This document shows positions 1 through 64,000 of a stretch of DNA of 64,000 bases, piece by piece. A program made the translations under genes and the position numbers. The stretch spans positions 1-64,000 of the forward strand of contig JAQUIT010000017.1 of NCBI GenBank assembly GCA_028681335.1. Direction: 5' to 3'. The notes beneath the pieces are model-generated. The model was not told the origin of the DNA and searched no databases. It saw only the letters and a program-made list of their open reading frames with translations. Position 1 is the stretch's first letter; the number at the start of each line of letters is the position of its first letter. The DNA comes from Desulfuromonadaceae bacterium. GTDB lineage: Bacteria; Desulfobacterota; Desulfuromonadia; Geobacterales; Pseudopelobacteraceae.

Positions 1-1377
1 GTTTGCATAAATACGATTTATCGTTGGCCGCACCGCAATCTGCTGATACATTTTGGGCTGGGTGAACGCCGGTTCGTCACCTTCGTTATGGCCATGACGG
101 CGATAGCAAATCAGCTCTATGACAACATCCCGACTAAAATCACGACGATACTCCATGGCAAGATTAACAACATGGACGGCTGCCTCAGGCGCTTCACCCT
201 GAACATGAAATACAGGGCAGGAGAGCATTTTGGCAATATCAGTGGCATAACGTGTAGAACGAGAATCCTTTGGAACGGTCGTAAAACCGATCTGGTTATT
301 AAGCACAACATGAATCGTCCCGCCAGTACCATAACCGGCCAGTTGGGACATATTAAGGACCTCCATGATGCTCCCCTGCCCTGCAAAAGCGGCATCGCCA
401 TGAATCAGAAGCGGCAGCACCCGCCCGGCACCATCAGCACCATAGCGATCCTGTCTGGCTCGGCTTTTACCCTCCACGACGGCATTCACCGCTTCAAGAT
501 GACTCGGATTTGCGGCAATTGTCACGTGTATCTGGTGGCCGTCAACATCAATATCACTCGAATGCCCCTTGTGATACTTCACATCTCCATCACCGATAAA
601 ACCTGGTGAAATGCTCTCCTTGAATTCTGCAAAAAGAGTCTCATAAGGCTTGCGGAGGATATGAGCCAGCACGTTCAACCTGCCGCGATGAGACATCCCT
701 ATCACAACATCACTGACTCCGGCCTCCGGACAATTGCAAATGACCCGGTCCAGAACCGGAATCAGGATTTCACCACCTTCAAGTGAGAAACGCTTCTGCC
801 CGACAAATCTGCGATGCAGAAACAACTCAAACAGTGCGGCCTGATGGAGCTTTTCCAGAATATGCAACTTATCATCACGGGATAAAACGGGGATATTTCG
901 ACAAGGTTCCATGCGGTCTATCAGCCACTGCCGTTCATCCGGTTCCTGGATATGCATAAATTCGACACCTATTTCTCTACAATAGGTGTCACGCAGTGTT
1001 TCCACGACCTCGTGTAATGTTGCACGCGGCTTCAAAAACCGACGGCAGGCAAAGTACGCGGCAAGGTCGCTTACATCCAATCCAAAGTTTGAGAGTTCCA
1101 GCAGAGGGTGAAAAAGCTGACAGGGGGAAAGCGGATCAAGACACGCCTGAAGGTGGCCAAGAGAACGGTAGCGATAAATAAGCGACTGGACACCGGATAA
1201 TTTCAGCGCCGCCTGTTCATCAAATGCGGCACCGCCTGAAGGACTATCCAGACCAAGCTCAAAGCCTGAGAAGAAGTGCCGCCATTGCTCCGGCACAGAA
1301 TCGGCAGAACGCTGCCAGTCGCGGTAAAGGGTATCAAACCATTCTCCAGACATGGCGGCCAAAAAGCTTCCATTCAT
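1..1377 (-). CDS. sucA: 2-oxoglutarate dehydrogenase E1 component, N-terminal part (runs off the window)
   Basis: Thiamine-diphosphate-dependent E1 subunit of the 2-oxoglutarate dehydrogenase complex (TCA cycle). I translated this frame directly: 459 N-terminal residues are present and the frame stays open to base 1, so roughly the second half of a protein usually about 900 residues long lies outside the window. Visible family motifs are GMSHRGRLNVLAHILRKPYE (about 227-246), GDAAFAGQG (327-335), NNQIGFTT (360-367, cofactor-binding region) and RRHGHNEGDEPAFTQP (426-441). The chosen ATG at 1377 has GGAG seven bases upstream. The E2 gene sucB would be expected downstream, off the left edge. An anaerobe with a complete 2-oxoglutarate dehydrogenase fits a Geobacter-type acetate oxidiser. 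The identification is firm. Confidence 0.95.
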   Translation of the reverse strand, partial: MNGSFLAAMSGEWFDTLYRDWQRSADSVPEQWRHFFSGFELGLDSPSGGAAFDEQAALKLSGVQSLIYRYRSLGHLQACLDPLSPCQLFHPLLELSNFGLDVSDLAAYFACRRFLKPRATLHEVVETLRDTYCREIGVEFMHIQEPDERQWLIDRMEPCRNIPVLSRDDKLHILEKLHQAALFELFLHRRFVGQKRFSLEGGEILIPVLDRVICNCPEAGVSDVVIGMSHRGRLNVLAHILRKPYETLFAEFKESISPGFIGDGDVKYHKGHSSDIDVDGHQIHVTIAANPSHLEAVNAVVEGKSRARQDRYGADGAGRVLPLLIHGDAAFAGQGSIMEVLNMSQLAGYGTGGTIHVVLNNQIGFTTVPKDSRSTRYATDIAKMLSCPVFHVQGEAPEAAVHVVNLAMEYRRDFSRDVVIELICYRRHGHNEGDEPAFTQPKMYQQIAVRPTINRIYAN

Positions 1378-1408
1378 TAGTATATCTCCGTTAGCGCAGA
1401 AAAGAATC

Positions 1409-2704
1409 CTACAGCACAGCTTTCACCAGCAGGTCGCGTACCGTTACTCCCTCAAGCTTTGCCCGACTGCCATCCCAGGCCTGACGTAGTACGTTTTCTG
1501 CCAGCAACAGGACCGGCGTAGTAGCCTGCACCTCAACGATACCACGTAAGGCCCCGATAACGTCACAGACCTGAACTTCAGAAGGGTCACGCGAAGGCAG
1601 CCAGCCAGCGACACTCCCTGCAGTGGGAACCAAAAAACCAAGCCGTTCCAACTCGCTAAACACACCCTCAAGCGGCAATAACGGTACATTTAATTCATCG
1701 GCAAGAGATTGGGCCGATGGCGGAACTCCGCTTTTTTTAAAATGGAGGTTCACCTGCACCAACAGCGCTATTGCCAACTCTTCACGGGCCGTTGCGGTCA
1801 ATCTGAGAGTCTCGTTTCCGGAGAAACTATGCCCGCGATGTTGGTGGACAAACACGATCTCAAGTCCAAAAAGCACTATGAGCCAACTCGTATAGATCCA
1901 GACAAGAAAAATGGGGACAGCCGCCAGCGTACCGTAGATAGCATTATACTTGGCGACCCCGACCTGAAAATGAAAGTAGCCCCACTGTGCCAATTCCCAT
2001 GCCGTACCGGCCATCACCCCTCCGGTCACGGCAGAAGCGATACGAACTCTGGTATTGGGGATGAACAGGTACAAAAAAACCATGGCCATAGATACGCTGA
2101 GATACGGTAGAAAACGGAACAACAGTAAAATTGCATCGCCTAGATACGTATTCTGAATCAACCATTGCAGCACCCATTGGCTCTGCAGAGAGGAGGTCAT
2201 GCTTGTTGCTGCAAGCAGCAGAATCGGCCCGACTATAACAACACTTAAGTAATCACTGAAACGTCTCTGAACCGAACGTGTTTCGCGCACCCCCCAGACG
2301 GAGTTGAAAGCTTCCTCGATATTGCCCATCAGGGAGATAACCGTCAGAATAAGCATCACAAGGCCAATGGCCCCCAATGATTTCACATTGGTGTTGTTTA
2401 CATAATCGATAATACGGGAGATCGTTTCTTCGGAATCACCGGCGACTTGTTGCAGAATGGGCTCGAGCGCATTTTGTGCCCCGAGCCCCTTGAGAACGGA
2501 GAAAGCGATCGCCAGAAAAGGAACAAGCGATAGCACCGTGGTATAGGTGAGCGCAGCAGCACGTAAAAAGCCCTGATGAACGGTAAAGTTGACTGAAATA
2601 AAGTAGACAAACTTGATTAGTGAAAATAAACGCCCCTTCAGGCCGTACCACTCCTCGGGATTTTCGGTGTGAAATAAAGCAGGGATTTTCAGATTATGCA
2701 TCAT
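1409..2704 (-). CDS. YihY/BrkB family inner-membrane protein with C-terminal winged-helix-like extension
   Basis: A 431-residue polytopic membrane protein of the YihY/BrkB family, historically mislabelled ribonuclease BN; its biochemical role is unsettled. The N-terminal 300 residues contain about six hydrophobic helices, starting with the typical GFLRAAALTYTTVLSLVPF segment (about 47-65), followed by family-like text such as ISLMGNIEEAFNSVWGV. After the last helix the protein continues for about 130 soluble residues (about 305-431) reading like a winged helix: SLADELNVPLLPLEGVFSEL, then LERLGFLVP. Two ATG codons start the frame, with a GAGG-like site upstream. It follows sucA's 5' end with only 31 bases between the genes. 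Function is inferred from family only. Confidence 0.85.
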   Translation of the reverse strand: MMHNLKIPALFHTENPEEWYGLKGRLFSLIKFVYFISVNFTVHQGFLRAAALTYTTVLSLVPFLAIAFSVLKGLGAQNALEPILQQVAGDSEETISRIIDYVNNTNVKSLGAIGLVMLILTVISLMGNIEEAFNSVWGVRETRSVQRRFSDYLSVVIVGPILLLAATSMTSSLQSQWVLQWLIQNTYLGDAILLLFRFLPYLSVSMAMVFLYLFIPNTRVRIASAVTGGVMAGTAWELAQWGYFHFQVGVAKYNAIYGTLAAVPIFLVWIYTSWLIVLFGLEIVFVHQHRGHSFSGNETLRLTATAREELAIALLVQVNLHFKKSGVPPSAQSLADELNVPLLPLEGVFSELERLGFLVPTAGSVAGWLPSRDPSEVQVCDVIGALRGIVEVQATTPVLLLAENVLRQAWDGSRAKLEGVTVRDLLVKAVL

Positions 2705-2736
2705 GGGCCTCGCTTTAGCTTGCTTAACAGAAATAT

Positions 2737-3102
2737 TTAAATGGTAATTGTTTCTCCCGGGCGTACCCGCCTCTGTTCTTCCCTGACCGGCGTATCGAGA
2801 GAAGAGGAGAGGAGATAAAAGAAGAGAAATACCATACCGGAAACAGCAATAACAATCGGCATAAGACGGACCCCGGCATCATATCTGAGTGGTGAAAGCG
2901 CTAAACCGAACACCGTCAACACAACTCCATAACCACCCATTGCGGCAGCCCAAAATATTCCGAGACGGTAGATACGCCCCTCTGCAGCTGAAGAGAGCGA
3001 GAACAGATCTGACAGCTGCACGTGATAAAAGCTGACCAGGACAATCAGGACCAAAGCCGCCATGATCAGACGCATACCGTTTCTGATGGTGCGTTTACGC
3101 AC
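2737..3102 (-). CDS. Small three-helix membrane protein, function unknown
   Basis: A 121-residue protein that I do not recognise. It has a basic N-terminus (MRKRTIRNGMR) and three hydrophobic stretches, at about 12-30, 48-70 and 80-100, followed by a charged tail rich in Arg and Glu (REEQRRVRPGE). This suggests a small integral inner-membrane protein with a cytoplasmic C-terminus. It lies between the TsaC-type gene (12 bases upstream) and the YihY gene (32 bases downstream), all on the same strand, so it is probably in the same transcript. No catalytic motif is visible. Confidence refers to its being a real gene. Confidence 0.65.
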   Translation of the reverse strand: MRKRTIRNGMRLIMAALVLIVLVSFYHVQLSDLFSLSSAAEGRIYRLGIFWAAAMGGYGVVLTVFGLALSPLRYDAGVRLMPIVIAVSGMVFLFFYLLSSSLDTPVREEQRRVRPGETITI

Positions 3103-3114
3103 AGCCGTCCCCCT

Positions 3115-3726
3115 TTAGATGCCGCACCATGAAATATCACCAAGCCCGGCGCGCAGGACCTCCGGGACTTCATTGATCAGGCTCACAACTGAACTGACAT
3201 CGGTTGCCAGAATTCCGCCATCGATGACAAAGTCCAGCTGCTTTCCAAAGGTATCAGCGATATTGCGTGGGTCTCCCTCCGGCTCTTCACCGGAAATATT
3301 GGCGCTGGTTGTTATGATCGGATTACCCAGCGCGGTCACGAGATCGCAACATATCCTGTTATCAGGGATACGTATCCCGACCGTTTTCTGTCGTGTCAGC
3401 AGCAGATCAGGGACTTCACGAGTCGCTTCAAAAACAAACGTGTACGGCCCGGGAAGAAGGCGTTTGATTATCTTGAAAGCGGAGTTGCTGACCCTGGCAT
3501 ACTGGGATATTTCCGAGAGAGACGAGCAGATAATGGAGAACGGCTTACGCCGATCACGCTGTTTCATCTGGTAGATTCGTTCGATACTTTTTTTACAGAA
3601 GATTGAGCAGCCGATACCGTAGGTCGTATCAGTTGGATAGGCGATCACCCGGCCATCCTTAAGGCTTTCGACAACCCTTGAAATATGGTGCGGCTGAGGA
3701 TGTTCCGGGTTAATTTCCAGTATCAT
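3115..3726 (-). CDS. tsaC: L-threonylcarbamoyladenylate synthase (TsaC/YrdC/Sua5 family)
   Basis: A YrdC-domain protein of 203 residues. The family makes threonylcarbamoyl-AMP from threonine, bicarbonate and ATP, the first step of tRNA t6A37 synthesis. Motifs seen: VIAYPTDTTYGIGCSI (nucleotide/threonine pocket), KQRDRRKPFSIIC (the basic KxR-type loop), GIRIPDN, and the signature PIITTSANISGEEP near residue 140. The length matches the single-domain TsaC/YciO form rather than the longer Sua5 form. The partner gene tsaD, for the next step, is nearby at 5951-6973, which supports the t6A role. A YciO-type paralogue without proven t6A activity cannot be excluded from sequence alone. Confidence 0.85.
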   Translation of the reverse strand: MILEINPEHPQPHHISRVVESLKDGRVIAYPTDTTYGIGCSIFCKKSIERIYQMKQRDRRKPFSIICSSLSEISQYARVSNSAFKIIKRLLPGPYTFVFEATREVPDLLLTRQKTVGIRIPDNRICCDLVTALGNPIITTSANISGEEPEGDPRNIADTFGKQLDFVIDGGILATDVSSVVSLINEVPEVLRAGLGDISWCGI

Positions 3727-3740
3727 GGCAGTTTCCCTTG

Positions 3741-5120
3741 CTATTCTATCTCATCTAAAACTTCATCCGGAGTTTCGTAACTATCATCAAAACCGAAAAC
3801 ATTTTCACAGAGAGCACCTGAGTCCTGATGCGGAATATCCTGTACATCGCGCAATTTACGTTCAATGACCCGGGTTCTTGTGGCGGCCTGATCAATATGA
3901 TTACCGGCTTCCACCAGCTTTTTACGCGTCTTTTCCATAATTGTACCGAATTTGGAGAATTCGGTACGTACAGCCCCCAGCAGATTCCATACTTCGGCAG
4001 AGCGTTTTTCGATGGCAAGCGTCCTGAAACCCATCTGCAGGCTATTCAGCAACGCCGCCAGCGTCGTAGGGCCAGCCACCATAACCTTGAAATCGCGCTG
4101 CAGAGCCTCAAAAAGTCCCGGCAGACGTAGCACTTCAGCATACAACCCCTCAGTCGGCAGAAACATGACCCCGAAGTCCGTAGTATGAGGCGGATCCAGA
4201 TATTTGTCACGGATCATCCTGGCCATCTCCCGTACCGAGCGGTCAAGCTGCTTTCTGGCCTCAGCCGCTGCTGCACCATCAGCGGTTTCCTGGGCCTCCA
4301 CCAACCGCAGGTAATCCTCCTGAGGGAACTTGGCATCAAGCGGCAGCCACACCATGCCATCGGGAGTACCATCGCGCCCCGGCAGCTTCAGGGCAAACTC
4401 AACCCTCTGGCCGCTTCCATGTCTGGTTTCAACATTTGACTCATACTGGCCGGGGGCCAGTATCTGCTCCAGCAAACTCCCCAGCTGTATCTCTCCGAAC
4501 GTGCCGCGCGTCTTGACGTTTGTCAGCACCTTTTTCAAATCCCCGACACCGTTGGCAAGGGTCTGCATTTCGCCGAGACCGCGCTGCACCAGTTCAAGAC
4601 GCTCACTGACCAGCTTGAATGATTCGCCAAGACGCTTTTCAAGGGTATCGTGCAGCTTTTCATCAACGGTAGCGCGCATCTGTTCCAGCTTACGGGCATT
4701 ATCCTCCTGAATCAGCCGCAACCGGGCATCAACCCCTTCCCGCAGCTTATCAAGCCGCCCTTCGTTGCTGAAAGTGAGTTCCTTCAATTGGGCGGCAAAC
4801 AGTTCCAGCTGGTTTTTCTGCAGGCCGGCAATGTCACTCATCCGCTTGGACAATGAATCACCAAGAACGGTTATACTGCCGGTCATCTCTTCCCTGGTAC
4901 GGCGGGAACCAGCATGAGCCTCCTCACGACTGCGCGCAAACTCCTCACGCAGAATCCGTTCATGCCGCTCAAGCAATTTTTCAATCCCGTCAATTTTACT
5001 CTGCACATCAGCCGTCTCGGCAGTACGTCGCCTTCCTGCCATAAAAAGAGCAGAAAGAAGCCCCAGACAGGCGAGAAGAAGTAAAACAGTCGTATATCCG
5101 ATCAGCGCCGTCACGATCAC
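3741..5120 (-). CDS. rmuC: DNA recombination protein RmuC family
   Basis: A 459-residue RmuC-type protein. It has an N-terminal membrane anchor (about residues 4-27), a long charged coiled coil (about 35-190, many Glu/Arg/Lys/Leu heptads), then the conserved RmuC core with LKKVLTNVKTRGTFGEIQLG, LEQILAPGQYE, LPLDAKFPQEDY and VMVAGPTTLAALLNSLQMGF. RmuC proteins are implicated in limiting inversions and recombination at short inverted repeats, and the core resembles nuclease folds; direct enzymology is limited. The start codon lies immediately next to the rsmA stop codon (5121), so translation is probably coupled. The last 30 residues are acidic, as is common in the family. Confidence 0.9.
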   Translation of the reverse strand: MIVTALIGYTTVLLLLACLGLLSALFMAGRRRTAETADVQSKIDGIEKLLERHERILREEFARSREEAHAGSRRTREEMTGSITVLGDSLSKRMSDIAGLQKNQLELFAAQLKELTFSNEGRLDKLREGVDARLRLIQEDNARKLEQMRATVDEKLHDTLEKRLGESFKLVSERLELVQRGLGEMQTLANGVGDLKKVLTNVKTRGTFGEIQLGSLLEQILAPGQYESNVETRHGSGQRVEFALKLPGRDGTPDGMVWLPLDAKFPQEDYLRLVEAQETADGAAAAEARKQLDRSVREMARMIRDKYLDPPHTTDFGVMFLPTEGLYAEVLRLPGLFEALQRDFKVMVAGPTTLAALLNSLQMGFRTLAIEKRSAEVWNLLGAVRTEFSKFGTIMEKTRKKLVEAGNHIDQAATRTRVIERKLRDVQDIPHQDSGALCENVFGFDDSYETPDEVLDEIE

Positions 5121-5954
5121 TCAGTTCGTTTCTGTTACTGTTTTCAACGCATCTGTAACATAGCGCGACAATGCGGCGAACTCTTCCAGAGCAAGAGTCT
5201 CTCCCCTCCTGCGCCCGTCAATCCCGCACGCTTCCAGCAGCGCCGCACAATCAACAGTTTTGGCGAATTCTGCCGATTTAAGGCAGTTGATCAGCGTCTT
5301 CCGGCGCATGGAAAAGGCGCTTTTCACAACGCTCCTGAAAACATCCTCGTCACCAACTTCGGCCCGCGCCTCTGCAAGAGGAATAAAATTCAGTACGACT
5401 GAATCGACTTTTGGACTGGGATGAAAAGAGCCGGGATGTACCACAAAAGCACGACTGATATCAAACCACAACCCGAGCAGTACCGTTGTCACACCGTATG
5501 CAGAGCAATTAGGAGGCGCAGCCAGACGGTCCCCCACCTCCTTTTGAAGCATCAAGGTCATACGTGACAGGCGATCATGTACTCCATAGAGACGAAACAG
5601 CACTTCCGTGGAGATATTATAGGGAAGATTGGCAACAACATTCCATTTTTGGGGATTTTCAGCAAGGAGTGCGGCAAGATCAACCTTCAAAACATCCGCG
5701 TCAATAACGGTAGTATGCCCATTATCCTTAAGTTGGTCACGATGCCAGGCTGCAAGCGCATGGTCGAATTCAATCAGCACCAGGCGGCCGGCGCGTTCGG
5801 CAAGATGAACCGTCAGCGCCCCCCTGCCCGGGCCAATTTCCAATACCGCCTGCTCAGGCTGAATGTGTGCCGCCTGAATAATTTTTTCGATGACGTTGTC
5901 ATCAACAAGAAAGTTTTGTCCCAGTGATTTCAAAGGGCGGCGTAGTGCGCTCAT
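5121..5954 (-). CDS. rsmA: 16S rRNA (adenine1518/1519-N6)-dimethyltransferase KsgA/RsmA
   Basis: S-adenosylmethionine-dependent enzyme that dimethylates two adjacent adenines in helix 45 of 16S rRNA late in 30S assembly. At 277 residues it has normal family length. Visible motifs are LGQNFLVDD at the N-terminus (about 11-19), the SAM motif VLEIGPGRGALT (about 37-48), the acidic residue LIEFDH after strand 2, and the catalytic NLPYNIST (about 109-116). The C-terminal helical domain carries SMRRKTLINCL. Its ATG overlaps the tsaD stop by four bases (ATGA), and its stop abuts the rmuC start, giving a tightly packed tsaD-rsmA-rmuC run. Confidence 0.96.
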   Translation of the reverse strand: MSALRRPLKSLGQNFLVDDNVIEKIIQAAHIQPEQAVLEIGPGRGALTVHLAERAGRLVLIEFDHALAAWHRDQLKDNGHTTVIDADVLKVDLAALLAENPQKWNVVANLPYNISTEVLFRLYGVHDRLSRMTLMLQKEVGDRLAAPPNCSAYGVTTVLLGLWFDISRAFVVHPGSFHPSPKVDSVVLNFIPLAEARAEVGDEDVFRSVVKSAFSMRRKTLINCLKSAEFAKTVDCAALLEACGIDGRRRGETLALEEFAALSRYVTDALKTVTETN

Positions 5955-6973
5955 TGTAATGATTCCTTTATGCTGTCCATATTCCAGGTGGCGGTGACAT
6001 CAAGCGATGGAGAAGAGAAAAAACCATGTGAAAGATAATAATCTCCAGGCACCGCCAGCATGGCGGCATTATCACCACAGAGTGCAGGATGCGGAATCGA
6101 CAGATCTACACCCATTTTTTTACACAGCGTCGCCATGCGGCCGCGCAGGCCGCTGTTGCAGGCGACCCCTCCGGCGACAACCAGACGCATGGCGCCGCTT
6201 TGACAGATGGCGGCTTCCGTTTTGGCAGCCAGCACATCACAGACCGCCTCCTGGAAAGAGGCGCAGAGATCGTCAGCATCCTGACCCGGAATTGCCACGG
6301 GATTTTTTGCCACATGCTGCAGCACCGCAGTTTTCAGGCCACTGAAGCTGAAGTTAAGCGTACCATCGCGGAGCAGCGGCCGCGGCAGACGAATCGCGTC
6401 AGGGATGCCGTTCTGGGCCATCCGGTCAATCAGGGCTCCGCCAGGGTATCGCATCCCCATTATTTTGGCACACTTGTCATAAGCCTCGCCAGCGGCATCA
6501 TCGATGGTTCTGCCAAGAGTCGTGTAGCGACCGAAACCTTCGACATGATAAAGGTGCGTGTGGCCGCCGGAGACGACTAACGCCAGAAAAGGAAAGTCCA
6601 CCGGTTGTTCAAGAAAAGACGCAAACAGGTGCCCCTCTATGTGATGCACACCCACAAAAGGGATTTTTCGGGCGACGGCAATGGCCTTGGCTGCGGAAAA
6701 ACCGACCAGAAGCGCCCCGGACAAACCGGGTCCACGGGTGACCACGACCCCTTCAAGAGCTTCCATGCCGACTCCGGCATCCTGGAGCGCCTGGGTTATA
6801 ACCGGCGCGATAGACTCCAGATGCTTTCGGGAGGCTATTTCCGGCACAACCCCGCCGTACGCCGCGTGGATGTCAACCTGGGAAGAGATTACTGAGGAGA
6901 GAATGGTACGGCCGCCCTGCACAATAGCGGCAGCCGTTTCATCACAGGATGTTTCAATTGAGAGAAGAAGCAT
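5951..6973 (-). CDS. tsaD: tRNA N6-adenosine threonylcarbamoyltransferase TsaD
   Basis: Catalytic subunit that transfers threonylcarbamoyl from threonylcarbamoyl-AMP to A37 of ANN-decoding tRNAs. It has 340 residues. The ASKHA-type fold begins with LLSIETSCDETAAAIV; the metal-binding pair of histidines is in GVHHIEGHLFASF (about 108-120), followed by VVSGGHTHL and, near the C-terminus, VAGGVACNSGLR and PHPALCGDNAAMLA, all classic for the family. It works with TsaB and TsaE, neither of which is in the window. The TsaC-type gene lies 2.2 kb downstream in the same orientation. The ribosome binding site is weak, but the start at the conserved N-terminus is clear. Confidence 0.97.
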   Translation of the reverse strand: MLLLSIETSCDETAAAIVQGGRTILSSVISSQVDIHAAYGGVVPEIASRKHLESIAPVITQALQDAGVGMEALEGVVVTRGPGLSGALLVGFSAAKAIAVARKIPFVGVHHIEGHLFASFLEQPVDFPFLALVVSGGHTHLYHVEGFGRYTTLGRTIDDAAGEAYDKCAKIMGMRYPGGALIDRMAQNGIPDAIRLPRPLLRDGTLNFSFSGLKTAVLQHVAKNPVAIPGQDADDLCASFQEAVCDVLAAKTEAAICQSGAMRLVVAGGVACNSGLRGRMATLCKKMGVDLSIPHPALCGDNAAMLAVPGDYYLSHGFFSSPSLDVTATWNMDSIKESLQ

Positions 6974-7004
6974 TTCAGATAAGCCTTGTTAGGTGTAAAA
7001 GCGG

Positions 7005-8321
7005 TTACAGCAGGTTAGCTGCCAACTCGGCCAGTTCGGAACGTTCACCCTTTGTCAGTGTCACATGCGCGGCAATCCGCTGCCCCTTGAATTTTTCAAC
7101 GAGGTACGTCAGGCCGTTACTGGAGGAATCGACATAAGGATTGTCAATCTGGTACGGGTCGCCGGTCAATATGATCTTGGTCCCCTCGCCGACCCTGGTG
7201 ACTATCGTCTTTATTTCATGTGGTGTCAGGTTCTGGGCTTCATCAACAATCAGGTACTGATTGGGAATTGAGCGACCGCGGATATACGTCAGCGGTTCGA
7301 TATCAAGAAGCCCCATCGCCATCAGCTCTTTGTACCCTTTGCTGTGGCGTTTTTCTGACTCATGCCCGGATATCAGCAATTCAACATTGTCAAAGATCGG
7401 CTGCATCCATGGAGTCAACTTTTCTTCGACGTCCCCCGGAAGAAAACCAAGGTCCTTGCCCATGGGGAAAACCGGGCGTGAAACCAGCAGACGATTATAG
7501 ACATTTTCCTCTGCGGTCTTATGAAGACCGGCTGCAATCGCAAGCAGTGTTTTACCGGTTCCGGCCTTACCGACCAGCGTCACCAGCTTGATACTGTCAT
7601 CCATCAGCACATCAAGGGCAAACGACTGTTCCCTGTTGCGCGGGAAAAGACTCCAGATCCCCTCCTTTGGCACCTTGCGAACAGGGACGATACGGGAATT
7701 ATCCGGGTCATTCCTGCAGAGGGCGGAATGATTCGGGTTTCCGCTATCGACAATTGTTATGAATTCATTGGGAGCAAGATCAACGGGAGCCTCGAGCCAT
7801 CCCTGGCCGTAGAAACGGTCAACAGCGTCTGCAGGCACCTCAATAGACCGCGTACCGGAGTACAGATCCTGGATATCAACTTTGTCAGACTCGTAATCTT
7901 CGGCGATAAGTCCGATAGCATCGGCCTTGATACGCAGATTGGAATCTTTCGTCACAAAAATTGTTACCATGTCCGGAAAACGATCGCGGACATCCTGCGC
8001 AACAGCGATTATCCGGTTATCGCCATTATCAACCCGCAGGTCAACCGGGAGGTTCTTGAAATATTTTTCAGCAAACATCTCGACCCGCAGCGTGCCACCA
8101 CCCGGCATAATAATACCTGATGCCAGAGACCCCTTCTCCCGCATCGCATCAAGAATTCTCGACACCATCCTGGCATTGCGGCCTGTCTCGTTCATATCCT
8201 TCTTAAAACGATCTACCTCTTCAATAACGGTGATCGGAATAATTATGTTGTTTTCCTCAAATTTGAAGAGTGATTGAGGATCGTGCAGTAATACGTTCGT
8301 ATCGAGGATGAAGTTTTTCAT
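7005..8321 (-). CDS. PhoH-type ATPase with N-terminal PIN domain
   Basis: A two-domain protein: a PIN-like nuclease domain (about 1-140, beginning FILDTNVLLHDP with the acidic residue of PIN proteins) followed by a PhoH-type P-loop ATPase with Walker A VGKAGTGKTLL, and YLIVDEAQNLTPHEIKTI plus ILTGDPYQID for Walker B and sensor regions. This PIN-PhoH arrangement is known from YlaK-like proteins and is thought to act on RNA, but the substrate is not established. I placed the start at ATG 8321, where AAGGAA sits six bases upstream. The longer open frame to 8465 would run into the neighbouring desulfurase gene. The result is 438 residues, normal for the family. Confidence 0.9.
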   Translation of the reverse strand: MKNFILDTNVLLHDPQSLFKFEENNIIIPITVIEEVDRFKKDMNETGRNARMVSRILDAMREKGSLASGIIMPGGGTLRVEMFAEKYFKNLPVDLRVDNGDNRIIAVAQDVRDRFPDMVTIFVTKDSNLRIKADAIGLIAEDYESDKVDIQDLYSGTRSIEVPADAVDRFYGQGWLEAPVDLAPNEFITIVDSGNPNHSALCRNDPDNSRIVPVRKVPKEGIWSLFPRNREQSFALDVLMDDSIKLVTLVGKAGTGKTLLAIAAGLHKTAEENVYNRLLVSRPVFPMGKDLGFLPGDVEEKLTPWMQPIFDNVELLISGHESEKRHSKGYKELMAMGLLDIEPLTYIRGRSIPNQYLIVDEAQNLTPHEIKTIVTRVGEGTKIILTGDPYQIDNPYVDSSSNGLTYLVEKFKGQRIAAHVTLTKGERSELAELAANLL

Positions 8322-8397
8322 GGGTTCCTTTCTGTGAATATTGAGATAGCGGCCCGTAGCCGGAACAAAAAACACTTCTTCAATAGCGTATAGAACC

Positions 8398-9549
8398 TTA
8401 TGCCGACTTTCGAATCTTGCTGATGCATTGTACAACGGCATCTGAAAAGAAAGCAATCTCTTCACTCGTTGTAGACCAGCCCGGGCTCAAACGCACAGTA
8501 CCGCCCGGCAGGGTTCCCAGCGTACGGTGAGCAAGGGGGGCGCAATGCAGTCCGGCGCGGACGGCAATGTCGAAACCATGGTCAAGCTCCGCAGCCAGAA
8601 GAGACGAATCAACACCGGCAGCGGTAAAGGAGAGTACCGAGCAGCGAGCTGACGGGTCTGAAGGGCCGTATATTGTTATTCCCGGAATATTTATCAGTGC
8701 CTGTTCCGCCTGATAGAGCAGGGATGATTCATGCTGATAGAGCGCTGAAATACCCCGTTCATGTATAAATTCTATGCCGGCACACAATCCGGCGATGCCG
8801 GGCATATTATGAGTTCCTGCCTCAAAACCATCCGGCATAACCTCCGGCTGTTCCTCAGCGGTTGAATGACTGCCGGTCCCCCCCTGGGTCACAGGCTTAA
8901 GCGGGACATGAGGAGCCGCATACAACAGCCCGGTTCCGGTCGGCCCTAACAGCCCCTTATGCCCCGGGACCGCGAGAAGGTCAATGGCTTCGAGTTCAAC
9001 GTCAATCGGCAGGTACCCGGCCGATTGGGCTGCATCAAGCATGAAAAGAGCACCGGTCTCGCGACAGAGCTCCGCTAGCGGCTTTATCGGTTGAATGGCG
9101 CCGCAGACATTGGACACGTGACTGACCGCAATCATGCGTGTATTCACCTGCATGGCGCGCCGGATATCCTCTACTGCAACCACTCCGTCAGAAGCAGCCG
9201 GTACTATTGATAGTTCAACCCCTTTGTTGCGAAGCGCATATAAGGGCCGCAACAGAGAATTATGTTCCATTGAGGTCGTAATAACGTGATCACCTGCGAT
9301 CAGGGTACCATACAGCGCCAGATTGAGCGCTTCGGTAGCATTCTGAGTGAATATTATTCTCGACGAATCGGCAATCGAAAACAAACTGGCAGTGGCCTCA
9401 CGCGCCTGATAAAGAATCCGCCCGGCCTCAAGAGAACGTCGATAGCCGCCTCGCCCCGGAGAAGCGCCTACATCACGCATCGCATGGATAACGGCTTCAT
9501 AAACTTTCTCCGGCTTTGGGTATGATGTCGCGGCATTATCGAGATACAA
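8398..9549 (-). CDS. Cysteine desulfurase-like class V aminotransferase
   Basis: A PLP enzyme of 383 residues from the cysteine desulfurase/selenocysteine lyase group. It begins MYLDNAATSYPKPEKVYEA, and shows the Asp-Gln of cofactor binding in MLDAAQSAGYLPID and the Schiff-base lysine in VPGHKGLLGPTGTGLLY. RAGLHCAPLAHRTLG near the C-terminus carries a cysteine in the usual active-site loop, with the downstream PGGTVRLSPGW motif. It is not the IscS/NifS form: no iscU-type gene is adjacent and the N-terminus matches the shorter stand-alone family annotated as cysteine desulfurase family protein. Physiological role (sulfur transfer, selenium metabolism or other) cannot be decided from context. 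Confidence 0.85.
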   Translation of the reverse strand: MYLDNAATSYPKPEKVYEAVIHAMRDVGASPGRGGYRRSLEAGRILYQAREATASLFSIADSSRIIFTQNATEALNLALYGTLIAGDHVITTSMEHNSLLRPLYALRNKGVELSIVPAASDGVVAVEDIRRAMQVNTRMIAVSHVSNVCGAIQPIKPLAELCRETGALFMLDAAQSAGYLPIDVELEAIDLLAVPGHKGLLGPTGTGLLYAAPHVPLKPVTQGGTGSHSTAEEQPEVMPDGFEAGTHNMPGIAGLCAGIEFIHERGISALYQHESSLLYQAEQALINIPGITIYGPSDPSARCSVLSFTAAGVDSSLLAAELDHGFDIAVRAGLHCAPLAHRTLGTLPGGTVRLSPGWSTTSEEIAFFSDAVVQCISKIRKSA

Positions 9550-9604
9550 TAAAGAAGTCCCTTGCGAAGTTTTTAAGTTAAAGCAGTGCCCGCAATACCC
9601 TAAG

Positions 9605-10681
9605 TTACGGCATCAACAGGGGTTTTTCTTTCAACCACGGATAAATATTTACAGTACCGCTGTTTTTGTCCAGAGGCACGCCATTGACCTTTTGGCGTAT
9701 AAGCAACTGATCCGAAGATCCCCACCAGTTTTGCCTGGCACTAACAACATCACGTCCGGCATTATACAGATTGTAACCACCGTTTGAGCTGAATGAGTTG
9801 TTCAAGAGAAGCGCCAGACCGTCTTCTACCCGCAGCGCATCATGGCTGTTATCGGCAAACAGGCACCGCTGAATTTTGACCCGTGAGCCGGCAAGATGCA
9901 GGGCCGTCTGCCCGTTGCGTTGAAAACGCGACATGGTAATCTGCCCTTCGCTGGCATTTATCCTGACTCCCAGTACATTCCCGGAAAAATCGCCACCAAC
10001 TATCTTGATTCGGCAATCTTCCACTTCGAGCCCGGCCTGCTGGTTATTAACGATATTGAACGATGACAAGGCAACTGCTGATTTATTCAGAATGCAGCCA
10101 CGCTTACAGGAGGAAACTGTCGTATCCCTGCCCTCAAATTCGCTGTTATAGACCGCAATCCCGACGGCTGAATCCGACACAGAGCTACCAACCATCTGCA
10201 CAACCCCGTCGTGTGACAGTAGAGCGGTCTTGGCCTGAACAATTGAAACAGACTGGAGAGTTATTACGGAAAAGCGTAGATCGATTCCGGTTTCAGCGTA
10301 CTCGATACGACAGTGTTCCATCTGGTTGCGTTTCTCGGTAGAGAGCAGGACAATTCCACCCCATGTTCCGTGCGCCTGGTGAGATTTACCAGCTGTCAAC
10401 AAAATGGGCAGTTCAGAGGTTCCTGCGGCATGCAGACGGCCTTGAACAATCAGGGCTGGAAGTTGGCCATCGGCAGCCGGCGCAAAGCGCACCACGGTTC
10501 CCGGGTCGATGCGTAAGGTCGCATGAGGAGCGACCACAACAAATCCATGCACAAGAATTGAACCACGCCAGGTTACATCTTCATTCAGCACCGTTCTGTC
10601 ATAGACGGATGTAGCCTGATCGGCAGCCATTGATATCGTTGCCATGTATAAAAAGATACATAGTACAAAAAGAGTTTTCAC
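9605..10681 (-). CDS. Secreted right-handed beta-helix repeat protein, function unknown
   Basis: A protein of about 358 residues with an N-terminal signal peptide (hydrophobic LFVLCIFLYMATISMA, then AADQ) and a repetitive body of short beta-strand turns such as GIDLRFSVITLQSVSIVQA, GVRINASEGQITMSRFQRNG and LALLLNNSFSSNGGYNLYN, the pattern of parallel beta-helix (pectate-lyase-like/NosD-like) folds. No catalytic residues are evident. The open frame allows an ATG at 10696 without a ribosome binding site. A GTG five codons later, at 10681, has GGAG seven bases upstream and gives a cleaner signal peptide, so I prefer it. The next gene downstream on the same strand is the desulfurase. Likely periplasmic or surface location. 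Confidence 0.75.
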   Translation of the reverse strand: MKTLFVLCIFLYMATISMAADQATSVYDRTVLNEDVTWRGSILVHGFVVVAPHATLRIDPGTVVRFAPAADGQLPALIVQGRLHAAGTSELPILLTAGKSHQAHGTWGGIVLLSTEKRNQMEHCRIEYAETGIDLRFSVITLQSVSIVQAKTALLSHDGVVQMVGSSVSDSAVGIAVYNSEFEGRDTTVSSCKRGCILNKSAVALSSFNIVNNQQAGLEVEDCRIKIVGGDFSGNVLGVRINASEGQITMSRFQRNGQTALHLAGSRVKIQRCLFADNSHDALRVEDGLALLLNNSFSSNGGYNLYNAGRDVVSARQNWWGSSDQLLIRQKVNGVPLDKNSGTVNIYPWLKEKPLLMP

Positions 10682-10835
10682 CCGGATACTCCACATATAA
10701 TTTTGAAATCATTACCATGATTCGCGCTAACTGTAAATTTAATGTTATTTTTTAATGAAAACATCGCCCTCTTTATCTTAATTTACGACCTTTCCAAGTC
10801 CTTTCAAGGTGTTATATTTCATCGAAATATATTTG

Positions 10836-10864
10836 TTGACAGCACATACATGTTGTGGTTTATT
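10836..10864 (+). promoter_or_regulatory. Candidate sigma-70 promoter of nrdJ
   Basis: A perfect -35 hexamer TTGACA lies at 10836-10841. At 17-base spacing the -10 position (10859-10864) reads TTTATT, a weak match. The region upstream is A+T rich and contains the short palindrome ATATTTC-ATC-GAAATAT (10814-10830). The first NrdR-like box fills the spacer between -35 and -10, as expected for a repressed promoter. The start codon of nrdJ is about 100 bases downstream. Confidence 0.5.
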
Positions 10865-10890
10865 TCATCACCTTCCACAAAATCTTGTGG
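10843..10890 (+). promoter_or_regulatory. Tandem NrdR-like operator boxes upstream of nrdJ
   Basis: Two 16-base sites end in the same TTGTGG and are exactly 32 bases apart: CACATACATGTTGTGG (10843-10858) and CCACAAAATCTTGTGG (10875-10890). The second is a perfect six-base inverted repeat (CCACAA/TTGTGG); the first is imperfect. NrdR, the ATP/dATP-sensing repressor of ribonucleotide reductase genes, typically binds two such boxes about three helical turns apart near the promoter. The gene here is a ribonucleotide reductase, so sequence, spacing and context agree. The nrdR gene is not in the window. Confidence 0.75.
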
Positions 10891-10965
10891 TTTTCGTTTT
10901 TAAATCCAAACAGCATTCAATTCATTTAAAAATCATAAACTTACTAACAAAAGAGGAGTTCTACC

Positions 10966-13206
10966 ATGAAACAAAGCTCTGCGCCCGATGCCATTCCCGG
11001 TCTGACAAAAAATGCCGCCACCGTATTGGAAAAACGCTATCTGCGCCGTGATGAAACCGGTAAGGTTCTTGAGACGGCAGCCGATATGTTCAGGCGGGTC
11101 GCAGACACAATTGCCGCCGCCGACAAAGAATTTGACAAGAAAGCGGATGTAAAAAGTTTGTCGGACACCTTTTACAACATGATGACTCGCTTCGAGTTTC
11201 TTCCCAACTCGCCGACACTGATGAACGCCGGGCGTCCATTGGGTCAGCTCTCAGCTTGTTTCGTTCTGCCGGTAGGCGACTCCATGGAAGAAATATTTGA
11301 TGCCGTCAAATACACCGCTCTAATCCACAAATCCGGCGGAGGCACTGGTTTTTCATTCTCCAGACTGAGACCTGCCAACGATGTTGTCAGTACAACAACC
11401 GGTATATCAAGCGGACCGCTCTCATTTATGCGTGTATTTGACGTCGCTACGGAAACAATTAAGCAGGGCGGCACCAGACGCGGTGCAAACATGGCGATTT
11501 TGAGAGTCGATCACCCCAGCATAATGGATTTTATCATGTGCAAGGCTGACCAGAAGCAACTCAACAACTTCAACATCTCGGTCGGTCTTACTGAAAAATT
11601 CATGCAGAGTGTTGAACGGGATGAGGAGTATGACCTTGTCAATCCCCGCGACAAAAAAGTTTGCGGCAGCCTTAATGCCCGCAAGGTCTTCCAGCGGATC
11701 GTCAAACAATCATGGGAAAACGGTGAGCCGGGAGTTATTTTCCTTGACCGTTTGAACCGTGATAATCCAACACCGCTCATAGGTGAGATTGAATCAACCA
11801 ACCCCTGCGGTGAACAACCACTACTGCCTTATGAATCCTGCAACCTCGGTTCTATCAATCTTGGGACCTTCCTTAAAGATGGTTCGGTGGACTGGAAAAA
11901 ACTACGTGAGACTATACATAACGCTGTCCACTTTCTTGACAATGTAATTGAAGCGAACAATTACCCTCTGCAGCAAATTCATGACATGACCCACTCCAAC
12001 CGCAAAATCGGGCTTGGTGTCATGGGCTGGGCTGACATGCTGATTCTGCTGGGAATTCCATACTGTTCTGAAGAAGCGGTAAAACTTGGCAAGAAGGTGA
12101 TGAAATTCATTAATGATGAAGGACATCAGGCATCACAGGAACTGGGCAAAAAACGGGGGTCATTCCCCAATTTCAAAGGCTCTACCTTTGACAAGGAGGG
12201 CGCTGCTCCGCAGAGAAATGCAACAGTCACAACAATTGCCCCGACAGGAACCATTTCCATCATTGCCAACGCATCTTCAGGTGTTGAACCGCTCTTCGCC
12301 GTCTCCTACGTCCGCACCGTTATGGACAAGAACGTTCTGGTGGAAGTCAACCCGATTTTCGAGCGCATCGCAAAGGAACGGGGATTTTACTCAGAAGCTC
12401 TCATGCAGAAGATAGCAGAGCACGGCTCTGTTCAGGATATTGCGGAAATCCCTGAAGACGTCCGCAGCGTGTTCGTAACGTCTCACGAAATCACCCCGGA
12501 ATACCATATTCAGATGCAGTCAGCCTTCCAGCTTTTCACCGACAATGCCGTTTCCAAGACGGTGAATTTTTCAAATTCTGCCACTATTGAGGATGTTGAA
12601 AAGGTTTACATGCTCGCCTATGAAACCGGTTGCAAGGGCGTCACCATTTACCGTGACGGTTCGAGAGACGAGCAGGTACTCTCAACCGGTAAAAAAGAAG
12701 AAGTGGCAGCAGCCGTTGCCGCTACACCGGTTGAAGACGACAAGAAAGCCATCAAGCGGGAGCGCCCCAAAGCGCTCAAGGGATGTACCCATCAAATGCA
12801 GACCGGATGCGGCCCGCTCTATATAACTATCAATGAAGATAAAAACGGCTTATTCGAACTCTTTACGACAATGGGCAAGGCTGGTGGATGCGCCGCTTCC
12901 CAGAGTGAAGCAATAGGTCGCATGGTATCACTGGCATGGCGGAGCGGAATTCAGGCCCGCCAGGTAGTGAAACAGCTTCAGGGAATTTCCTGCCACTGCC
13001 CGTCAGGCTTTGGGGACAACCGTGTGCTTTCATGTGCCGATGCAGTTGCAAAAGCGATCCAGAATCATCTGATTGACAGCGGATATGATGTTGACAGTGA
13101 GATAACCAGGCATGAACGCGGAGCCTGCCCTGAATGCGGCGGCATTGTAGAACACGAAGGAGGTTGTTCGGTCTGCCACGTCTGTGGTTATTCCGAGTGT
13201 GCATAA
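10966..13206 (+). CDS. nrdJ: Adenosylcobalamin-dependent (class II) ribonucleoside-diphosphate reductase
   Basis: Reduces ribonucleotides to deoxyribonucleotides using a B12-derived radical, without oxygen and without a separate radical-generating subunit. It has 746 residues. Motifs in order: SACFVLPVGDSMEEIF with the first redox cysteine, GGTRRGANMAILRVDHPSI, the active-site loop NPCGEQPLLPYESCNLGSIN (cysteine at about residue 281), TTIAPTGTISIIANASSG, a TSCPD-type domain (about 600-700) and a C-terminal zinc-ribbon-like tail with CPECGG and CSVCHVCGYSEC, which may include the re-reducing cysteines. AGGAG precedes the ATG by eight bases. It stands alone on the plus strand behind NrdR-like boxes. 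Class II enzyme use fits an anaerobe that meets oxygen occasionally. Confidence 0.97.
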   Translation: MKQSSAPDAIPGLTKNAATVLEKRYLRRDETGKVLETAADMFRRVADTIAAADKEFDKKADVKSLSDTFYNMMTRFEFLPNSPTLMNAGRPLGQLSACFVLPVGDSMEEIFDAVKYTALIHKSGGGTGFSFSRLRPANDVVSTTTGISSGPLSFMRVFDVATETIKQGGTRRGANMAILRVDHPSIMDFIMCKADQKQLNNFNISVGLTEKFMQSVERDEEYDLVNPRDKKVCGSLNARKVFQRIVKQSWENGEPGVIFLDRLNRDNPTPLIGEIESTNPCGEQPLLPYESCNLGSINLGTFLKDGSVDWKKLRETIHNAVHFLDNVIEANNYPLQQIHDMTHSNRKIGLGVMGWADMLILLGIPYCSEEAVKLGKKVMKFINDEGHQASQELGKKRGSFPNFKGSTFDKEGAAPQRNATVTTIAPTGTISIIANASSGVEPLFAVSYVRTVMDKNVLVEVNPIFERIAKERGFYSEALMQKIAEHGSVQDIAEIPEDVRSVFVTSHEITPEYHIQMQSAFQLFTDNAVSKTVNFSNSATIEDVEKVYMLAYETGCKGVTIYRDGSRDEQVLSTGKKEEVAAAVAATPVEDDKKAIKRERPKALKGCTHQMQTGCGPLYITINEDKNGLFELFTTMGKAGGCAASQSEAIGRMVSLAWRSGIQARQVVKQLQGISCHCPSGFGDNRVLSCADAVAKAIQNHLIDSGYDVDSEITRHERGACPECGGIVEHEGGCSVCHVCGYSECA

Positions 13207-13234
13207 ATATTTGCACGGCATCAACACAAGTCAC

Positions 13235-13266
13235 TTGACAATCGGCTACATTTAGTGGCATATATG
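13235..13266 (+). promoter_or_regulatory. Possible tRNA-Asp promoter
   Basis: TTGACA occurs at 13235-13240, downstream of the nrdJ stop, and an A+T-rich CATATATG follows at 13259-13266. Spacing to the best -10-like hexamer (CATATA) is 18 bases. The tRNA begins about 25 bases further on. The -10 match is poor, so this is only a candidate. Confidence 0.35.
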
Positions 13267-13290
13267 TCGAGTTAAACTGACTACTCATCA

Positions 13291-13367
13291 GGGGTTGTAG
13301 CTCAGTTGGTTAGAGTGCCAGCCTGTCACGCTGGAAGTCGCGGGTTCGAGCCCCGTCAACCCCGCCA
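13291..13367 (+). tRNA. tRNA-Asp (anticodon GTC)
   Basis: A 77-base cloverleaf. The acceptor arms GGGGTTG (13291-13297) and CAACCCC (13357-13363) pair fully, followed by discriminator G and an encoded CCA (13365-13367). The D-loop contains AGCTCAGTTGGTTAGAG, the anticodon stem is CCAGC/GCTGG around loop CTGTCAC, with anticodon GTC at 13325-13327, and the T-loop is GGGTTCGAGCCCC-like. It sits between nrdJ and a strong intrinsic terminator. Confidence 0.97.
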
Positions 13368-13373
13368 TACATA

Positions 13374-13408
13374 TAAAAAAAGGTGCCCTTACAGGCACCT
13401 TTTTTTGT
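13374..13408 (+). terminator. Intrinsic terminator after tRNA-Asp
   Basis: Seven-base stem AGGTGCC (13381-13387) / GGCACCT (13394-13400) with loop CTTACA, flanked by an A-run on the left and seven or more T on the right. The symmetry means it could also end minus-strand transcripts arriving from the TPR gene at 13422-13874. Confidence 0.9.
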
Positions 13409-13421
13409 TTTATAGAATTTT

Positions 13422-13874
13422 TTATCTAAGTCCTAAACGGACCAGAATAATTCCAAGATACTTGTTCAGCAGATTGTCACGCGAGAGGAAAGATATAACC
13501 GGAGGCTTCCTGGTTCCAATACTGTCTAGTAGCCGCTCAATCTCCTGACTTCCACCAAGCAACCTTCCCTGCCTGAAAGCTTGAAGTGCTTCATTCTTTT
13601 TTCCCGCAACAAGATAAACTTTACCGAGATAAAGGTAATGGAGAGGGTTATCAGGATCATGTCCAATAGCATTGCGGCACAGCTCGAATGCCCGCGTGAG
13701 GTGTCCACGCTGTTTGGCAACACAGAACCCGAGGCGGGAATGCCATAACGGATCGTTCCTGACGCTTAGTCCACGTTCCAGACACGCCAGTGCCGCCAGA
13801 ACATTATTCTGGTCAAGTTCCTGCTGGGCCCGATCGAACTCTTTCTGGGCATTGGCTCCCGTTTCAGGATCCAT
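13422..13874 (-). CDS. Small TPR-like protein
   Basis: A 150-residue, mostly helical protein with tetratricopeptide-like repeats: FDRAQQELDQNNVLAALACLERG, AFELCRNAIGHDPDNPLHYLYLGKVYLVAGKKNEALQAF (the last reads as a textbook TPR) and a C-terminal EIERLLDSIG helix. TPRs mediate protein contacts, but the partner is unknown. GGAGG lies shortly upstream of the ATG. It is alone between the tRNA terminator and an NtrC-type regulator on the same strand, so it may be the last gene of that transcript. No signal peptide, so cytoplasmic. Confidence 0.75.
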   Translation of the reverse strand: MDPETGANAQKEFDRAQQELDQNNVLAALACLERGLSVRNDPLWHSRLGFCVAKQRGHLTRAFELCRNAIGHDPDNPLHYLYLGKVYLVAGKKNEALQAFRQGRLLGGSQEIERLLDSIGTRKPPVISFLSRDNLLNKYLGIILVRLGLR

Positions 13875-13985
13875 ATTAACCTCCTAAAGCCTGATGCTTC
13901 TTTGAGTGTACTATATTAGTAATTGAGACCAATCGCTCCGTAATGGCGTGCCACTGATTCATAAACCACCCGGCTCAATTCATTT

Positions 13986-15359
13986 TTATATTTTCAGCCT
14001 TTTTATCTTTTCAACCAGCGTAGTCCGATTGATACCCAAAAGCGCGGCGGCCTTCGCCTTGACCCCACCTGCTGATTCCAGTGCCTCTGAAATCAAGGAA
14101 TGCTCAATCCTGGAAATAGTTGCAACCAAATCAACGCCTCCACTTGGCATCTTGACGCAGCACATATCCCCAGCGGGCTTTTCGCCTACTATTGTGGCAG
14201 GAACGTCATCTAAATTTATAATAGCTGCATCCGTCAAAACAATCATTCTTTCGATCAGATTCTCCAGTTCCCGCACATTGCCGGGCCAGGAATACCGTTC
14301 CAAAGCCTCAAGGGCCTGTTTACTGATACTGCACGGCGCACGCCCCAGCAAACGACACTGTTTCTCCAGAAAAAATGCTGTGAGGTGCATAATATCCTGC
14401 TGCCGTTCACGCAGCGGAGGAAGATGGAGCGGGATTACGTTTAACCGGTAGTAGAGATCTTCTCGAAACGCTCCGCGCTTAACCATGCTTTCAAGATCTG
14501 AATTGGTTGCAGAAATCACTCGCACATGAAATTTCACCGTCTTATTAGAACCAACCCTCTCTACCTCATGTTCCTGCAAAACCCGCAACAGCTTTGACTG
14601 CAGATGAAGAGGCAGCGTACCGATTTCATCAAGAAAAATGGTACCATGATTGGCTGCCTCGAATTTTCCCGGCTTGTCCTTGACAGCACCGGTAAAGGCA
14701 CCCCTCACATGGCCGAATAGTTCACTTTCAAGTAATGCTTCCGGAATTGCGCTGCAGTTTACCGCAACAAAAGGTCGCTCCCGACGTGTACCATTATAGT
14801 GCAGCGCCCTGGCCACAAGTTCTTTGCCGGTCCCCGATTCACCGCTGACAAGAACCGCCGAGTCAGTTTTCACAATACGGCTCATGCGCTCAAAAACAAG
14901 GCTCATTGCCGGAGAGTTCCCGATTATATTATCGAATTCAAAGCGCCCCTGAAGCTGCTGGCGAAGATATTTATTCTCAGACATTAGCTTCTGTTTTTCC
15001 AACGCCTTTAAGACAACAATTTTCAATTCGTCGAAGTCAATCGGCTTGGTAATATAGTCAAAAGCCCCCTCTTTCATAGCCCTGACCGCTGATTGAGCCG
15101 AAGCATGACCAGTCACGACGATAACTTCGCTGGCTGGCGAGACCTTACGAACGCTCTGCAAAACATCAAAGCCGTTTTTATCCGGCAGAAACAGGTCTGA
15201 AACAATAACCTGATACTGTTGGCAATCAATCAGATCAAGTGCACTCTCACCGGTTGCTGCCGAGGTAACATCATACCCTGCTAAAGACAGCAACCTGGAC
15301 AGAGCTTCACGACCAGAGTCGTCATCATCAACTACCAGAATTTTTATTGCATCATCCAT
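13986..15359 (-). CDS. NtrC-family sigma-54-dependent response regulator (orphan)
   Basis: A three-domain activator of 457 residues. The receiver domain (about 5-118) has the acidic cluster VVDDDD and phospho-acceptor Asp55 in VIVSDLFLPD. The AAA+ domain has Walker A GESGTGKE (173-180), the canonical sigma-54 contact loop GAFTGA (220-225) and GTIFLDEIG. A Fis-type DNA-binding helix-turn-helix ends the protein (KAKAAALLGINRTTLVEKIK). It activates RpoN promoters after phosphorylation. No histidine kinase gene is adjacent, so the input is unknown; bioA follows upstream at 15381 with a 21-base gap, which may be coincidental co-transcription. Confidence 0.93.
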   Translation of the reverse strand: MDDAIKILVVDDDDSGREALSRLLSLAGYDVTSAATGESALDLIDCQQYQVIVSDLFLPDKNGFDVLQSVRKVSPASEVIVVTGHASAQSAVRAMKEGAFDYITKPIDFDELKIVVLKALEKQKLMSENKYLRQQLQGRFEFDNIIGNSPAMSLVFERMSRIVKTDSAVLVSGESGTGKELVARALHYNGTRRERPFVAVNCSAIPEALLESELFGHVRGAFTGAVKDKPGKFEAANHGTIFLDEIGTLPLHLQSKLLRVLQEHEVERVGSNKTVKFHVRVISATNSDLESMVKRGAFREDLYYRLNVIPLHLPPLRERQQDIMHLTAFFLEKQCRLLGRAPCSISKQALEALERYSWPGNVRELENLIERMIVLTDAAIINLDDVPATIVGEKPAGDMCCVKMPSGGVDLVATISRIEHSLISEALESAGGVKAKAAALLGINRTTLVEKIKRLKI

Positions 15360-15380
15360 GAGGCCGCCTCTAAACCATAA

Positions 15381-16745
15381 TCATTCAGTAACAACCTGTA
15401 TTGATTCCTTCAACACACTTAAAAGCAGATCTATCTCATCGACAGAGATAACAAGCGGTGGAAATATAACGACCGTATTACCCAAAGGGCGGGTGAAAAC
15501 GCCGCGCTTGCGCGCCTCAAGAGAAACCCGAATCCCGACCTTCTCCTCCCACGGATACGCTGCACCGGTTTCCCTGTTCTCAACCAATTCAATACCTGCA
15601 GCCAGACCGCACTGGCGAAGATTTCCTACATGAGACAGCGTCTCAAACGCCTCCAACCCCTGCTTTAGCCGGGCAATTTTGGGTTGTAATGCTGCCAGCA
15701 GGTTATCATCCTGAAACAGTTCCAGACTTCTCAGAGCTACGGCACAGGCTAAAGGGTTACCGGTGAATGTATGACCATGAAAAAAAGTCTTCAACTCGGC
15801 ATATGAACCCAAAAAAGCTGAATAGACTTTATCGGTCGTCACGGTTGCCGCCAAGGGAAGATATCCGGCAGCGATACCCTTGGAAATTGCCATGATGTCG
15901 GGTACCACACCTTCATGTTGACAGGCAAACATTTTTCCGGTTCTACCAAAGCCGGTCGCAACTTCATCGGCTATCATTAATATATCATAGCGGTCGCACA
16001 GTTCTCTCAGGCGGTGGAGAAATCCCGGTGGTTGAACAATCATCCCTCCGGCACCCTGAACAAGCGGCTCAATCACAAGTCCGGCAATCAGACCGGCATT
16101 ATGCACCATCAGCTGCTCGACCGCATCAACACACTCCATGTTACAGGTAAGCCTGTTGCAGCCAAGCTCGCAACGATAACAGTACGGTGCCGGAGCCTGC
16201 AATGTCTCAAACATGAGTGGCTTGAAGGTCGTATGATAGATGCCGATCCCCCCGACACTCACCGCACCAAGTGTATCACCATGGTAGGCATTCCTGAAGG
16301 TTATAAAGCGGCTTCGCTCAGGATGGCCTGCGTGGACCTGATATTGGTAGGCCATCTTTACAGCAACTTCCATGGCAGTTGAACCGTTATCCGAATAAAA
16401 GAACCGGTCCAGACCTGGAGGGGTAATTTCAGCCAGCCGGGCAGCAAGGATAATACTCTGTTCACTAGCCAACCCCAACAGTGTTGAATGTTCAAGACGG
16501 TCAACCTGTTCTTTAAGGGCTTCATTCAGTTCATGGCGGCAATGTCCGTGTACATTTGTCCACATGGAAGCAACACCATCAAGATAGCGATTACCATCCG
16601 TATCGATGAGCCAGCATCCCTCTCCCTTAACGATAATAATCTGTTCATCACGTTCCCATTCCTGCATCTGGGTAAACGGGTGCCAGACATGGCGTTTATC
16701 CCACAGTCGCAATTGTTCGGTTGATATATGGTTTATTCCAGACAT
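15381..16745 (-). CDS. bioA: Adenosylmethionine-8-amino-7-oxononanoate transaminase
   Basis: PLP enzyme of biotin synthesis that converts 8-amino-7-oxononanoate to 7,8-diaminononanoate with S-adenosylmethionine as amino donor. It has 454 residues. Visible: HVWHPFTQMQEWE at the N-terminus (typical of BioA), GSTAMEVAVKMAYQYQ, YHGDTLGAVSVGG, DEVATGFGRTGKMFACQHE, the Schiff-base lysine in AISKGIAAGYLPLAA, and FFHGHTFTGNPLACAVA. The next biotin enzyme, BioD, and BioB lie 19 kb away at 35-37 kb, so the pathway genes are split. No BirA-like site was found in front of this gene, unlike bioB. Confidence 0.95.
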   Translation of the reverse strand: MSGINHISTEQLRLWDKRHVWHPFTQMQEWERDEQIIIVKGEGCWLIDTDGNRYLDGVASMWTNVHGHCRHELNEALKEQVDRLEHSTLLGLASEQSIILAARLAEITPPGLDRFFYSDNGSTAMEVAVKMAYQYQVHAGHPERSRFITFRNAYHGDTLGAVSVGGIGIYHTTFKPLMFETLQAPAPYCYRCELGCNRLTCNMECVDAVEQLMVHNAGLIAGLVIEPLVQGAGGMIVQPPGFLHRLRELCDRYDILMIADEVATGFGRTGKMFACQHEGVVPDIMAISKGIAAGYLPLAATVTTDKVYSAFLGSYAELKTFFHGHTFTGNPLACAVALRSLELFQDDNLLAALQPKIARLKQGLEAFETLSHVGNLRQCGLAAGIELVENRETGAAYPWEEKVGIRVSLEARKRGVFTRPLGNTVVIFPPLVISVDEIDLLLSVLKESIQVVTE

Positions 16746-16782
16746 GTGTTATTTCCTCTGCTATAGGGAGAATCTCCAGGTC

Positions 16783-16820
16783 AATAAAAAAGACCCGCTG
16801 GAACTTGTCCAGAGGGTCTC
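16783..16820 (-). terminator. Intrinsic terminator after glyA
   Basis: On the minus strand: GAGACCC-TCTGG, loop ACAAGTT, CCAGC-GGGTCTT, then TTTTTATTG. The strong two-part stem followed by a T-run lies 23 bases past the glyA stop and upstream of bioA, so it separates the rpiB-glyA transcript from bioA. Confidence 0.85.
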
Positions 16821-16842
16821 GTAACTACCTTATGTTTTGTAA

Positions 16843-18090
16843 TTAAGCAAGTCTGTCAGCATAAAGGGGGAATTTTTTCATCAAGCCGTTCACCTGCAGC
16901 TTTATTGCTTCCAGTTTTTGGTCGTTCCCGATATTTGCTAAAGCATCGGCAATAAATCCGGCGACCTGATCCATTTCGGCCTCTTTCAGTCCGTGGGAAG
17001 TGCAGGCCGGAGTTCCGATCCGTACGCCGGAGGTCACAAATGGAGAACGCGTCTCAAACGGTACGGTATTTTTGTTGACCGTGATACCAGCCTTATCCAG
17101 CGCTTCTTCCGCCGCCTTACCGGTTATCTCCGAACCAGAAAAGTTAATCAACATGAGATGGTTATCGGTACCGCCGCTCGTCAGTTTAAAACCGCGCTCT
17201 ATAAGCGCCCCTGAAAGAGCCTTGGCATTTTTGACGACCTGCTGCTGATAGATTGTAAACTCCGGCTGCAGAGCTTCTTTAAAAGCTACCGCCTTAGCAG
17301 CAATAACATGCATAAGCGGCCCACCCTGAATACCAGGGAAGATCTGCGAGTTTATTGTCTTGGCAAATTCCTCACGGCAGAGAATCATGCCGCCACGAGG
17401 TCCACGCAAAGTTTTGTGGGTAGTTGTCGTAACAAACTCGGCATACGGAACCGGACTTGGGTGAACCCCGGCGGCGACCAGACCGGCAATATGAGCCATA
17501 TCAACCATGACTTTTGCCCCGACCTTGTCAGCAATCGCTCTAAAAGCAGGAAAATCAATGATTCTTGGATAGGCGCTGGCACCGACAACAATCATTGTGG
17601 GTTTATGTGTAAGTGCCAGGCGCTCAACTTCTTCATAGTCTATAGTTTCCGTCTCCTGTGAAACTCCGTACGGAACAACAGTAAACAGCTTACCAGAGAA
17701 ATTAACCGGGCTGCCGTGAGTAAGATGACCTCCATGCGCAAGGTTCATCCCGAGAATCGTATCACCAGGCTTGCATGCAGCAAAGTAGACAGCCATATTA
17801 GCCTGAGAGCCCGCATGTGGCTGGACGTTGGCATGTTCAGCGCCAAACAGTTCCTTGGCACGCTCAATGGCCAACTGTTCTACGACATCAACATGCTCGC
17901 AGCCGCCATAATAACGCTTTCCGGGGTAACCTTCAGCATATTTGTTGGTCATAATCGAACTCTGTGCTTCCATAACCGCTTCCGAAACAAAGTTTTCGGA
18001 GGCAATCAGTTCTAGATTATATTCCTGTCGCTCCGTTTCATGGCGGATGGCTTCTGCTACCTGGGGATCAAATGTGGAAAGGACAGACAT
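16843..18090 (-). CDS. glyA: Serine hydroxymethyltransferase
   Basis: PLP enzyme interconverting serine and glycine with tetrahydrofolate, the main source of one-carbon units. Seen: [21 protein letters not shown] near the start, [18 protein letters not shown], and the Schiff-base lysine in [14 protein letters not shown]; the C-terminus is normal. I set the start at ATG 18090 (415 residues) because AGGAGAACCC sits just upstream and the protein then begins at the usual family position; the open frame extends 20 codons further without support. It follows rpiB and is closed by a terminator. Confidence 0.97.
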
Positions 18091-18131
18091 GGGTTCTCCT
18101 TGTAAAAGTTCTTTTCTTTCATGACATCTTG

Positions 18132-18170
18132 CAAACAACAAACGGGACACATGCCGTAGCAGGTCCCGCC
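18132..18170 (-). terminator. Terminator-like hairpin between rpiB and glyA
   Basis: Minus strand reads CGGGAC-loop-GTCCCG (pairing 18143-18148 with 18163-18168), followed by TTTGTTGTTTGC. The stem is six pairs with a 14-base loop and the T-tract is interrupted, so it may be a partial terminator or attenuator that lowers read-through from the fatty-acid operon into glyA. Confidence 0.45.
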
Positions 18171-18205
18171 TGTGGGTATAAAAATATTATCAAGACTCTT
18201 TACTG

Positions 18206-18649
18206 CTAGGAATACTTCTGTTCAAGCGCTGTTATCTTGTCCAGGCGTCCCTGATGCCGGCCCCCTTCAAATGTCGCATCAAGCCATGCACCAACCAGAT
18301 CACAGGCTTTCTGCTCATCAAGGACACGGCCGCCAAGAACAAGTATATTGGCATTATTGTGCTCTTTAGCCATACGAGCCATAAACACATCTGTCACCAG
18401 TGCTGCACGAATTCCAGGAATCTTGTTAGCGGTGATCGACATTCCAATTCCGGTCCCACAAATAAGAATCCCTAATTCTGCTTCTCCAGCAATCACTGTC
18501 TCAGCGACTTTCTGACCGAAATCAGGGTAATCTACAGAAGCATCACTGTTAGTTCCCGCGTCCTCTACTTCATAGCCTCTGCGCTTCAGGTAACTGTTAA
18601 GGGCAGTTTTGAGGGCTAAACCTCCATGATCACTTCCGATAATAATCAT
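18206..18649 (-). CDS. rpiB: Ribose-5-phosphate isomerase B
   Basis: Interconverts ribose-5-phosphate and ribulose-5-phosphate in the pentose phosphate pathway. The 147 residues are typical of RpiB (LacAB family) and unrelated to RpiA. Motifs: IIGSDHGGLALK at the N-terminus, DAGTNSDASVDYPDFG, the active-site cysteine in LICGTGIGMSITANK, and ARMAKEHNNANILVLGGR. GGAGGGG precedes the ATG. It is 14 bases downstream of the fabF stop, so it probably shares the fab transcript. Confidence 0.96.
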   Translation of the reverse strand: MIIIGSDHGGLALKTALNSYLKRRGYEVEDAGTNSDASVDYPDFGQKVAETVIAGEAELGILICGTGIGMSITANKIPGIRAALVTDVFMARMAKEHNNANILVLGGRVLDEQKACDLVGAWLDATFEGGRHQGRLDKITALEQKYS

Positions 18650-18663
18650 TGTAAACGCCCCTC

Positions 18664-19896
18664 CTACAGTTTTTTGAAAAGAAGGGTAGCATTCGTACCG
18701 CCAAACCCGAAGTTATTGCTCATGGCATACTCAACCTTTGCTTCCCGGGCGGTATTGGGGACATAATCAAGATCGCATTCCGGATCCGGATCGGTGTAAT
18801 TGATTGTGGGAGGAACAACTCCCTTGTCCATTGCCATAAGGGTGTAAACGGCTTCTATACCGCCAGCTGCACCAAGAAGATGTCCGGTCATTGATTTAGT
18901 TGAAGAGACCATCATCTTCTTTGCATGATCACCAAATACGCTCTTAATGGCCATGGATTCGTACATATCACCTATTGGAGTGGACGTACCGTGCGCATTA
19001 ATGTAGGAGACCTGCTCAGGGGAAACACCGGCATTTTTAAGTGCCATTTTCATCGCCCGCGCCCCGCCTTCTCCACCCGGCGCCGGTGCGGTGAGATGAT
19101 ATGCGTCACCAGTCAAACCATACCCAACAATCTCGGCATAAATTTTGGCTCCACGGGCTTTGGCTGATTCGTACTCCTCAAGAATAACAATCCCGGCACC
19201 TTCACCCATGACAAAGCCATCCCGATTCTTGTCGAACGGGCGTGATGCGGTTGCAGGATCGTCATTTCTGTCGGAAAGGGCCTTCATAGCGGCAAAGCCG
19301 CCAATTCCGAGGGGAGTAATGACCGACTCAGTTCCTCCGGCTATCATGGCGTCAGCATCACCACGTTTGATGATATGGTAGGCGTCGCCAATTGAATGCG
19401 TACTGGTTGCACACGCTGAGACAGAAGAAACATTTGGACCCTTGGCTCCATATCTAATAGAGATGTGACCGGGAGCAAGATTGATTATCAACATAGGTAT
19501 AAAGAACGGAGAGATTTTCTTTGGGCCGGATTCAAGCAGCAGCGTATGATAGCGCTCGATTGTCGGTAGGCCACCAAGACCGGCACCAACAAGAACCCCG
19601 ACTCGCTCTGCATTGTCATCATTAATCACCAGACCGGAGTCTTCCATTGCATAATGAGCTGCAGCAAGGCCGTACTGAATAAAAAGATCCATCTTCTTGA
19701 TCTCTTTTTTATCGATATACTCTTCTGCATTGAAATCGGCAACCTCACCAGCAATCTTGACCGGCATATCGCTCGTATCGAAACGGGTAATCAAACCTAT
19801 ACCGGACTTACCTGAGGTGAGGGCGTCCCAGTTTTTGGCATTTCCGCATCCAAGTGGTGAAACAGCTCCAACGCCAGTAATTACTACTCTTCTCAT
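18664..19896 (-). CDS. fabF: 3-oxoacyl-[acyl-carrier-protein] synthase II
   Basis: Condensing enzyme that elongates acyl-ACP with malonyl-ACP. The catalytic triad is visible: Cys in [15 protein letters not shown], His in [11 protein letters not shown], and His in [13 protein letters not shown]. The N-terminus [16 protein letters not shown] is diagnostic. I prefer ATG 19896 (410 residues), which has GGAG nine bases upstream, over an in-frame ATG at 19911 lacking a site. It follows acpP with a hairpin between the genes and belongs to the plsX-fabH-fabD-fabG-acpP-fabF cluster. Confidence 0.97.
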
Positions 19897-19939
19897 GATA
19901 GATGGCTCCATATAACAACAGTTTCAATTATAGCAAATG

Positions 19940-19968
19940 AAAAGAGAGGGGGCTTTCGCCCCCCCCGG
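19940..19968 (-). terminator. G+C-rich hairpin between acpP and fabF
   Basis: Minus strand reads GGGGGC-GAAA-GCCCCC followed by TCTCTTTTCATTT: a perfect six-base stem with a GNRA loop and a T-rich tail. It lies right after the acpP stop. Because fabF follows in the same direction, partial termination could raise acpP message over fabF message, as ACP is needed in large excess. Confidence 0.6.
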
Positions 19969-19978
19969 TTGTGTGATT

Positions 19979-20212
19979 TCAGCTGTGCTCGGTAATGTAC
20001 TCGATAGCATCATTCACCGTCTGGATTTTTTCGGCATCTTCGTCAGGAATCTCGATATCAAACTCTTCTTCAAGAGCCATAACCAGTTCAACAGTGTCAA
20101 GAGAATCTGCACCAAGATCATCCATAAAAGAGGACTCTGTCAAAACCTGAGCTTCTTCGACTCCAAGCTGCTCTGCTACAATTTCTTTCACCCGCTTTGC
20201 AATATCAGACAT
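19979..20212 (-). CDS. acpP: Acyl carrier protein
   Basis: Small acidic carrier of acyl chains during fatty-acid synthesis. 77 residues. The phosphopantetheine attachment serine is in [19 protein letters not shown], and the C-terminal helix reads [30 protein letters not shown] precedes the ATG. It lies between fabG and fabF in the fab cluster, with 131 bases to fabG in which I see no further gene. Confidence 0.98.
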
Positions 20213-20343
20213 CTCTCACCTCCATGTGTTTTTAAACCTTTTCAGGTTTCGTGTGTAAATCTTTGTGCTTAATTAAGCATGAAATCTTTAAATGTCAATC
20301 GATATTTGTCCACATACGCATACATCTATATATCCATACAAGA

Positions 20344-21081
20344 TTACATATACATTCCACCATTTACCGACAGCACCTGACCGGTTATGTAGCCCGCCTG
20401 TGGAGAAATCAGAAAACTGACGGCATGAGCAATATCATCAACTGAGCCAAGACGCTCCATCGGAATAGTCTGCAGAAGAGCTTCACGTCCCTTTTCAGGC
20501 AGATCGGCTGTCATATCGGTTTCAATAAAACCTGGCGCCACGGCATTGACAGTAATATTACGCTTTGCCAGCTCACGCGCTGCAGACTTTGTTAAACCAA
20601 ACAGTCCGGCTTTACTGGCACAGTAGTTTGCCTGACCGGGGTTACCCATTTCGCCAACAACGGAGCTGATATTTATCACACGCCCGTAGCGGGCCTTGGT
20701 CATGATCTTGGAGGCTTCACGCAGACAGAGGAAAGAACCTTTTAGATTAGTATCCAGAACTGAATCCCAGTCATTATCCTTCATCCGCATCATAAGCCCG
20801 TCTTTTGTTATACCGGCATTATTTACCAGGATATCAAGCCTTCCCTGCTCGGCTACAATTTTTTTAAAAAGAACTTCAACTTCGGCAGAGTTTGTAACGT
20901 CAAGTTTGACCGCCAGACCAGCTCCGCCCTGCGCAGTAATAGCGGCAACAGTCGCCTCTGCACCAGCCTCGGACGTAGCGGTAGCAACCACAAATATACC
21001 TTCTGCAGCAAGCTTGAGCGAGATGGCCTGTCCTATACCACGCGAAGCACCGGTTACCAGAGCGACCTGACCTTTCATCAT
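20344..21081 (-). CDS. fabG: 3-oxoacyl-[acyl-carrier-protein] reductase
   Basis: NADPH-dependent ketoreductase of fatty-acid elongation, a short-chain dehydrogenase of 245 residues. Seen: cofactor motif VTGASRGIGQAI, NNAGITKDGLMMRM, the catalytic serine in INISSVVGEMGNPGQ and the Tyr-Lys pair in ANYCASKAGLFGL. The C-terminus SVNGGMYM is typical. It starts ATGATG over the fabD stop (21078), with GGGGAG upstream, so translation is coupled to fabD. Confidence 0.97.
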   Translation of the reverse strand: MMKGQVALVTGASRGIGQAISLKLAAEGIFVVATATSEAGAEATVAAITAQGGAGLAVKLDVTNSAEVEVLFKKIVAEQGRLDILVNNAGITKDGLMMRMKDNDWDSVLDTNLKGSFLCLREASKIMTKARYGRVINISSVVGEMGNPGQANYCASKAGLFGLTKSAARELAKRNITVNAVAPGFIETDMTADLPEKGREALLQTIPMERLGSVDDIAHAVSFLISPQAGYITGQVLSVNGGMYM

Positions 21082-22010
21082 ACATTCTCCCCGACATTTT
21101 TTATACCAGCAACATCTTCTGCATTAGACAGGGCCGCATCTTTGTTGATCCTTTTAACCAATCCACATAACACCTTACCAGGACCAAGCTCAATATACTT
21201 TGTAACACCAAGTGAGCTCATTGTGTTCACTGACTGTTCCCACAGCACAGGAGAGCAGACCTGCGTAACCAGCAGAGGCTTTACCCGATCTTTATCACTG
21301 TTGGGGGCGGCATCGGCATTTGCAATGACAGGGATGCTCATATCATGTACGGCAACCTTATCCAGCACGACCGCCAGACGATCCGCAGCCGGTTGCATCA
21401 GTGCACAATGAAAGGGGGCGCTGACCGGCAGCAACATGGCTTTTCTAAAGCCGCGAGCCTTTGCAATTTCAATGGCACGAGCAACAGCCGTAACTGAGCC
21501 TGCTATAACGATCTGACCTGGAGAATTAAAATTGGCAGGTGAAACAACCTCGCCTGCAGCGGCTTCACGGCAGATCTCTTCAAGCACATCCCGCTCAACA
21601 CCGAGCATGGCTGCCATTGTTCCTGTGCCAACCGGCACGGCCTCCTGCATGAAAGTTCCACGGGCGCGTACCGTTTTCACCGCATCACTAAAGGAGATTG
21701 CTCCTGCGCAGACCAGCGCCGAATACTCACCAAGTGAATGACCTGCAACATAATCGGCTTTAAGTCCCGTTTCCTGCTGAAGAACTTTCAGGACCGCAAT
21801 ACTTGCCGTCAGTATAGCTGGCTGTGTATTGGCGGTCATCTTGAGATCGGCGTCGCTCCCAGAGAAGCATAATTCAGACAACTTGAACCCAAGGGCCTCG
21901 TCTGCCTCCTCGAAAAACTGACGCGCTACAGGAAACGTATCGGCTAATTCCTTTCCCATACCTGGGTACTGGGAACCTTGGCCCGGAAATATAAATGCAG
22001 TCTTAGACAT
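21078..22010 (-). CDS. fabD: Malonyl-CoA-acyl carrier protein transacylase
   Basis: Transfers malonyl from CoA to ACP, supplying the extender unit. 310 residues, starting KTAFIFPGQGSQYPGMGKEL. The nucleophile elbow GHSLGEYSALVCAGA carries the active-site serine, and SAPFHCALMQPAA carries the catalytic histidine region. GAAGGA precedes the ATG. It lies between fabH and fabG in the cluster. Confidence 0.97.
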   Translation of the reverse strand: MSKTAFIFPGQGSQYPGMGKELADTFPVARQFFEEADEALGFKLSELCFSGSDADLKMTANTQPAILTASIAVLKVLQQETGLKADYVAGHSLGEYSALVCAGAISFSDAVKTVRARGTFMQEAVPVGTGTMAAMLGVERDVLEEICREAAAGEVVSPANFNSPGQIVIAGSVTAVARAIEIAKARGFRKAMLLPVSAPFHCALMQPAADRLAVVLDKVAVHDMSIPVIANADAAPNSDKDRVKPLLVTQVCSPVLWEQSVNTMSSLGVTKYIELGPGKVLCGLVKRINKDAALSNAEDVAGIKNVGENV

Positions 22011-22046
22011 GTAAACATCCTTCTTTTACGTTAAAATTGAGCACTG

Positions 22047-23027
22047 CTACCAGTTAATGAGCGCAGATCCGTAGGTAAATCCGCCTCCGAAAGCCACCAC
22101 CAGAAGCTTGTTATCAGGTTTGAGAAGACCTTGGCGGTTTGCCTCATCCAGCGCAATCGGAATTGATGCTGAAGATGTGTTGCCATACTTTTCCAGATTG
22201 GTGAACAATCGGTCGGCACCAAGTCCGAGCCGCTTTGCCGTTGCATCAATGATACGGCGATTGGCCTGATGCGGGATCATGAGAGTAAGGTCAGATGCGG
22301 ACAAGCCGTTGGCATCCAGGGCTTTCACTGCAGCCTCCTCCATGCTACGGACAGCGTGCTTGAACACATCATTCCCTTCCATCTTCAGATAGATCAGCCG
22401 TTCATCGATCGTACGGCTGTTTGTCGCCGGATTACGACTGCCGCTTCCCGGTTGATAGAGGAGATTCCAGTATGATCCATTGCTGAAAGTATGGGTTGAA
22501 AGCAGGGAATGGTCACCATCAGAAGCTTCAAGCACAACTGCACCCGCACCGTCACCAAACAGAACGCAGGTATTGCGATCCTGCCAATCGACAATACGTG
22601 ACAACACCTCAGCGCCAATCACAAGAATCTTCCGCGCGGCACCAGAGCGAATGTATTTTTCGGCAATTGACAAACCAAAGATAAAACCAGAGCACGCCGC
22701 TGAAAGATCAAATGCGGTTGCATTGGTAGCACCCAAAAGGTCCTGAACAATACATGCTGTTGAGGGGAAAGGGAAATCCGGGGTAACGGTACCAAGAATG
22801 ATCAGGTCAATTTCTTCAGGATGAACACCGGCCATTTCCATGGCACGACGACCGGCTTCGGCGGCAAAGGTTGAAGTATATTCACCTTCAACAGCAATGC
22901 GTCTTTCCTTGATTCCTGTTCTGGTAGTAATCCATTCGTCACTGGTATCGACCAGCTGTTCGAGTTCAGTATTAGTGAGAATTTTCCCGGGCAGAGCAGA
23001 GCCGGTTCCGGCAATTCTGACATTCAC
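22047..23027 (-). CDS. fabH: 3-oxoacyl-[acyl-carrier-protein] synthase III
   Basis: Initiates fatty-acid synthesis by condensing acetyl-CoA with malonyl-ACP. Catalytic residues visible: Cys in DLSAACSGFIFGLSIA, His in LMIPHQANRRIID, Asn in EKYGNTSSASIPIAL. TGSALPGK and TRTGIKERRIA mark the N-terminus. I set the start at GTG 23027 (326 residues): GGAG lies eight bases upstream and the resulting N-terminus matches the family, whereas the longer frame overlaps plsX. It lies 20 bases after plsX. Confidence 0.96.
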   Translation of the reverse strand: MNVRIAGTGSALPGKILTNTELEQLVDTSDEWITTRTGIKERRIAVEGEYTSTFAAEAGRRAMEMAGVHPEEIDLIILGTVTPDFPFPSTACIVQDLLGATNATAFDLSAACSGFIFGLSIAEKYIRSGAARKILVIGAEVLSRIVDWQDRNTCVLFGDGAGAVVLEASDGDHSLLSTHTFSNGSYWNLLYQPGSGSRNPATNSRTIDERLIYLKMEGNDVFKHAVRSMEEAAVKALDANGLSASDLTLMIPHQANRRIIDATAKRLGLGADRLFTNLEKYGNTSSASIPIALDEANRQGLLKPDNKLLVVAFGGGFTYGSALINW

Positions 23028-23046
23028 GATTGATTCTCCATTTACT

Positions 23047-24099
23047 TTATTCAGGGATGGAAGGCACGCTCTCATTACGCATCAAAACAGAATGATTTTC
23101 AGACAATTTTTCGGCTACATGTTCTGACACACCGTTTTTTGCGTATTCATGGGCAAAACGAATCGCATTTTTGATCGCCTTGACATTAGAACCGCCATGA
23201 CAGATCATACCGACACCGTTGATCCCCAGCAATGGCGCACCGCCGTATTCAGCGTAGTCGACAATCTTCTTGAAACGGCCGAACGCACCACGCACAAACA
23301 GATAACCGACCTTGGAGATCCAGCTCTTGACAATCTCCCTTTTCAGCATTCTGCCCGCGGCATCCGCCAGCCCTTCTGAAAGCTTAAGAACAATATTCCC
23401 AACAAAACCGTCACAGACTACGACATCAACTGCTCCGGCAAAAATATCGCGACCCTCGATATATCCGCAATAATTGAGAGATGTTTTGCGCAGGACAGCA
23501 TTGGTTTCCCTGGTCAGCTCGTTCCCTTTTGAATCTTCTTCTCCATTGGAGAGCAGGCCAACTTTCGGCGAAGGGACTCCCATGGCATAACGAGCATAAA
23601 CTTCACCCATAATGGCAAACTGAACGAGATGTAGCGGCTTGCAATCCACATTACCGCCTACATCCAAAACCAGAGTTTGTCCTTTAAGAGTGGGAAAGAG
23701 CTGAGCGATTGCCGGACGTTCGATCCCTTTAATCCGTTTCAGGACAAACATACCTGATGCCATTGTAGCACCGGAGTTCCCGGCACTAACAGCAGCACAG
23801 GCATGGCCGTCCTTTACGAGTTCAAAAGCACGACGCACGGAAGAGTCACGCTTCTTACGCACCGCATCTGAAGCAGAGTCATGCATGCCGACAACTTCGC
23901 TTGCATGGAAAATATCGATATCAAGCCCGTTGACGGCATACTTGGCGAGCTCGTTTTCGATGCGGACACGGTCTCCGACAAGTGTAACCGACAGGCCGAA
24001 TTCACGACAGGCAGCGACAGCACCTTCAACTTCAATAACAGGTGCATTATCACCACCCATTGCGTCAACGGCAACTCTCATCTGGTTCGGGAGTGTCAC
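23047..24099 (-). CDS. plsX: Phosphate acyltransferase PlsX
   Basis: Makes acyl-phosphate from acyl-ACP for phospholipid synthesis (PlsX/PlsY route). 350 residues. Motifs: [12 protein letters not shown] at the N-terminus, [28 protein letters not shown] text in [17 protein letters not shown], and [15 protein letters not shown]. The start codon is GTG at 24099; an ATG six codons later is possible, and neither has a strong ribosome site. Upstream rpmF and DUF177 form the conserved cassette seen across many bacteria. Confidence 0.96.
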
Positions 24100-24111
24100 G
24101 AGATCAGCTCT

Positions 24112-24300
24112 CTAGGCTTGCGCTGCGGAAAGGTCGATAACCTCTTTACCCTTGTACGTTCCACAGGCAAGACAGGTACGATGCGGCAGCTTTGCTGCTT
24201 TGCATTGAGGACAGATGGATAGTGACGGGGTTGTTAAAAAATCGTGAGCCCTTCTCATATTCTTACGTGATTTGGATGTTTTTTTCTTGGGTACAGCCAT
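24112..24300 (-). CDS. rpmF: 50S ribosomal protein L32
   Basis: Small ribosomal protein of 62 residues, beginning [20 protein letters not shown]. It carries four cysteines in CPQCKAAKL and CLACGTYKG, so this is the zinc-binding (C+) form of L32. AAGGAG precedes the ATG. Position between DUF177 and plsX is the conserved order. Confidence 0.98.
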
Positions 24301-24345
24301 GGTGTTTCTCCTTTTTCTGGTGATACACGTTTTCGTGCCACCGTT

Positions 24346-24900
24346 CTATTTTCTGGTTACTTTAAAATCCTTTAGCGCACTGAAAGTAAGCGTTACAGGT
24401 TCTTTGCTGCATGAACAACTGGAAATATTCAAATCGATACCGCACTCATGGCACAGCCCCTTGCATGAGTCACTACAGAGAGGTTTTAATGGAATCTCCA
24501 TTGCTACCTGTTCCTCAATTTCATGAGTCAGATCAATTTCATCTCCGGAGTATGTAGAAGAGAGCAGATCCATTTCGCCAAGCTCAAGTTCATCTTCGTC
24601 TGAAGAGGTGATTACCTCCCCTTTCCGGAAAAAAATAGTGAAGTTGGTATCAACAAACGACGGATAATCTGCGAGACAACGGGAACATGCCAGAGCCAGT
24701 GGGGCAGTGATTCTGCCGGTAACTCGTATATTCTCATATTCACGGGTAACAGTCATATCTCCTTGAATATTGCCGGTGATAGAGCAGTTTTTGTCATTCT
24801 GCATACTTGCAAGAAGAGGAAAAGTCTCTACAGGTTCATCGAAATGTATCGAAACCGGTACATCTTTTATGTGGTCTACAACAATTTTCACACGCACCAT
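24346..24900 (-). CDS. DUF177 (YceD-family) protein
   Basis: A protein of about 184 residues matching the DUF177/YceD family, which is nearly always encoded immediately before rpmF and is implicated in 23S rRNA accumulation. Seen: IRVTGRITAPLALACSRCLADY, EEQVAMEIPLKPLCSDSCKG, and a cysteine-rich tail LCHECGIDLN plus SSCSC, resembling a small metal-binding motif. Start choice is uncertain: ATG 24900 has no clear ribosome site; an upstream TTG (24909) is equally weak. Confidence 0.88.
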   Translation of the reverse strand: MVRVKIVVDHIKDVPVSIHFDEPVETFPLLASMQNDKNCSITGNIQGDMTVTREYENIRVTGRITAPLALACSRCLADYPSFVDTNFTIFFRKGEVITSSDEDELELGEMDLLSSTYSGDEIDLTHEIEEQVAMEIPLKPLCSDSCKGLCHECGIDLNISSCSCSKEPVTLTFSALKDFKVTRK

Positions 24901-24968
24901 CCGAGACAAAAGCGATTACAAATTTAAAGCAAGTCAGTATAAAGAATATGCCTGAATTGTCAAGAAAT

Positions 24969-26468
24969 TTACTGACTATTAGAATTACACCGGCCGTAGC
25001 TTTCCAGCTGGGCACAAATATGAGCAGCAAGATCATGAGCAACCATGTCCCAAGTGAAGCGCCAGCCCCAATTACCGAAGGCTGCACCAGGAACATTCAT
25101 GCGGGCCTCACTTCCCAACTGAAACAGATCCTGAAGGGGTACAATTGCAGTATCTGCGACTGACATCAATACCAAACGAAGTATGCACTCGACGGTATCA
25201 TCATCCCCTCTTCCTCCAACATAGCCGTCCACTCGACTGCGTTGAGTATCTGAAAGGGAATTATACCAGCCAGCAGTCGTATCATTATCATGGGTTCCGG
25301 TATAGACCACGGATTTTTTTTGATGGTTATGCGGCAGATATGGATTCAATGGACCCGAATCAAACGCAAATTGCACTATTTTCATCCCGGGGAAATTATA
25401 TCTATCACGTAACGCGACGACCTCTGGCGTGATAACGCCAAGATCTTCGGCAATTATTGGCAAATTTCCGAGTGCGGCAAAGATAGTATCAAAGAGAGTT
25501 GTCCCTGGAGCATTAACCCAGGTACCATTAATGGCGGTCTTCTCCCCTGACGGAACTTGCCAGGCAGCTTCAAAACCGCGAAAATGGTCAACACGAATGA
25601 CATCAAAGAGTTCAAACATTGCTTGAAACCGCTCAATCCACCACGCATATTGATGCTGCCCCATCATTTCCCAGTCATACAGAGGGTTGCCCCACAACTG
25701 CCCGGTTGCACTGAAATAATCAGGCGGAACCCCTGCGACAACCGTCGGCTTACCCTTTGAATCAAGCAGAAACAGTTCGCGATGACTCCACACATCCGCA
25801 GAATCGTAGCCGACAAATATAGGGATGTCACCGATAACGGATATTCCCTTGCCGGCAGCATACTCCCTCAAGCTGCTCCATTGCCTGAAAAACTGCCACT
25901 GAATGTATTTCTGTACGCCAATATCAGCCCCCAGTTCAACGGAAGCTTTTTCATATTTCTCTGGAGTCAGGAGAGCAAAATCAGCCGGCCATTTATCCCA
26001 GGATTTTCCCTTGTACTTATGCTTCAGCGCCATAAAAAGCGCGTAGTTATGAAGCCATGTCGTTCTGTCGCAAAAATCCCAGAAATCCTGTTTGAGAGGA
26101 GCAGCTTCGTTCTTCAAAAAAGTGGTGCCTGCGGCCTTCAGCAGACCCATTTTCTTTTCATAAACCGCTTCAAAGTCGACACTTGAAACATTCGGACTAT
26201 CATTGTAGCAAACAACAGCAAGATCACCATCAAGTACAATCTGATCTAGATCAATCAGAAGCGGATTCCCTGCAAAAGCTGAAAAAGCTGAATAGGGAGA
26301 GTTACCGCACGCAGGCGGCGTAAGTGGCAGCACCTGCCAATAAGACATTCCCATGTCCGCCAGTAGATCAACAAAGCGACGGGCATCATTGCCCAGCGAA
26401 CCTATACCACCCGGCCCCGGCAATGATGTCGGATGCAACAGTACTCCACACCCCCGCTTGTCCAGCAT
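24969..26468 (-). CDS. malQ: 4-alpha-glucanotransferase (amylomaltase)
   Basis: GH77 enzyme that transfers maltooligosaccharide segments between alpha-1,4-glucans, used in glycogen and maltodextrin turnover. 499 residues. Motifs: GVLLHPTSLPGPGGIGSLG at the N-terminus; nucleophile Asp in DVIRVDHFRGFEAAW; acid/base Glu in IIAEDLGVITPEV; third carboxylate in TGTHDNDTTAGWY. It stands between DUF177 and a Ppx-type gene, apparently by itself. A GGGGGC sequence lies just upstream of the ATG. Confidence 0.97.
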   Translation of the reverse strand: MLDKRGCGVLLHPTSLPGPGGIGSLGNDARRFVDLLADMGMSYWQVLPLTPPACGNSPYSAFSAFAGNPLLIDLDQIVLDGDLAVVCYNDSPNVSSVDFEAVYEKKMGLLKAAGTTFLKNEAAPLKQDFWDFCDRTTWLHNYALFMALKHKYKGKSWDKWPADFALLTPEKYEKASVELGADIGVQKYIQWQFFRQWSSLREYAAGKGISVIGDIPIFVGYDSADVWSHRELFLLDSKGKPTVVAGVPPDYFSATGQLWGNPLYDWEMMGQHQYAWWIERFQAMFELFDVIRVDHFRGFEAAWQVPSGEKTAINGTWVNAPGTTLFDTIFAALGNLPIIAEDLGVITPEVVALRDRYNFPGMKIVQFAFDSGPLNPYLPHNHQKKSVVYTGTHDNDTTAGWYNSLSDTQRSRVDGYVGGRGDDDTVECILRLVLMSVADTAIVPLQDLFQLGSEARMNVPGAAFGNWGWRFTWDMVAHDLAAHICAQLESYGRCNSNSQ

Positions 26469-26554
26469 TTTGCCCCCAATGAACCTGTGGATTATTTAGC
26501 TTACGTCCGGATTTTTCAGAGAAAAGAAGAGCCCGTACCACACGACGAAACGCT

Positions 26555-27463
26555 TCATGCCGTTGTGAGCGCCAAACCTTCCAGCAATCCGAAATCACTA
26601 ACCTTCAACCGCTTAAAACCAAATCTGTCCATAACGGAGAGGATGACTACCAAGCCTGCAATAATCAAATCTTCACGTCCTTTTTCGACCCCTTTGATTG
26701 ACAGCCGCTCCACTGGGCTCAGCTTTGACAAACGCTCATAGATTTCGCCTATGTCTGTTCTGCTCACAGTGTAATTATTAACCTTCCGATAGTCATAATC
26801 AACCATCTCCAGTTTGATTGCTGCAATCGTTGTCGCGGTGCCGGCCGTGCCTACAAGCTCGGAATCACCCGCAATAACCATTCCTGCCGAAAAGAGGTCT
26901 TTCTCAAGTTGATCGACCACCGCGTGCACACGACCAAGCATTTCGTCACTTGCGCGGAAGCCTTCGGTAAGCCTTACGACGCCTATCGGCATGCTCTTGA
27001 TAAAGACTGGAGAACCTTTGGATGCTACCGTAAACTCCGTACTCCCCCCACCCACATCAAGGACCACAATGGTATCACTTTCAGAATCCAGTCCTGACAG
27101 CACGCCCCTGAGCGTCAAACGCGCTTCCACATCTCCGTCGATAACATCAAGAGTTATACCGGTCTCCGCTAAAACCTTGGCAACAAAGGCACGTCCGTTG
27201 ATGGCGTCTCGTACCGCGCTTGTTGCGGATGCTCGAACACGCGTCACCCCGTATTCTGCAATGATCCCCGAGAATCGGCGCAAACAATCCAGTCCACGCT
27301 CCCAGGCTTCTGCAGACAAGCCGGACTCATCGGTAAACCCACCACCCAGACGTACGACTTGGCGCTCAACACGGACGGGTGTTATTCCAGCTGGAGAACG
27401 CACGGCGATCAGCAATCTGGCCGTATTTGTCCCAAAGTCAATAGAGGCGCAATAATCATTCAT
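26555..27463 (-). CDS. Exopolyphosphatase / guanosine pentaphosphate phosphatase family (short form)
   Basis: ASKHA-fold phosphatase of the Ppx/GppA family, acting on polyphosphate or pppGpp. It starts DYCASIDFGTNTARLLIAV, and contains ATSAVRDAINGRAF, the glycine-rich phosphate loop VLDVGGGSTEFTVA, and GTAGTATTIAAIKL. At 302 residues it has only the catalytic two-lobed core and lacks the C-terminal HD-type region of the 500-residue enzymes; such short forms are common. Substrate (polyphosphate or alarmone) cannot be told from sequence. Confidence 0.9.
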   Translation of the reverse strand: MNDYCASIDFGTNTARLLIAVRSPAGITPVRVERQVVRLGGGFTDESGLSAEAWERGLDCLRRFSGIIAEYGVTRVRASATSAVRDAINGRAFVAKVLAETGITLDVIDGDVEARLTLRGVLSGLDSESDTIVVLDVGGGSTEFTVASKGSPVFIKSMPIGVVRLTEGFRASDEMLGRVHAVVDQLEKDLFSAGMVIAGDSELVGTAGTATTIAAIKLEMVDYDYRKVNNYTVSRTDIGEIYERLSKLSPVERLSIKGVEKGREDLIIAGLVVILSVMDRFGFKRLKVSDFGLLEGLALTTA

Positions 27464-27579
27464 TCAGTGTTCCCGGCTTACAAACTATGCACAAATATAG
27501 TGCTCTACTTGGTGCGACCCCAGACAGGCATAAACAAATCACCCGGCACCTCAACAGCAATTTCCTAATACAGGGTTTG

Positions 27580-27855
27580 TTACCCGAGCACCATTTCTTT
27601 AAGTTCTTTACCAACCTTGAAAAAAGGCAGTTTTTTGGGGCTCACCTTGATTGGCTCACCTGTCTTGGGATTCCGGCCGGTGTACGTCCCGTATTCCTTG
27701 ATAACAAAACTACCGAGGCCACGAATTTCAATGCGCTCACCCTCCACCATCGCTTCGCCCATAGAAGAAAAGATCAGATTAACAAGCTCTTCTGCCCGTT
27801 TGATCGGTAAATCTTTTTTCAAAGCTAACTGTTCGATAAGTTCTGATTTGTTCAT
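27580..27855 (-). CDS. ihfB: Integration host factor beta-type / HU-family DNA-bending protein
   Basis: A nucleoid protein of 91 residues that bends DNA and often assists sigma-54 activators. MNKSELIEQLALKKDLP and the intercalating-proline arm TYTGRNPKTGEPIKV (Pro in GRNPKTGE) identify the family, and GEAMVEGERIEIRGLGSF is IHF-beta-like. The open frame extends to 27906, but ATG 27855 has GGAGGGG just upstream and gives the family N-terminus. Sigma-54 regulators are numerous in this window, so an IHF partner for promoter looping is plausible. Confidence 0.9.
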   Translation of the reverse strand: MNKSELIEQLALKKDLPIKRAEELVNLIFSSMGEAMVEGERIEIRGLGSFVIKEYGTYTGRNPKTGEPIKVSPKKLPFFKVGKELKEMVLG

Positions 27856-27939
27856 GGACCCCTCCATTATCGTAGTCGTACCGGCTGAAAATAAAACAAT
27901 GGACAATCTGTGGCTGTGATAAACGGCTTCGTTTCTTAC

Positions 27940-28962
27940 TTAATGACAGGATTTATTCAAGTATTTTTTAAAAACAGCTGCGGCATCACCCTGGCGACCC
28001 GTTTCCAAAAGGATCCCATACAGTTTTTCAGCCGCTGCACGTGCGAAAGGGGTCTGCAACAATTCAACATACAGATTCACGGCCCCTTCATGATCACCGG
28101 TCGCCTCAAATATATCGGCACGCAACAACAGCGCCTGCTCTGGCATTATCTGCTCTGCGACCATCGTTTCGGTAGCCGCCAGAGCGTCCTTAAAACGATG
28201 ATTCTCCAACAGCACAAGCGTTAAAGTCAACCAGGCAAGTGAATTTGTGCTGTTCAGCTCAAGCGCTTTACGCAGACACTTTTCTGCTTCAGGATCATTT
28301 CCAAGCCGATGCAGGACTTTCCCTTTTTCATACCAGTAGATATCATGCGGCAGAGTATCGAAACAATTTTCAAATGCGGCCAGCGCTTCTTTATGCTCGT
28401 CCCGACTGGCAGTTATGTACGCATGCGCAAAATCCTCACCCAAGCTGGAGTAGCGCTGACACTGATCATCCGGTAGCTGCTGGATAAGTAACTCATAATA
28501 TTCAAGCAGTGGCAATGCTTCATCCTGATTATGGCTGTCAGAACACTCACCCGCTGAAGAACCGGCACACGAGGCACATGATGACAGAGCTGGAGGCCGG
28601 GCATCATCATTCTCCGGCTGAGAATAGCTGAGAATCAATCCATCCGCTTTTTCACAGAGAGCAGGATCACTCGTTAATGTTTTAACAAGCTGAAGATGAT
28701 CAATCGCCTTGTCAATATCCCCGTGAGAATGCGCAAACAGAGCTTCATCAAGATTGCGTTCAGCCAGCCTGATGTTTGCCGTATCGATACGCCCTGAAAA
28801 GACAGCTTTCAGATCGCCGTCGGTGTCTGCCCTCGAACAACTGCGTAGACCATCCTCATAGCAGGTCCGGGCATCAAAGAAACTGTCTGACTCCATATAT
28901 CTGTCGCCCTTGGCCAACAGGTCGGCCGGAGACTTTGAAAACAAGCGGCTAATAAAATTCAC
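27940..28962 (-). CDS. TPR-repeat protein
   Basis: A 340-residue protein dominated by tetratricopeptide-like helices: LAKGDRYMESDSFFDARTCYEDGL (about 15-38), a middle block with AAFENCFDTLPHDIYWYEKGKVLHRLGNDPEAEKCL and a run of repeats to the end, including LLRADIFEATGDHEGAVNLYVELL. Between about 120 and 150 is a low-complexity linker with several cysteines (SSCASCAGSSAGEC). Start is GTG 28962 with AAAGG seven bases before, 12 bases after the rlmD stop, so it is likely cotranscribed with rlmD. Partner and role unknown; no signal peptide. Confidence 0.75.
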   Translation of the reverse strand: MNFISRLFSKSPADLLAKGDRYMESDSFFDARTCYEDGLRSCSRADTDGDLKAVFSGRIDTANIRLAERNLDEALFAHSHGDIDKAIDHLQLVKTLTSDPALCEKADGLILSYSQPENDDARPPALSSCASCAGSSAGECSDSHNQDEALPLLEYYELLIQQLPDDQCQRYSSLGEDFAHAYITASRDEHKEALAAFENCFDTLPHDIYWYEKGKVLHRLGNDPEAEKCLRKALELNSTNSLAWLTLTLVLLENHRFKDALAATETMVAEQIMPEQALLLRADIFEATGDHEGAVNLYVELLQTPFARAAAEKLYGILLETGRQGDAAAVFKKYLNKSCH

Positions 28963-28974
28963 AGCAATACCTTT

Positions 28975-30288
28975 CTATGACCTGCAGAGCAACGTAACGC
29001 TCTCAAGGTGGTAGGTCTGAGGAAACATGTCAATTGGGACAGACCGGACAACACTATAACCATGGACGGCAAGCAAGCCGCAATCCCGGGCAAGCGTACT
29101 CGGATCGCACGAAACATAGATGATTTTATTCGGCTGCAACCCGGCAATACCGGAAACGGCATCTCCAGCGCCTGATCTGGGCGGGTCAAGTAACACGGTG
29201 TCGAATCTTTGTCCCTCTTCGACAAGACGGTGGACAGCAACGGTGACATCATCACAAAAAAAACGGGCATTTGCAACCTTGTTGAGTTCCTGATTGTACT
29301 CCGCAGCTCGAATTGAATCGGCATTCCCCTCAATCCCGACCACTGATGCAACTTCAGCGGCCAAAGGGAGGGAAAAATTGCCGTTACCGCAATACAGGTC
29401 CAGAAGCTGATCAGCAGGAGTGAACGCAGCAAGCTGCCTGACCACATTCAGCATAGAAATGTTTTGCTGTTGATTCACCTGCGCGAACCCGCCGGGAGAG
29501 TAGGTAAGTTCCAGCGGAGCCTGACGGAGGTCCGCCTGGTTCATACGATAGGATATTTCAGCACTGCCCCACAGCTTTTCACAGGACTGCTTATTGTCGG
29601 CTTTAAGAAGAATCCCTGTGCAAGGTCCGAAATCGCCAGACCGTTCAATGAAATACGCCCTGTTCTTTGCTGTAACGACTCCGCCATGATGTATGACGAC
29701 AACCAATCCGCTATCTCCGGCATCAATACTGAGTTGAGAGATCGACCGGACATCGGGATATGACTGAAGCACGCGCCTGCAGCACTCCAGAACCTGATTG
29801 ATAGCTGGGAGAGCGACAGGACAGCCGCCAGCGGCGTCCTCCACCTGATGCGAACCCTGCCGGTAAAAGCCTATGCGCAGCTTGCCGTTACGTGATGAGA
29901 TCTTGAACTGGAGACGACTACGGTAACCATACTGCAACGGTGCGGCCACAACATCACCAATCAGTTCTTCCGGGACTCGCGCCCCCCTCCAGAAGGTCTC
30001 TGCCAGGATTTTGCGCTTCTGCTCCAGTTGAACCGTGTAGCTGACATGCTGCCAGCTGCAGCCACCGCAGCTGCCAAAGATGACACATACCGGTGTTGTC
30101 CTGAAAGCGGAAGGATGTAAAATTTCAGCTATTGAAGCGGTGCAGTACGATTTTTTATCGGCTGTTACCCGTAGCGAAACCTCATCACCTGGACAGCTAA
30201 AGGGGACAAAACAGACCTTGCCGTCAATCCGGCAGACGCCATTGCCGCCAAAGGCGAGTTTATCGATTACTGCAACTGGTAATGTCAC
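28975..30288 (-). CDS. rlmD: 23S rRNA (uracil-C5)-methyltransferase, RlmD/TrmA family
   Basis: SAM-dependent RNA m5U methyltransferase of 437 residues. An N-terminal TRAM-like segment (LPVAVIDKLAFGGNGVCRID) is followed by the iron-sulfur ligand cysteines (FGSCGGCSWQHV), the SAM site LLDLYCGNGNFSLPLA, and the catalytic C-terminal motifs DTVLLDPPRSGAGD and IYVSCDPSTLARDC (nucleophile cysteine). The presence of the Fe-S cysteines and TRAM domain favours RlmD/RlmCD over TrmA; exact target uridine is inferred. The start is a GTG one base after the preceding gene, so translation is coupled. Confidence 0.9.
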   Translation of the reverse strand: MTLPVAVIDKLAFGGNGVCRIDGKVCFVPFSCPGDEVSLRVTADKKSYCTASIAEILHPSAFRTTPVCVIFGSCGGCSWQHVSYTVQLEQKRKILAETFWRGARVPEELIGDVVAAPLQYGYRSRLQFKISSRNGKLRIGFYRQGSHQVEDAAGGCPVALPAINQVLECCRRVLQSYPDVRSISQLSIDAGDSGLVVVIHHGGVVTAKNRAYFIERSGDFGPCTGILLKADNKQSCEKLWGSAEISYRMNQADLRQAPLELTYSPGGFAQVNQQQNISMLNVVRQLAAFTPADQLLDLYCGNGNFSLPLAAEVASVVGIEGNADSIRAAEYNQELNKVANARFFCDDVTVAVHRLVEEGQRFDTVLLDPPRSGAGDAVSGIAGLQPNKIIYVSCDPSTLARDCGLLAVHGYSVVRSVPIDMFPQTYHLESVTLLCRS

Positions 30289-30289
30289 A

Positions 30290-30670
30290 TTACGCTCGTG
30301 AATTTCTAACTTGAGTGGGTTTATTTACACGCTTCCGATATTCACTGCGAACGAAGCGGGGAGCAAAGTCAGGAGCAGAAAGGTAGGCGATCGTAGTTTC
30401 ATGAAAAGATTGTGTCAACTGACTGCGAACTGTTTCTATTGCCGATTCAGGAACCGCCATTTTTTCAAGGATCCGTTCAAACCTTACCGACGACCCCAAT
30501 TTTACTATGGCATCATCCAGCTCGGCATCATTTGCAAAATAGCCAGGCTCCAGCGGAATGTCACAATAGGCAAGGACTTTGACGTGATAGTAGCCGCCAA
30601 AATAGTGCCGGGTTTGATCAAGCAGAGTGACGGAGAGGTCAGTAGTAAGTGCTATCGTTTCAAGAATCAA
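30290..30670 (-). CDS. Conserved-looking protein of unknown function
   Basis: A 126-residue protein I cannot assign. It begins MILETIALTTDLSVTLLDQT, has an aromatic stretch RHYFGGYYHVKVLAYCDI and a Arg-rich C-terminus (SEYRKRVNKPTQVRNSRA) suggesting nucleic-acid or membrane-surface contact. The start is TTG at 30670, overlapping the queE stop by four bases (TTGA); the gene ends one base before the rlmD GTG. This strict coupling on both sides argues strongly for a real, expressed gene in a queD-queE-unknown-rlmD operon, perhaps RNA-modification related. Confidence 0.7.
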   Translation of the reverse strand: MILETIALTTDLSVTLLDQTRHYFGGYYHVKVLAYCDIPLEPGYFANDAELDDAIVKLGSSVRFERILEKMAVPESAIETVRSQLTQSFHETTIAYLSAPDFAPRFVRSEYRKRVNKPTQVRNSRA

Positions 30671-31416
30671 AGCGCCCCCAACATGTTATGCATCTGAGGG
30701 ATGACCCTCACATCGGGCAGACGGGACGAGGCGATCTCCTGAAGATGCAGAATGTGTGCGGCGGCAATACCGACAGTGCCGTCCGGCAACGACATTGGCT
30801 GTAAAAAGAGCGGTAATGCTTCATCAACTTCAGAGATTATATCGCACACCTGCTGAATCTCGCTATCAGGAGTCGACTCACCGACCACTATTTTTACCGA
30901 GACATTACTGCCATGAGCTTCGTGCAGAAAAAGGGCATGCTGATCCCACAAATATTCCTTGCAACCGGCAGTTGAAGGGAGTTTCATGTCCATACTGATA
31001 TAGTCCAGATGCTGTTTTACGTGCCTAAGAGCGAGGTGCATGGTGCCATTTGTTTCAAGATGGATCGGCAGGGACTTCCTGATTTCAGGAAACCATTCAG
31101 TAAGGGTCTCCGCATAGAGAAGCGGTTCTCCGCCGGTAAAACTTACCGAATGGTGTGCCCCGGGCAGCTGTAAACGCCAATCATCAAAAAGTGATGTTAT
31201 TTTGTTAAGTGGTAACGGTTGCGGAAGATTGAGAAACGAGCCTGACCCCGGCTTCGATTCCAAACGGCAAATATCGGACTTTGCAAAGTCAGTGTCACAA
31301 TAGCGGCAGTCAAGATTACATTCCATCAAACGCACAAAAATCTGCCTGCGCCCGGCAAGCATCCCTTCACCCTGAATTGACGAAAATATTTCACTGATAT
31401 AAACGGGATCACTCAT
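30667..31416 (-). CDS. queE: 7-carboxy-7-deazaguanine synthase
   Basis: Radical-SAM enzyme of queuosine/preQ0 synthesis converting 6-carboxytetrahydropterin to 7-carboxy-7-deazaguanine. The N-terminal ISEIFSSIQGEG and the Cx3Cx2C cluster motif in MECNLDCRYCDTDFA are present, then SVSFTGGEPLLYAE. Starting at ATG 31416 (249 residues) makes the protein begin just before the family motif and overlap the queD stop by eight bases; the longer open frame to 31464 lies inside queD. Pathway partners queC and queF are not in the window. Confidence 0.93.
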   Translation of the reverse strand: MSDPVYISEIFSSIQGEGMLAGRRQIFVRLMECNLDCRYCDTDFAKSDICRLESKPGSGSFLNLPQPLPLNKITSLFDDWRLQLPGAHHSVSFTGGEPLLYAETLTEWFPEIRKSLPIHLETNGTMHLALRHVKQHLDYISMDMKLPSTAGCKEYLWDQHALFLHEAHGSNVSVKIVVGESTPDSEIQQVCDIISEVDEALPLFLQPMSLPDGTVGIAAAHILHLQEIASSRLPDVRVIPQMHNMLGAL

Positions 31417-31777
31417 AATAGCGCGCTGACGCGTTATCTGACTCCCAGACAGTAATCGAATCAACTTTGATGTTATCGTTATTCATCCGTTCCGAGATGC
31501 GCTCATAAAGATACTTGGAAATATATTCCGATGACGGAGAAATTTCACTGAACGCAGGGTTATCATTAAGATATTTATGATCGAGTTCATTTATTATCGC
31601 ACCAGCTTCGCGCTTCAGCACTTTAAAATCGATGCCCAAACCGGCCTTATCCAACTCTCTGGCCGTGACCGCCACTTCGACTTTCCAGTTATGGCCATGC
31701 AGATTTTCGCAATCGCCCTGATAATTTACAAGGTTATGTGCAGCAGCAAAACTGGTACGGATCGTCAGCATATACAT
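31409..31777 (-). CDS. queD: 6-carboxytetrahydropterin synthase
   Basis: Converts dihydroneopterin triphosphate to 6-carboxytetrahydropterin for queuosine synthesis. A small zinc enzyme of 122 residues. The zinc histidines appear in SFAAAHNL and NLHGHNWKVEV; the catalytic cysteine is in YQGDCENLHGH; a family-like ELDHKYLND follows. Start ATG 31777 has AGGAG nine bases upstream, preferred over a TTG three codons earlier. First gene of the queD-queE-unknown-rlmD run. Confidence 0.94.
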   Translation of the reverse strand: MYMLTIRTSFAAAHNLVNYQGDCENLHGHNWKVEVAVTARELDKAGLGIDFKVLKREAGAIINELDHKYLNDNPAFSEISPSSEYISKYLYERISERMNNDNIKVDSITVWESDNASARYYE

Positions 31778-31833
31778 TATGAGCAACTCCTCTGATCTAT
31801 AAAGTAAATTCAGCCATTTCGGGCAATACTACA

Positions 31834-31865
31834 CAAAATAATGGGCAACCACAAGGGTTGCCCAT
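31834..31865 (-). terminator. Intrinsic terminator after metY
   Basis: Minus strand ATGGGCAACC-CTTGT-GGTTGCCCAT (31841-31865), a perfect ten-base stem, followed by TATTTTGTG. It lies 26 bases after the metY stop and before queD on the same strand, so it separates the two units. Confidence 0.88.
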
Positions 31866-31890
31866 ACATGCAACAAAAAAAGAGAGTGCA

Positions 31891-33279
<1,389 letters not shown>

Positions 33280-33339
33280 CTAAAACCTGAAGCTGTCAGA
33301 CATTGACTAACAACCTTAAATGATGATAGGCCATGAGCC

Positions 33340-35073
33340 ATGAATAACACTTTACGGAGACTGGCACAACTGATCCCGATAATTGACTGGCTGCCACGCT
33401 ATCAGATCGCCTGGCTCGGCCAGGACCTTATTGCGGGGGTGACGCTGGCGGCGTATGCCATACCGGTAGCGATGGCCTATGCCGCTCTGGCCGGACTGAC
33501 TCCGCAAGCGGGGCTTTATTGTTATATATTCAGCGGCATTGCCTACGCACTCTTCGCTTCGTCACGTCATCTGTCAATCGGCCCTACGGCAGCCATATCA
33601 GTTATGGTCGCCAGCGTAGTCGGCACAATGGCTGCCGGAGACCTTTCCACCTATGCAGCTATCGCCGCCATGACCGCCGGCATGGTCGGCGGATTCTATA
33701 TTCTTGCCTGGGTCATGCGGCTCAGCTCATTTGTGAACTTCATATCCGAATCAATCCTGCTTGGCTTCAAGGCAGGTGCGGCTCTCAGCATCGCCTCCAT
33801 GCAGCTTCCCAAACTATTCGGCGTAAGCGGCGGCGGCGATAATTTTTTTGAACGTCTGCTGGTGACCATCCAGCAGTTAGGTGACGCACAGGGCATTGTT
33901 ATAGCTCTGGGAGTCATTTCACTGGTGCTGCTGATTTGCGGAGAATGCCTGTTTCCAGGCCGGCCGGTGGCACTGGCGGTAGTTATTATCGCCACGGGGG
34001 TCGTATCGGCATACGGACTTAGCGAGCAGGGAGTGAGTGTCGTAGGGTTCATACCGCCCGGCTTACCAGCCATCGGAATACCCTCTTTCCACACCCAGCA
34101 TATCGAGGGACTGGTGGAACTGGCTTTCGCCTGCTTCCTGCTCTCATACGTCGAAAGCATTGCTGCAGCAAGGACGTTTGCTTTAGAACACCACTACACC
34201 GTCGATCCACGCCAGGAACTTCTCGGGCTGGGGGCAGCCAATCTGGTAGCGGCACTCGGACATGGATACCCGGTAGCTGGTGGACTATCACAATCGGCTG
34301 TCAATGAAAAAGCCGGTGCCCGGACCCCCCTTTCACTGATCTTTGCATCTCTAACGCTCGTAATGGTGCTCTTTTTTCTCACCGGAACGATGCGCAACCT
34401 TCCTGATAGTGTGCTGGCTGCCATAATCCTGGTGGCTGTATCCGGCTTCATAAAGATTGATGATTTTAAGCGCCTGTGGCAGATCAGCCGGCTTGAGTTC
34501 AATATAGCGCTCGTAGCATTTATGGGGGTACTGCTGCTGGGTATTTTAAAGGGGGTTACGGTTTCAGTAATCGTTTCAATCCTGTTCCTGCTGCGAATGC
34601 TGGCCAAGCCGCATGTTGCCGTTCTCGGCAGGATTCCGGGCAGCACGCGTTTCAGCGATGCAGACCGTCACGTCAGTAACGAACGCTTTCCAGGACTGTT
34701 TTTGTTCCGGATTGAAGCCCCCCTGCTCTATTTCAATGTTGACACAATCAATTCGACCGTACTTGACGCAATTCACAAAGAGAAAGTACCTGTCAAGCTT
34801 GCGGTATGCGATCTTTCAACATCACCTTATATCGATGCGGCCGGTGCCAGCATGCTGGAGCACCTTGTAGAAGAACTGGAACGGGAAGGTATTAAGTTCA
34901 AGGTCGCGGAAGCACATGCAGAAGCGCGCCAAATCCTTCGCGCAACCGGCATCAGTGAATCACTTGGTGGAGTCAGCAGGCATATTGCACTTGCAGACAT
35001 CGTCGAGGATTTCGAACGCGATACCAAGCGTGCCGCAACTTTTATCGAAACAGAGCTCCGCTCATACACCTAA
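33340..35073 (+). CDS. SulP-family inorganic anion transporter with STAS domain
   Basis: A 577-residue inner-membrane carrier. The first 400 residues hold 12 or so hydrophobic helices beginning AGVTLAAYAIPVAMAYAALAGL, then the SulP signature TGLYCYIFSG-like AGLYCYIFSGIAYALFASSRH, and VAALGHGYPVAGGLSQSAVNEKAGARTPLS. The C-terminal about 130 residues form a STAS domain, with YIDAAGASMLEHLVEELEREG. SulP proteins carry sulfate, bicarbonate or dicarboxylates; the substrate is not decided here. It is divergent from metY, a sulfur-assimilation gene, which weakly favours sulfate. Its 3' end overlaps the convergent bioD by 12 bases. Confidence 0.92.
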   Translation: MNNTLRRLAQLIPIIDWLPRYQIAWLGQDLIAGVTLAAYAIPVAMAYAALAGLTPQAGLYCYIFSGIAYALFASSRHLSIGPTAAISVMVASVVGTMAAGDLSTYAAIAAMTAGMVGGFYILAWVMRLSSFVNFISESILLGFKAGAALSIASMQLPKLFGVSGGGDNFFERLLVTIQQLGDAQGIVIALGVISLVLLICGECLFPGRPVALAVVIIATGVVSAYGLSEQGVSVVGFIPPGLPAIGIPSFHTQHIEGLVELAFACFLLSYVESIAAARTFALEHHYTVDPRQELLGLGAANLVAALGHGYPVAGGLSQSAVNEKAGARTPLSLIFASLTLVMVLFFLTGTMRNLPDSVLAAIILVAVSGFIKIDDFKRLWQISRLEFNIALVAFMGVLLLGILKGVTVSVIVSILFLLRMLAKPHVAVLGRIPGSTRFSDADRHVSNERFPGLFLFRIEAPLLYFNVDTINSTVLDAIHKEKVPVKLAVCDLSTSPYIDAAGASMLEHLVEELEREGIKFKVAEAHAEARQILRATGISESLGGVSRHIALADIVEDFERDTKRAATFIETELRSYT

Positions 35074-35778
35074 CTCACGTAACACAATACTTGTCTCCGC
35101 CTGCCCCTCAAGCCAGCCAGCCAACTCGTTCACAACCTCCATCTCGTCGACATCATTAAGCTGCGGCCAGATTCCCAACACCGGTGCACCGCACAACGAC
35201 CCGATATGATGTGGAGCACTCTTCTCTGCCAGCCCCGGATTATCCGGCATGCCGTTTACGATGACTCCAGCCACTTCCAGCCCCATCTGCTGGGCGGCAA
35301 AACAGGTCAACACCGTATGGTTTATGGTTCCAAGTCCTGAACGCGCGACAACCAGCAACGGCAGTCCCAAATCACGAACAAGATCAGCAATCAGAAGGCC
35401 ACCAGACAGGGGAACCATTAAACCACCAGCACCTTCGACAATAACGTAATCATGAGAAGCGGCAAGACGGTCATAAACAGCTTTGATATGCGAAAAATCA
35501 ATCCGCACACCTTCAACCTTAGCCGCCTCGGCTGGAGCTACCGCCTCCCGAAGACGATATGGCGCGACATCATCACCATACGGGATACCTGCAGCCTTAC
35601 AGAGCAACTGAGCATCATCGGAAACCAATATACCATTTTCATCACAACAACCGCTGGTAACAGGCTTCATCACACCAACATTAAGACCCTTCATGCGTAA
35701 CAGCCGTGCCAGCACCGCCGCAACAATCGTCTTCCCGACACCGGTATCAGTACCGGTTACAAAGATCCCTTTACTCAC
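35062..35778 (-). CDS. bioD: ATP-dependent dethiobiotin synthetase
   Basis: Closes the ureido ring of dethiobiotin from 7,8-diaminononanoate, CO2 and ATP. The N-terminus GIFVTGTDTGVGKTIVAAVL holds the P-loop, and VEGAGGLMVPLS the second nucleotide motif. I set the start at GTG 35778 (238 residues): GGAGG lies seven bases before it and the GTGA overlaps the bioB stop by four bases, a classic coupled junction. The open frame extends two codons further. Convergent with the SulP gene at its 3' end. Confidence 0.94.
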   Translation of the reverse strand: MSKGIFVTGTDTGVGKTIVAAVLARLLRMKGLNVGVMKPVTSGCCDENGILVSDDAQLLCKAAGIPYGDDVAPYRLREAVAPAEAAKVEGVRIDFSHIKAVYDRLAASHDYVIVEGAGGLMVPLSGGLLIADLVRDLGLPLLVVARSGLGTINHTVLTCFAAQQMGLEVAGVIVNGMPDNPGLAEKSAPHHIGSLCGAPVLGIWPQLNDVDEMEVVNELAGWLEGQAETSIVLRELGV

Positions 35779-36767
35779 GCACACACCTCCATAGTCAACT
35801 CCAAGTCGATCAACATCTGCCGATCCTGTTCGGGCAAGCGCCCCGGCTTGGTCAAATAATTACCGGTCATCATGCCACTTGCACCGGCCAGGAATATCCA
35901 GGACTGCAACTCACGCAGATTTGTGCCGCGTCCGCCACAAACGGTAATACTTTTACCTGGCAACATGAAACGATATACCGCAATCGTCTGGAGGCATTCC
36001 ATCGGCGTCAGAAAATTTGCACGACCCAGTCTGGTCCCCTCTACCGGATCAAGAAAGTTCATCGGCACAGAATCCACATCAAGCTCCCGTAGCGTCTCAG
36101 CCATTTCGATCCGCTGAGTAAAAGTCTCACCCAGCCCGAAGATGCCGCCACAGCATACGTTCAAGCCGGCGCGCTTGGCGGCCCTGATCGTTTCGACATC
36201 ATCCTCGTAATTATGGGTTGTGCAGATAGACGGAAAGAAACTACGCGCCGTCTCCAGATTATGGTGATACGTAACCATCCCCGCCTCTTTGAGCACAAGA
36301 GAGGTATTATAATCCATTATGCCAAGCGAACAGGATGGTTTAACGGAAGTTTCCCGGCGGATCCTGCTAACTGCGCGACAAATCCTTTCCAACTCTTCAC
36401 CCGGCTGAATGCCGGTTCCACTGGTGACAATTCCGTAGCAACGCGCTCCGTTCAGCTCGGCACTCTTTGCACAGCGCACGATCTCTTCCTCATCAATCAG
36501 AGGATAAACGGTTATATCTGTCGCGTGCGCAGAAGACTGGGCACAGAAAGCACAGTTTTCCGCACAGCGCCCTGATTTGGCATTTATGATCGAACAGAGA
36601 TGAACAGAGGTACCGACAAAATAGTCACGAATGCGGGCCGCTTCTGCAAAAAGCAGATACCTGTCGGAACCGGTCGCACCGGTTAGCTTTACGGCCTCTT
36701 CGCCGCTGACTACTCCACCAGCAAGCACCTTGTCTGCTATCTTCTGAATATAGTTTCTCATGGTCAT
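35775..36767 (-). CDS. bioB: Biotin synthase
   Basis: Radical-SAM enzyme that inserts sulfur into dethiobiotin. 330 residues. The 4Fe-4S cysteines are in RCAENCAFCAQSSAHAT; NINAKSGRC-like text (IINAKSGRCAENC) precedes them. Further conserved: MVTYHHNLETARSFFPSICTTHNYEDD, GGIFGLGET, and VCGGRGTNLRELQ. GGGAGG precedes the ATG by six bases. First gene of bioB-bioD, controlled by the BirA-like operator at 36808-36840. Confidence 0.97.
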   Translation of the reverse strand: MTMRNYIQKIADKVLAGGVVSGEEAVKLTGATGSDRYLLFAEAARIRDYFVGTSVHLCSIINAKSGRCAENCAFCAQSSAHATDITVYPLIDEEEIVRCAKSAELNGARCYGIVTSGTGIQPGEELERICRAVSRIRRETSVKPSCSLGIMDYNTSLVLKEAGMVTYHHNLETARSFFPSICTTHNYEDDVETIRAAKRAGLNVCCGGIFGLGETFTQRIEMAETLRELDVDSVPMNFLDPVEGTRLGRANFLTPMECLQTIAVYRFMLPGKSITVCGGRGTNLRELQSWIFLAGASGMMTGNYLTKPGRLPEQDRQMLIDLELTMEVCA

Positions 36768-36785
36768 GCCCTACCTCCCAGCTTT

Positions 36786-36814
36786 TCGATATCACAGCAA
36801 CCGGGCATTGTCAA
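36786..36814 (-). promoter_or_regulatory. Candidate bioB promoter
   Basis: On the minus strand, TTGACA (36809-36814) is followed after exactly 17 bases by TATCGA (36786-36791). The -35 hexamer lies inside the promoter-proximal arm of the BirA-like operator, so binding there would block the polymerase. The -10 is only partly consensus. Confidence 0.5.
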
Positions 36815-36840
36815 CCAGCCACAGCCCACTAAGTTAACAA
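36808..36840 (-). promoter_or_regulatory. BirA (biotin repressor) operator-like site upstream of bioB
   Basis: Plus-strand TTGTCAACC (36808-36816), 15 bases, AGTTAACAA (36832-36840): an inverted repeat agreeing at seven of nine positions. The known BirA site is TTGTAAACC, 14-15 bases, GGTTTACAA, so both arm sequence and spacing agree. It overlaps the candidate -35 of bioB. The birA gene is not in the window. Confidence 0.75.
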
Positions 36841-36949
36841 GTAACATACTTAATCACATATAATTGGACAATAAACCGAATGAAATGTTAGCCTGTTTAA
36901 ACGAGTACGAAATATCAATCCATTCAAGGACAGCGCAAATGGAGATCTT

Positions 36950-39271
36950 TTGTTACGCATGAAAACCTCACCTACCACCCCGCCATTAAACGGTATATTT
37001 GCCGGTTTACTCAAAACAGTCAGGTCTGATTCCACCTGGTATATCGCTATTATCCTTGTCTTCATCACACTTGTCACCGGTGCCGGTTACGGCTTGATTC
37101 TGCAACAAAAGCAGTTTCTGCTGCGAGAGAAGCAGAAAGAAATCTCAACCATTGCTGACCTTAAGACATCACAACTGGTTCAGTGGCGTAAGGAGCGCTT
37201 TGCCGAGGGAGCTTCCATACGCGCCAACGCCATGATGGCCCACCGCATCAACAACTACATCGAAGGTAGAGACAAAGCAGGCGTTCGTCGTGAGTTTAAA
37301 CGCTGGATGGCTAATCTGATTGACCTGGGTGGCTACAACAAAGGGATTCTCTTTACTCCGGAGGGGAAAATAATCGCCTCTGACTCAGAGTTGAAAACTC
37401 CACTGTCACGGCATTACTCTACTCTGGTTGCCGAAACGGCTGCGGACAATGAATTACTGCTTTCGAGCTTCCATACCGACGGTATCGGCTATCCATACGA
37501 AATAAACCTCGCTGTGCCGATCATGCTTCTCAGTAACGGCTACTCTCGCTGCATTGCCGTACTTGTCCTGGATATAGACCCTGACAAAAGGCTTTATCCG
37601 CTTATTAAATCATGGCCGGCATCCAGCTCAACGGCAGAGACGTTACTGGTGCAACGTGAAGGGAATTATGTCCATTTCCTGAACGAACTCAGGTATCGCA
37701 AAAAAACGGTCGAAGCGTATCACCTACCACTCACACGCCACAACCTACCAGCAGTCATGGCGGCTCTTGGCCAGGAGGGCATCTTTGAAGGCATCGACTA
37801 TCGCAATACGCCAGTGCTCAGCGCCACCAGAATCATACCCGGCACCCAATGGGGACTCGTCGCCAAAATAGATATCAGTGAAGTTATGGCGCCACTTTCA
37901 AAGACCATCTGGATGGTTGCGCTGACAGGAGTCATTCTCGTTATAGCCATGACTATGGGGCTATTTCTCTGGGGCCTTCGCAAAAAAGCCATAACTCTGC
38001 ACAAATTATTTGAAATTGAGCAAAAACATACTCTTGAGCTAAAGAAATCGGAAGACACACTGACCAGGTCTCGAGACTATCACTCGAAGTTACTGGAAAT
38101 TTTCCCGTCGCTTATCTGGAGGGCTGGGACTGACGCCAGATGTAACTATTTCAATCAAACCTGGCTGGCTTTTACCGGACGCACACTGGATCAGGAACTT
38201 GGAGACGGATGGACGGAAGGAGTACACCCGGATGACTTGGAGAGCTGTGTTGCCACCTATATGGAAGCATTTCGGGACAGGCGCCAATTTAAAATGGAAT
38301 ATCGTCTGCGCTACAATGACGGCAGTTATCGCTGGATCAATGACCACGGCATACCCTACAACGGTGTGGATGGTTTGTTTTCCGGTTACATAGGCAGCTG
38401 TTATGACATTGAATTACAGAAAGAAGCCGAGCATAAGCTGCACATTATTCATTCCGGCCTAGAGAAGCAGATCAGTGAAAGGACCAAAGATCTAACGGAG
38501 ATCAACTCCCTGCTGAGATTGGAGATGTCTGAACGCGAGCAGCTCGAACGCCAATTGCTGAGCGCCAAACGTCTTGAGGCGATCGGGCAGATCGCCGGCG
38601 GTGTCGCCCATGAAGTTCGCAACCCTCTCAACGCCATCCTCACCATCACCGAAGCCCTTTTCAGAGAAAAGGAGGTTGCCTCCAACCCGGATTTTGTGCC
38701 GTATATCCAGCACATACGCACCCAGGTTAACCGCCTGGTCCACCTGATGAACGACCTCCTCGATCTGGGTAGAACAATACCGGCGGGAAACCTTCAGCCA
38801 ACGCCTCTGTTTGAAATCTGCCGTGAAACGCTTGTCCTCTGGAAGTCCACCGGCATGTCGGAAAACAAGCGGGCTATCCTCTCCTCCGACAGTGACAATA
38901 CCTCAATTCAGGTCTTGGCTGACGGCCTCAAACTGCAGCAGGTACTTTTCAACCTGCTCGAAAATGCCGGTCACCACACCGCACAGGACAGCAAAATTAC
39001 GATGATGCTGATACAAAACAACCCCGGCGTTAGCAACGGCATGGCGGTCGTGCAGATAATTGATCAGGGAGCCGGCATTGCAGAAGATAAATTGCCATAC
39101 GTTTTTGACCCCTTTTATTCTGATCGCAAAGGTGGTACCGGTCTTGGATTAGCGCTTGTCAGGCATTTTATCGAAAATATGGGTGGAACCGTTCAGATAA
39201 CCAACAACATCCCGTCGCCAGGGTGTACCGCAGAAGTCCGTATTCCGCTCTACCGTGAGGAGTTAAAATGA
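36950..39271 (+). CDS. Membrane sensor histidine kinase (Cache-like sensor, PAS, HisKA, HATPase)
   Basis: A 773-residue hybrid-free kinase. TM1 at about 29-51, a periplasmic sensor region of about 265 residues resembling a double Cache module (about 53-315), TM2 at about 320-341, a PAS/PAC segment (about 380-490; WRAGTDARCNYFNQTW, YRLRYNDGSYRWINDHG), a coiled coil (490-540), then HisKA with His554 in GGVAHEVRNPLNAIL and an HATPase domain with NLLENAGHHT, GAGIAEDKLPYVFDP and GGTGLGLALV. The open frame starts at TTG 36950, with GGAG five bases upstream; ATG 36959 is the alternative. It overlaps the response regulator by four bases (ATGA). The periplasmic ligand is unknown. Confidence 0.92.
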   Translation: MLRMKTSPTTPPLNGIFAGLLKTVRSDSTWYIAIILVFITLVTGAGYGLILQQKQFLLREKQKEISTIADLKTSQLVQWRKERFAEGASIRANAMMAHRINNYIEGRDKAGVRREFKRWMANLIDLGGYNKGILFTPEGKIIASDSELKTPLSRHYSTLVAETAADNELLLSSFHTDGIGYPYEINLAVPIMLLSNGYSRCIAVLVLDIDPDKRLYPLIKSWPASSSTAETLLVQREGNYVHFLNELRYRKKTVEAYHLPLTRHNLPAVMAALGQEGIFEGIDYRNTPVLSATRIIPGTQWGLVAKIDISEVMAPLSKTIWMVALTGVILVIAMTMGLFLWGLRKKAITLHKLFEIEQKHTLELKKSEDTLTRSRDYHSKLLEIFPSLIWRAGTDARCNYFNQTWLAFTGRTLDQELGDGWTEGVHPDDLESCVATYMEAFRDRRQFKMEYRLRYNDGSYRWINDHGIPYNGVDGLFSGYIGSCYDIELQKEAEHKLHIIHSGLEKQISERTKDLTEINSLLRLEMSEREQLERQLLSAKRLEAIGQIAGGVAHEVRNPLNAILTITEALFREKEVASNPDFVPYIQHIRTQVNRLVHLMNDLLDLGRTIPAGNLQPTPLFEICRETLVLWKSTGMSENKRAILSSDSDNTSIQVLADGLKLQQVLFNLLENAGHHTAQDSKITMMLIQNNPGVSNGMAVVQIIDQGAGIAEDKLPYVFDPFYSDRKGGTGLGLALVRHFIENMGGTVQITNNIPSPGCTAEVRIPLYREELK

Positions 39272-40584
39272 AACCGCATGTACTGTTGATTGAAGACAAT
39301 GCCGCCACTCGTTTCGGTTTTGTGCGCTATTTTTCACCAGAGGGGTATGACGTTTTTGAAGCGGCCAGCCTTGCAGAAGCGGCAGCGGCTTTGACAGCTC
39401 AACACTTTGATATCATTATCCTCGACATCAACCTGCCTGACGGCAACGGCATTGATTTCATCAAAACAGCCCGGGCAAACGACCCCTGCATCCCGATTAT
39501 TGTAATAACTGGCGAAGGAGACATCCCTCTGGCGGTTGAGGCGATGCAGCGAGGGGCCGACAACTTCCTAACCAAGCCGGTTGATAATGCCGCCCTGGCA
39601 GTGTTCATGCGTAAAACGCTGGAAATAGGACTTCTTAAACACCGACTATCAGCTCGCAAGCGTACCGAAAAAGATGCAACGTTTTTTATTGGCGAGAGCA
39701 GAGGCATGCAAGAGATTCATGATTTGATGCTGGCAGCCGCAGCAAGTGACATCCCGGTACTGATAACCGGTGAAACCGGCACCGGCAAAGGGATGCTGGC
39801 CAGATGGATTCACCAGCATGGAGCCCGAGCTGCAAATGAATGCGTGGAGCTGAACTGCTCCGGTCTGCGCGGTGAAATGCTCGCGCGCGAAATCTTCGGC
39901 AATGCCAAAGGCGCTTTTACGTCTGCCGATCAGAACCGCAAAGGATTACTCGATGCTGCCGACCGTGGGACGTTGTTTCTTGACGAAATAGGCGACATGG
40001 GTATCGATATTCAGGCGCAGTTCCTCAAAGTACTTGAGGATAAAAACTATCGCAGGCTGGGCGATGTAAAACTTTTGCGCAGTAATTTCCGCCTCATATG
40101 TGCGACACATCACGAACTTGATTCTCTGGTAAATACCGGGCGATTTCGCCAGGATCTCATGTACCGGATCAACATGTTGTCAATCCACCTGCCACCACTC
40201 AGAGAGCGGATGCATGACCTGCCTGCACTGGTCGCCTATCTGCTCCGGTCACTCGGATCGCCAGCAACGGTTGTCTCAGACGACATTATGGCTACGTTAC
40301 GTGGCTACTCATGGCCCGGCAACATCCGTGAACTGAAAAATGTTCTCGAGCGTGCCCTGTTGCTCACCCCGCATGAAGCGGCGCTTCGTAAGGTTCACTT
40401 CTCCGGTCTTGCACAAAATCGTATGCATCTTCCGGCGCAAAATCGGCGCACTGTTCAGGAAGTTGAGGGGGAACACATCAGAGTTGTACTTGACCAGATG
40501 GGAGGCGACATCGACAAGGCAGCAAAAAGCCTCAATATTTCACGAGCCACACTTTATCGCAGACTTAAAAAGAGTACCGAATAA
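39268..40584 (+). CDS. Sigma-54-interacting response regulator with variant GAFTSA loop
   Basis: Receiver domain (1-120, phospho-acceptor Asp53 in IILDINLPDGNG), AAA+ domain with Walker A TGETGTGKG (167-175), and a Fis-like helix-turn-helix (about 412-435, KAAKSLNISRATLYRRL). The sigma-54 contact loop reads GAFTSA (215-220) rather than GAFTGA, and the preceding helix is diverged (NCSGLRGEMLAREIFGNAK). LPPLRER and SWPGNIRELKNVLERAL are intact. Coupled to the upstream kinase by a four-base overlap, so the two form a pair. Whether the Ser variant still works with sigma-54 is not known from sequence. Confidence 0.9.
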   Translation: MKPHVLLIEDNAATRFGFVRYFSPEGYDVFEAASLAEAAAALTAQHFDIIILDINLPDGNGIDFIKTARANDPCIPIIVITGEGDIPLAVEAMQRGADNFLTKPVDNAALAVFMRKTLEIGLLKHRLSARKRTEKDATFFIGESRGMQEIHDLMLAAAASDIPVLITGETGTGKGMLARWIHQHGARAANECVELNCSGLRGEMLAREIFGNAKGAFTSADQNRKGLLDAADRGTLFLDEIGDMGIDIQAQFLKVLEDKNYRRLGDVKLLRSNFRLICATHHELDSLVNTGRFRQDLMYRINMLSIHLPPLRERMHDLPALVAYLLRSLGSPATVVSDDIMATLRGYSWPGNIRELKNVLERALLLTPHEAALRKVHFSGLAQNRMHLPAQNRRTVQEVEGEHIRVVLDQMGGDIDKAAKSLNISRATLYRRLKKSTE

Positions 40585-40785
40585 ATCCGGGACGACCATC
40601 ACTCCATTCGTCTCATGATTTAACTGAAATCTGTGGACTAACACTGTAGCAGTTTTTCCAGGTTTCCTCCCTTTTAGTAGTATACCAATCGAGAGTGTCC
40701 GTTGACTTCAGGTTACCTCAATAACACACATTAGTTTTGAAAGAATCTTAAGACTGAAGTCTTAGACAGACAGCCTGTCAAACAA

Positions 40786-41250
40786 TCAATTGGCAAATTT
40801 ATTCTTTTTGAGAGCATCTGCCTTCTGTGCTTCAATCCTTTTGGCTACTTCCTCTACAACCTGTTCTGCAGAATAGCTGGGCTTGGCTGGCAGCTGTCCA
40901 GCAGTAACATGTTCATTATGTACCTGAGACGCGCCGGAAGTGTTGTGTGGTCTTTGTACGGGAGCATCTTGATAGGCATTCATTGTTGACAGGAAGTTTC
41001 TGAACAGCTTGAATGACAACAAGACAAGCAAAGACAAAGGGACAATATCATTCAACCAGTAATCAAAACTGCGCAGGCGAAACATTTCTCCAGCCAACAG
41101 CCCGGCGGAAACGATTAGAATACCGAATGCATTGCCTATAACACGGAACTCAATATCGTCCGGTATTTTTATCTCAACAGTTTTTGCCACGCCCTGCCCT
41201 TGATTTACTGAATGGATTTGCTGCAGAAAATGTACTTTATTTATCGGCAT
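40786..41250 (-). CDS. Membrane protein of unknown function
   Basis: A 154-residue protein I do not recognise. After about 40 polar residues it has two hydrophobic helices (about 38-58 GNAFGILIVSAGLLAGEMF and 66-86 DIVPLSLLVLLSFKLFRNFL) and then a long hydrophilic, Lys/Glu-rich tail that reads as an alpha-helix (QVVEEVAKRIEAQKADALKK). This suggests a cytoplasmic-facing scaffold or sensor anchor. It stands alone between the kinase pair and an outer-membrane protein gene, facing away from both. Confidence 0.6.
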   Translation of the reverse strand: MPINKVHFLQQIHSVNQGQGVAKTVEIKIPDDIEFRVIGNAFGILIVSAGLLAGEMFRLRSFDYWLNDIVPLSLLVLLSFKLFRNFLSTMNAYQDAPVQRPHNTSGASQVHNEHVTAGQLPAKPSYSAEQVVEEVAKRIEAQKADALKKNKFAN

Positions 41251-41407
41251 GTTTACGGGGTTCTACAGCTTTTTATGCTGTTAGCAGCTATTTAGCTGTA
41301 AACACATCAATAATAGAGAACTGAGAGAGAGATATAGCACCATTGGTACCGTGGCTTGGTACAACGTACTTACAACAGCCAAACATATATAGCACGCAAG
41401 CTGTTGA

Positions 41408-41448
41408 TGCATCGGGTTGTTGACCCGGTGCAAGCGCTTTGTTAAAGT
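41408..41448 (+). promoter_or_regulatory. Candidate promoter with a ten-base-pair hairpin upstream of the outer-membrane protein gene
   Basis: TTGACC (41420-41425), a 17-base spacer and TAAAGT (41443-41448) give a modest sigma-70-like promoter. Overlapping it is an inverted repeat TGCATCGGGT / ACCCGGTGCA (41408-41417 with 41423-41432, loop TGTTG), which could be an operator rather than an RNA hairpin because it lies upstream of the predicted start. No matching regulator site is recognised. Confidence 0.35.
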
Positions 41449-41477
41449 AACATATTAAACATTTCCGGGAGGTTTAC

Positions 41478-42221
41478 ATGGACAGATTTTTACTACGCGG
41501 AATGGTTGCAGCGTCACTTTTTCTTGCTGCTGCACCAGCCTTGGCTACAGACATCAGTTTTACTACGGCCATCACTCAGGACCAATTCAAGAGCCTGACT
41601 AAAGAAGCCGGAGCAGCTTTAGGCTACCGGAACATGGCTCCAGCGGAGCCTTTAGGCATTCTCGGCTTCGACATCGGTGCCGAATTATCCGCCGTAGGCA
41701 TCGACAAAAACAGCAGTTATTGGAGCTCGGCCTTTGGAAATGATGCGCCTTCTTATCTCGTTATTCCCAAGATACGCGCCCGCAAAGGACTTCCCTTTGG
41801 AATTGATGTAGGAGGAATGTACTCATATGTTCCAAGCAGTAACATTAAACTGTACGGCGCTGAGATAAGTAAGTCGATACTGGATGGCACTGCAGCGACA
41901 CCGGCACTTGGCATCCGTGCTACGTATACAAAACTGTCTGGAGTCAGCGACCTGTCGCTCCAAACCTATGGAGTAGATGCTTCCGTTAGTAAAGGTTTGC
42001 TGTTTATTACTCCGTATGCCGGAGCGGGGATATTGTGGATCAATAGCGAAGCCAAGGGGAATCTAAAAGCATTGGTACCGACGCTGGAGAGTGAATCCAC
42101 CACCGTGCCGCGACTCTTTGCGGGGGTTAAGATCACACCGTTTCCGTTGGTGGGGATAACGGCCGAGGCGGAATATGCCGAACGTCCTATTTACTCGCTG
42201 AAGGCAGCTATCAGCTTCTGA
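41478..42221 (+). CDS. Predicted outer-membrane beta-barrel protein
   Basis: A 247-residue protein with a clear signal peptide (1-23, ending APALA) and a body of alternating hydrophobic/polar strands such as LGIRATYTKLSGVSDLSLQTYGVDASVSKG and ITPYAGAGILWINSEAKG, ending in Phe (LKAAISF), the typical C-terminal signature for outer-membrane insertion. No family is named with confidence. GGGAGG precedes the ATG. Its terminator at 42251 suggests a single-gene unit; substrate or ligand unknown. Confidence 0.75.
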   Translation: MDRFLLRGMVAASLFLAAAPALATDISFTTAITQDQFKSLTKEAGAALGYRNMAPAEPLGILGFDIGAELSAVGIDKNSSYWSSAFGNDAPSYLVIPKIRARKGLPFGIDVGGMYSYVPSSNIKLYGAEISKSILDGTAATPALGIRATYTKLSGVSDLSLQTYGVDASVSKGLLFITPYAGAGILWINSEAKGNLKALVPTLESESTTVPRLFAGVKITPFPLVGITAEAEYAERPIYSLKAAISF

Positions 42222-42250
42222 TATTTATAGGAACTGATAAGAGCTAAATG

Positions 42251-42284
42251 AAAGGGGCACATTTTAGTGTGCCCCTTTCTTGTT
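42251..42284 (+). terminator. Intrinsic terminator after the outer-membrane protein gene
   Basis: AAAGGGGCAC (42251-42260), loop ATTTTAGT, GTGCCCCTTTC, then TTGTTATTTC. A ten-base stem with a T-rich tail, 30 bases after the stop codon. It could also serve minus-strand transcripts from the pilus operon. Confidence 0.85.
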
Positions 42285-42365
42285 ATTTCATACCGTGAGG
42301 TAACCTAAAGACAACGAACAGCTCACCAATATGTTACTGTTGCAAGACAAAAAGCAGTACAAGCA

Positions 42366-42752
42366 TTAAGGTGTAGCAATAGCAATTGGAGGTATTACAG
42401 CTAAAGTGGACGCTTTCATACTACCGATTGATGACTCAATTTGCAAATAGTTAGATGCACCAGAAAGCTGCGGCATTAAATATGTCAAAGTGAATGAATT
42501 GCTATTAGAAGTAAGTTTTGTCTTGTCGTCAGGATCAAATCCAGTGGCGGTGGTTATTACTTCTACCCCTTGAGCGGATTTACCGGATGGTGGTGTGTAT
42601 GTAATTGTAGCGACAACAGAATATGTTTGATTTAGATTATCAACATTTTTTGTAGTTATTGATAGCGCCCCACCGGTATCATCACCACATCCCTGCAGCA
42701 TCAGAACAACAGATAGTGATAACAATACTGCAAGACAACGTATAACTTTCAT
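42366..42752 (-). CDS. Small lipoprotein with immunoglobulin-like body, downstream of pilQ
   Basis: A 128-residue protein with a lipoprotein signal: charged MKVIRC, a hydrophobic core and lipobox LQGC (cysteine about 22). The body is beta-rich (YSVVATITYTPPSGKSAQGVEV, SNSFTLTYLMPQLSG), consistent with an Ig-like fold; function unknown. I used ATG 42752, which has GGAGGTCTC upstream, not the earlier in-frame ATG at 42782. It is the last gene of the pilM-Q run (72 bases after pilQ), so a role as an accessory outer-membrane lipoprotein of the pilus is possible but unproven. Confidence 0.65.
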   Translation of the reverse strand: MKVIRCLAVLLSLSVVLMLQGCGDDTGGALSITTKNVDNLNQTYSVVATITYTPPSGKSAQGVEVITTATGFDPDDKTKLTSNSNSFTLTYLMPQLSGASNYLQIESSIGSMKASTLAVIPPIAIATP

Positions 42753-42824
42753 GAGACCTCCAACCGTATTAATTCTAGGCATATTGTGGAATTAGACAAA
42801 AAGATATTATTTTATAAATAACAA

Positions 42825-45521
42825 TCAGTTTAATATTCTAGGTGTAATAAATATAAGTAGTTCGGATTTTATTTTTCTTGTTGAAGTAGATTTAAACAGA
42901 TTACCCAAGAAAGGGATATCCATTAAATAGGGAACACCTTCTTCTGACTGTGTTTCGTCTTCTTTATAAATGCCACCAATTACAGTAGTTTCTCCATCTT
43001 TTAATAACATCTCCGTAGTTGCCTCTTTCGTATTTATTGAAGGAGGATTTCCAGTACCGGCAGAGTTGTTCGTTGCTTTAATTTCCATGCCTATTGTGCC
43101 ATTTGAATTTATATGCGGTTTAACCTCAAGAGACAACACTGCTTGAACAAACTCCGTAGTGTTACCAGTTGTTGCAGTATTATTTACATAGGGTATTGAT
43201 TGACCCTGAGTTATTTTTGCTGTTTTATTATTTAGTGTCGCTATTTTAGGCGTTGAAACAATTTTCACCAGACCAGCTGTCGCTGCAGCATTAAGACGCA
43301 TATCAAGCTGAATATTGCTGGCAATCCGACCGAATGAAATCCCCATATTTGTTCCCGAGACACCACTTTGACCGGAGGTAACAGCAGGTGTAGTCAAGCC
43401 ACCAAAGCTGTTATCCAAGGAGTTAATACCAAGAAAAGAGGCAGAACCATCACGATAATGAACCCCCCAACTGACTCCCAGATCCCTTGTGAAAGTCGAT
43501 GAGGCTTCAACTATCCTTGCTTCAATCATAACCTGTCGTTCGGGAACATCCATTATTACAAGATAACTCTTGATTTTGTCCAAGTCAGATCGAACAGAAG
43601 TAATTATAATAGTATTAGTACGTACATCAGAACTTATTTTACCAATTCCCTGAGTCAATAATGCCTCTAGTTGTGACTTAATGGTATCAACTTTGTTGTA
43701 ATTAACTGGAAAATACTCTGTAAATGTAGGCTCATTTTTGAGCTGAGCTTTTCTATATTCGTTTTGTTCTTCCTCTATCGACTTTAACTTTCCCTTTTTC
43801 TTGATCGTCAAAACATTACCAGTTTCTCTTGAATCAAGTTCCTTGGTATCAAGAATAATATCTAGAGCTTGGTCCCAAGGGACGTTAACAAGTTTAAGGC
43901 TTATATTACCGGTAACATCATCTCCAAGAACAAAGTTTTTTCCGCTGACCTCAGCAAGCAACTGGAATATTTTTCGAACGTCTGCATCTGCAAATTCCAG
44001 CGTTACTTTCCGTCCCTTATAGACATGTGAACCACCCTGTTGAGTTGAGGTAATCTCGGCAGCGGAAATATCTGATGAAATATCTTCAACAGATGCATCT
44101 GCAGGTTTAGGATTGAATGTTTTGTTTTTTTGTCCCGCAGCTTCAATAACAAGCTTGTCAGCTGCGAGTCCTTCTGGATGCTTAAAGTCGATATAGAGCA
44201 TGTCCGCTTCCTGTCGGAATTCAAATGGAACGGGCATACGGGTAACTATACGTATTTTAGTATCAGTACTTTTTTTATTTTTGACAGAGAACGGGGTAAT
44301 TCTCAGGATTGGAGAAACAAAGGAACTAGTTTCAAGTGAACGCTGAAGATTTTTAGGTAACGTAGAGTTTTTAATAGTTAATGTAACATATCCAGGTGTT
44401 TTAACAGGTTGGTCTACACTGATTGTACCGGCAACTTTAACGGACACTCTGGAAATACCATTTACCTGTTGAAAATCAATCATCTCAACCGATGCAATAC
44501 CGGATAAAATAGCTGCCTTATTCAAATCTTTGGTTGGCTGGTTATCTGCTACAATTGTTTTAACCGGTTCCAATTTAGCGTCAGTATTTGGTTCTATCAC
44601 TGGCATAGGTTTAGCAACAGGTGTATCAGACTTGGTCAATGTCAGTTTTGTATTTGTATTTTCATCAACAGGATGAGAATCAAGCGTTATCTCAATTCCT
44701 GAGACTGTTTTGGTTGAAGCTGCTTCAGGAAAAGTCCCATTTACAGAATCCAGAACCACTCGAACTTTATCGGGATAGAGACCAATTCGTGCAGAAGCAA
44801 CACCAGATGCGTTTAACGGTAATAATCGAGAAGAAAGACCACTCTTCACATTCATTAAGTCAACAACATAACGTTCTGGCTTATTGAGCCTGAATGTATT
44901 AAAAGCAGAGATTGGACCATCAAGGGCAAGAGTTATTACATTCTTATTAACAGAAATTGCGCTAAGTGTTGTTGGCTGTATTTCTTTTTCTGACTCAGCA
45001 ACAGGATTCACAGTAACCGGCAGCGGCTCAACAACAGTTTTAGCTTCACTCACTAAAGGAGAAGGTGTGGTGTCTACCAGGGACGGGAATGAAATTCTTA
45101 GTTCACTTGAACTTGGTGAAACAACAGTAATGACAGGTTCGCTGTCACGCACAAGTTCAATTTCAAGCCTAGTAAGAACACCTGCATCAGTATCAAAGCG
45201 ACTAGCTGTAATAGACTTGAAATTACCTTTATTAATTATTAATGGTGCAGAAATATTTCCCTGTGTCACCTGTGATAGATCAATGACAAGTCGAAGCGGA
45301 GATGTTGTCTTGTAACTCGTATATGTAGCAGAAGAACTCAGTTTAATTGCCACTTCAGTAGCAAAACCATCACCTAACGGCACAACAGATTCAATCCTGG
45401 CAAGCTTTTTAGCTTCAAGTTGCACGGAAGAAACAGCTACACCCGGTGATACAAAAAGACAGGCTGCCATTACTGAATATGTTAACAGCGAAATTCTCAA
45501 TGAATTTTTCTTCCACTTCAT
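42825..45521 (-). CDS. pilQ: Type IV pilus secretin PilQ
   Basis: Outer-membrane secretin through which the pilus exits. 898 residues: signal peptide (about 1-32), AMIN-like peptidoglycan-binding regions in the N-terminal half (KVAGTISVDQPVKTPGYVTLTI), the STN/N0 domain (VTLEFADADVRKIFQLLAEVSGKNFV), an N1 domain and the C-terminal secretin with ATLNNKTAKITQGQSIPYV, ETTVIGGIYK and VPYLMDIPFLGNLFKS. Start is ATG 45521 with AAGGAG upstream; the longer frame begins inside pilP. The N-terminal half is Ser/Thr/Val rich and visibly A+T-biased. Last structural gene of pilM-N-O-P-Q. Confidence 0.95.
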   Translation of the reverse strand: MKWKKNSLRISLLTYSVMAACLFVSPGVAVSSVQLEAKKLARIESVVPLGDGFATEVAIKLSSSATYTSYKTTSPLRLVIDLSQVTQGNISAPLIINKGNFKSITASRFDTDAGVLTRLEIELVRDSEPVITVVSPSSSELRISFPSLVDTTPSPLVSEAKTVVEPLPVTVNPVAESEKEIQPTTLSAISVNKNVITLALDGPISAFNTFRLNKPERYVVDLMNVKSGLSSRLLPLNASGVASARIGLYPDKVRVVLDSVNGTFPEAASTKTVSGIEITLDSHPVDENTNTKLTLTKSDTPVAKPMPVIEPNTDAKLEPVKTIVADNQPTKDLNKAAILSGIASVEMIDFQQVNGISRVSVKVAGTISVDQPVKTPGYVTLTIKNSTLPKNLQRSLETSSFVSPILRITPFSVKNKKSTDTKIRIVTRMPVPFEFRQEADMLYIDFKHPEGLAADKLVIEAAGQKNKTFNPKPADASVEDISSDISAAEITSTQQGGSHVYKGRKVTLEFADADVRKIFQLLAEVSGKNFVLGDDVTGNISLKLVNVPWDQALDIILDTKELDSRETGNVLTIKKKGKLKSIEEEQNEYRKAQLKNEPTFTEYFPVNYNKVDTIKSQLEALLTQGIGKISSDVRTNTIIITSVRSDLDKIKSYLVIMDVPERQVMIEARIVEASSTFTRDLGVSWGVHYRDGSASFLGINSLDNSFGGLTTPAVTSGQSGVSGTNMGISFGRIASNIQLDMRLNAAATAGLVKIVSTPKIATLNNKTAKITQGQSIPYVNNTATTGNTTEFVQAVLSLEVKPHINSNGTIGMEIKATNNSAGTGNPPSINTKEATTEMLLKDGETTVIGGIYKEDETQSEEGVPYLMDIPFLGNLFKSTSTRKIKSELLIFITPRILN

Positions 45522-45531
45522 GCGAAACTCC

Positions 45532-46182
45532 TTATTGTTTCCTGGGAAGGGTAAGTTTAATATTTTCTTTACGGATTCTGCCGCTGTCATCTCTAAATTG
45601 TTCTAAAATGTCAACGCCATTTGAGGTTATAGATACAACCTTACCGTCATTTTTACCTATTAGCATCCCAACTTTTAATACATATCCTTTCCCGCCAGGA
45701 TCTGTAACCATTGCACGATTTTCACGACCACCTGTAATTACTCCGATGAGCTTGAACTGACCTACGTCAAAACTATGTATCGGTAAAGAATTGCGTTTCG
45801 CCTTTTTTATGGCGTCAGCTGTATTCAGAGGTTCTGATTTAACTGCAACAAAAGGTTTGAATGGATCTTTTTTATTACTGAAATCAAATTGGTTTGATGC
45901 CGCTGGCGGGACCCGTAAGACTGAACTAACCGCACGTTGCACGGCAACTGTCCGCTGCGGGATAGCAACCATGGGTGGCTTCACAGGAGTAGCAGCAGGT
46001 GCTTGGTCCTGATTCTTTTTGCAGGCGGAAATCATCAGTGCACACACAAATACGATTGAAACTGTTCGTATATTGGAAGAAATATTCTGCGTTTTTAGGG
46101 CGGAACACAACTCTACAAGCGCACTTGACCCGTTTTGTGTGGTCGATTTAAGACTATTTTTTAGCAGAAGTTTTTTTATCAT
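45532..46182 (-). CDS. pilP: Type IV pilus inner-membrane lipoprotein PilP
   Basis: Couples the PilMNO platform to the PilQ secretin. The C-terminal PilP core is clear: FDFSNKKDPFKPFVAVKSE, KLIGVITGGRENRAMVTDPGGKGYVLKVGMLIG. A hydrophobic stretch ending in a lipobox-like LMISAC gives the lipidated cysteine. The N-terminus is uncertain: the open frame extends to a TTG at 46203, and ATG 46182 would place about 40 residues before the signal segment, overlapping the end of pilO by 29 bases. A start nearer the lipobox would look more normal, but I found no good codon plus ribosome site there. Confidence 0.85.
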   Translation of the reverse strand: MIKKLLLKNSLKSTTQNGSSALVELCSALKTQNISSNIRTVSIVFVCALMISACKKNQDQAPAATPVKPPMVAIPQRTVAVQRAVSSVLRVPPAASNQFDFSNKKDPFKPFVAVKSEPLNTADAIKKAKRNSLPIHSFDVGQFKLIGVITGGRENRAMVTDPGGKGYVLKVGMLIGKNDGKVVSITSNGVDILEQFRDDSGRIRKENIKLTLPRKQ

Positions 46183-46762
46183 CCTCAATCTCTTTCTTAT
46201 CAAGGAAGCGGAATGTGGTAGCTAGACACGTCACCTTGGTCATCATGCGATTATTTACACTCTTGATATCAGAAAACGTGACATTAGTAATATTTACTAT
46301 TCTCGGCAAGTTTGCGACCGCAGCAAAAAAGTTTGCAACACTGAAATAAGATCCGGATACAACAATATCTACAGGAACATCAGCATAGAAATCTTTAGTT
46401 ACTTCCGGTTTTGGACGAAACGTCAAAAAGTCAAGCCCGGCACTTTTCCCTAATGATGTAATGCTGGTCAAAAGAGATGGTATTTCTTTTGAATTTGGCA
46501 ACTCAGCCAGAGCAAGTAGTAGTTCCTGATTAAGCTGCTCATATTCAAGCTTTAGCTTTGGCAGATTATTAGCTGTTCTTGTTTTATCATTAATCTCGTT
46601 CTCTAACTTGGAGATTTCAACTTTGAGCCCGTTAAGTTCATTATACTTTGGAATGTATAAAAACCATACTAAAGCGGCAGCTTCAACTATTGAAACCAGA
46701 ACAAGAATAAGTATTTTCTGTTTTGTCGGAAGCTTAAGTATTTTCTCTACGCTAGGATCCAT
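46154..46762 (-). CDS. pilO: Type IV pilus inner-membrane protein PilO
   Basis: A bitopic protein of 202 residues: short cytoplasmic N-terminus, one transmembrane helix (about 18-38, ILILVLVSIVEAAALVWFLYI), a coiled coil (about 45-85, VEISKLENEINDKTRT) and a periplasmic ferredoxin-like domain with TSITSLGKSAGLDFLTFRPKPE and PVDIVVSGSYFSVANFFAAVANL, typical of PilO. It pairs with PilN to form the alignment complex. It lies 24 bases after pilN. Confidence 0.92.
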   Translation of the reverse strand: MDPSVEKILKLPTKQKILILVLVSIVEAAALVWFLYIPKYNELNGLKVEISKLENEINDKTRTANNLPKLKLEYEQLNQELLLALAELPNSKEIPSLLTSITSLGKSAGLDFLTFRPKPEVTKDFYADVPVDIVVSGSYFSVANFFAAVANLPRIVNITNVTFSDIKSVNNRMMTKVTCLATTFRFLDKKEIEDDKKTSAKK

Positions 46763-46786
46763 ATCAAACCACCTGAACGATATGCA

Positions 46787-47365
46787 TTATTTTTTTACCG
46801 CTGGTATAGCTGGAGTATTTGCAATTTCTGACTCCAGTTTCATTGTCAAATCAAATTTTTTAAGTTTCGTCCCGGCAACATCCGTTTGTTCAGATACTAA
46901 CAATTCAACATTCATAAAGTCGCTGGAAGCCTCAAGAGCTTTCATGAAATAAGCAATTAAATCCTCTGTCAATGCTATACCTGATATTTTCACATTCGAA
47001 CCTGATTCACTATAATTTGTTAACCACAGCTTATCTGGAGTAAGTTCACTTAAACTTAACAATCGTTGTGCCGGGCCGGTCTTGTTTTTCCTCAATTGTG
47101 AAAGTACGCCAAGTTTTTTCTTAACCTGTTCTTTTAAAGCTTTTAGTTCTTCTATTTTTCCAATCTTCTTTTTAAGCTCGTTTATTTTGTTGTTAGCAGA
47201 AACAATATCTTCTCTAGCCGTTGTTATTTGAACACGTTTAACCATGTAAAGGGAAACTACGACAATTGCAATTGCAATAACAACAATACTGAATATTACA
47301 ATTTGCTGAATTGCAGTTTCTTTTTTCTTGGCAGCCCTAATGGGTAAAAGATTTATTTTTATCAT
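46787..47365 (-). CDS. pilN: Type IV pilus inner-membrane protein PilN
   Basis: Begins MIKINLLPIRAAKKKE, the conserved INLLP motif that docks into PilM. One transmembrane helix (about 22-42, QQIVIFSIVVIAIAIVVVSLY), a coiled coil (about 50-95) and a small periplasmic domain (RLLSLSELTPDKLWLTNYSE). 192 residues, partner of PilO. Its ATG overlaps the pilM stop by four bases. Confidence 0.95.
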   Translation of the reverse strand: MIKINLLPIRAAKKKETAIQQIVIFSIVVIAIAIVVVSLYMVKRVQITTAREDIVSANNKINELKKKIGKIEELKALKEQVKKKLGVLSQLRKNKTGPAQRLLSLSELTPDKLWLTNYSESGSNVKISGIALTEDLIAYFMKALEASSDFMNVELLVSEQTDVAGTKLKKFDLTMKLESEIANTPAIPAVKK

Positions 47366-48417
47366 TTATCCCCTACCCTCCTAATAGCAAGCCCGACCGG
47401 CACCGCCATAAACGGGCCAATCTCCTGAAGGTATTCAGGATCAAAATCTTTTTCATTATAGCTTAGTTTTGCAAATGGATTAAGCTTCTCAACCGGCAAA
47501 CTCAATTTATCAGCAATAGTATTAATAAGGTTATAGACTTTAGAACATCCACCACTCACAAAAACAGAAGAGATACGTTCATCATTTGCAGTAGAATTAT
47601 AGAAATCCAACGAACGTCGAATCTCTTGAGAAATAGTTTCATTAACTTTTACAATCACATTCAAAAGAGGTTCATCAGCAGCCTCAGTAACAAGAAGTTT
47701 TGCAGTTTCGGCATCGTCACTGCTAAGACCTATCTGTTTCTGAATTTCCTCTGAGTAAAGGTTGCCACCCATCTGAACATCTCGAGTAAAAAGTGTAATG
47801 CCATCTTTAATGACATTTATATTCATCACGCTGGCACCAATGTTTACTAAAGCAATTATGTCATCAGAGCCATACTCATGGTTAGCTTCAAAAGCATTCT
47901 GAACAGCAAATGAATCCACATCAACAACAGATAGCTGCAATCCGGCTTCACTAAACACCGCAACGTAATCATTGATAATATCTTTTTTGCTTGCAACTAA
48001 AAGTACATTCATTTTAGACGGATCATTGATATCAGGAGAAAGTATCTGAAAATCCATATTAACATCATTGATGTCAAACGGAATATACTGTTCAGCCTCC
48101 CACGATATTTGATCTTCCAACTCTTCCTGAGGCATTGCCGGAAGTACTATTTTTCTGATAATTACTGAGTTACCCGAGATTGAGCAGACAACATCTTTTA
48201 TCTTTATACCAAGGCTTGCAACGAGATTTTTTATCTGTGCTGCTATTGATGAGCTATCCATCAGCGTATTGTCAACAATCGCCTCAGGTGGCAATGGGAA
48301 CACCCCCACATTAAGCAACTGCAAGGATCCCTTGTTCTCTTTCAATTGAACCAGCTTCACGGAGCTTGATCCAATGTCTATGCCTATGACCTCTTTTTTC
48401 TTTTTAAAAAGAAACAT
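47362..48417 (-). CDS. pilM: Type IV pilus actin-like ATPase PilM
   Basis: Cytoplasmic actin-like protein of 351 residues that binds PilN's N-terminus. The phosphate-1 motif is IGIDIGSSSVKLVQL, the phosphate-2 region IALVNIGASVMNINVI, and the adenosine site SSVFVSGGCSKVYNL. First pil structural gene after the XRE regulator, from which it is separated by 11 bases. Confidence 0.95.
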   Translation of the reverse strand: MFLFKKKKEVIGIDIGSSSVKLVQLKENKGSLQLLNVGVFPLPPEAIVDNTLMDSSSIAAQIKNLVASLGIKIKDVVCSISGNSVIIRKIVLPAMPQEELEDQISWEAEQYIPFDINDVNMDFQILSPDINDPSKMNVLLVASKKDIINDYVAVFSEAGLQLSVVDVDSFAVQNAFEANHEYGSDDIIALVNIGASVMNINVIKDGITLFTRDVQMGGNLYSEEIQKQIGLSSDDAETAKLLVTEAADEPLLNVIVKVNETISQEIRRSLDFYNSTANDERISSVFVSGGCSKVYNLINTIADKLSLPVEKLNPFAKLSYNEKDFDPEYLQEIGPFMAVPVGLAIRRVGDK

Positions 48418-48428
48418 ATCCAGTCCCG

Positions 48429-48635
48429 TTATTCCTGATCCTGAAATACTTTGTTTTTATCTTCAAGGCTATACCCTAATGCAAGAATAATTTTTCGCTT
48501 CGTTTCCATACGGCAATTCTCGCCACGTTCTATTCGATCTATAGTCAGTGTCGAAATCCCTGCTTTTCTGGCAAGCTCAGACTTGCTCATTAATCTTGAT
48601 TCACGAATTGATTTAACTTTATTTATCCCAATCAT
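48429..48635 (-). CDS. XRE-family (Cro/CI-type) helix-turn-helix regulator heading the pilMNOPQ operon
   Basis: A 68-residue protein that is almost entirely a Cro/CI-type DNA-binding domain: KVKSIRESRLMSKSELARKAGISTLTIDRIERG gives the five-helix fold with its recognition helix, followed by ETKRKIILALGYSLED. No ligand domain. I chose ATG 48635 with GGGA upstream; an in-frame TTG at 48656 is weaker. It sits 11 bases before pilM and directly behind the riboswitch, so it is co-regulated with the pilus genes and may be an autoregulator or a regulator of pilin genes. Confidence 0.85.
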   Translation of the reverse strand: MIGINKVKSIRESRLMSKSELARKAGISTLTIDRIERGENCRMETKRKIILALGYSLEDKNKVFQDQE

Positions 48636-48774
48636 GCTTGTATCCCATGAAAACAATTATTTCATGAGTATCATTTACAGCAAATAATACTATTGTCAAC
48701 TATTTTATATGTAATTATATACATAATTAGAAAAAAATAACTCCCAGTTTAACATACTATGTATTCTCAAATTT

Positions 48775-48902
48775 AAAAAAGCCGGGTTCCTTATATCTTT
48801 TCAGGATATTTCGGCAACCCGGCTGTCTCCATGAGACCCATTAGGCTTTCCGCCCCATTCTCGCGAATGGTTGAGTATTATCGTATATCAGATCAGCATA
48901 TG
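48775..48902 (-). ncRNA. GEMM-I cyclic-dinucleotide riboswitch with terminator (probable cGAMP-type, ON switch)
   Basis: Minus-strand RNA. P2 is CCAUUC-GCGA-GAAUGG with a GNRA tetraloop, followed by GGCGGAAAGCC (the AAAGCC core with intercalating A47), a P3 stem near GGGUCUC/GGAGAC and the signature AGCCGGGUUGCCGA. P1 pairs GAUAU (48885-48889) with AUAUC (48805-48809). Aligned to the V. cholerae Vc2 aptamer (from memory), position 18 is A, position 20 is A (48876) and the 21-46 pair is C-G (48875/48850) in place of G-C, a compensated change. A20 is the hallmark of cGAMP-preferring GEMM-Ib RNAs known from Geobacter. AUAUC can instead pair with GAUAU at 48793-48797 within the terminator GCCGGGUU...AACCCGGC-UUUUUU, so ligand-stabilised P1 should prevent termination. 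Confidence 0.82.
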
Positions 48903-48917
48903 TTTTAATCTGAATGG

Positions 48918-48947
48918 CTTATACTTCAAGCCCCTCACTAAAGTCAA
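48918..48947 (-). promoter_or_regulatory. Sigma-70-like promoter of the riboswitch-XRE-pilMNOPQ transcript
   Basis: Minus-strand TTGACT (48942-48947), 18-base spacer, TATAAG (48918-48923). The predicted start near 48910 places the aptamer at the very 5' end of the RNA, as expected for a riboswitch leader. Confidence 0.6.
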
Positions 48948-49108
48948 ATTTTATTTTTGTTTCCTGATTCATAATGTAAGCGTGTTTTCACTGGGTGTTG
49001 CGTCTTTAATTGGCATTATGTCCCCGGAACAATTAACTACGTAATACCATACAATACGAGTTTAAGCGACAAAGCGGCATAGATGGTTTGTTGTAGTGTC
49101 CTTACGAA

Positions 49109-49654
49109 TTATGGCACACCATCTGCGCTACTTACCCTATTTCCGCTTACCCGCCCCGTATTTGCCAAGTCAATCCGATATTTTTGAGAATTCAAATCTG
49201 CTACGGCATCTATTTGTTTATCAAAAATAGTGATACGGGCTGAAACACCTCCTACTGGAGTAAAATCTATTGTCCCATTAGGGTTACATACTATTTCGGT
49301 ATTAGTACCTGCAAGACCGATTCTATCTGAAGGCATCGAAACGTCAGTGCCTGCCGGCAATGCAGAAGCCGATGGTGGCCAGTTTGACAATGTCGCCCTA
49401 TCCCCGGGCCTGAGACGATAGACACTATTAGCAACATCTAACTCAACTCTTTGTTGCCTGTTTGTAGAAATAGCACGAGATCTGGCAGTACGTATAAATG
49501 AAGCTAATTCCTTTCCAGCTTGGCGAAATTGCATGTTATCTCGCCACGTCATAAAAGTCGGAGCAGCTATTCCTATTACAATAGCCATAATCGCGATGGC
49601 AATTATCATCTCTATCAGAGAAAACCCTTTATTTTTAGTTGGTCCAACAATCAT
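49109..49654 (-). CDS. fimT: Prepilin-type protein, FimT/GspH family
   Basis: A minor pilin of about 181 residues. The type III prepilin signal is NKGFSLIEMIIAIAIMAIV, cleaved by PilD between Gly and Phe, with Glu at +5; the downstream GspH domain follows (RQAGKELASFIRTARSRAIST). ATG 49654 has AGGGG eight bases upstream; a GTG three codons earlier is possible. Last gene of the minor-pilin operon, 48 bases after pilY1 (49702). Probably part of the tip initiation complex. Confidence 0.88.
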   Translation of the reverse strand: MIVGPTKNKGFSLIEMIIAIAIMAIVIGIAAPTFMTWRDNMQFRQAGKELASFIRTARSRAISTNRQQRVELDVANSVYRLRPGDRATLSNWPPSASALPAGTDVSMPSDRIGLAGTNTEIVCNPNGTIDFTPVGGVSARITIFDKQIDAVADLNSQKYRIDLANTGRVSGNRVSSADGVP

Positions 49655-49701
49655 ACAAATCACCCCTACATAGATAACTTATTCATATCACACACCATTA
49701 A

Positions 49702-52700
49702 CTATTTTTGACGCCAGTACAATATTTTTGCCGATTGACCTTTATCAGTCTGAATAGGTACAATATTACCACCTGAACTCAAGAATACACTTGTAACACC
49801 GGTTGAGGATGTAGCCACAACAACACCTGACGAAATACCTTGTCCAATTAACCCCTTACGGTCGCTCCGAACGAGGACCGTCTCACTACTTTTTGCTTGT
49901 CGCGTATTTGTTGTGGTACGCGTTGCTGCGGTCGCAGCATCATTGGTTTTATCCAGATTTAATGCTGCTTCACCTGTCTGATAATTAAGAATATAGACAT
50001 AACTATCGCCAGGATTGGCAATCTGACAAGGATCGGAGTTTGTCGGCACATAAGTTGTGAAATACGCAATTTTATTGATTACCCTTGGTGATGCCAGAGC
50101 TTTCTCACCATCATTTTCATCCAACTTAATATACCAACCACTACTGGTTTTAATTTGATTTAAAATATAGTCTACTGAGCCTACCGTTGGATTATTTGGA
50201 TTGACACTGCTATTTACGATCTGTGTAGTTTGAAGTTGATTGGTGGTAACGTCCAACAGGCAATTACTCAGATCAGTCGCAGTTGTTGCACATTCAGTTT
50301 TGCCGCCAGTGGTATCCTTGTCTTTTACCTTTACCATGTACAGTCTATCCAAAACATTTTTGTTAAGTGGATGTTCACGATCGCCGGTACCGTAAAACAC
50401 CATATCACAGGTTACCATCGCGCTAGTGGCTGAGTCGTAGCAGTAATCCAATAACACTGAAGGTTTATAAAATGTTTTCCTACCAACATCAGCAGTGCCG
50501 ACTGAACCAGGGTTAGGTGTAAACACTTTCATGCCAGTCCATGTAGATGTGTCATAGGCAGTAGTTGGCGGTGAAGAGGCACCGATATTAAACCGCCACA
50601 GATTTCCGGCACTGTCAACTGCATAGAGTCGATCAATATAACCCCTGCCTTTTGTATCGACGGTTGCAATTTCACCGGCAATTGAATAGAGCATGCCAGA
50701 ATTGGTGTTGGAACTAGTAGTAGCATTATAGGTGTAACTCCAGAGCAACGAGCCGGCATTGGTAAAATCTATTGTTGTACCAAGATTTGCAATTTCAACT
50801 ACATACACTCCACGCCCCTTTGGACTGGCCGCCGCGCTGCTACCAATGCTTGTAACAAATCCTGCCCCCGTGTCCGAGAGAGTGACGCCTCCGGTGCCGA
50901 GATACAACTGGTTTGCACCATAACGACTATCCTCATTCAAATTGTCGTACCCCCCGGCAAATATTGCGGCGATTTTATAGGTATTTGATCCGGTTCTTAT
51001 TCTTTCAAGTTTAGGTTCACTCCACGTTTCACCAAGCTCGGTAAAACCGGTTGTTGCATTTGAAATACGTTTCACGTATTTAGGGTTTTCCGGGTCAGTG
51101 GCGTCTACCAGGTAATAATACCCCTTTGCCGGGACAGCGTTAGTACCACCACCTCGACGTTGCCCTACAAGCAAAAGCACCTTGTCAGGTATATCAGAAG
51201 GGTCATCTTCAGCAGAAATTTTTGGTTTGTCGTACACATATGCTGATACCGTAGAATCAGTGAAGCTTGTATGGGTTACACCGTGTACATACTGCAGATT
51301 TGGCAAAAGATCCGGTGGAATGAAGGCCCAGGCTTCACTGCCGTCACAATCCCTTACAGCATGCAGCATGCCGTCATTAGCCCCAACGTAAACCATCGTC
51401 TTGTTAATTGAACAATCTTTCTCATTGTCTACATCAAACGTATATTTTGCGTAGTTTACAACGCCTGGTTTGGAATGCAGGACATCTCCCATAGTCCAAT
51501 CGCGATTATCGGTCTTACTGCCATTACCGTTATCATCATACGAATCTATCCCTCTAATATAGTTAACGAGATCATCCTTTGCTGCTGTGTCAGCCACCCC
51601 CAGCAAGATAGGTGTTATGGTACTATTGGTTGTAACAAATGCATTGGATGTATCCAGAATCGTTGTATTAGTAAAGTACGTATATATTTTACGAGTAGCG
51701 GGTGATCTTGTCTGCAACAGTTCACCAGATCCGCCTGAATCGACATCTCCTTTATCGATTGTAGGACTCCAGAAAGATATGGAGGAATCACGGAAAGAAC
51801 CATTCACTTTACCGTTTGGCAGAGAATCCGTGGTAGGGTTCCTATCGTCCCAGCCATCATTATTAAGGTCAACATAGTTAGCAGCGACACCGTTTTTATC
51901 AACAAGATAATTATTTTTATCAAGCCCGTATTTTTTAAGATTACCCTCCCAGGCTGATGTACCAGTTGGCTTAAAAAGACCAATATACATTCGACTGGCG
52001 CTTGAGGTTTTGTTTTCAGGGCTTACCGGCACAACCGGCGCCACGAACGACGAGTTAGTCTCAAGAATATTAGAGATTACCTTCGTAAGCGCCTCCGCCA
52101 ATCCGGTCTGATCTTCAGCCAGAAAGGCCTGTCCATGGCCATGACTGCTGTCTGCTGTTCGATTCAGCAGTGCGACGGCGCTGGCATTTGAACTACCAAG
52201 CCCAAAACCAATGGTAAATGTACTGACACGCTGCGTACCAGCAGTATTCGGCTTGGTGTCGTCATCTGTAAGCACATCCACATCATAGAGATACTTGGCC
52301 ACATCATCCAGGTAGTGCGTGCCATTAGAAGTATAACTTCCCGGATCCGCACCATCACCATCATAATCACCGATTTCAGTACCTAATATGGCATTTTCAT
52401 CTTCTGTGGACATGCCATCTGTTACTAGTATGATATAGTTTTTTTGGCAACTCGCAGTTATTGGAGAGGTATAGTTATTATCGGCATCGTATCCAGTAGT
52501 TCCAAATTTCTTTGCCCCCCCTTGAAAATATCTCAATGCCTCAAACACCGTCTCGGCTAGAGGTGTCCATGTGCTGGCACTAAAATCATCGACCACACTG
52601 ATTAAAGCAGTTCGGTTTGTCTTTGTATCGATAAAAATGTCATCCATATTTTTTATAGATGATGTGTAATAGTAAGTTTTACCATCAGCGCCTGTGAAAC

Positions 52701-53298
52701 TCTTTTTTATAAGTGTGCCCCCCTCACTACTATTAAACTTCATTAAGCCAAAATTAACACCAGTCGTAGTCAACAACAGATTCTTAACAACACCTTTGGC
52801 GATATCAATTTTTGAACCAAGTTTCGTCATTGGTTGTTTCAGCCAATTCACATAATTACCCAGCACATATGAACCCGTGTCAGGAGAATTACATGCACCA
52901 GTATTTTTTTTGAGTTTGGTCCCTGAATACAGACCAGACGTTTTTAATAGGTTTTGCGGATTGACACCGCCACACGAGGTTGTGACAGAGGAGACATCAT
53001 TAACATATTTAGAGTAATCCGATGCCTTGTAGACTGTATCTGCAGCACAGTCACTACCATCACATTTTTTCAATTTTGGGTAGGTGACGCTGGGATTATA
53101 AGGCTCTGCAGCCTCATAAACAGGATCTGACATACTACCTGAGTTATCAAGAATTATCAGGATATTAGGATGTATTGTCGTGGTTATGCCTCCGTATATT
53201 GATGTATCACCACGATAATAATCAGGTGCAGCATATACGCTACAGGGGCCCAAAACAACAAACAGCAACAGCGTATTAATAAGTTTGCGGATTAACAT
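49702..53298 (-). CDS. pilY1: PilY1-type pilus tip protein with von Willebrand A domain and C-terminal propeller
   Basis: A 1198-residue exported protein. Signal peptide 1-23 (VYAAPDYYRGD follows). A von Willebrand A domain holds the MIDAS motif DNSGSMSD (Asp51) and a long loop; acidic DxDxD calcium-like motifs occur in GDYDGDGADPGS and VDLNNDGWDDRNPT. From about residue 620 the C-terminal half resembles the PilC/PilY1 beta-propeller: TMVYVGANDGMLHAVRD, LLLVGQRRGGGTNAV, YLVDATDPENPKYVKRI, IDRLYAVDSAGNLWRF. PilY1 sits at the pilus tip and affects surface sensing, adhesion and retraction. CCAAGGAGGCGTC precedes the ATG. Between the small unknown secreted gene and fimT. Confidence 0.93.
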   Translation of the reverse strand: MLIRKLINTLLLFVVLGPCSVYAAPDYYRGDTSIYGGITTTIHPNILIILDNSGSMSDPVYEAAEPYNPSVTYPKLKKCDGSDCAADTVYKASDYSKYVNDVSSVTTSCGGVNPQNLLKTSGLYSGTKLKKNTGACNSPDTGSYVLGNYVNWLKQPMTKLGSKIDIAKGVVKNLLLTTTGVNFGLMKFNSSEGGTLIKKSFTGADGKTYYYTSSIKNMDDIFIDTKTNRTALISVVDDFSASTWTPLAETVFEALRYFQGGAKKFGTTGYDADNNYTSPITASCQKNYIILVTDGMSTEDENAILGTEIGDYDGDGADPGSYTSNGTHYLDDVAKYLYDVDVLTDDDTKPNTAGTQRVSTFTIGFGLGSSNASAVALLNRTADSSHGHGQAFLAEDQTGLAEALTKVISNILETNSSFVAPVVPVSPENKTSSASRMYIGLFKPTGTSAWEGNLKKYGLDKNNYLVDKNGVAANYVDLNNDGWDDRNPTTDSLPNGKVNGSFRDSSISFWSPTIDKGDVDSGGSGELLQTRSPATRKIYTYFTNTTILDTSNAFVTTNSTITPILLGVADTAAKDDLVNYIRGIDSYDDNGNGSKTDNRDWTMGDVLHSKPGVVNYAKYTFDVDNEKDCSINKTMVYVGANDGMLHAVRDCDGSEAWAFIPPDLLPNLQYVHGVTHTSFTDSTVSAYVYDKPKISAEDDPSDIPDKVLLLVGQRRGGGTNAVPAKGYYYLVDATDPENPKYVKRISNATTGFTELGETWSEPKLERIRTGSNTYKIAAIFAGGYDNLNEDSRYGANQLYLGTGGVTLSDTGAGFVTSIGSSAAASPKGRGVYVVEIANLGTTIDFTNAGSLLWSYTYNATTSSNTNSGMLYSIAGEIATVDTKGRGYIDRLYAVDSAGNLWRFNIGASSPPTTAYDTSTWTGMKVFTPNPGSVGTADVGRKTFYKPSVLLDYCYDSATSAMVTCDMVFYGTGDREHPLNKNVLDRLYMVKVKDKDTTGGKTECATTATDLSNCLLDVTTNQLQTTQIVNSSVNPNNPTVGSVDYILNQIKTSSGWYIKLDENDGEKALASPRVINKIAYFTTYVPTNSDPCQIANPGDSYVYILNYQTGEAALNLDKTNDAATAATRTTTNTRQAKSSETVLVRSDRKGLIGQGISSGVVVATSSTGVTSVFLSSGGNIVPIQTDKGQSAKILYWRQK

Positions 53299-53345
53299 GA
53301 CGCCTCCTTGGTACCTTTGCTTGTTTCTTTATTGTTACTATTTAC

Positions 53346-53735
53346 TTATAAATCATCATTTAAATTAAGGCGGTTACCAAGCACAAACGTTGTTGGCTCC
53401 GCCATAGTGCCACACGAACCATCACGATTAAAGTGTCCTGCCCACAGCCCCTCCGTTTTAATTTTCAATAAAGCGCTACGACAGGTAACAACATCAAGAT
53501 AGTTGTCAGAATTACTCATACGCATCCATGGTTCTGTCTTCGAATTGCGAAAATACAATACCGATGAAATATATTTACCTTTATACATATGGTTAGCTTG
53601 ATATTGGTTGCCCTGCACGCTGGTAGCAGCGTCACTCTTCTGCGCGGCATAGAGCAACATGAATAACGAGAAGCCGAAAATAAAAGTAAACAACAGTGCT
53701 TTATGTGCCAATTTGGTTAATCTGTTTATATGCAT
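53346..53735 (-). CDS. Small exported protein of unknown function in the minor-pilin operon
   Basis: A 129-residue protein between pilX and pilY1. It begins with a basic stretch and a hydrophobic segment (about 12-36, LLFTFIFGFSLFMLLYAAQK) followed by a possible cleavage at SDAA, so it is probably exported. The remainder has two cysteines (Cys in VVTCRSALL and DGSCGTMAE) that could form one disulfide. No recognised family. AAGGAGA precedes the ATG. Its place in a pil operon suggests a role in pilus assembly or tip function, unproven. Confidence 0.7.
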   Translation of the reverse strand: MHINRLTKLAHKALLFTFIFGFSLFMLLYAAQKSDAATSVQGNQYQANHMYKGKYISSVLYFRNSKTEPWMRMSNSDNYLDVVTCRSALLKIKTEGLWAGHFNRDGSCGTMAEPTTFVLGNRLNLNDDL

Positions 53736-53811
53736 GGCATTCTCCTTTGGTTAATAGGTTTTATGTACGTTCATTTACCTTCTCGTTAAGAGCAAGCAGA
53801 TTCATACCAAG

Positions 53812-54318
53812 TTAATGAAATTTTACAATCCCGGCATCTACTGCAACTTCAGTCGCGTTTGTTCCGGAACCAACAATATTTACATTATAGTAGCTTACCA
53901 GCGTGGAATCGTCATAGCCGCTTCCACGGGGGGCTTTACCCTCGCCGAGATAGGCTGAATTAACCTGCGCCAGAGCCGTTGTACCTCCCGGCACTGCTGT
54001 TGCTGCCGTTGGCACAAGGTTATTATTAGCATCCAGGGCCATGTAAACAAAGCCCGTCCACGCATCACCATTCAAAATTGTGCTGTTTACCAGTGTATGC
54101 TCAAGACTACCATCAGCATTAAAAAACGCCTCTTGCAAATTTCTGGCATTTCCAGCAATACGCAGATCAGACATGGATGAGGTTAAAACCGTTGAACCCA
54201 GTATACTGAGCATCAACAACATAACTAGCACAATGATCAGTATGATCCCACGCTCGTTTTGCACTGATGCGTTTATGGTTCCAGGTGTAGCACCTGCATT
54301 TTTAGGTATGCAGCGCAT
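53812..54318 (-). CDS. pilX: Minor-pilin-like protein PilX
   Basis: Begins with a short basic region and a hydrophobic helix preceded by NERGIILIIVLVMLLMLSILG, resembling the PilX N-terminal domain; the E of the prepilin cleavage motif is replaced in this family. The remainder is a globular domain of 168 residues in total. AGGAGGTAGGTGT precedes the ATG. It follows pilW by four bases and precedes the small exported gene. Assignment relies on order pilV-pilW-pilX as much as on sequence. Confidence 0.8.
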   Translation of the reverse strand: MRCIPKNAGATPGTINASVQNERGIILIIVLVMLLMLSILGSTVLTSSMSDLRIAGNARNLQEAFFNADGSLEHTLVNSTILNGDAWTGFVYMALDANNNLVPTAATAVPGGTTALAQVNSAYLGEGKAPRGSGYDDSTLVSYYNVNIVGSGTNATEVAVDAGIVKFH

Positions 54319-54322
54319 ACAC

Positions 54323-55282
54323 CTACCTCCTGTTTCTTAGATTCACCAATGAAGATAACTGCCTTATTTTTGGTATGTCACCTGACATCCCCCGAGTTGT
54401 CGCCGTCTCACCCCAAATAGTAACGATGACAGATTTTATCAATGTCCGATCTGTTGGGGCAGCAGTCACACTGTTATCATCAAGAACATAGCGCAACTGG
54501 AAATCAGCAATGTTTTGAGCAACAATGACAGCAGGATCACCATTGGCCGTACGTGCCAGACAAAACTGATTGGCCGGACATCCGGCTACACCATTATTAA
54601 CCACTGCATACTGCACTGTGTTGGGGTATGGAGTAAGCCCGGCACCAGCAGGTAAGTTGTTAATTTTGGCAAGAACATCTCCAACTTTGACATCTTCTAC
54701 CACGTTATTGGTAAATGTGATGCTGCTCGCAGTAGTCGCACTAACCACATAAGTGGCAGCATTCAGGCGGGAGGTATCAAACGGCCGTATAATTGAGACA
54801 AGATCGCCAGCTATAAACAGCGCTGCATCTGCTGCCTGTTGTGCGCCTATTGCAGGAATTACTAATAATGTTGCAACATCCATAGCGTCGGCACTCACCC
54901 GTGCATACACACCGCTGGCGGAGATCATGCTCATGGTAACGGTGTCCGAACCAGGGCTTTCAGCACCCAAACCGGGATCAGGGCCTGGTATCAGATCTGC
55001 CGTAGGATCTTTCGGTCCGGTATTATCTGTAGTCGCCATAATGGGCGTTGTTGAGATCGCATTCACCAACATACCGGCCATGCGCAGATCTTTTGTAACA
55101 GCGTCCATGGCAATGCGCAGATTTTGTTGCACCTCAACAGTCTCGTCAGACGTGTAAGCAGTCCGCTGATGGGTAATAAAGAGAGTATATACGGCACCCA
55201 TGACAATACCAAGCATGGCAATTACCACTAATATTTCCACTAGGCTAAAACCGTTTTTATTTTTCAGAAGTGACCTCATCAT
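54323..55282 (-). CDS. pilW: Minor pilin PilW
   Basis: A pseudopilin of 319 residues: KNGFSLVEILVVIAMLGIVMG is a type III prepilin signal cleaved after Gly, then a long globular domain of beta-rich text with AQNIADFQLRYVLDDNSV, a common PilW-like region. PilW helps initiate fibre assembly with PilV, PilX and PilY1. The start overlaps the pilV stop by four bases. Confidence 0.88.
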   Translation of the reverse strand: MMRSLLKNKNGFSLVEILVVIAMLGIVMGAVYTLFITHQRTAYTSDETVEVQQNLRIAMDAVTKDLRMAGMLVNAISTTPIMATTDNTGPKDPTADLIPGPDPGLGAESPGSDTVTMSMISASGVYARVSADAMDVATLLVIPAIGAQQAADAALFIAGDLVSIIRPFDTSRLNAATYVVSATTASSITFTNNVVEDVKVGDVLAKINNLPAGAGLTPYPNTVQYAVVNNGVAGCPANQFCLARTANGDPAVIVAQNIADFQLRYVLDDNSVTAAPTDRTLIKSVIVTIWGETATTRGMSGDIPKIRQLSSLVNLRNRR

Positions 55283-55752
55283 ACGATCCTCTTAAAACTT
55301 GTTGTGCCTACAAGAAGCCTTCTTCCCGCCACATTTCCACAACGAGCATCTGCGTCTGCTCCTGTTTCGTCCAAACAGACGTTTACAGTGTTTACCGCAG
55401 TGTTTGCATCCCAATTCAACGTGGTAGTGTAAAATACTCTAAAAGTGCCCGAATCAGGGAATGTAAGTGTAGTTTGATTCCTTGATTCCGCAAGACGCGG
55501 ATCAGTCAAAAAATCGACAGCAACATTCACTGCAGTTGTAGAACCGACAGGATCAGCGAGGTTTCTTGACTGAATATCATTCGTCACCTCTTGAGCAATA
55601 TTGGTGGCGACAGTGAGCTTCTGCGCAATTGTATTTGATCTTAGTGCCACAATCTGCATCTGAACCACAGCCAGAATCCCGATACTCATAAGAGTAAGTG
55701 CCACAAGGAGCTCAACCAGAGTAAAACCTTTTTTGTTTAAATGGCGGTTCAT
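55279..55752 (-). CDS. pilV: Minor pilin PilV
   Basis: Prepilin-like protein of 157 residues: NKKGFTLVELLVALTLMSIGILAVVQMQ gives the cleavage site and transmembrane helix, with GILAVVQMQ characteristic of PilV. The globular domain has two cysteines near the C-terminus. First pilin gene of the operon pilV-pilW-pilX-unknown-pilY1-fimT; 140 bases after the zinc-ribbon protein gene. Confidence 0.88.
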   Translation of the reverse strand: MNRHLNKKGFTLVELLVALTLMSIGILAVVQMQIVALRSNTIAQKLTVATNIAQEVTNDIQSRNLADPVGSTTAVNVAVDFLTDPRLAESRNQTTLTFPDSGTFRVFYTTTLNWDANTAVNTVNVCLDETGADADARCGNVAGRRLLVGTTSFKRIV

Positions 55753-55892
55753 ACGTTACCTGCCCTGATATTTTTTTTGATTTATCCTATAGGTGATTGA
55801 AATGAAAGTTCTGCTTTTGACATTACATACATTTTTAAATGCCTTGCTTTCCTGGAGCCAGGTGGCCTGTGGTAAAAAGATCTTTACTGTTC

Positions 55893-56441
55893 TCACATCA
55901 TTAATCCCAGCGACCTGAAGAAGCCGGGATTCAACATTATTACGGTACCTACGCCCACCAATACAAGGACAACAACCGCTACAATAACATTTCTGGTTGA
56001 AAACAGATTTGCCATCAACTGTTCCATCGGCGTCAATATCTTCCCACGACAGTAGATACACACTTTCAGCTTAGGAGAAATCAGTTTTTTGCAATACGGG
56101 CAGTTAATCAGCTTCTCCTTCACAACCGGTTGCTGCTGCTGTTTTTGCCTACGCTCCGCTAGTTTTTCAGCCTTCAGTCCTTTATATTTTTCATATTCAC
56201 GGGCGTAATCTTTGTAGATCAGCGACCCGGTTATGGTTGTGAACAGCTCTTCGAGCTGTCTAAGATTTTCAGATGCAGTACCGCGCTCAGACGGATCTGA
56301 CGAAGTCATGGCTTTGCCGTACTCGTCCTTAAGTTTCCGGTAGGTTTTCTCCACCTGCTCGGGATTGTCACTAAACGAAAGCCCCATCGCTTTGTAGCAA
56401 AGTTCTATATCGGACAACTCTTTTTCTGAAACATCACTCAT
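55893..56441 (-). CDS. Protein with degenerate J-like helical domain, zinc ribbon and C-terminal membrane anchor
   Basis: A 182-residue protein (start ATG 56441, AAGGGG upstream). Residues about 10-85 form helices resembling a J-domain: CYKAMGLSFSDNPEQVEKTYRKLKDEYG, then ENLRQLEELFTTITGSLIYKDYAREYEKY, but the HPD tripeptide that activates Hsp70 is absent. A basic linker leads to a zinc ribbon (CPYCKK and CIYCRGK) and a single transmembrane helix near the C-terminus (NVIVAVVVLVLVGVGTVIML), so most of it is probably cytoplasmic. First gene after the sigma-54 promoter and before pilV. I do not know a named family; the architecture is read from the sequence. Confidence 0.7.
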   Translation of the reverse strand: MSDVSEKELSDIELCYKAMGLSFSDNPEQVEKTYRKLKDEYGKAMTSSDPSERGTASENLRQLEELFTTITGSLIYKDYAREYEKYKGLKAEKLAERRQKQQQQPVVKEKLINCPYCKKLISPKLKVCIYCRGKILTPMEQLMANLFSTRNVIVAVVVLVLVGVGTVIMLNPGFFRSLGLMM

Positions 56442-56520
56442 GCATTTTTCCCCTTCGCATACCAATTGCATCTCAAAATATCTGCTATTACATCTAATGT
56501 CGTAACTGCGCTAAATACAC

Positions 56521-56536
56521 AGCAAATTTAGTGCCA
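56521..56536 (-). promoter_or_regulatory. Consensus sigma-54 (-24/-12) promoter of the minor-pilin operon
   Basis: Minus strand TGGCACTAAATTTGCT: TGGCAC at -24, five bases, TTGCT at -12, with the diagnostic GG and GC ten bases apart. Matches the RpoN consensus TGGCAC-N5-TTGC(A/T) in full. Predicted start near 56510, 70 bases before the zinc-ribbon gene. The PilS-PilR pair encoded at 58.2-61.1 kb is the obvious activator candidate. Confidence 0.8.
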
Positions 56537-56627
56537 CAAGCCTACAGATCCTATACGGCTGTAATATCAACTGTTTTACTCTGGATTTTAACCGCTATGC
56601 AATTTATACATAAAACTCGGCATAGAG

Positions 56628-56668
56628 AAGGCCCCTTACTATGCAATATTTTCATAGCAAGGGGCCTT
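56628..56668 (-). terminator. Large inverted repeat after the pilin-like gene, possible terminator
   Basis: AAGGCCCCTTACTATG (56628-56643) and CATAGCAAGGGGCCTT (56653-56668): 15 of 16 positions pair around a 9-base loop. There is no good T-run on either strand, so it is either a weak intrinsic terminator or a stabilising 3' hairpin for the upstream pilin message. Located between the pilin-like gene and the sigma-54 promoter, as a boundary would be. Confidence 0.5.
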
Positions 56669-56757
56669 GTTAGTCATTCGGGTTTCAGCGACTCAAATAC
56701 GACTTAACAGCGAACTCAGCAAACAACACCCAGTAATAACTGAAAACAATGTACCAA

Positions 56758-57324
56758 TTACAACAGTTCCCACACTCCATTTGTACATCGACGTAAAACA
56801 TACCCGACAGCAGACGAATTTGCCGTAAGAGCCATGGAGTTTCCTTGATTATTTACCATATACACAGTGCCGGCATTACTCGTCATATCATTGTTACAAA
56901 CCATAGAATTATTGACCTGAAAGGTTACACCATCATCCGACACGGCCAGCCCCGGCACCGGCCCACAGGTACCATAACCGAAACGGAGGCCACCACCTTT
57001 ACCAGACACACTGAATGAGCGGAGCACCCGATCATCGGAGGTATTCCAGCGCCCATCAACACCCCGGCCTGAAACCAGTGAGACAGAACTATTAACAGTA
57101 TTGAACGCTATCGCACATGGCTGATCAGATAATAATGCCAAGGCTTTTGCCTCTTTGACAGCCTGACAGATGTCGCACATGGTTATCTTTAGTACACTGT
57201 TGTCATAATAGGTGGCAACTACCGGAGTCGCTACTGCCCCAAGGCATGCTACAACAGCTATCACAATGACAAGTTCAACCAGCGTAAAGCCTCCAGCTTT
57301 ACTTCTACTGCATTTCTGCATCAT
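56758..57324 (-). CDS. Type IV prepilin-like protein (FimT/GspH type)
   Basis: A 188-residue pseudopilin beginning with a short basic leader and the cleavage motif GGFTLVELVIVIAVVACLGAV, glutamate at +5. The globular part holds several cysteines (CDICQAVK, PCAIAFN, TCGPVPG, MVCNNDM, RRCTNG), more than the other pilins here, suggesting disulfides; this fits the adjacent disulfide-isomerase-like gene. It lies 85 bases after the DsbC-type gene and before the large hairpin, apart from the sigma-54 operon. Two ATG codons begin the frame. Confidence 0.85.
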   Translation of the reverse strand: MMQKCSRSKAGGFTLVELVIVIAVVACLGAVATPVVATYYDNSVLKITMCDICQAVKEAKALALLSDQPCAIAFNTVNSSVSLVSGRGVDGRWNTSDDRVLRSFSVSGKGGGLRFGYGTCGPVPGLAVSDDGVTFQVNNSMVCNNDMTSNAGTVYMVNNQGNSMALTANSSAVGYVLRRCTNGVWELL

Positions 57325-57409
57325 AAGGGACCACCCTCAAGAACTGCATTAACTGCAAAAGCTGTTGACACCGTACCGTTTTATCCAGGAAGAATTATCT
57401 TAGATATCT

Positions 57410-58195
57410 CTACTTACCTTCCAGCATTTTTTTCATCGTTTCCGCATCGCGCATTCCTACCTGAATAGTTCCATCAGGCAGCACCATAGTCGGGGTACCA
57501 GAAATACCGTTGTCAGCGGCAAATTTCGCAATCTCATCAATAGACTTTTTGCTGGTTTCCTTGATCGGCTTGGGAATTTCTTTGCCCTCAAAAGCCCTGT
57601 TCAGCAGGTCGAGACTTTTCGATTCAAGCACGGCTCTGGACTTGTCATATGCACCGGGATGCATAGGCAGCGGAAAAAGCATGATATGGATTGCGACATC
57701 AGGGGCTATCTTTACCAGTTTTTTTAGTTCGGCATGGCCTGTTCGACAGAAGGGACATTCAGGATCCGTAAAAATATACAGTTTTTTTGTGCCTTTTGGG
57801 TTACCCATAATCACGGCATTTGCTACAGGTATAGTTTTAACATCGACAGGCTTCTGCGGCTTTGGCTGTGGCAATTCATCTTTGTGGGCAATAACCTGTT
57901 CGAGAGTTCCCAGTTCAAATACGGCACCCTGAATGAGGTGTTTCTTACCATAATCCATGTAGAGGACGCCCTTGCGCCCATCTCTCTCGATCAGCATTTC
58001 GTATAATCCCCTTGCCGGTGATTGCCGTACGGAAGTGACTGTTCCACCAATTTTTTTTATAATCCCTGTTGCTTCCTGCGGGGTCATGGTGTGACAGGAA
58101 GCACACTCACCTCCGCACCCCTCCTTGGCCATTGCATAAGAAGATGAAGCGGTAATAATAGTAAGCATTGCAGCAATAAAAAGTTTTTTCAGCAT
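57410..58195 (-). CDS. DsbC-like periplasmic thiol-disulfide protein with an N-terminal CxxCH motif
   Basis: A 261-residue exported protein. Signal peptide about 1-23, then a CASCH motif (Cys31, Cys34, His35), then a DsbC-like dimerisation region and a thioredoxin-fold catalytic domain with TDPECPFCRTGH (CPFC active site) and the cis-proline loop GTPTMVLPDGT. DsbC-type proteins isomerise wrong disulfides in the periplasm. The CxxCH could bind haem c or be a further redox cysteine pair. ATG 58195 has AAAGGA upstream; a longer TTG start exists. It lies after pilR and next to a cysteine-rich pilin. Confidence 0.85.
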   Translation of the reverse strand: MLKKLFIAAMLTIITASSSYAMAKEGCGGECASCHTMTPQEATGIIKKIGGTVTSVRQSPARGLYEMLIERDGRKGVLYMDYGKKHLIQGAVFELGTLEQVIAHKDELPQPKPQKPVDVKTIPVANAVIMGNPKGTKKLYIFTDPECPFCRTGHAELKKLVKIAPDVAIHIMLFPLPMHPGAYDKSRAVLESKSLDLLNRAFEGKEIPKPIKETSKKSIDEIAKFAADNGISGTPTMVLPDGTIQVGMRDAETMKKMLEGK

Positions 58196-58223
58196 GTGTG
58201 TTCCTTTCAAAATTAGTTTTGTG

Positions 58224-59594
58224 TCACATTATCCCATATTCCTTGATTTTGTAAAGCAGTGAACGATGGCTTATTTCAAGTATTTTTGCAGCTTGTGTGC
58301 GATTACCACCTGTTTTAACAAGCGCCTTCCTAATCAATTCGCGCTCAAGCATATCTTCGGCTTTTTTAATAGAGAGATTTTCATAAGCGATGGATTCTTC
58401 AAAACGTCCGTCTTCCGAGAGACAAATAGCAGAAGGAAGACAAGCTGAGGTAACACTGCCATCGTCACAAAGTATGCAGGCGCGCTCGATGGCATTTTCA
58501 AGCTCGCGCACATTGCCCGGCCAGCTGTGTGCCATCAAACTGCGCATTGCATCCGGTTCAATACGCCACAACAGACTATCATTTCCACTTCCATGGCGCC
58601 TCAGAAAATGTTCTGCCAGCAATGGTATATCTTCGACACGTTCGCGTAGCGGCGGCAACTGCAGGCAAAATACGTTCAACCTGAAATATAGATCCTCTCG
58701 AAAATTGCCACGTTCCACATCAGCGGACAAATTACGCGATGTAGCCGAAATGACTCTGACGTCTATTTTTTTAGGAGCAGAGGCGCCTACCCTTTTAATC
58801 TCCCCTTCCTGGAGTACCCGCAGTAATTTTACCTGTAGAGCGAGCGGCATCTCACCAATTTCATCCAAAAACAGGGTGCCGCCATCGGCCTGTTCAAAAA
58901 GTCCGGTTTTGTCACTGGACGCGTCGGTAAAAGCCCCCCTGACGTGCCCAAACAATTCACTTTCAAGCAGGTTCTCCGGAATAGCACCGCAATTTACCGC
59001 CACAAAAGGTTTTTGTGCACGTCTGCCGTTATAATGAACGGCAGACGCAACGAGCTCTTTACCGGTACCTGACTCACCCAGCACAAGTATGGTCGTCTTC
59101 AGGTCTGCAACCTTACGTATCTGGCTAAAGATATCCTGCATCCGGGAGTTACGACTAAGAATTCCGCCATAGGAGAAATGGCCTGCGGCAACTTCCCGCA
59201 ACTGGCTGTTCTCGGTTTTCAAGCGCTCACGCTCTTCTGCTTTTTTGAGTACCATTATGATTTCATCTTTTTTAAACGGCTTCGAGATAAAATCATAGGC
59301 CCCCAGTTTCATGCACTCTACCGCCACTTCTACCGTACCATAGGCCGACATCATAATGATCGGGGCGGTGACACACTCCTCCAGCGCCCGCACCAAAAAT
59401 GTTTTACCGTCAATTTCCGGCATCCTTATGTCACAGAGGATGTAATCATAGACATTCGCCAGAAGGCACTTCAGCCCTTCATCACCATTAGCAGCCGAGT
59501 CGACACGGTAGCCCTGCCGAGTCAGCATAACAGACAACATATGGCGCATGTTTTCTTCGTCGTCTATGATCAGGATATGCTGATTGATGCTCAT
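58224..59594 (-). CDS. pilR: Type IV pilus response regulator PilR (sigma-54-dependent)
   Basis: Three-domain NtrC-type activator, 456 residues: receiver with IIDDEE and Asp55 (ILCDIRMPEIDG), AAA+ with GESGTGKE and sigma-54 loop GAFTDA (Asp where GAFTGA is usual), GGTLFLDEIGEMPLAL, and a Fis-type helix-turn-helix (GGNRTQAAKILEISHRSLLYKIKEYGI). PilS phosphorylates it; RpoN-dependent pilus promoters are the expected targets. The start overlaps the pilS stop by four bases. Symbol chosen from context (pilD-pilS-pilR). Confidence 0.9.
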   Translation of the reverse strand: MSINQHILIIDDEENMRHMLSVMLTRQGYRVDSAANGDEGLKCLLANVYDYILCDIRMPEIDGKTFLVRALEECVTAPIIMMSAYGTVEVAVECMKLGAYDFISKPFKKDEIIMVLKKAEERERLKTENSQLREVAAGHFSYGGILSRNSRMQDIFSQIRKVADLKTTILVLGESGTGKELVASAVHYNGRRAQKPFVAVNCGAIPENLLESELFGHVRGAFTDASSDKTGLFEQADGGTLFLDEIGEMPLALQVKLLRVLQEGEIKRVGASAPKKIDVRVISATSRNLSADVERGNFREDLYFRLNVFCLQLPPLRERVEDIPLLAEHFLRRHGSGNDSLLWRIEPDAMRSLMAHSWPGNVRELENAIERACILCDDGSVTSACLPSAICLSEDGRFEESIAYENLSIKKAEDMLERELIRKALVKTGGNRTQAAKILEISHRSLLYKIKEYGIM

Positions 59595-61087
59595 CTTTCC
59601 ACCCCCTGGCCCGCTCGTGCCAGTGGCAGCCTGACGCTGAAGCAACTCCCTCTACCAACTGTACTTGTAACCAAGATGCGCCCGCCAAATCCTTCAACAA
59701 TCCGTGAGGAGATGGCCAACCCCAGTCCGGTTCCCTTGCCGGGCGGCTTGGTGGTAAAAAACGGGTCAAAGATATGTTTCATATCTTCATCGGCGATGCC
59801 GCTACCGCTATCGACAACATCCAAGCAAATATGGGCGCCCTCTCGCAAGATTCTGATAGTTACTGTCCCACCGGACGGAGTGGCATCACGGCTGTTCAGA
59901 AGCAGATTTATTACTACTTGCTGGAGCTGGTGCTGATCGCATCTGGCAAGCAATGGAGATTGACCTACTTCTGTAATAAGATTCAATTCCTTGAAGAGCC
60001 CCTGCTGCGTCATAAGGTCGACAGTTGAGAGCACAACTTCGCGTACATCGGCATTTTCTCCGCCGGGCGCCCGCGGACGGGAAAAATCAAGCAGGCCACG
60101 CACAATACGGTCGATCCGAGAACAATCTTCAGTTATGCGCCTTGAATAATCCTGGATGGAGGAGTTATCAGGTAGCTCACCGGCAGAGAGCTCTGCATAC
60201 CCCATTATTGCTGCAAGTGGCGTCCCTATTTCATGAGCCATGCCCGCCGCCAGCAGACCGATGGAAGCCATTTTTTCTGTACGGAGCGTTTCCTCACGCG
60301 CCTGACGCAAGTCAGAGTTAGCTTTTTCAAGTGCAGCCATCTGCTCTGAAACCAAGCCATCCTTGGCCTGCAGAGCAGATGCCATTTTGTTGAAAGCAGC
60401 GGACAGTTGTGCAAGCTCGGCACTGCCGGACACTTTCAAACGCTGGCCGTACTGGCCACCGGTAATTTTTTCCGTTGCGCTCAGTAAACGGTTAATAGGG
60501 TTGACAACAATCCGCGCAAGAACAAAAGAACCTAAACCGAGCAACAAAATAAAATCCAGTACAAAATACGCCATCAACATCTCGCGGGATCGATTCAATC
60601 GTGCTTTTTCGGGAGCCAGCGAGAACAGGAGTCCAGCTTTACCGACAATCTTGCCGTCACGCAGGACGGTGATGAGATGAACTATGCCGTTGCCGTCCGA
60701 GCGGAGATAACTCCCTTCCGCTGTTTTAGGAAGGCCCTGAAAAGGAGAATAGAGGTCACAATCTTCACGACCGGCGCTAAATATCGCTTTGCCATTTGTG
60801 TCCAGCAACGTCAAACGGCTAAAGGCAGACTCTTCTGAAAGTTTCTGAATATATTGAGCAGCTTGTGAGTCAGGAGGTATAAAACCATCAGGATAGGTCG
60901 GAATTGAATCAGGGAGCAGACTAATAAAGGCCTTAAGCAGCGTGCGGGCATGTTCCCCTTTTTGAGCATACAAATCATTGGCGGCAGTTTTGAAGGTTAA
61001 TATGCTGAACAGCAGCCAGGTCAATATCAGTAGTAATCCCAGAGAGGCAAGTATTGAAATAGTCAGGCTGGGACGGTAATTGGCCAT
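59591..61087 (-). CDS. pilS: Type IV pilus sensor histidine kinase PilS
   Basis: Inner-membrane sensor kinase of 498 residues: TM1 about 8-30, periplasmic sensor about 35-170, TM2 about 172-193, HAMP (RIVVNPINRLLSATEKITGGQYG), HisKA with His285 in AGMAHEIGTPLAAIMGY, and HATPase with DQHQLQQVVINLLLNSRDA, DSGSGIADEDMKHIFDPF and GKGTGLGLAIS. Unlike the six-helix P. aeruginosa PilS it has two TM segments and a periplasmic domain. Start ATG 61087 has AGGGG seven bases upstream; the longer frame lies inside pilD. Confidence 0.88.
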   Translation of the reverse strand: MANYRPSLTISILASLGLLLILTWLLFSILTFKTAANDLYAQKGEHARTLLKAFISLLPDSIPTYPDGFIPPDSQAAQYIQKLSEESAFSRLTLLDTNGKAIFSAGREDCDLYSPFQGLPKTAEGSYLRSDGNGIVHLITVLRDGKIVGKAGLLFSLAPEKARLNRSREMLMAYFVLDFILLLGLGSFVLARIVVNPINRLLSATEKITGGQYGQRLKVSGSAELAQLSAAFNKMASALQAKDGLVSEQMAALEKANSDLRQAREETLRTEKMASIGLLAAGMAHEIGTPLAAIMGYAELSAGELPDNSSIQDYSRRITEDCSRIDRIVRGLLDFSRPRAPGGENADVREVVLSTVDLMTQQGLFKELNLITEVGQSPLLARCDQHQLQQVVINLLLNSRDATPSGGTVTIRILREGAHICLDVVDSGSGIADEDMKHIFDPFFTTKPPGKGTGLGLAISSRIVEGFGGRILVTSTVGRGSCFSVRLPLARAGQGVER

Positions 61088-61089
61088 GG

Positions 61090-61878
61090 CTACCCCTGAT
61101 AAAAACCGCTTAACCCGAGATACCAGCGTATGAGCGCTTTGCCGTAGAAAAGATACAGCACCGCTCCTAACGCTAGGTAGGGGCCAAACGGAATCGCCAG
61201 TTTGGAATCCTTTTTCTGTAATAACATTATGGAAACACCAACGACTGAGCCGATCAATGAGCTGGCAAATATTATAAATGGTACCGCTTTCCACCCCAGA
61301 AAGGCGCCCATCATGGCCAACAGCTTGATGTCACCACCGCCCATACCCTCTTTGCCGGTCAAGCGTTGATACGAATAGGCCACAAGGAGCAGGCTCCCAC
61401 CACCCAGCAGAATGCCAAGCAAAGAGTTCAGCCAACCATGCCCCTGCAGGAAGAATGACAAGGCAAATCCAACGACAATCCCGGGTAGCGATATCTCATC
61501 AGGAATAATCTGGTGTTCGATGTCTATGAAGGTGATCACCACCAGTGCAGAGCAAAACAAGAACAGCGTCGCAAACAACAAAGTCGGCCCGAAACGGAAG
61601 AAAAGAAGCATGGTTAGAATACCGTTGAGCAGCTCAACCAAAGGGTATTGGATGGAAATACCGGTACCACACCCGCGGCATTTCCCCCTAAGTAGCAGGT
61701 AACTTAACAGCGGAATATTGTCATACCAGCGAATCTGATAGGAGCAGACCGGGCAATGTGAGGGAGGAGAAACTATTGATTCATCTTTCGGCAAGCGGCA
61801 GATGCAGACGTTCAGAAAGGAGCCGACAAGCGTGCCGAATATGAAAGCTAAAACGAGATAGATCAAGTCAGGTGTCAT
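61090..61878 (-). CDS. pilD: Prepilin leader peptidase/N-methyltransferase PilD
   Basis: Bifunctional membrane enzyme (A24 family) that cleaves prepilins after Gly and methylates the new N-terminus. 262 residues, about eight TM segments. Seen: GTLVGSFLNVCICRLP, the cytoplasmic zinc-like cysteines CPVCSYQIRWYDNIPLLSYLLLRGKC then RGCG, and the two catalytic aspartates in FIDIEHQIIPDEISLPG and GGGDIKLLAMMGAFLGW. Its ATG overlaps the ptsI stop by one base (TAATG), giving the run ptsH-ptsI-pilD-pilS-pilR. It processes all pilins in this window. Confidence 0.95.
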   Translation of the reverse strand: MTPDLIYLVLAFIFGTLVGSFLNVCICRLPKDESIVSPPSHCPVCSYQIRWYDNIPLLSYLLLRGKCRGCGTGISIQYPLVELLNGILTMLLFFRFGPTLLFATLFLFCSALVVITFIDIEHQIIPDEISLPGIVVGFALSFFLQGHGWLNSLLGILLGGGSLLLVAYSYQRLTGKEGMGGGDIKLLAMMGAFLGWKAVPFIIFASSLIGSVVGVSIMLLQKKDSKLAIPFGPYLALGAVLYLFYGKALIRWYLGLSGFYQG

Positions 61879-63620
61879 TAGTCAATACTTTCGGCTACAT
61901 CCAATGTAATTTGGGATTTAAGATACATTTCTACTTCCGCAGATGTTGAAAAGGCAAAGCAACCTTCGGCAATTGCAGCGGCGCGTTCCAGCGTACAGCG
62001 CCGGAGAATCTGTTTTACGCGCAGGATTGATCCGGCCCCCATCGAGAGCTCATCAAAACCGAGCCCGAGTAGGACTGGCAGATAGAGAGGATCACCGGCC
62101 ATTTCGCCACAGAGACAGGCAGGAATTCCAGCGCCATGGGCAGCCTGCACAACCCGTCGCAGAGATCTCAGCACAGCTGGATGAAGCGGCTGGTACATAT
62201 GCGATAGCTGTTCGTTACTGCGATCAATTGCCAACGTATATTGAATGAGGTCGTTAGTACCTACGCTGAAGAAATCTACTTCACGTGCCAAAAGGTCAGC
62301 CAAGGTAACTGCTGCCGGTATTTCAATCATCACACCAACCTTGGCAGCACTGTCAAATCTTGTTCCGGAGTCGACCAATTCCTGTTTAGCCTCTTGGAGC
62401 AGCGCTTTTGCCCTGCGGACTTCCTCAATGCCTGAAATCATCGGGAACATGATCCGGATCGGGCCATCAGCACTGACCCGCAGAATCGCTCTCAGCTGTT
62501 TTTTAAATTCATCAGGCATACTCAACGACAAGCGGATAGCCCGGACACCCAGAGCCGGATTGATCTCAGATGCCTGATCCATGCCATCAAGCAGTTTGTC
62601 ACCGCCGGCATCAAGGGTCCTGATAGTAAGAGTATGTGGTGCAACCGCCTCCTGCATCGAGCGATATATCGCCACCTGTTCTTCCTCGTCCGGCATACAG
62701 AGACGGTTCATAAAGAGCATCTCTGTACGGTATAAACCGACTCCGTCCCCTCCGTGGTTCAAAATAGAAGCGCCCTCTTCCGGTATTTCTACGTTCCCAC
62801 GCAAATAGACCTGGTGGCCATCGAGGGTAACAGCCGGGAGTGGCGCTGTTTTCAGGAGTTCATATTCAACATATTCATAATGCTGTTTACGGCGAAGTGA
62901 TGTCTGAAACGTTTCCTGATCCGGATCAACAATAACTACACCTGACAGGCCGTCGACAATTATAGCAACGCCATCAAGCAAAAGATCGGTTATCCCCTCA
63001 ACTCCCATAACGGCCGGCAGATCAAGGGCGCGAGCCAGTATAGCAGTGTGTGACGTTCGTCCGCCAATTTCAGTTATGATGGCAAGAACGTTATTACGAT
63101 TAATCTGGAGCATGTCAGCAGGAGAAAAGTCATGCGCTGCAATAATGACCTGGCCTTCCTGTTCCGGAAGCGGTTCAATAGCTTCTCCGCTCATGTTACG
63201 CAGTACACGCTCAATTACAGTCTCTACATCGCTGATACGTTCACGAAGATAGGGGTCGTCAATACCGGCAAAAGCCTCGCGATAGCGGTGCAGGGTACGC
63301 CTTAAGGCCCCTTCGGCATTAATCATCCCGGTTCTGATAATCTCGGATGTTTCAGTTATCAGGCGCTCATCAGCCAGTATCATCAGGTGGGTTTCAATAA
63401 AGAACAGGTGGGTCTCACCGTTTGTTTCTGCAAGGCGGGTTTTAAGAACTTCAAGTTCAATGCGTGTATCTTCAATTGCCTGAGCCAACCGAGCTACTTC
63501 ATGGTTTACGCTTTCAGAGTTGATTTGATACTCGGTAACAACCGCGCGTCTCCGATCAATAATGCACAGTCTTCCCATTGCAATCCCGGGCGAAGCCGCG
63601 ATTCCGGAGAAGAGCCGCAT
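61878..63620 (-). CDS. ptsI: PTS enzyme I (phosphoenolpyruvate-protein phosphotransferase)
   Basis: Transfers phosphate from PEP to HPr. 580 residues from ATG 63620, with GAGGAG just upstream; it starts four bases after the HPr stop. Motifs: FSGIAASPGIAMGRL, phospho-histidine in GGRTSHTAILARALDLPAV, RLSLSMPDEFKKQLRAIL, VGMMIEIPAAVTLADLL-like KVGVMIEIPAAVTLAD, FFSVGTNDLIQYTLAIDR and LCGEMAGDPLYLPVLL. No sugar permease is present nearby, so this looks like the sensory PTS found in Geobacter and other proteobacteria. Confidence 0.95.
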   Translation of the reverse strand: MRLFSGIAASPGIAMGRLCIIDRRRAVVTEYQINSESVNHEVARLAQAIEDTRIELEVLKTRLAETNGETHLFFIETHLMILADERLITETSEIIRTGMINAEGALRRTLHRYREAFAGIDDPYLRERISDVETVIERVLRNMSGEAIEPLPEQEGQVIIAAHDFSPADMLQINRNNVLAIITEIGGRTSHTAILARALDLPAVMGVEGITDLLLDGVAIIVDGLSGVVIVDPDQETFQTSLRRKQHYEYVEYELLKTAPLPAVTLDGHQVYLRGNVEIPEEGASILNHGGDGVGLYRTEMLFMNRLCMPDEEEQVAIYRSMQEAVAPHTLTIRTLDAGGDKLLDGMDQASEINPALGVRAIRLSLSMPDEFKKQLRAILRVSADGPIRIMFPMISGIEEVRRAKALLQEAKQELVDSGTRFDSAAKVGVMIEIPAAVTLADLLAREVDFFSVGTNDLIQYTLAIDRSNEQLSHMYQPLHPAVLRSLRRVVQAAHGAGIPACLCGEMAGDPLYLPVLLGLGFDELSMGAGSILRVKQILRRCTLERAAAIAEGCFAFSTSAEVEMYLKSQITLDVAESID

Positions 63621-63621
63621 A

Positions 63622-63888
63622 TCACTCCTCTCCAAAGCCATTAGCGATAAGTTCACTAATCGTTTGGAAAGCTTCCGATTCGTCTGCCCCACTAACTGTC
63701 AGCCGAACAGATGAACCCTTTGAAGCTGCCAGCATCATTATACCCATTATACTTTTGCCATTAACTTCCACACCCTCACGGGCCAGCTTGATGTCAGAAC
63801 CAAAACGACTGGAAGTCTTCACAAAGAGTGCTGACGCACGAGCATGCAAACCAAGTTTATTTACTATCAACAATTCTTTTTGGAGCAT
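63622..63888 (-). CDS. ptsH: Phosphocarrier protein HPr
   Basis: An 88-residue phosphocarrier. His15 in NKLGLHARASALF is phosphorylated by enzyme I; Ser46 in NGKSIMGIMMLAAS is intact, so HPr kinase control is possible. Only 27 bases separate it from the partial gene upstream. Part of a PTS regulatory cassette preceding pilD-pilS-pilR. Confidence 0.95.
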   Translation of the reverse strand: MLQKELLIVNKLGLHARASALFVKTSSRFGSDIKLAREGVEVNGKSIMGIMMLAASKGSSVRLTVSGADESEAFQTISELIANGFGEE

Positions 63889-63914
63889 ATATCAGGTTCC
63901 CTTGATGTACAGAT

Positions 63915-64000
63915 TTACTTCAGGAATTCTCCTGCAACGATTATTCCTTCGCGACCGGTTCTATAGAGGTCGGCAGCAAGTTCTTCGACCGGCATGCGTT
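63915..64000 (-). CDS. C-terminal end of a PTS EIIA (mannose-type) protein, probable, partial
   Basis: The last 28 codons of a minus-strand gene running off the right edge: residues RMPVEELAADLY, then RTGREGIIVAGEFLK, and stop TAA at 63915-63917. The ending IIVAGEFLK resembles the C-terminal ends of mannose-family EIIA proteins encoded beside ptsH in related bacteria. This is too short for a firm call; position directly before ptsH is the main support. Confidence 0.5.
   Translation of the reverse strand, partial: RMPVEELAADLYRTGREGIIVAGEFLK

Follow-up and report, generated by a model that had tools for sequence, protein, structure and literature searches.

A putative cGAMP-type GEMM-I riboswitch and a conserved second promoter-like block before xre-pilMNOPQ in a Desulfuromonadaceae bacterium

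Results

Gene order and aptamer

The window, the whole stretch of 64,000 nucleotides from a Desulfuromonadaceae bacterium that was analysed here, carries on its minus strand a riboswitch leader that is followed in line by xre (48429..48635), encoding a 68-aa Cro/C1-type helix-turn-helix protein (PF01381, 34.5 bits, cutoff 23), pilM (47362..48417; PF11104, 277.4 bits, and PDB PilM chains), pilN (46787..47365; PF05137), pilO (46154..46762; PF04350), pilP with an unsettled start codon (45532..46203; PF04351) and pilQ (42825..45590), a secretin with AMIN domains (PF00263, PF11741). This is the gene order of a pilM riboswitch, and the Pfam matches confirmed the arrangement that an earlier note had read from the DNA alone, an XRE regulator and then pilus genes. 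Upstream on the same strand (49109-53298) lie two genes, one minor-pilin-like (GspH, N_methyl) and the other coding for a protein of 1198 aa that has a DNSGSM motif; this second protein gave no Pfam match and may be PilY1-like. Read-through from these two genes would likewise reach the riboswitch terminator.

The GEMM-I aptamer (48805..48889, minus strand; P1 helix, P2 and P3) was matched by the RF01051 covariance model at 48886-48810 with 45.2 bits (gathering score 35; E 1.3e-05 in the window), which bore out the family named in the earlier note. Direct reading showed the P1 helix strands GAUAU (48889-48885) and AUAUC (48809-48805), the P2 stem CCAUUC-GCGA-GAAUGG, U48874 opposite G48851, and a further GAUAU (48797-48793) before the U-run of the terminator. 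At the position of Vc2 G20, numbered A14 in the crystal structure of the cGAMP riboswitch, direct reading and the RF01051 alignment gave A48876 (minus strand), and the Vc2 21-46 position is occupied by the pair C48875-G48850 on the same strand. The base positions noted before for the P2 stem, A48876, C48875/G48850 and the GAUAU, AUAUC and GAUAU segments were all correct.

For comparison, 19 A20 elements were aligned, 10 of pilM type (window copy counted) and 9 others of the same genome. Twenty cells were changed on both sides of a pair, and the upper P2 stem accounts for 19. Shuffling gave a mean of 6.5 over the whole structure, and none of 500 shuffles reached the observed number, although these shuffles ignore the kinship among the elements. 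The lower P2 pairs showed no variation and hence no covariation across the 19 elements, and the P1 helix was paired in only 76.8% of cells. The C-G pair at 21-46 was found in 19/19 elements, which makes it a mark of the subclass: the swap from G-C is present as had been claimed, but not as a compensation private to this copy.

Ligand class

RF01051 matched the genome 14 times, 13 of them above the cutoff. Read by eye, ten of these elements have A20, all with C21-G46, and the four others combine G20 with G21-C46. In Vc2, G20 serves c-di-GMP recognition; the G that marks the c-di-GMP-sensing subclass at this position is replaced in the window by A48876. The contact bases of the cGAMP-bound structure, as given in the part of a molecular dynamics study available to us (PMC6274999), are G8, A9, A11, A12, A14, C15, G40, A41, A42 and C75. 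With G48889 counted as 1, the window leader has 10/10 of them, where C76, the first C past the G of junction J1/3, stands for C75. All ten are kept in 17/19 A20 elements, and the two others (L067 and L014) each deviate at one. A20 together with the full set of contact bases corresponds to GEMM-Ib, and judged by sequence the window aptamer is most probably a riboswitch of this type, with 3',3'-cGAMP as the predicted ligand of this copy. The earlier proposal that A20 indicates a cGAMP-type GEMM-I element thus agrees with the sequence and with published work on the corresponding riboswitch.

Terminator and predicted switching

An intrinsic terminator with U-run (48775..48824, minus strand) was identified by folding, and its 5' arm is the aptamer 3' strand, so that aptamer and terminator are mutually exclusive. 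The minimum-energy fold of 48889-48773 was the terminator form (-39.1 kcal/mol, z -4.1), and none of 200 shuffles folded as well. Keeping the aptamer pairs cost 3.2-3.4 kcal/mol at lengths 85-101, 4.5 at 102 and 8.2 at 106, and 18.6 kcal/mol with the terminator complete. When the 19 leaders were folded singly and six bases of the aptamer 3' strand were checked in each, this strand was paired with the downstream arm in the minimum-energy folds of 10/10 pilM-type leaders and of 7/9 other A20 elements of the genome (5 or 6 of 6 bases); no such capture was seen for L013 and L014. On the alignment, where the terminator arm is out of register, 63.0% of terminator cells were paired against 63.7% after shuffling.

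The folds point to an ON-type switch with a terminator competing with the aptamer: as the aptamer 3' strand is captured by the terminator, ligand binding should antiterminate. Antitermination had been proposed before and fits both these folds and the pilM riboswitch of G. metallireducens, described as an ON switch that binds cGAMP (Landgraf et al., 2022, PMC9262584), for which the excerpt seen also reports loss of ligand binding at length 102 and sequestration of C75 by the terminator. The predicted change of partner of AUAUC agrees with the folds and is incomplete, since the window's terminator also takes the aptamer 3' strand including the C that matches the ligand-pairing C75.

Among the other elements of the genome, L005 and L009 form a tandem A20 GEMM-I pair (G000:C6:351852-352057), each with a terminator-form fold; the gene that follows them is L,D-transpeptidase-like and encodes YkuD and SPOR domains. 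L013, an A20 element lacking 3'-strand capture, may act differently; the gene behind it codes for a protein that has cytochrome c domains. Behind a G20 element, of c-di-GMP type, lies a gene for a response regulator with HD domain (L002 1501-2741), and a feedback loop is possible there.

Promoter-like sites

A putative leader promoter, P1 (48918..48947, minus strand; TTGACT, 18 bases, TATAAG), was read directly, and the -35/-10 pair proposed at this place is plausible by sequence. With a loose pattern, a P1-like pair of hexamers was found before the riboswitch in 4/9 riboswitch-bearing relatives (L045, L051, L053, L089); the remaining five showed none. P1 was missed by a consensus promoter scan whose rule requires T as the last -10 base. 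The scan gave 2 promoter-like sites against a shuffled mean of 2.8, so consensus matches alone carry little weight here. A sigma-54 promoter was also considered; the nearest matches to the consensus with at most one mismatch lie kilobases off (44601 and 53989), and 11 matches against 6.6 expected are unremarkable.

Between terminator and xre lies a second promoter-like block, P2 (48672..48699, minus strand; TTGACA, 16 bases, TAAATG), a putative riboswitch-independent promoter at a conserved place before pilM. Its -35 TTGACA (48699-48694) is located 64 bases before xre. The -10 TAAATG is weak (3/6 consensus), and in the consensus scan this -35 was listed with a different -10, AATGAT, at a spacing of 18 bases. 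Directly upstream of the -35, the conservation profile revealed an AT-rich block (48700..48728, minus strand), and an UP element or an XRE operator would be our guess for it; ATAATTA occurs no more than 30 bases from the -35 in 31/46 loci.

TTGAC[AT] was found 270-295 bases before pilM in 46/47 loci (window counted), which are mutually related and hence not independent cases, and in 36 of the 46 no riboswitch exceeds the Rfam cutoff. Six loci are omitted from this count, L050 with 49 bases upstream and the distant L091-L094 and L096; in L091 there is an xre match, but its TTGACA lies 374 bases before pilM, beyond the counted range, and no xre match was found for L092-L094 and L096. Only L058 deviates, its block lying 145 bases ahead of pilM. 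In this locus the xre frame after P2 (2681-3003) is shortened to its start and last part with most of the helix-turn-helix gone, and pilM is intact. In steps of ten, the information per column was 0.78-1.30 bits between 20 bases upstream of the -35 start and 29 bases downstream of it, 0.30 and 0.45 bits in the next two steps upstream and 0.05-0.11 beyond. As the profile is anchored on TTGAC[AT], the conservation of these six columns is built in, and only the flanks and the fixed place are informative; AT-richness is uncorrected.

In a second set of same-genus and same-order loci, several of which are the same stretches as in the first set and so not independent, P2 was present in 27/27 assessable loci. 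Of its 29 rows 28 gave a match; excluded were L101 (49 bases upstream, no match) and L106 (match in the pilM coding sequence, start misplaced). Same-order loci outside the window's family had the P2 -35 in 8/8 cases, from 8 of 14 genomes. By sequence, P2 most likely gives xre-pilMNOPQ transcription beyond riboswitch control.

Distribution and loss of the riboswitch

A riboswitch above the Rfam cutoff was found before pilM in 9/52 related loci. A model built from the 19 elements recovered the same nine, the window and a remnant in L047, plus one match in L047 with E 0.55. Among same-genus loci this model gave a riboswitch in 3/21 and a remnant in 1/21, two of the 21 having insufficient or misplaced upstream DNA, and among same-order loci a riboswitch occurred in 5/8, all five from one family (f3, 5/5 genomes). 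Some RF01051 match was present in 39/39 genomes searched (own counted), so that absence of the pilM copy does not equal loss of the class.

In L047, whose PilM is 87% identical, the remnant (2477-2589) has lost the 5' half of the aptamer; terminator, P2 and genes are kept, and no P1-like site was seen before the remnant in the stretch examined. The presence of P2 in the 36 loci without a riboswitch above cutoff and its retention in L047 suggest that the riboswitch probably adds to an independent transcription. In a tree of 49 PilM proteins, with only 16/46 inner branches well supported, the riboswitch-bearing loci were scattered; 38 rows fell in no group, for which reason gain and loss counts were not derived. 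As to the direction of riboswitch evolution, loss is visible in one remnant (L047) only.

A GacA-like gene as candidate cGAMP source

The search for a hybrid-type GGDEF synthase, proposed as a check in the earlier note, led to a GacA-like gene that carries the Hypr serine. Among 35 GGDEF domain matches in the genome, one lies in a gene (L039 1471-2835, 454 aa) that shows the Hypr-type motifs NDLHGHMVGS and GGDEY, that is Ser/Thr at the 348 position with GGDE[F/Y]. The best PDB match of its product was 6d9m, in which a diguanylate cyclase is fused to endolysin, and the serine of the one aligned with that of the other; we take 6d9m to be the GGDEF-domain fusion of Gmet_1914 described in the consulted part of PMC6456294, where Ser348 of Gmet_1914 is the Hypr signature. 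The signature occurred in 1/25 loci with the motif caught, out of 30 scanned. The motif scan was blank for L032, L040, L041, L043 and L044; a second pattern gave GRATGD with GGDEF for L032 and left the other four blank, and five weaker GGDEF matches are without a locus, so a further Hypr enzyme in this genome is possible. Matches to the L039 protein at 1e-100 or better were found in 34/39 genomes (own counted), and the serine was seen in the protein of the own genome.

Discussion

We consider it very likely that the element is a GEMM-Ib riboswitch equivalent to the one published for pilM in Geobacter, with P2 giving a floor above which cGAMP raises output. RNA polymerase starting from P1, near 48911 by hexamer spacing, would transcribe the aptamer; without ligand the aptamer 3' strand would be drawn into the terminator and the RNA would stop near 48775, and cGAMP would keep the aptamer closed until the polymerase has passed, so that xre-pilMNOPQ would be transcribed. 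P2, lying past the terminator and with a start predicted by the same spacing near 48665, would feed transcription unstoppable by the riboswitch, and cGAMP would lift output above this floor. Aptamer, terminator form, gene order and conservation of the P2 block come from sequence and folding, cGAMP binding and ON action are taken from published work on related species, and the ligand of this copy and the activity of P1 and P2 are what we infer. Of the earlier wording that the riboswitch switches the operon on, the cGAMP-dependent increase is supported; a start from zero seems too strong, and "raise" fits better given the conserved P2 block.

By score the aptamer falls in the c-di-GMP-I family, and it might answer c-di-GMP, or cGAMP and c-di-GMP alike, as the omcST riboswitch does according to earlier work cited in PMC6456294. 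We regard this as quite improbable in view of A20 with C21-G46, the complete set of cGAMP contact bases and the pgcA member of the subclass, which favours cGAMP about 1200 fold in the same excerpt. That the riboswitch is a decayed or non-functional remnant can be considered extremely improbable: one such remnant is known in L047, and the riboswitch is below cutoff in 43/52 related loci, some of them distant or short of upstream DNA, yet aptamer, terminator and contact bases of the window are intact.

The riboswitch could also be the sole entry, with all xre-pilMNOPQ transcription from P1 and the P2 block being, for example, a promoterless XRE operator. The strong terminator form, the poor -10 of P2 with a consensus scan at chance level, and the ON signal of about 6% without ligand that a model predicts for the G. 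metallireducens pilM riboswitch (PMC9262584, as excerpted) would all suit such an arrangement. We nevertheless find it unlikely, because the 36 loci without a riboswitch above cutoff keep the TTGACA block at a fixed distance, where it would be the obvious start, and because L047 has kept P2 and genes without the aptamer 5' half or a visible P1-like site.

A floor from P2 with cGAMP acting on top of it, the reading we prefer, could explain in a testable way why gacA affects the pil operon modestly. According to the accessible part of PMC6456294, gacA deletion in G. sulfurreducens reduced a transcriptional regulator, along with genes of pilMNOP, 2-3 fold, pgcA 10 fold and omcAHG 16 fold, and on electrodes the mutant showed a lag of about 1 day, ascribed by the authors to OmcZ, after which rate and extent of growth were unaffected; growth on electrodes is impaired by insertions in pilM, pilO, pilP and pilQ (PMC5585712, likewise seen in part). 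A riboswitch-independent promoter would fit both the 2-3 fold effect and the intact growth rate, where the effect is from G. sulfurreducens and P2 is known here from the window and related loci. As omcST, with a riboswitch reported to respond to cGAMP as well as c-di-GMP, was also changed 2-3 fold (PMC6456294), the modest effect has other possible causes. P2 further warns against taking a leader riboswitch for the only control over the genes downstream.

More speculatively, and rather doubtfully, the operon might consist of two layers, an old P2 that XRE controls via the AT-rich block, and on top of it a cGAMP arm that can be lost. Since the cGAMP-dependent transcript also encodes XRE, cGAMP would shift the XRE dose and thereby reset P2, a feed-forward loop by which pilus assembly would be tuned and not switched. 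If so, the patchy presence of the riboswitch would reflect repeated loss of one layer.

The kind of riboswitch, its target operon and its ON mechanism are already known, and the conserved P2 block is a useful addition. Ligand class and gene target had been read correctly from raw sequence and were already explained in print; the link from cGAMP to pilus assembly drawn in the earlier note is likewise published (PMC9262584, PMC6456294, as far as the excerpts go). No report of a riboswitch-independent promoter at this place was noticed in the literature, judged mostly from titles and openings of abstracts, and the part of PMC9262584 consulted mentions none for G. metallireducens.

Compared with known systems, the window aptamer shares fold and covariance model with the Vc2-type c-di-GMP-I riboswitch (RF01051) and differs from it by A for G at 20 and C-G for G-C at 21-46, with cGAMP as the predicted ligand. 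Geobacter GEMM-Ib, attributed to Kellenberger and to Nelson in 2015, is reportedly the A20 subclass before cytochrome, pilus-assembly and polysaccharide genes. We saw no difference between these riboswitches, as known from the consulted part of a citing paper (PMC6456294), and the window element. The closest correspondence is with the pilM riboswitch of G. metallireducens, where ON action is published: judged from the published description, as excerpted, both agree in class, pilM operon, mutual exclusion of aptamer and terminator, the lower P2 U-G pair and a sequestered ligand-pairing C.
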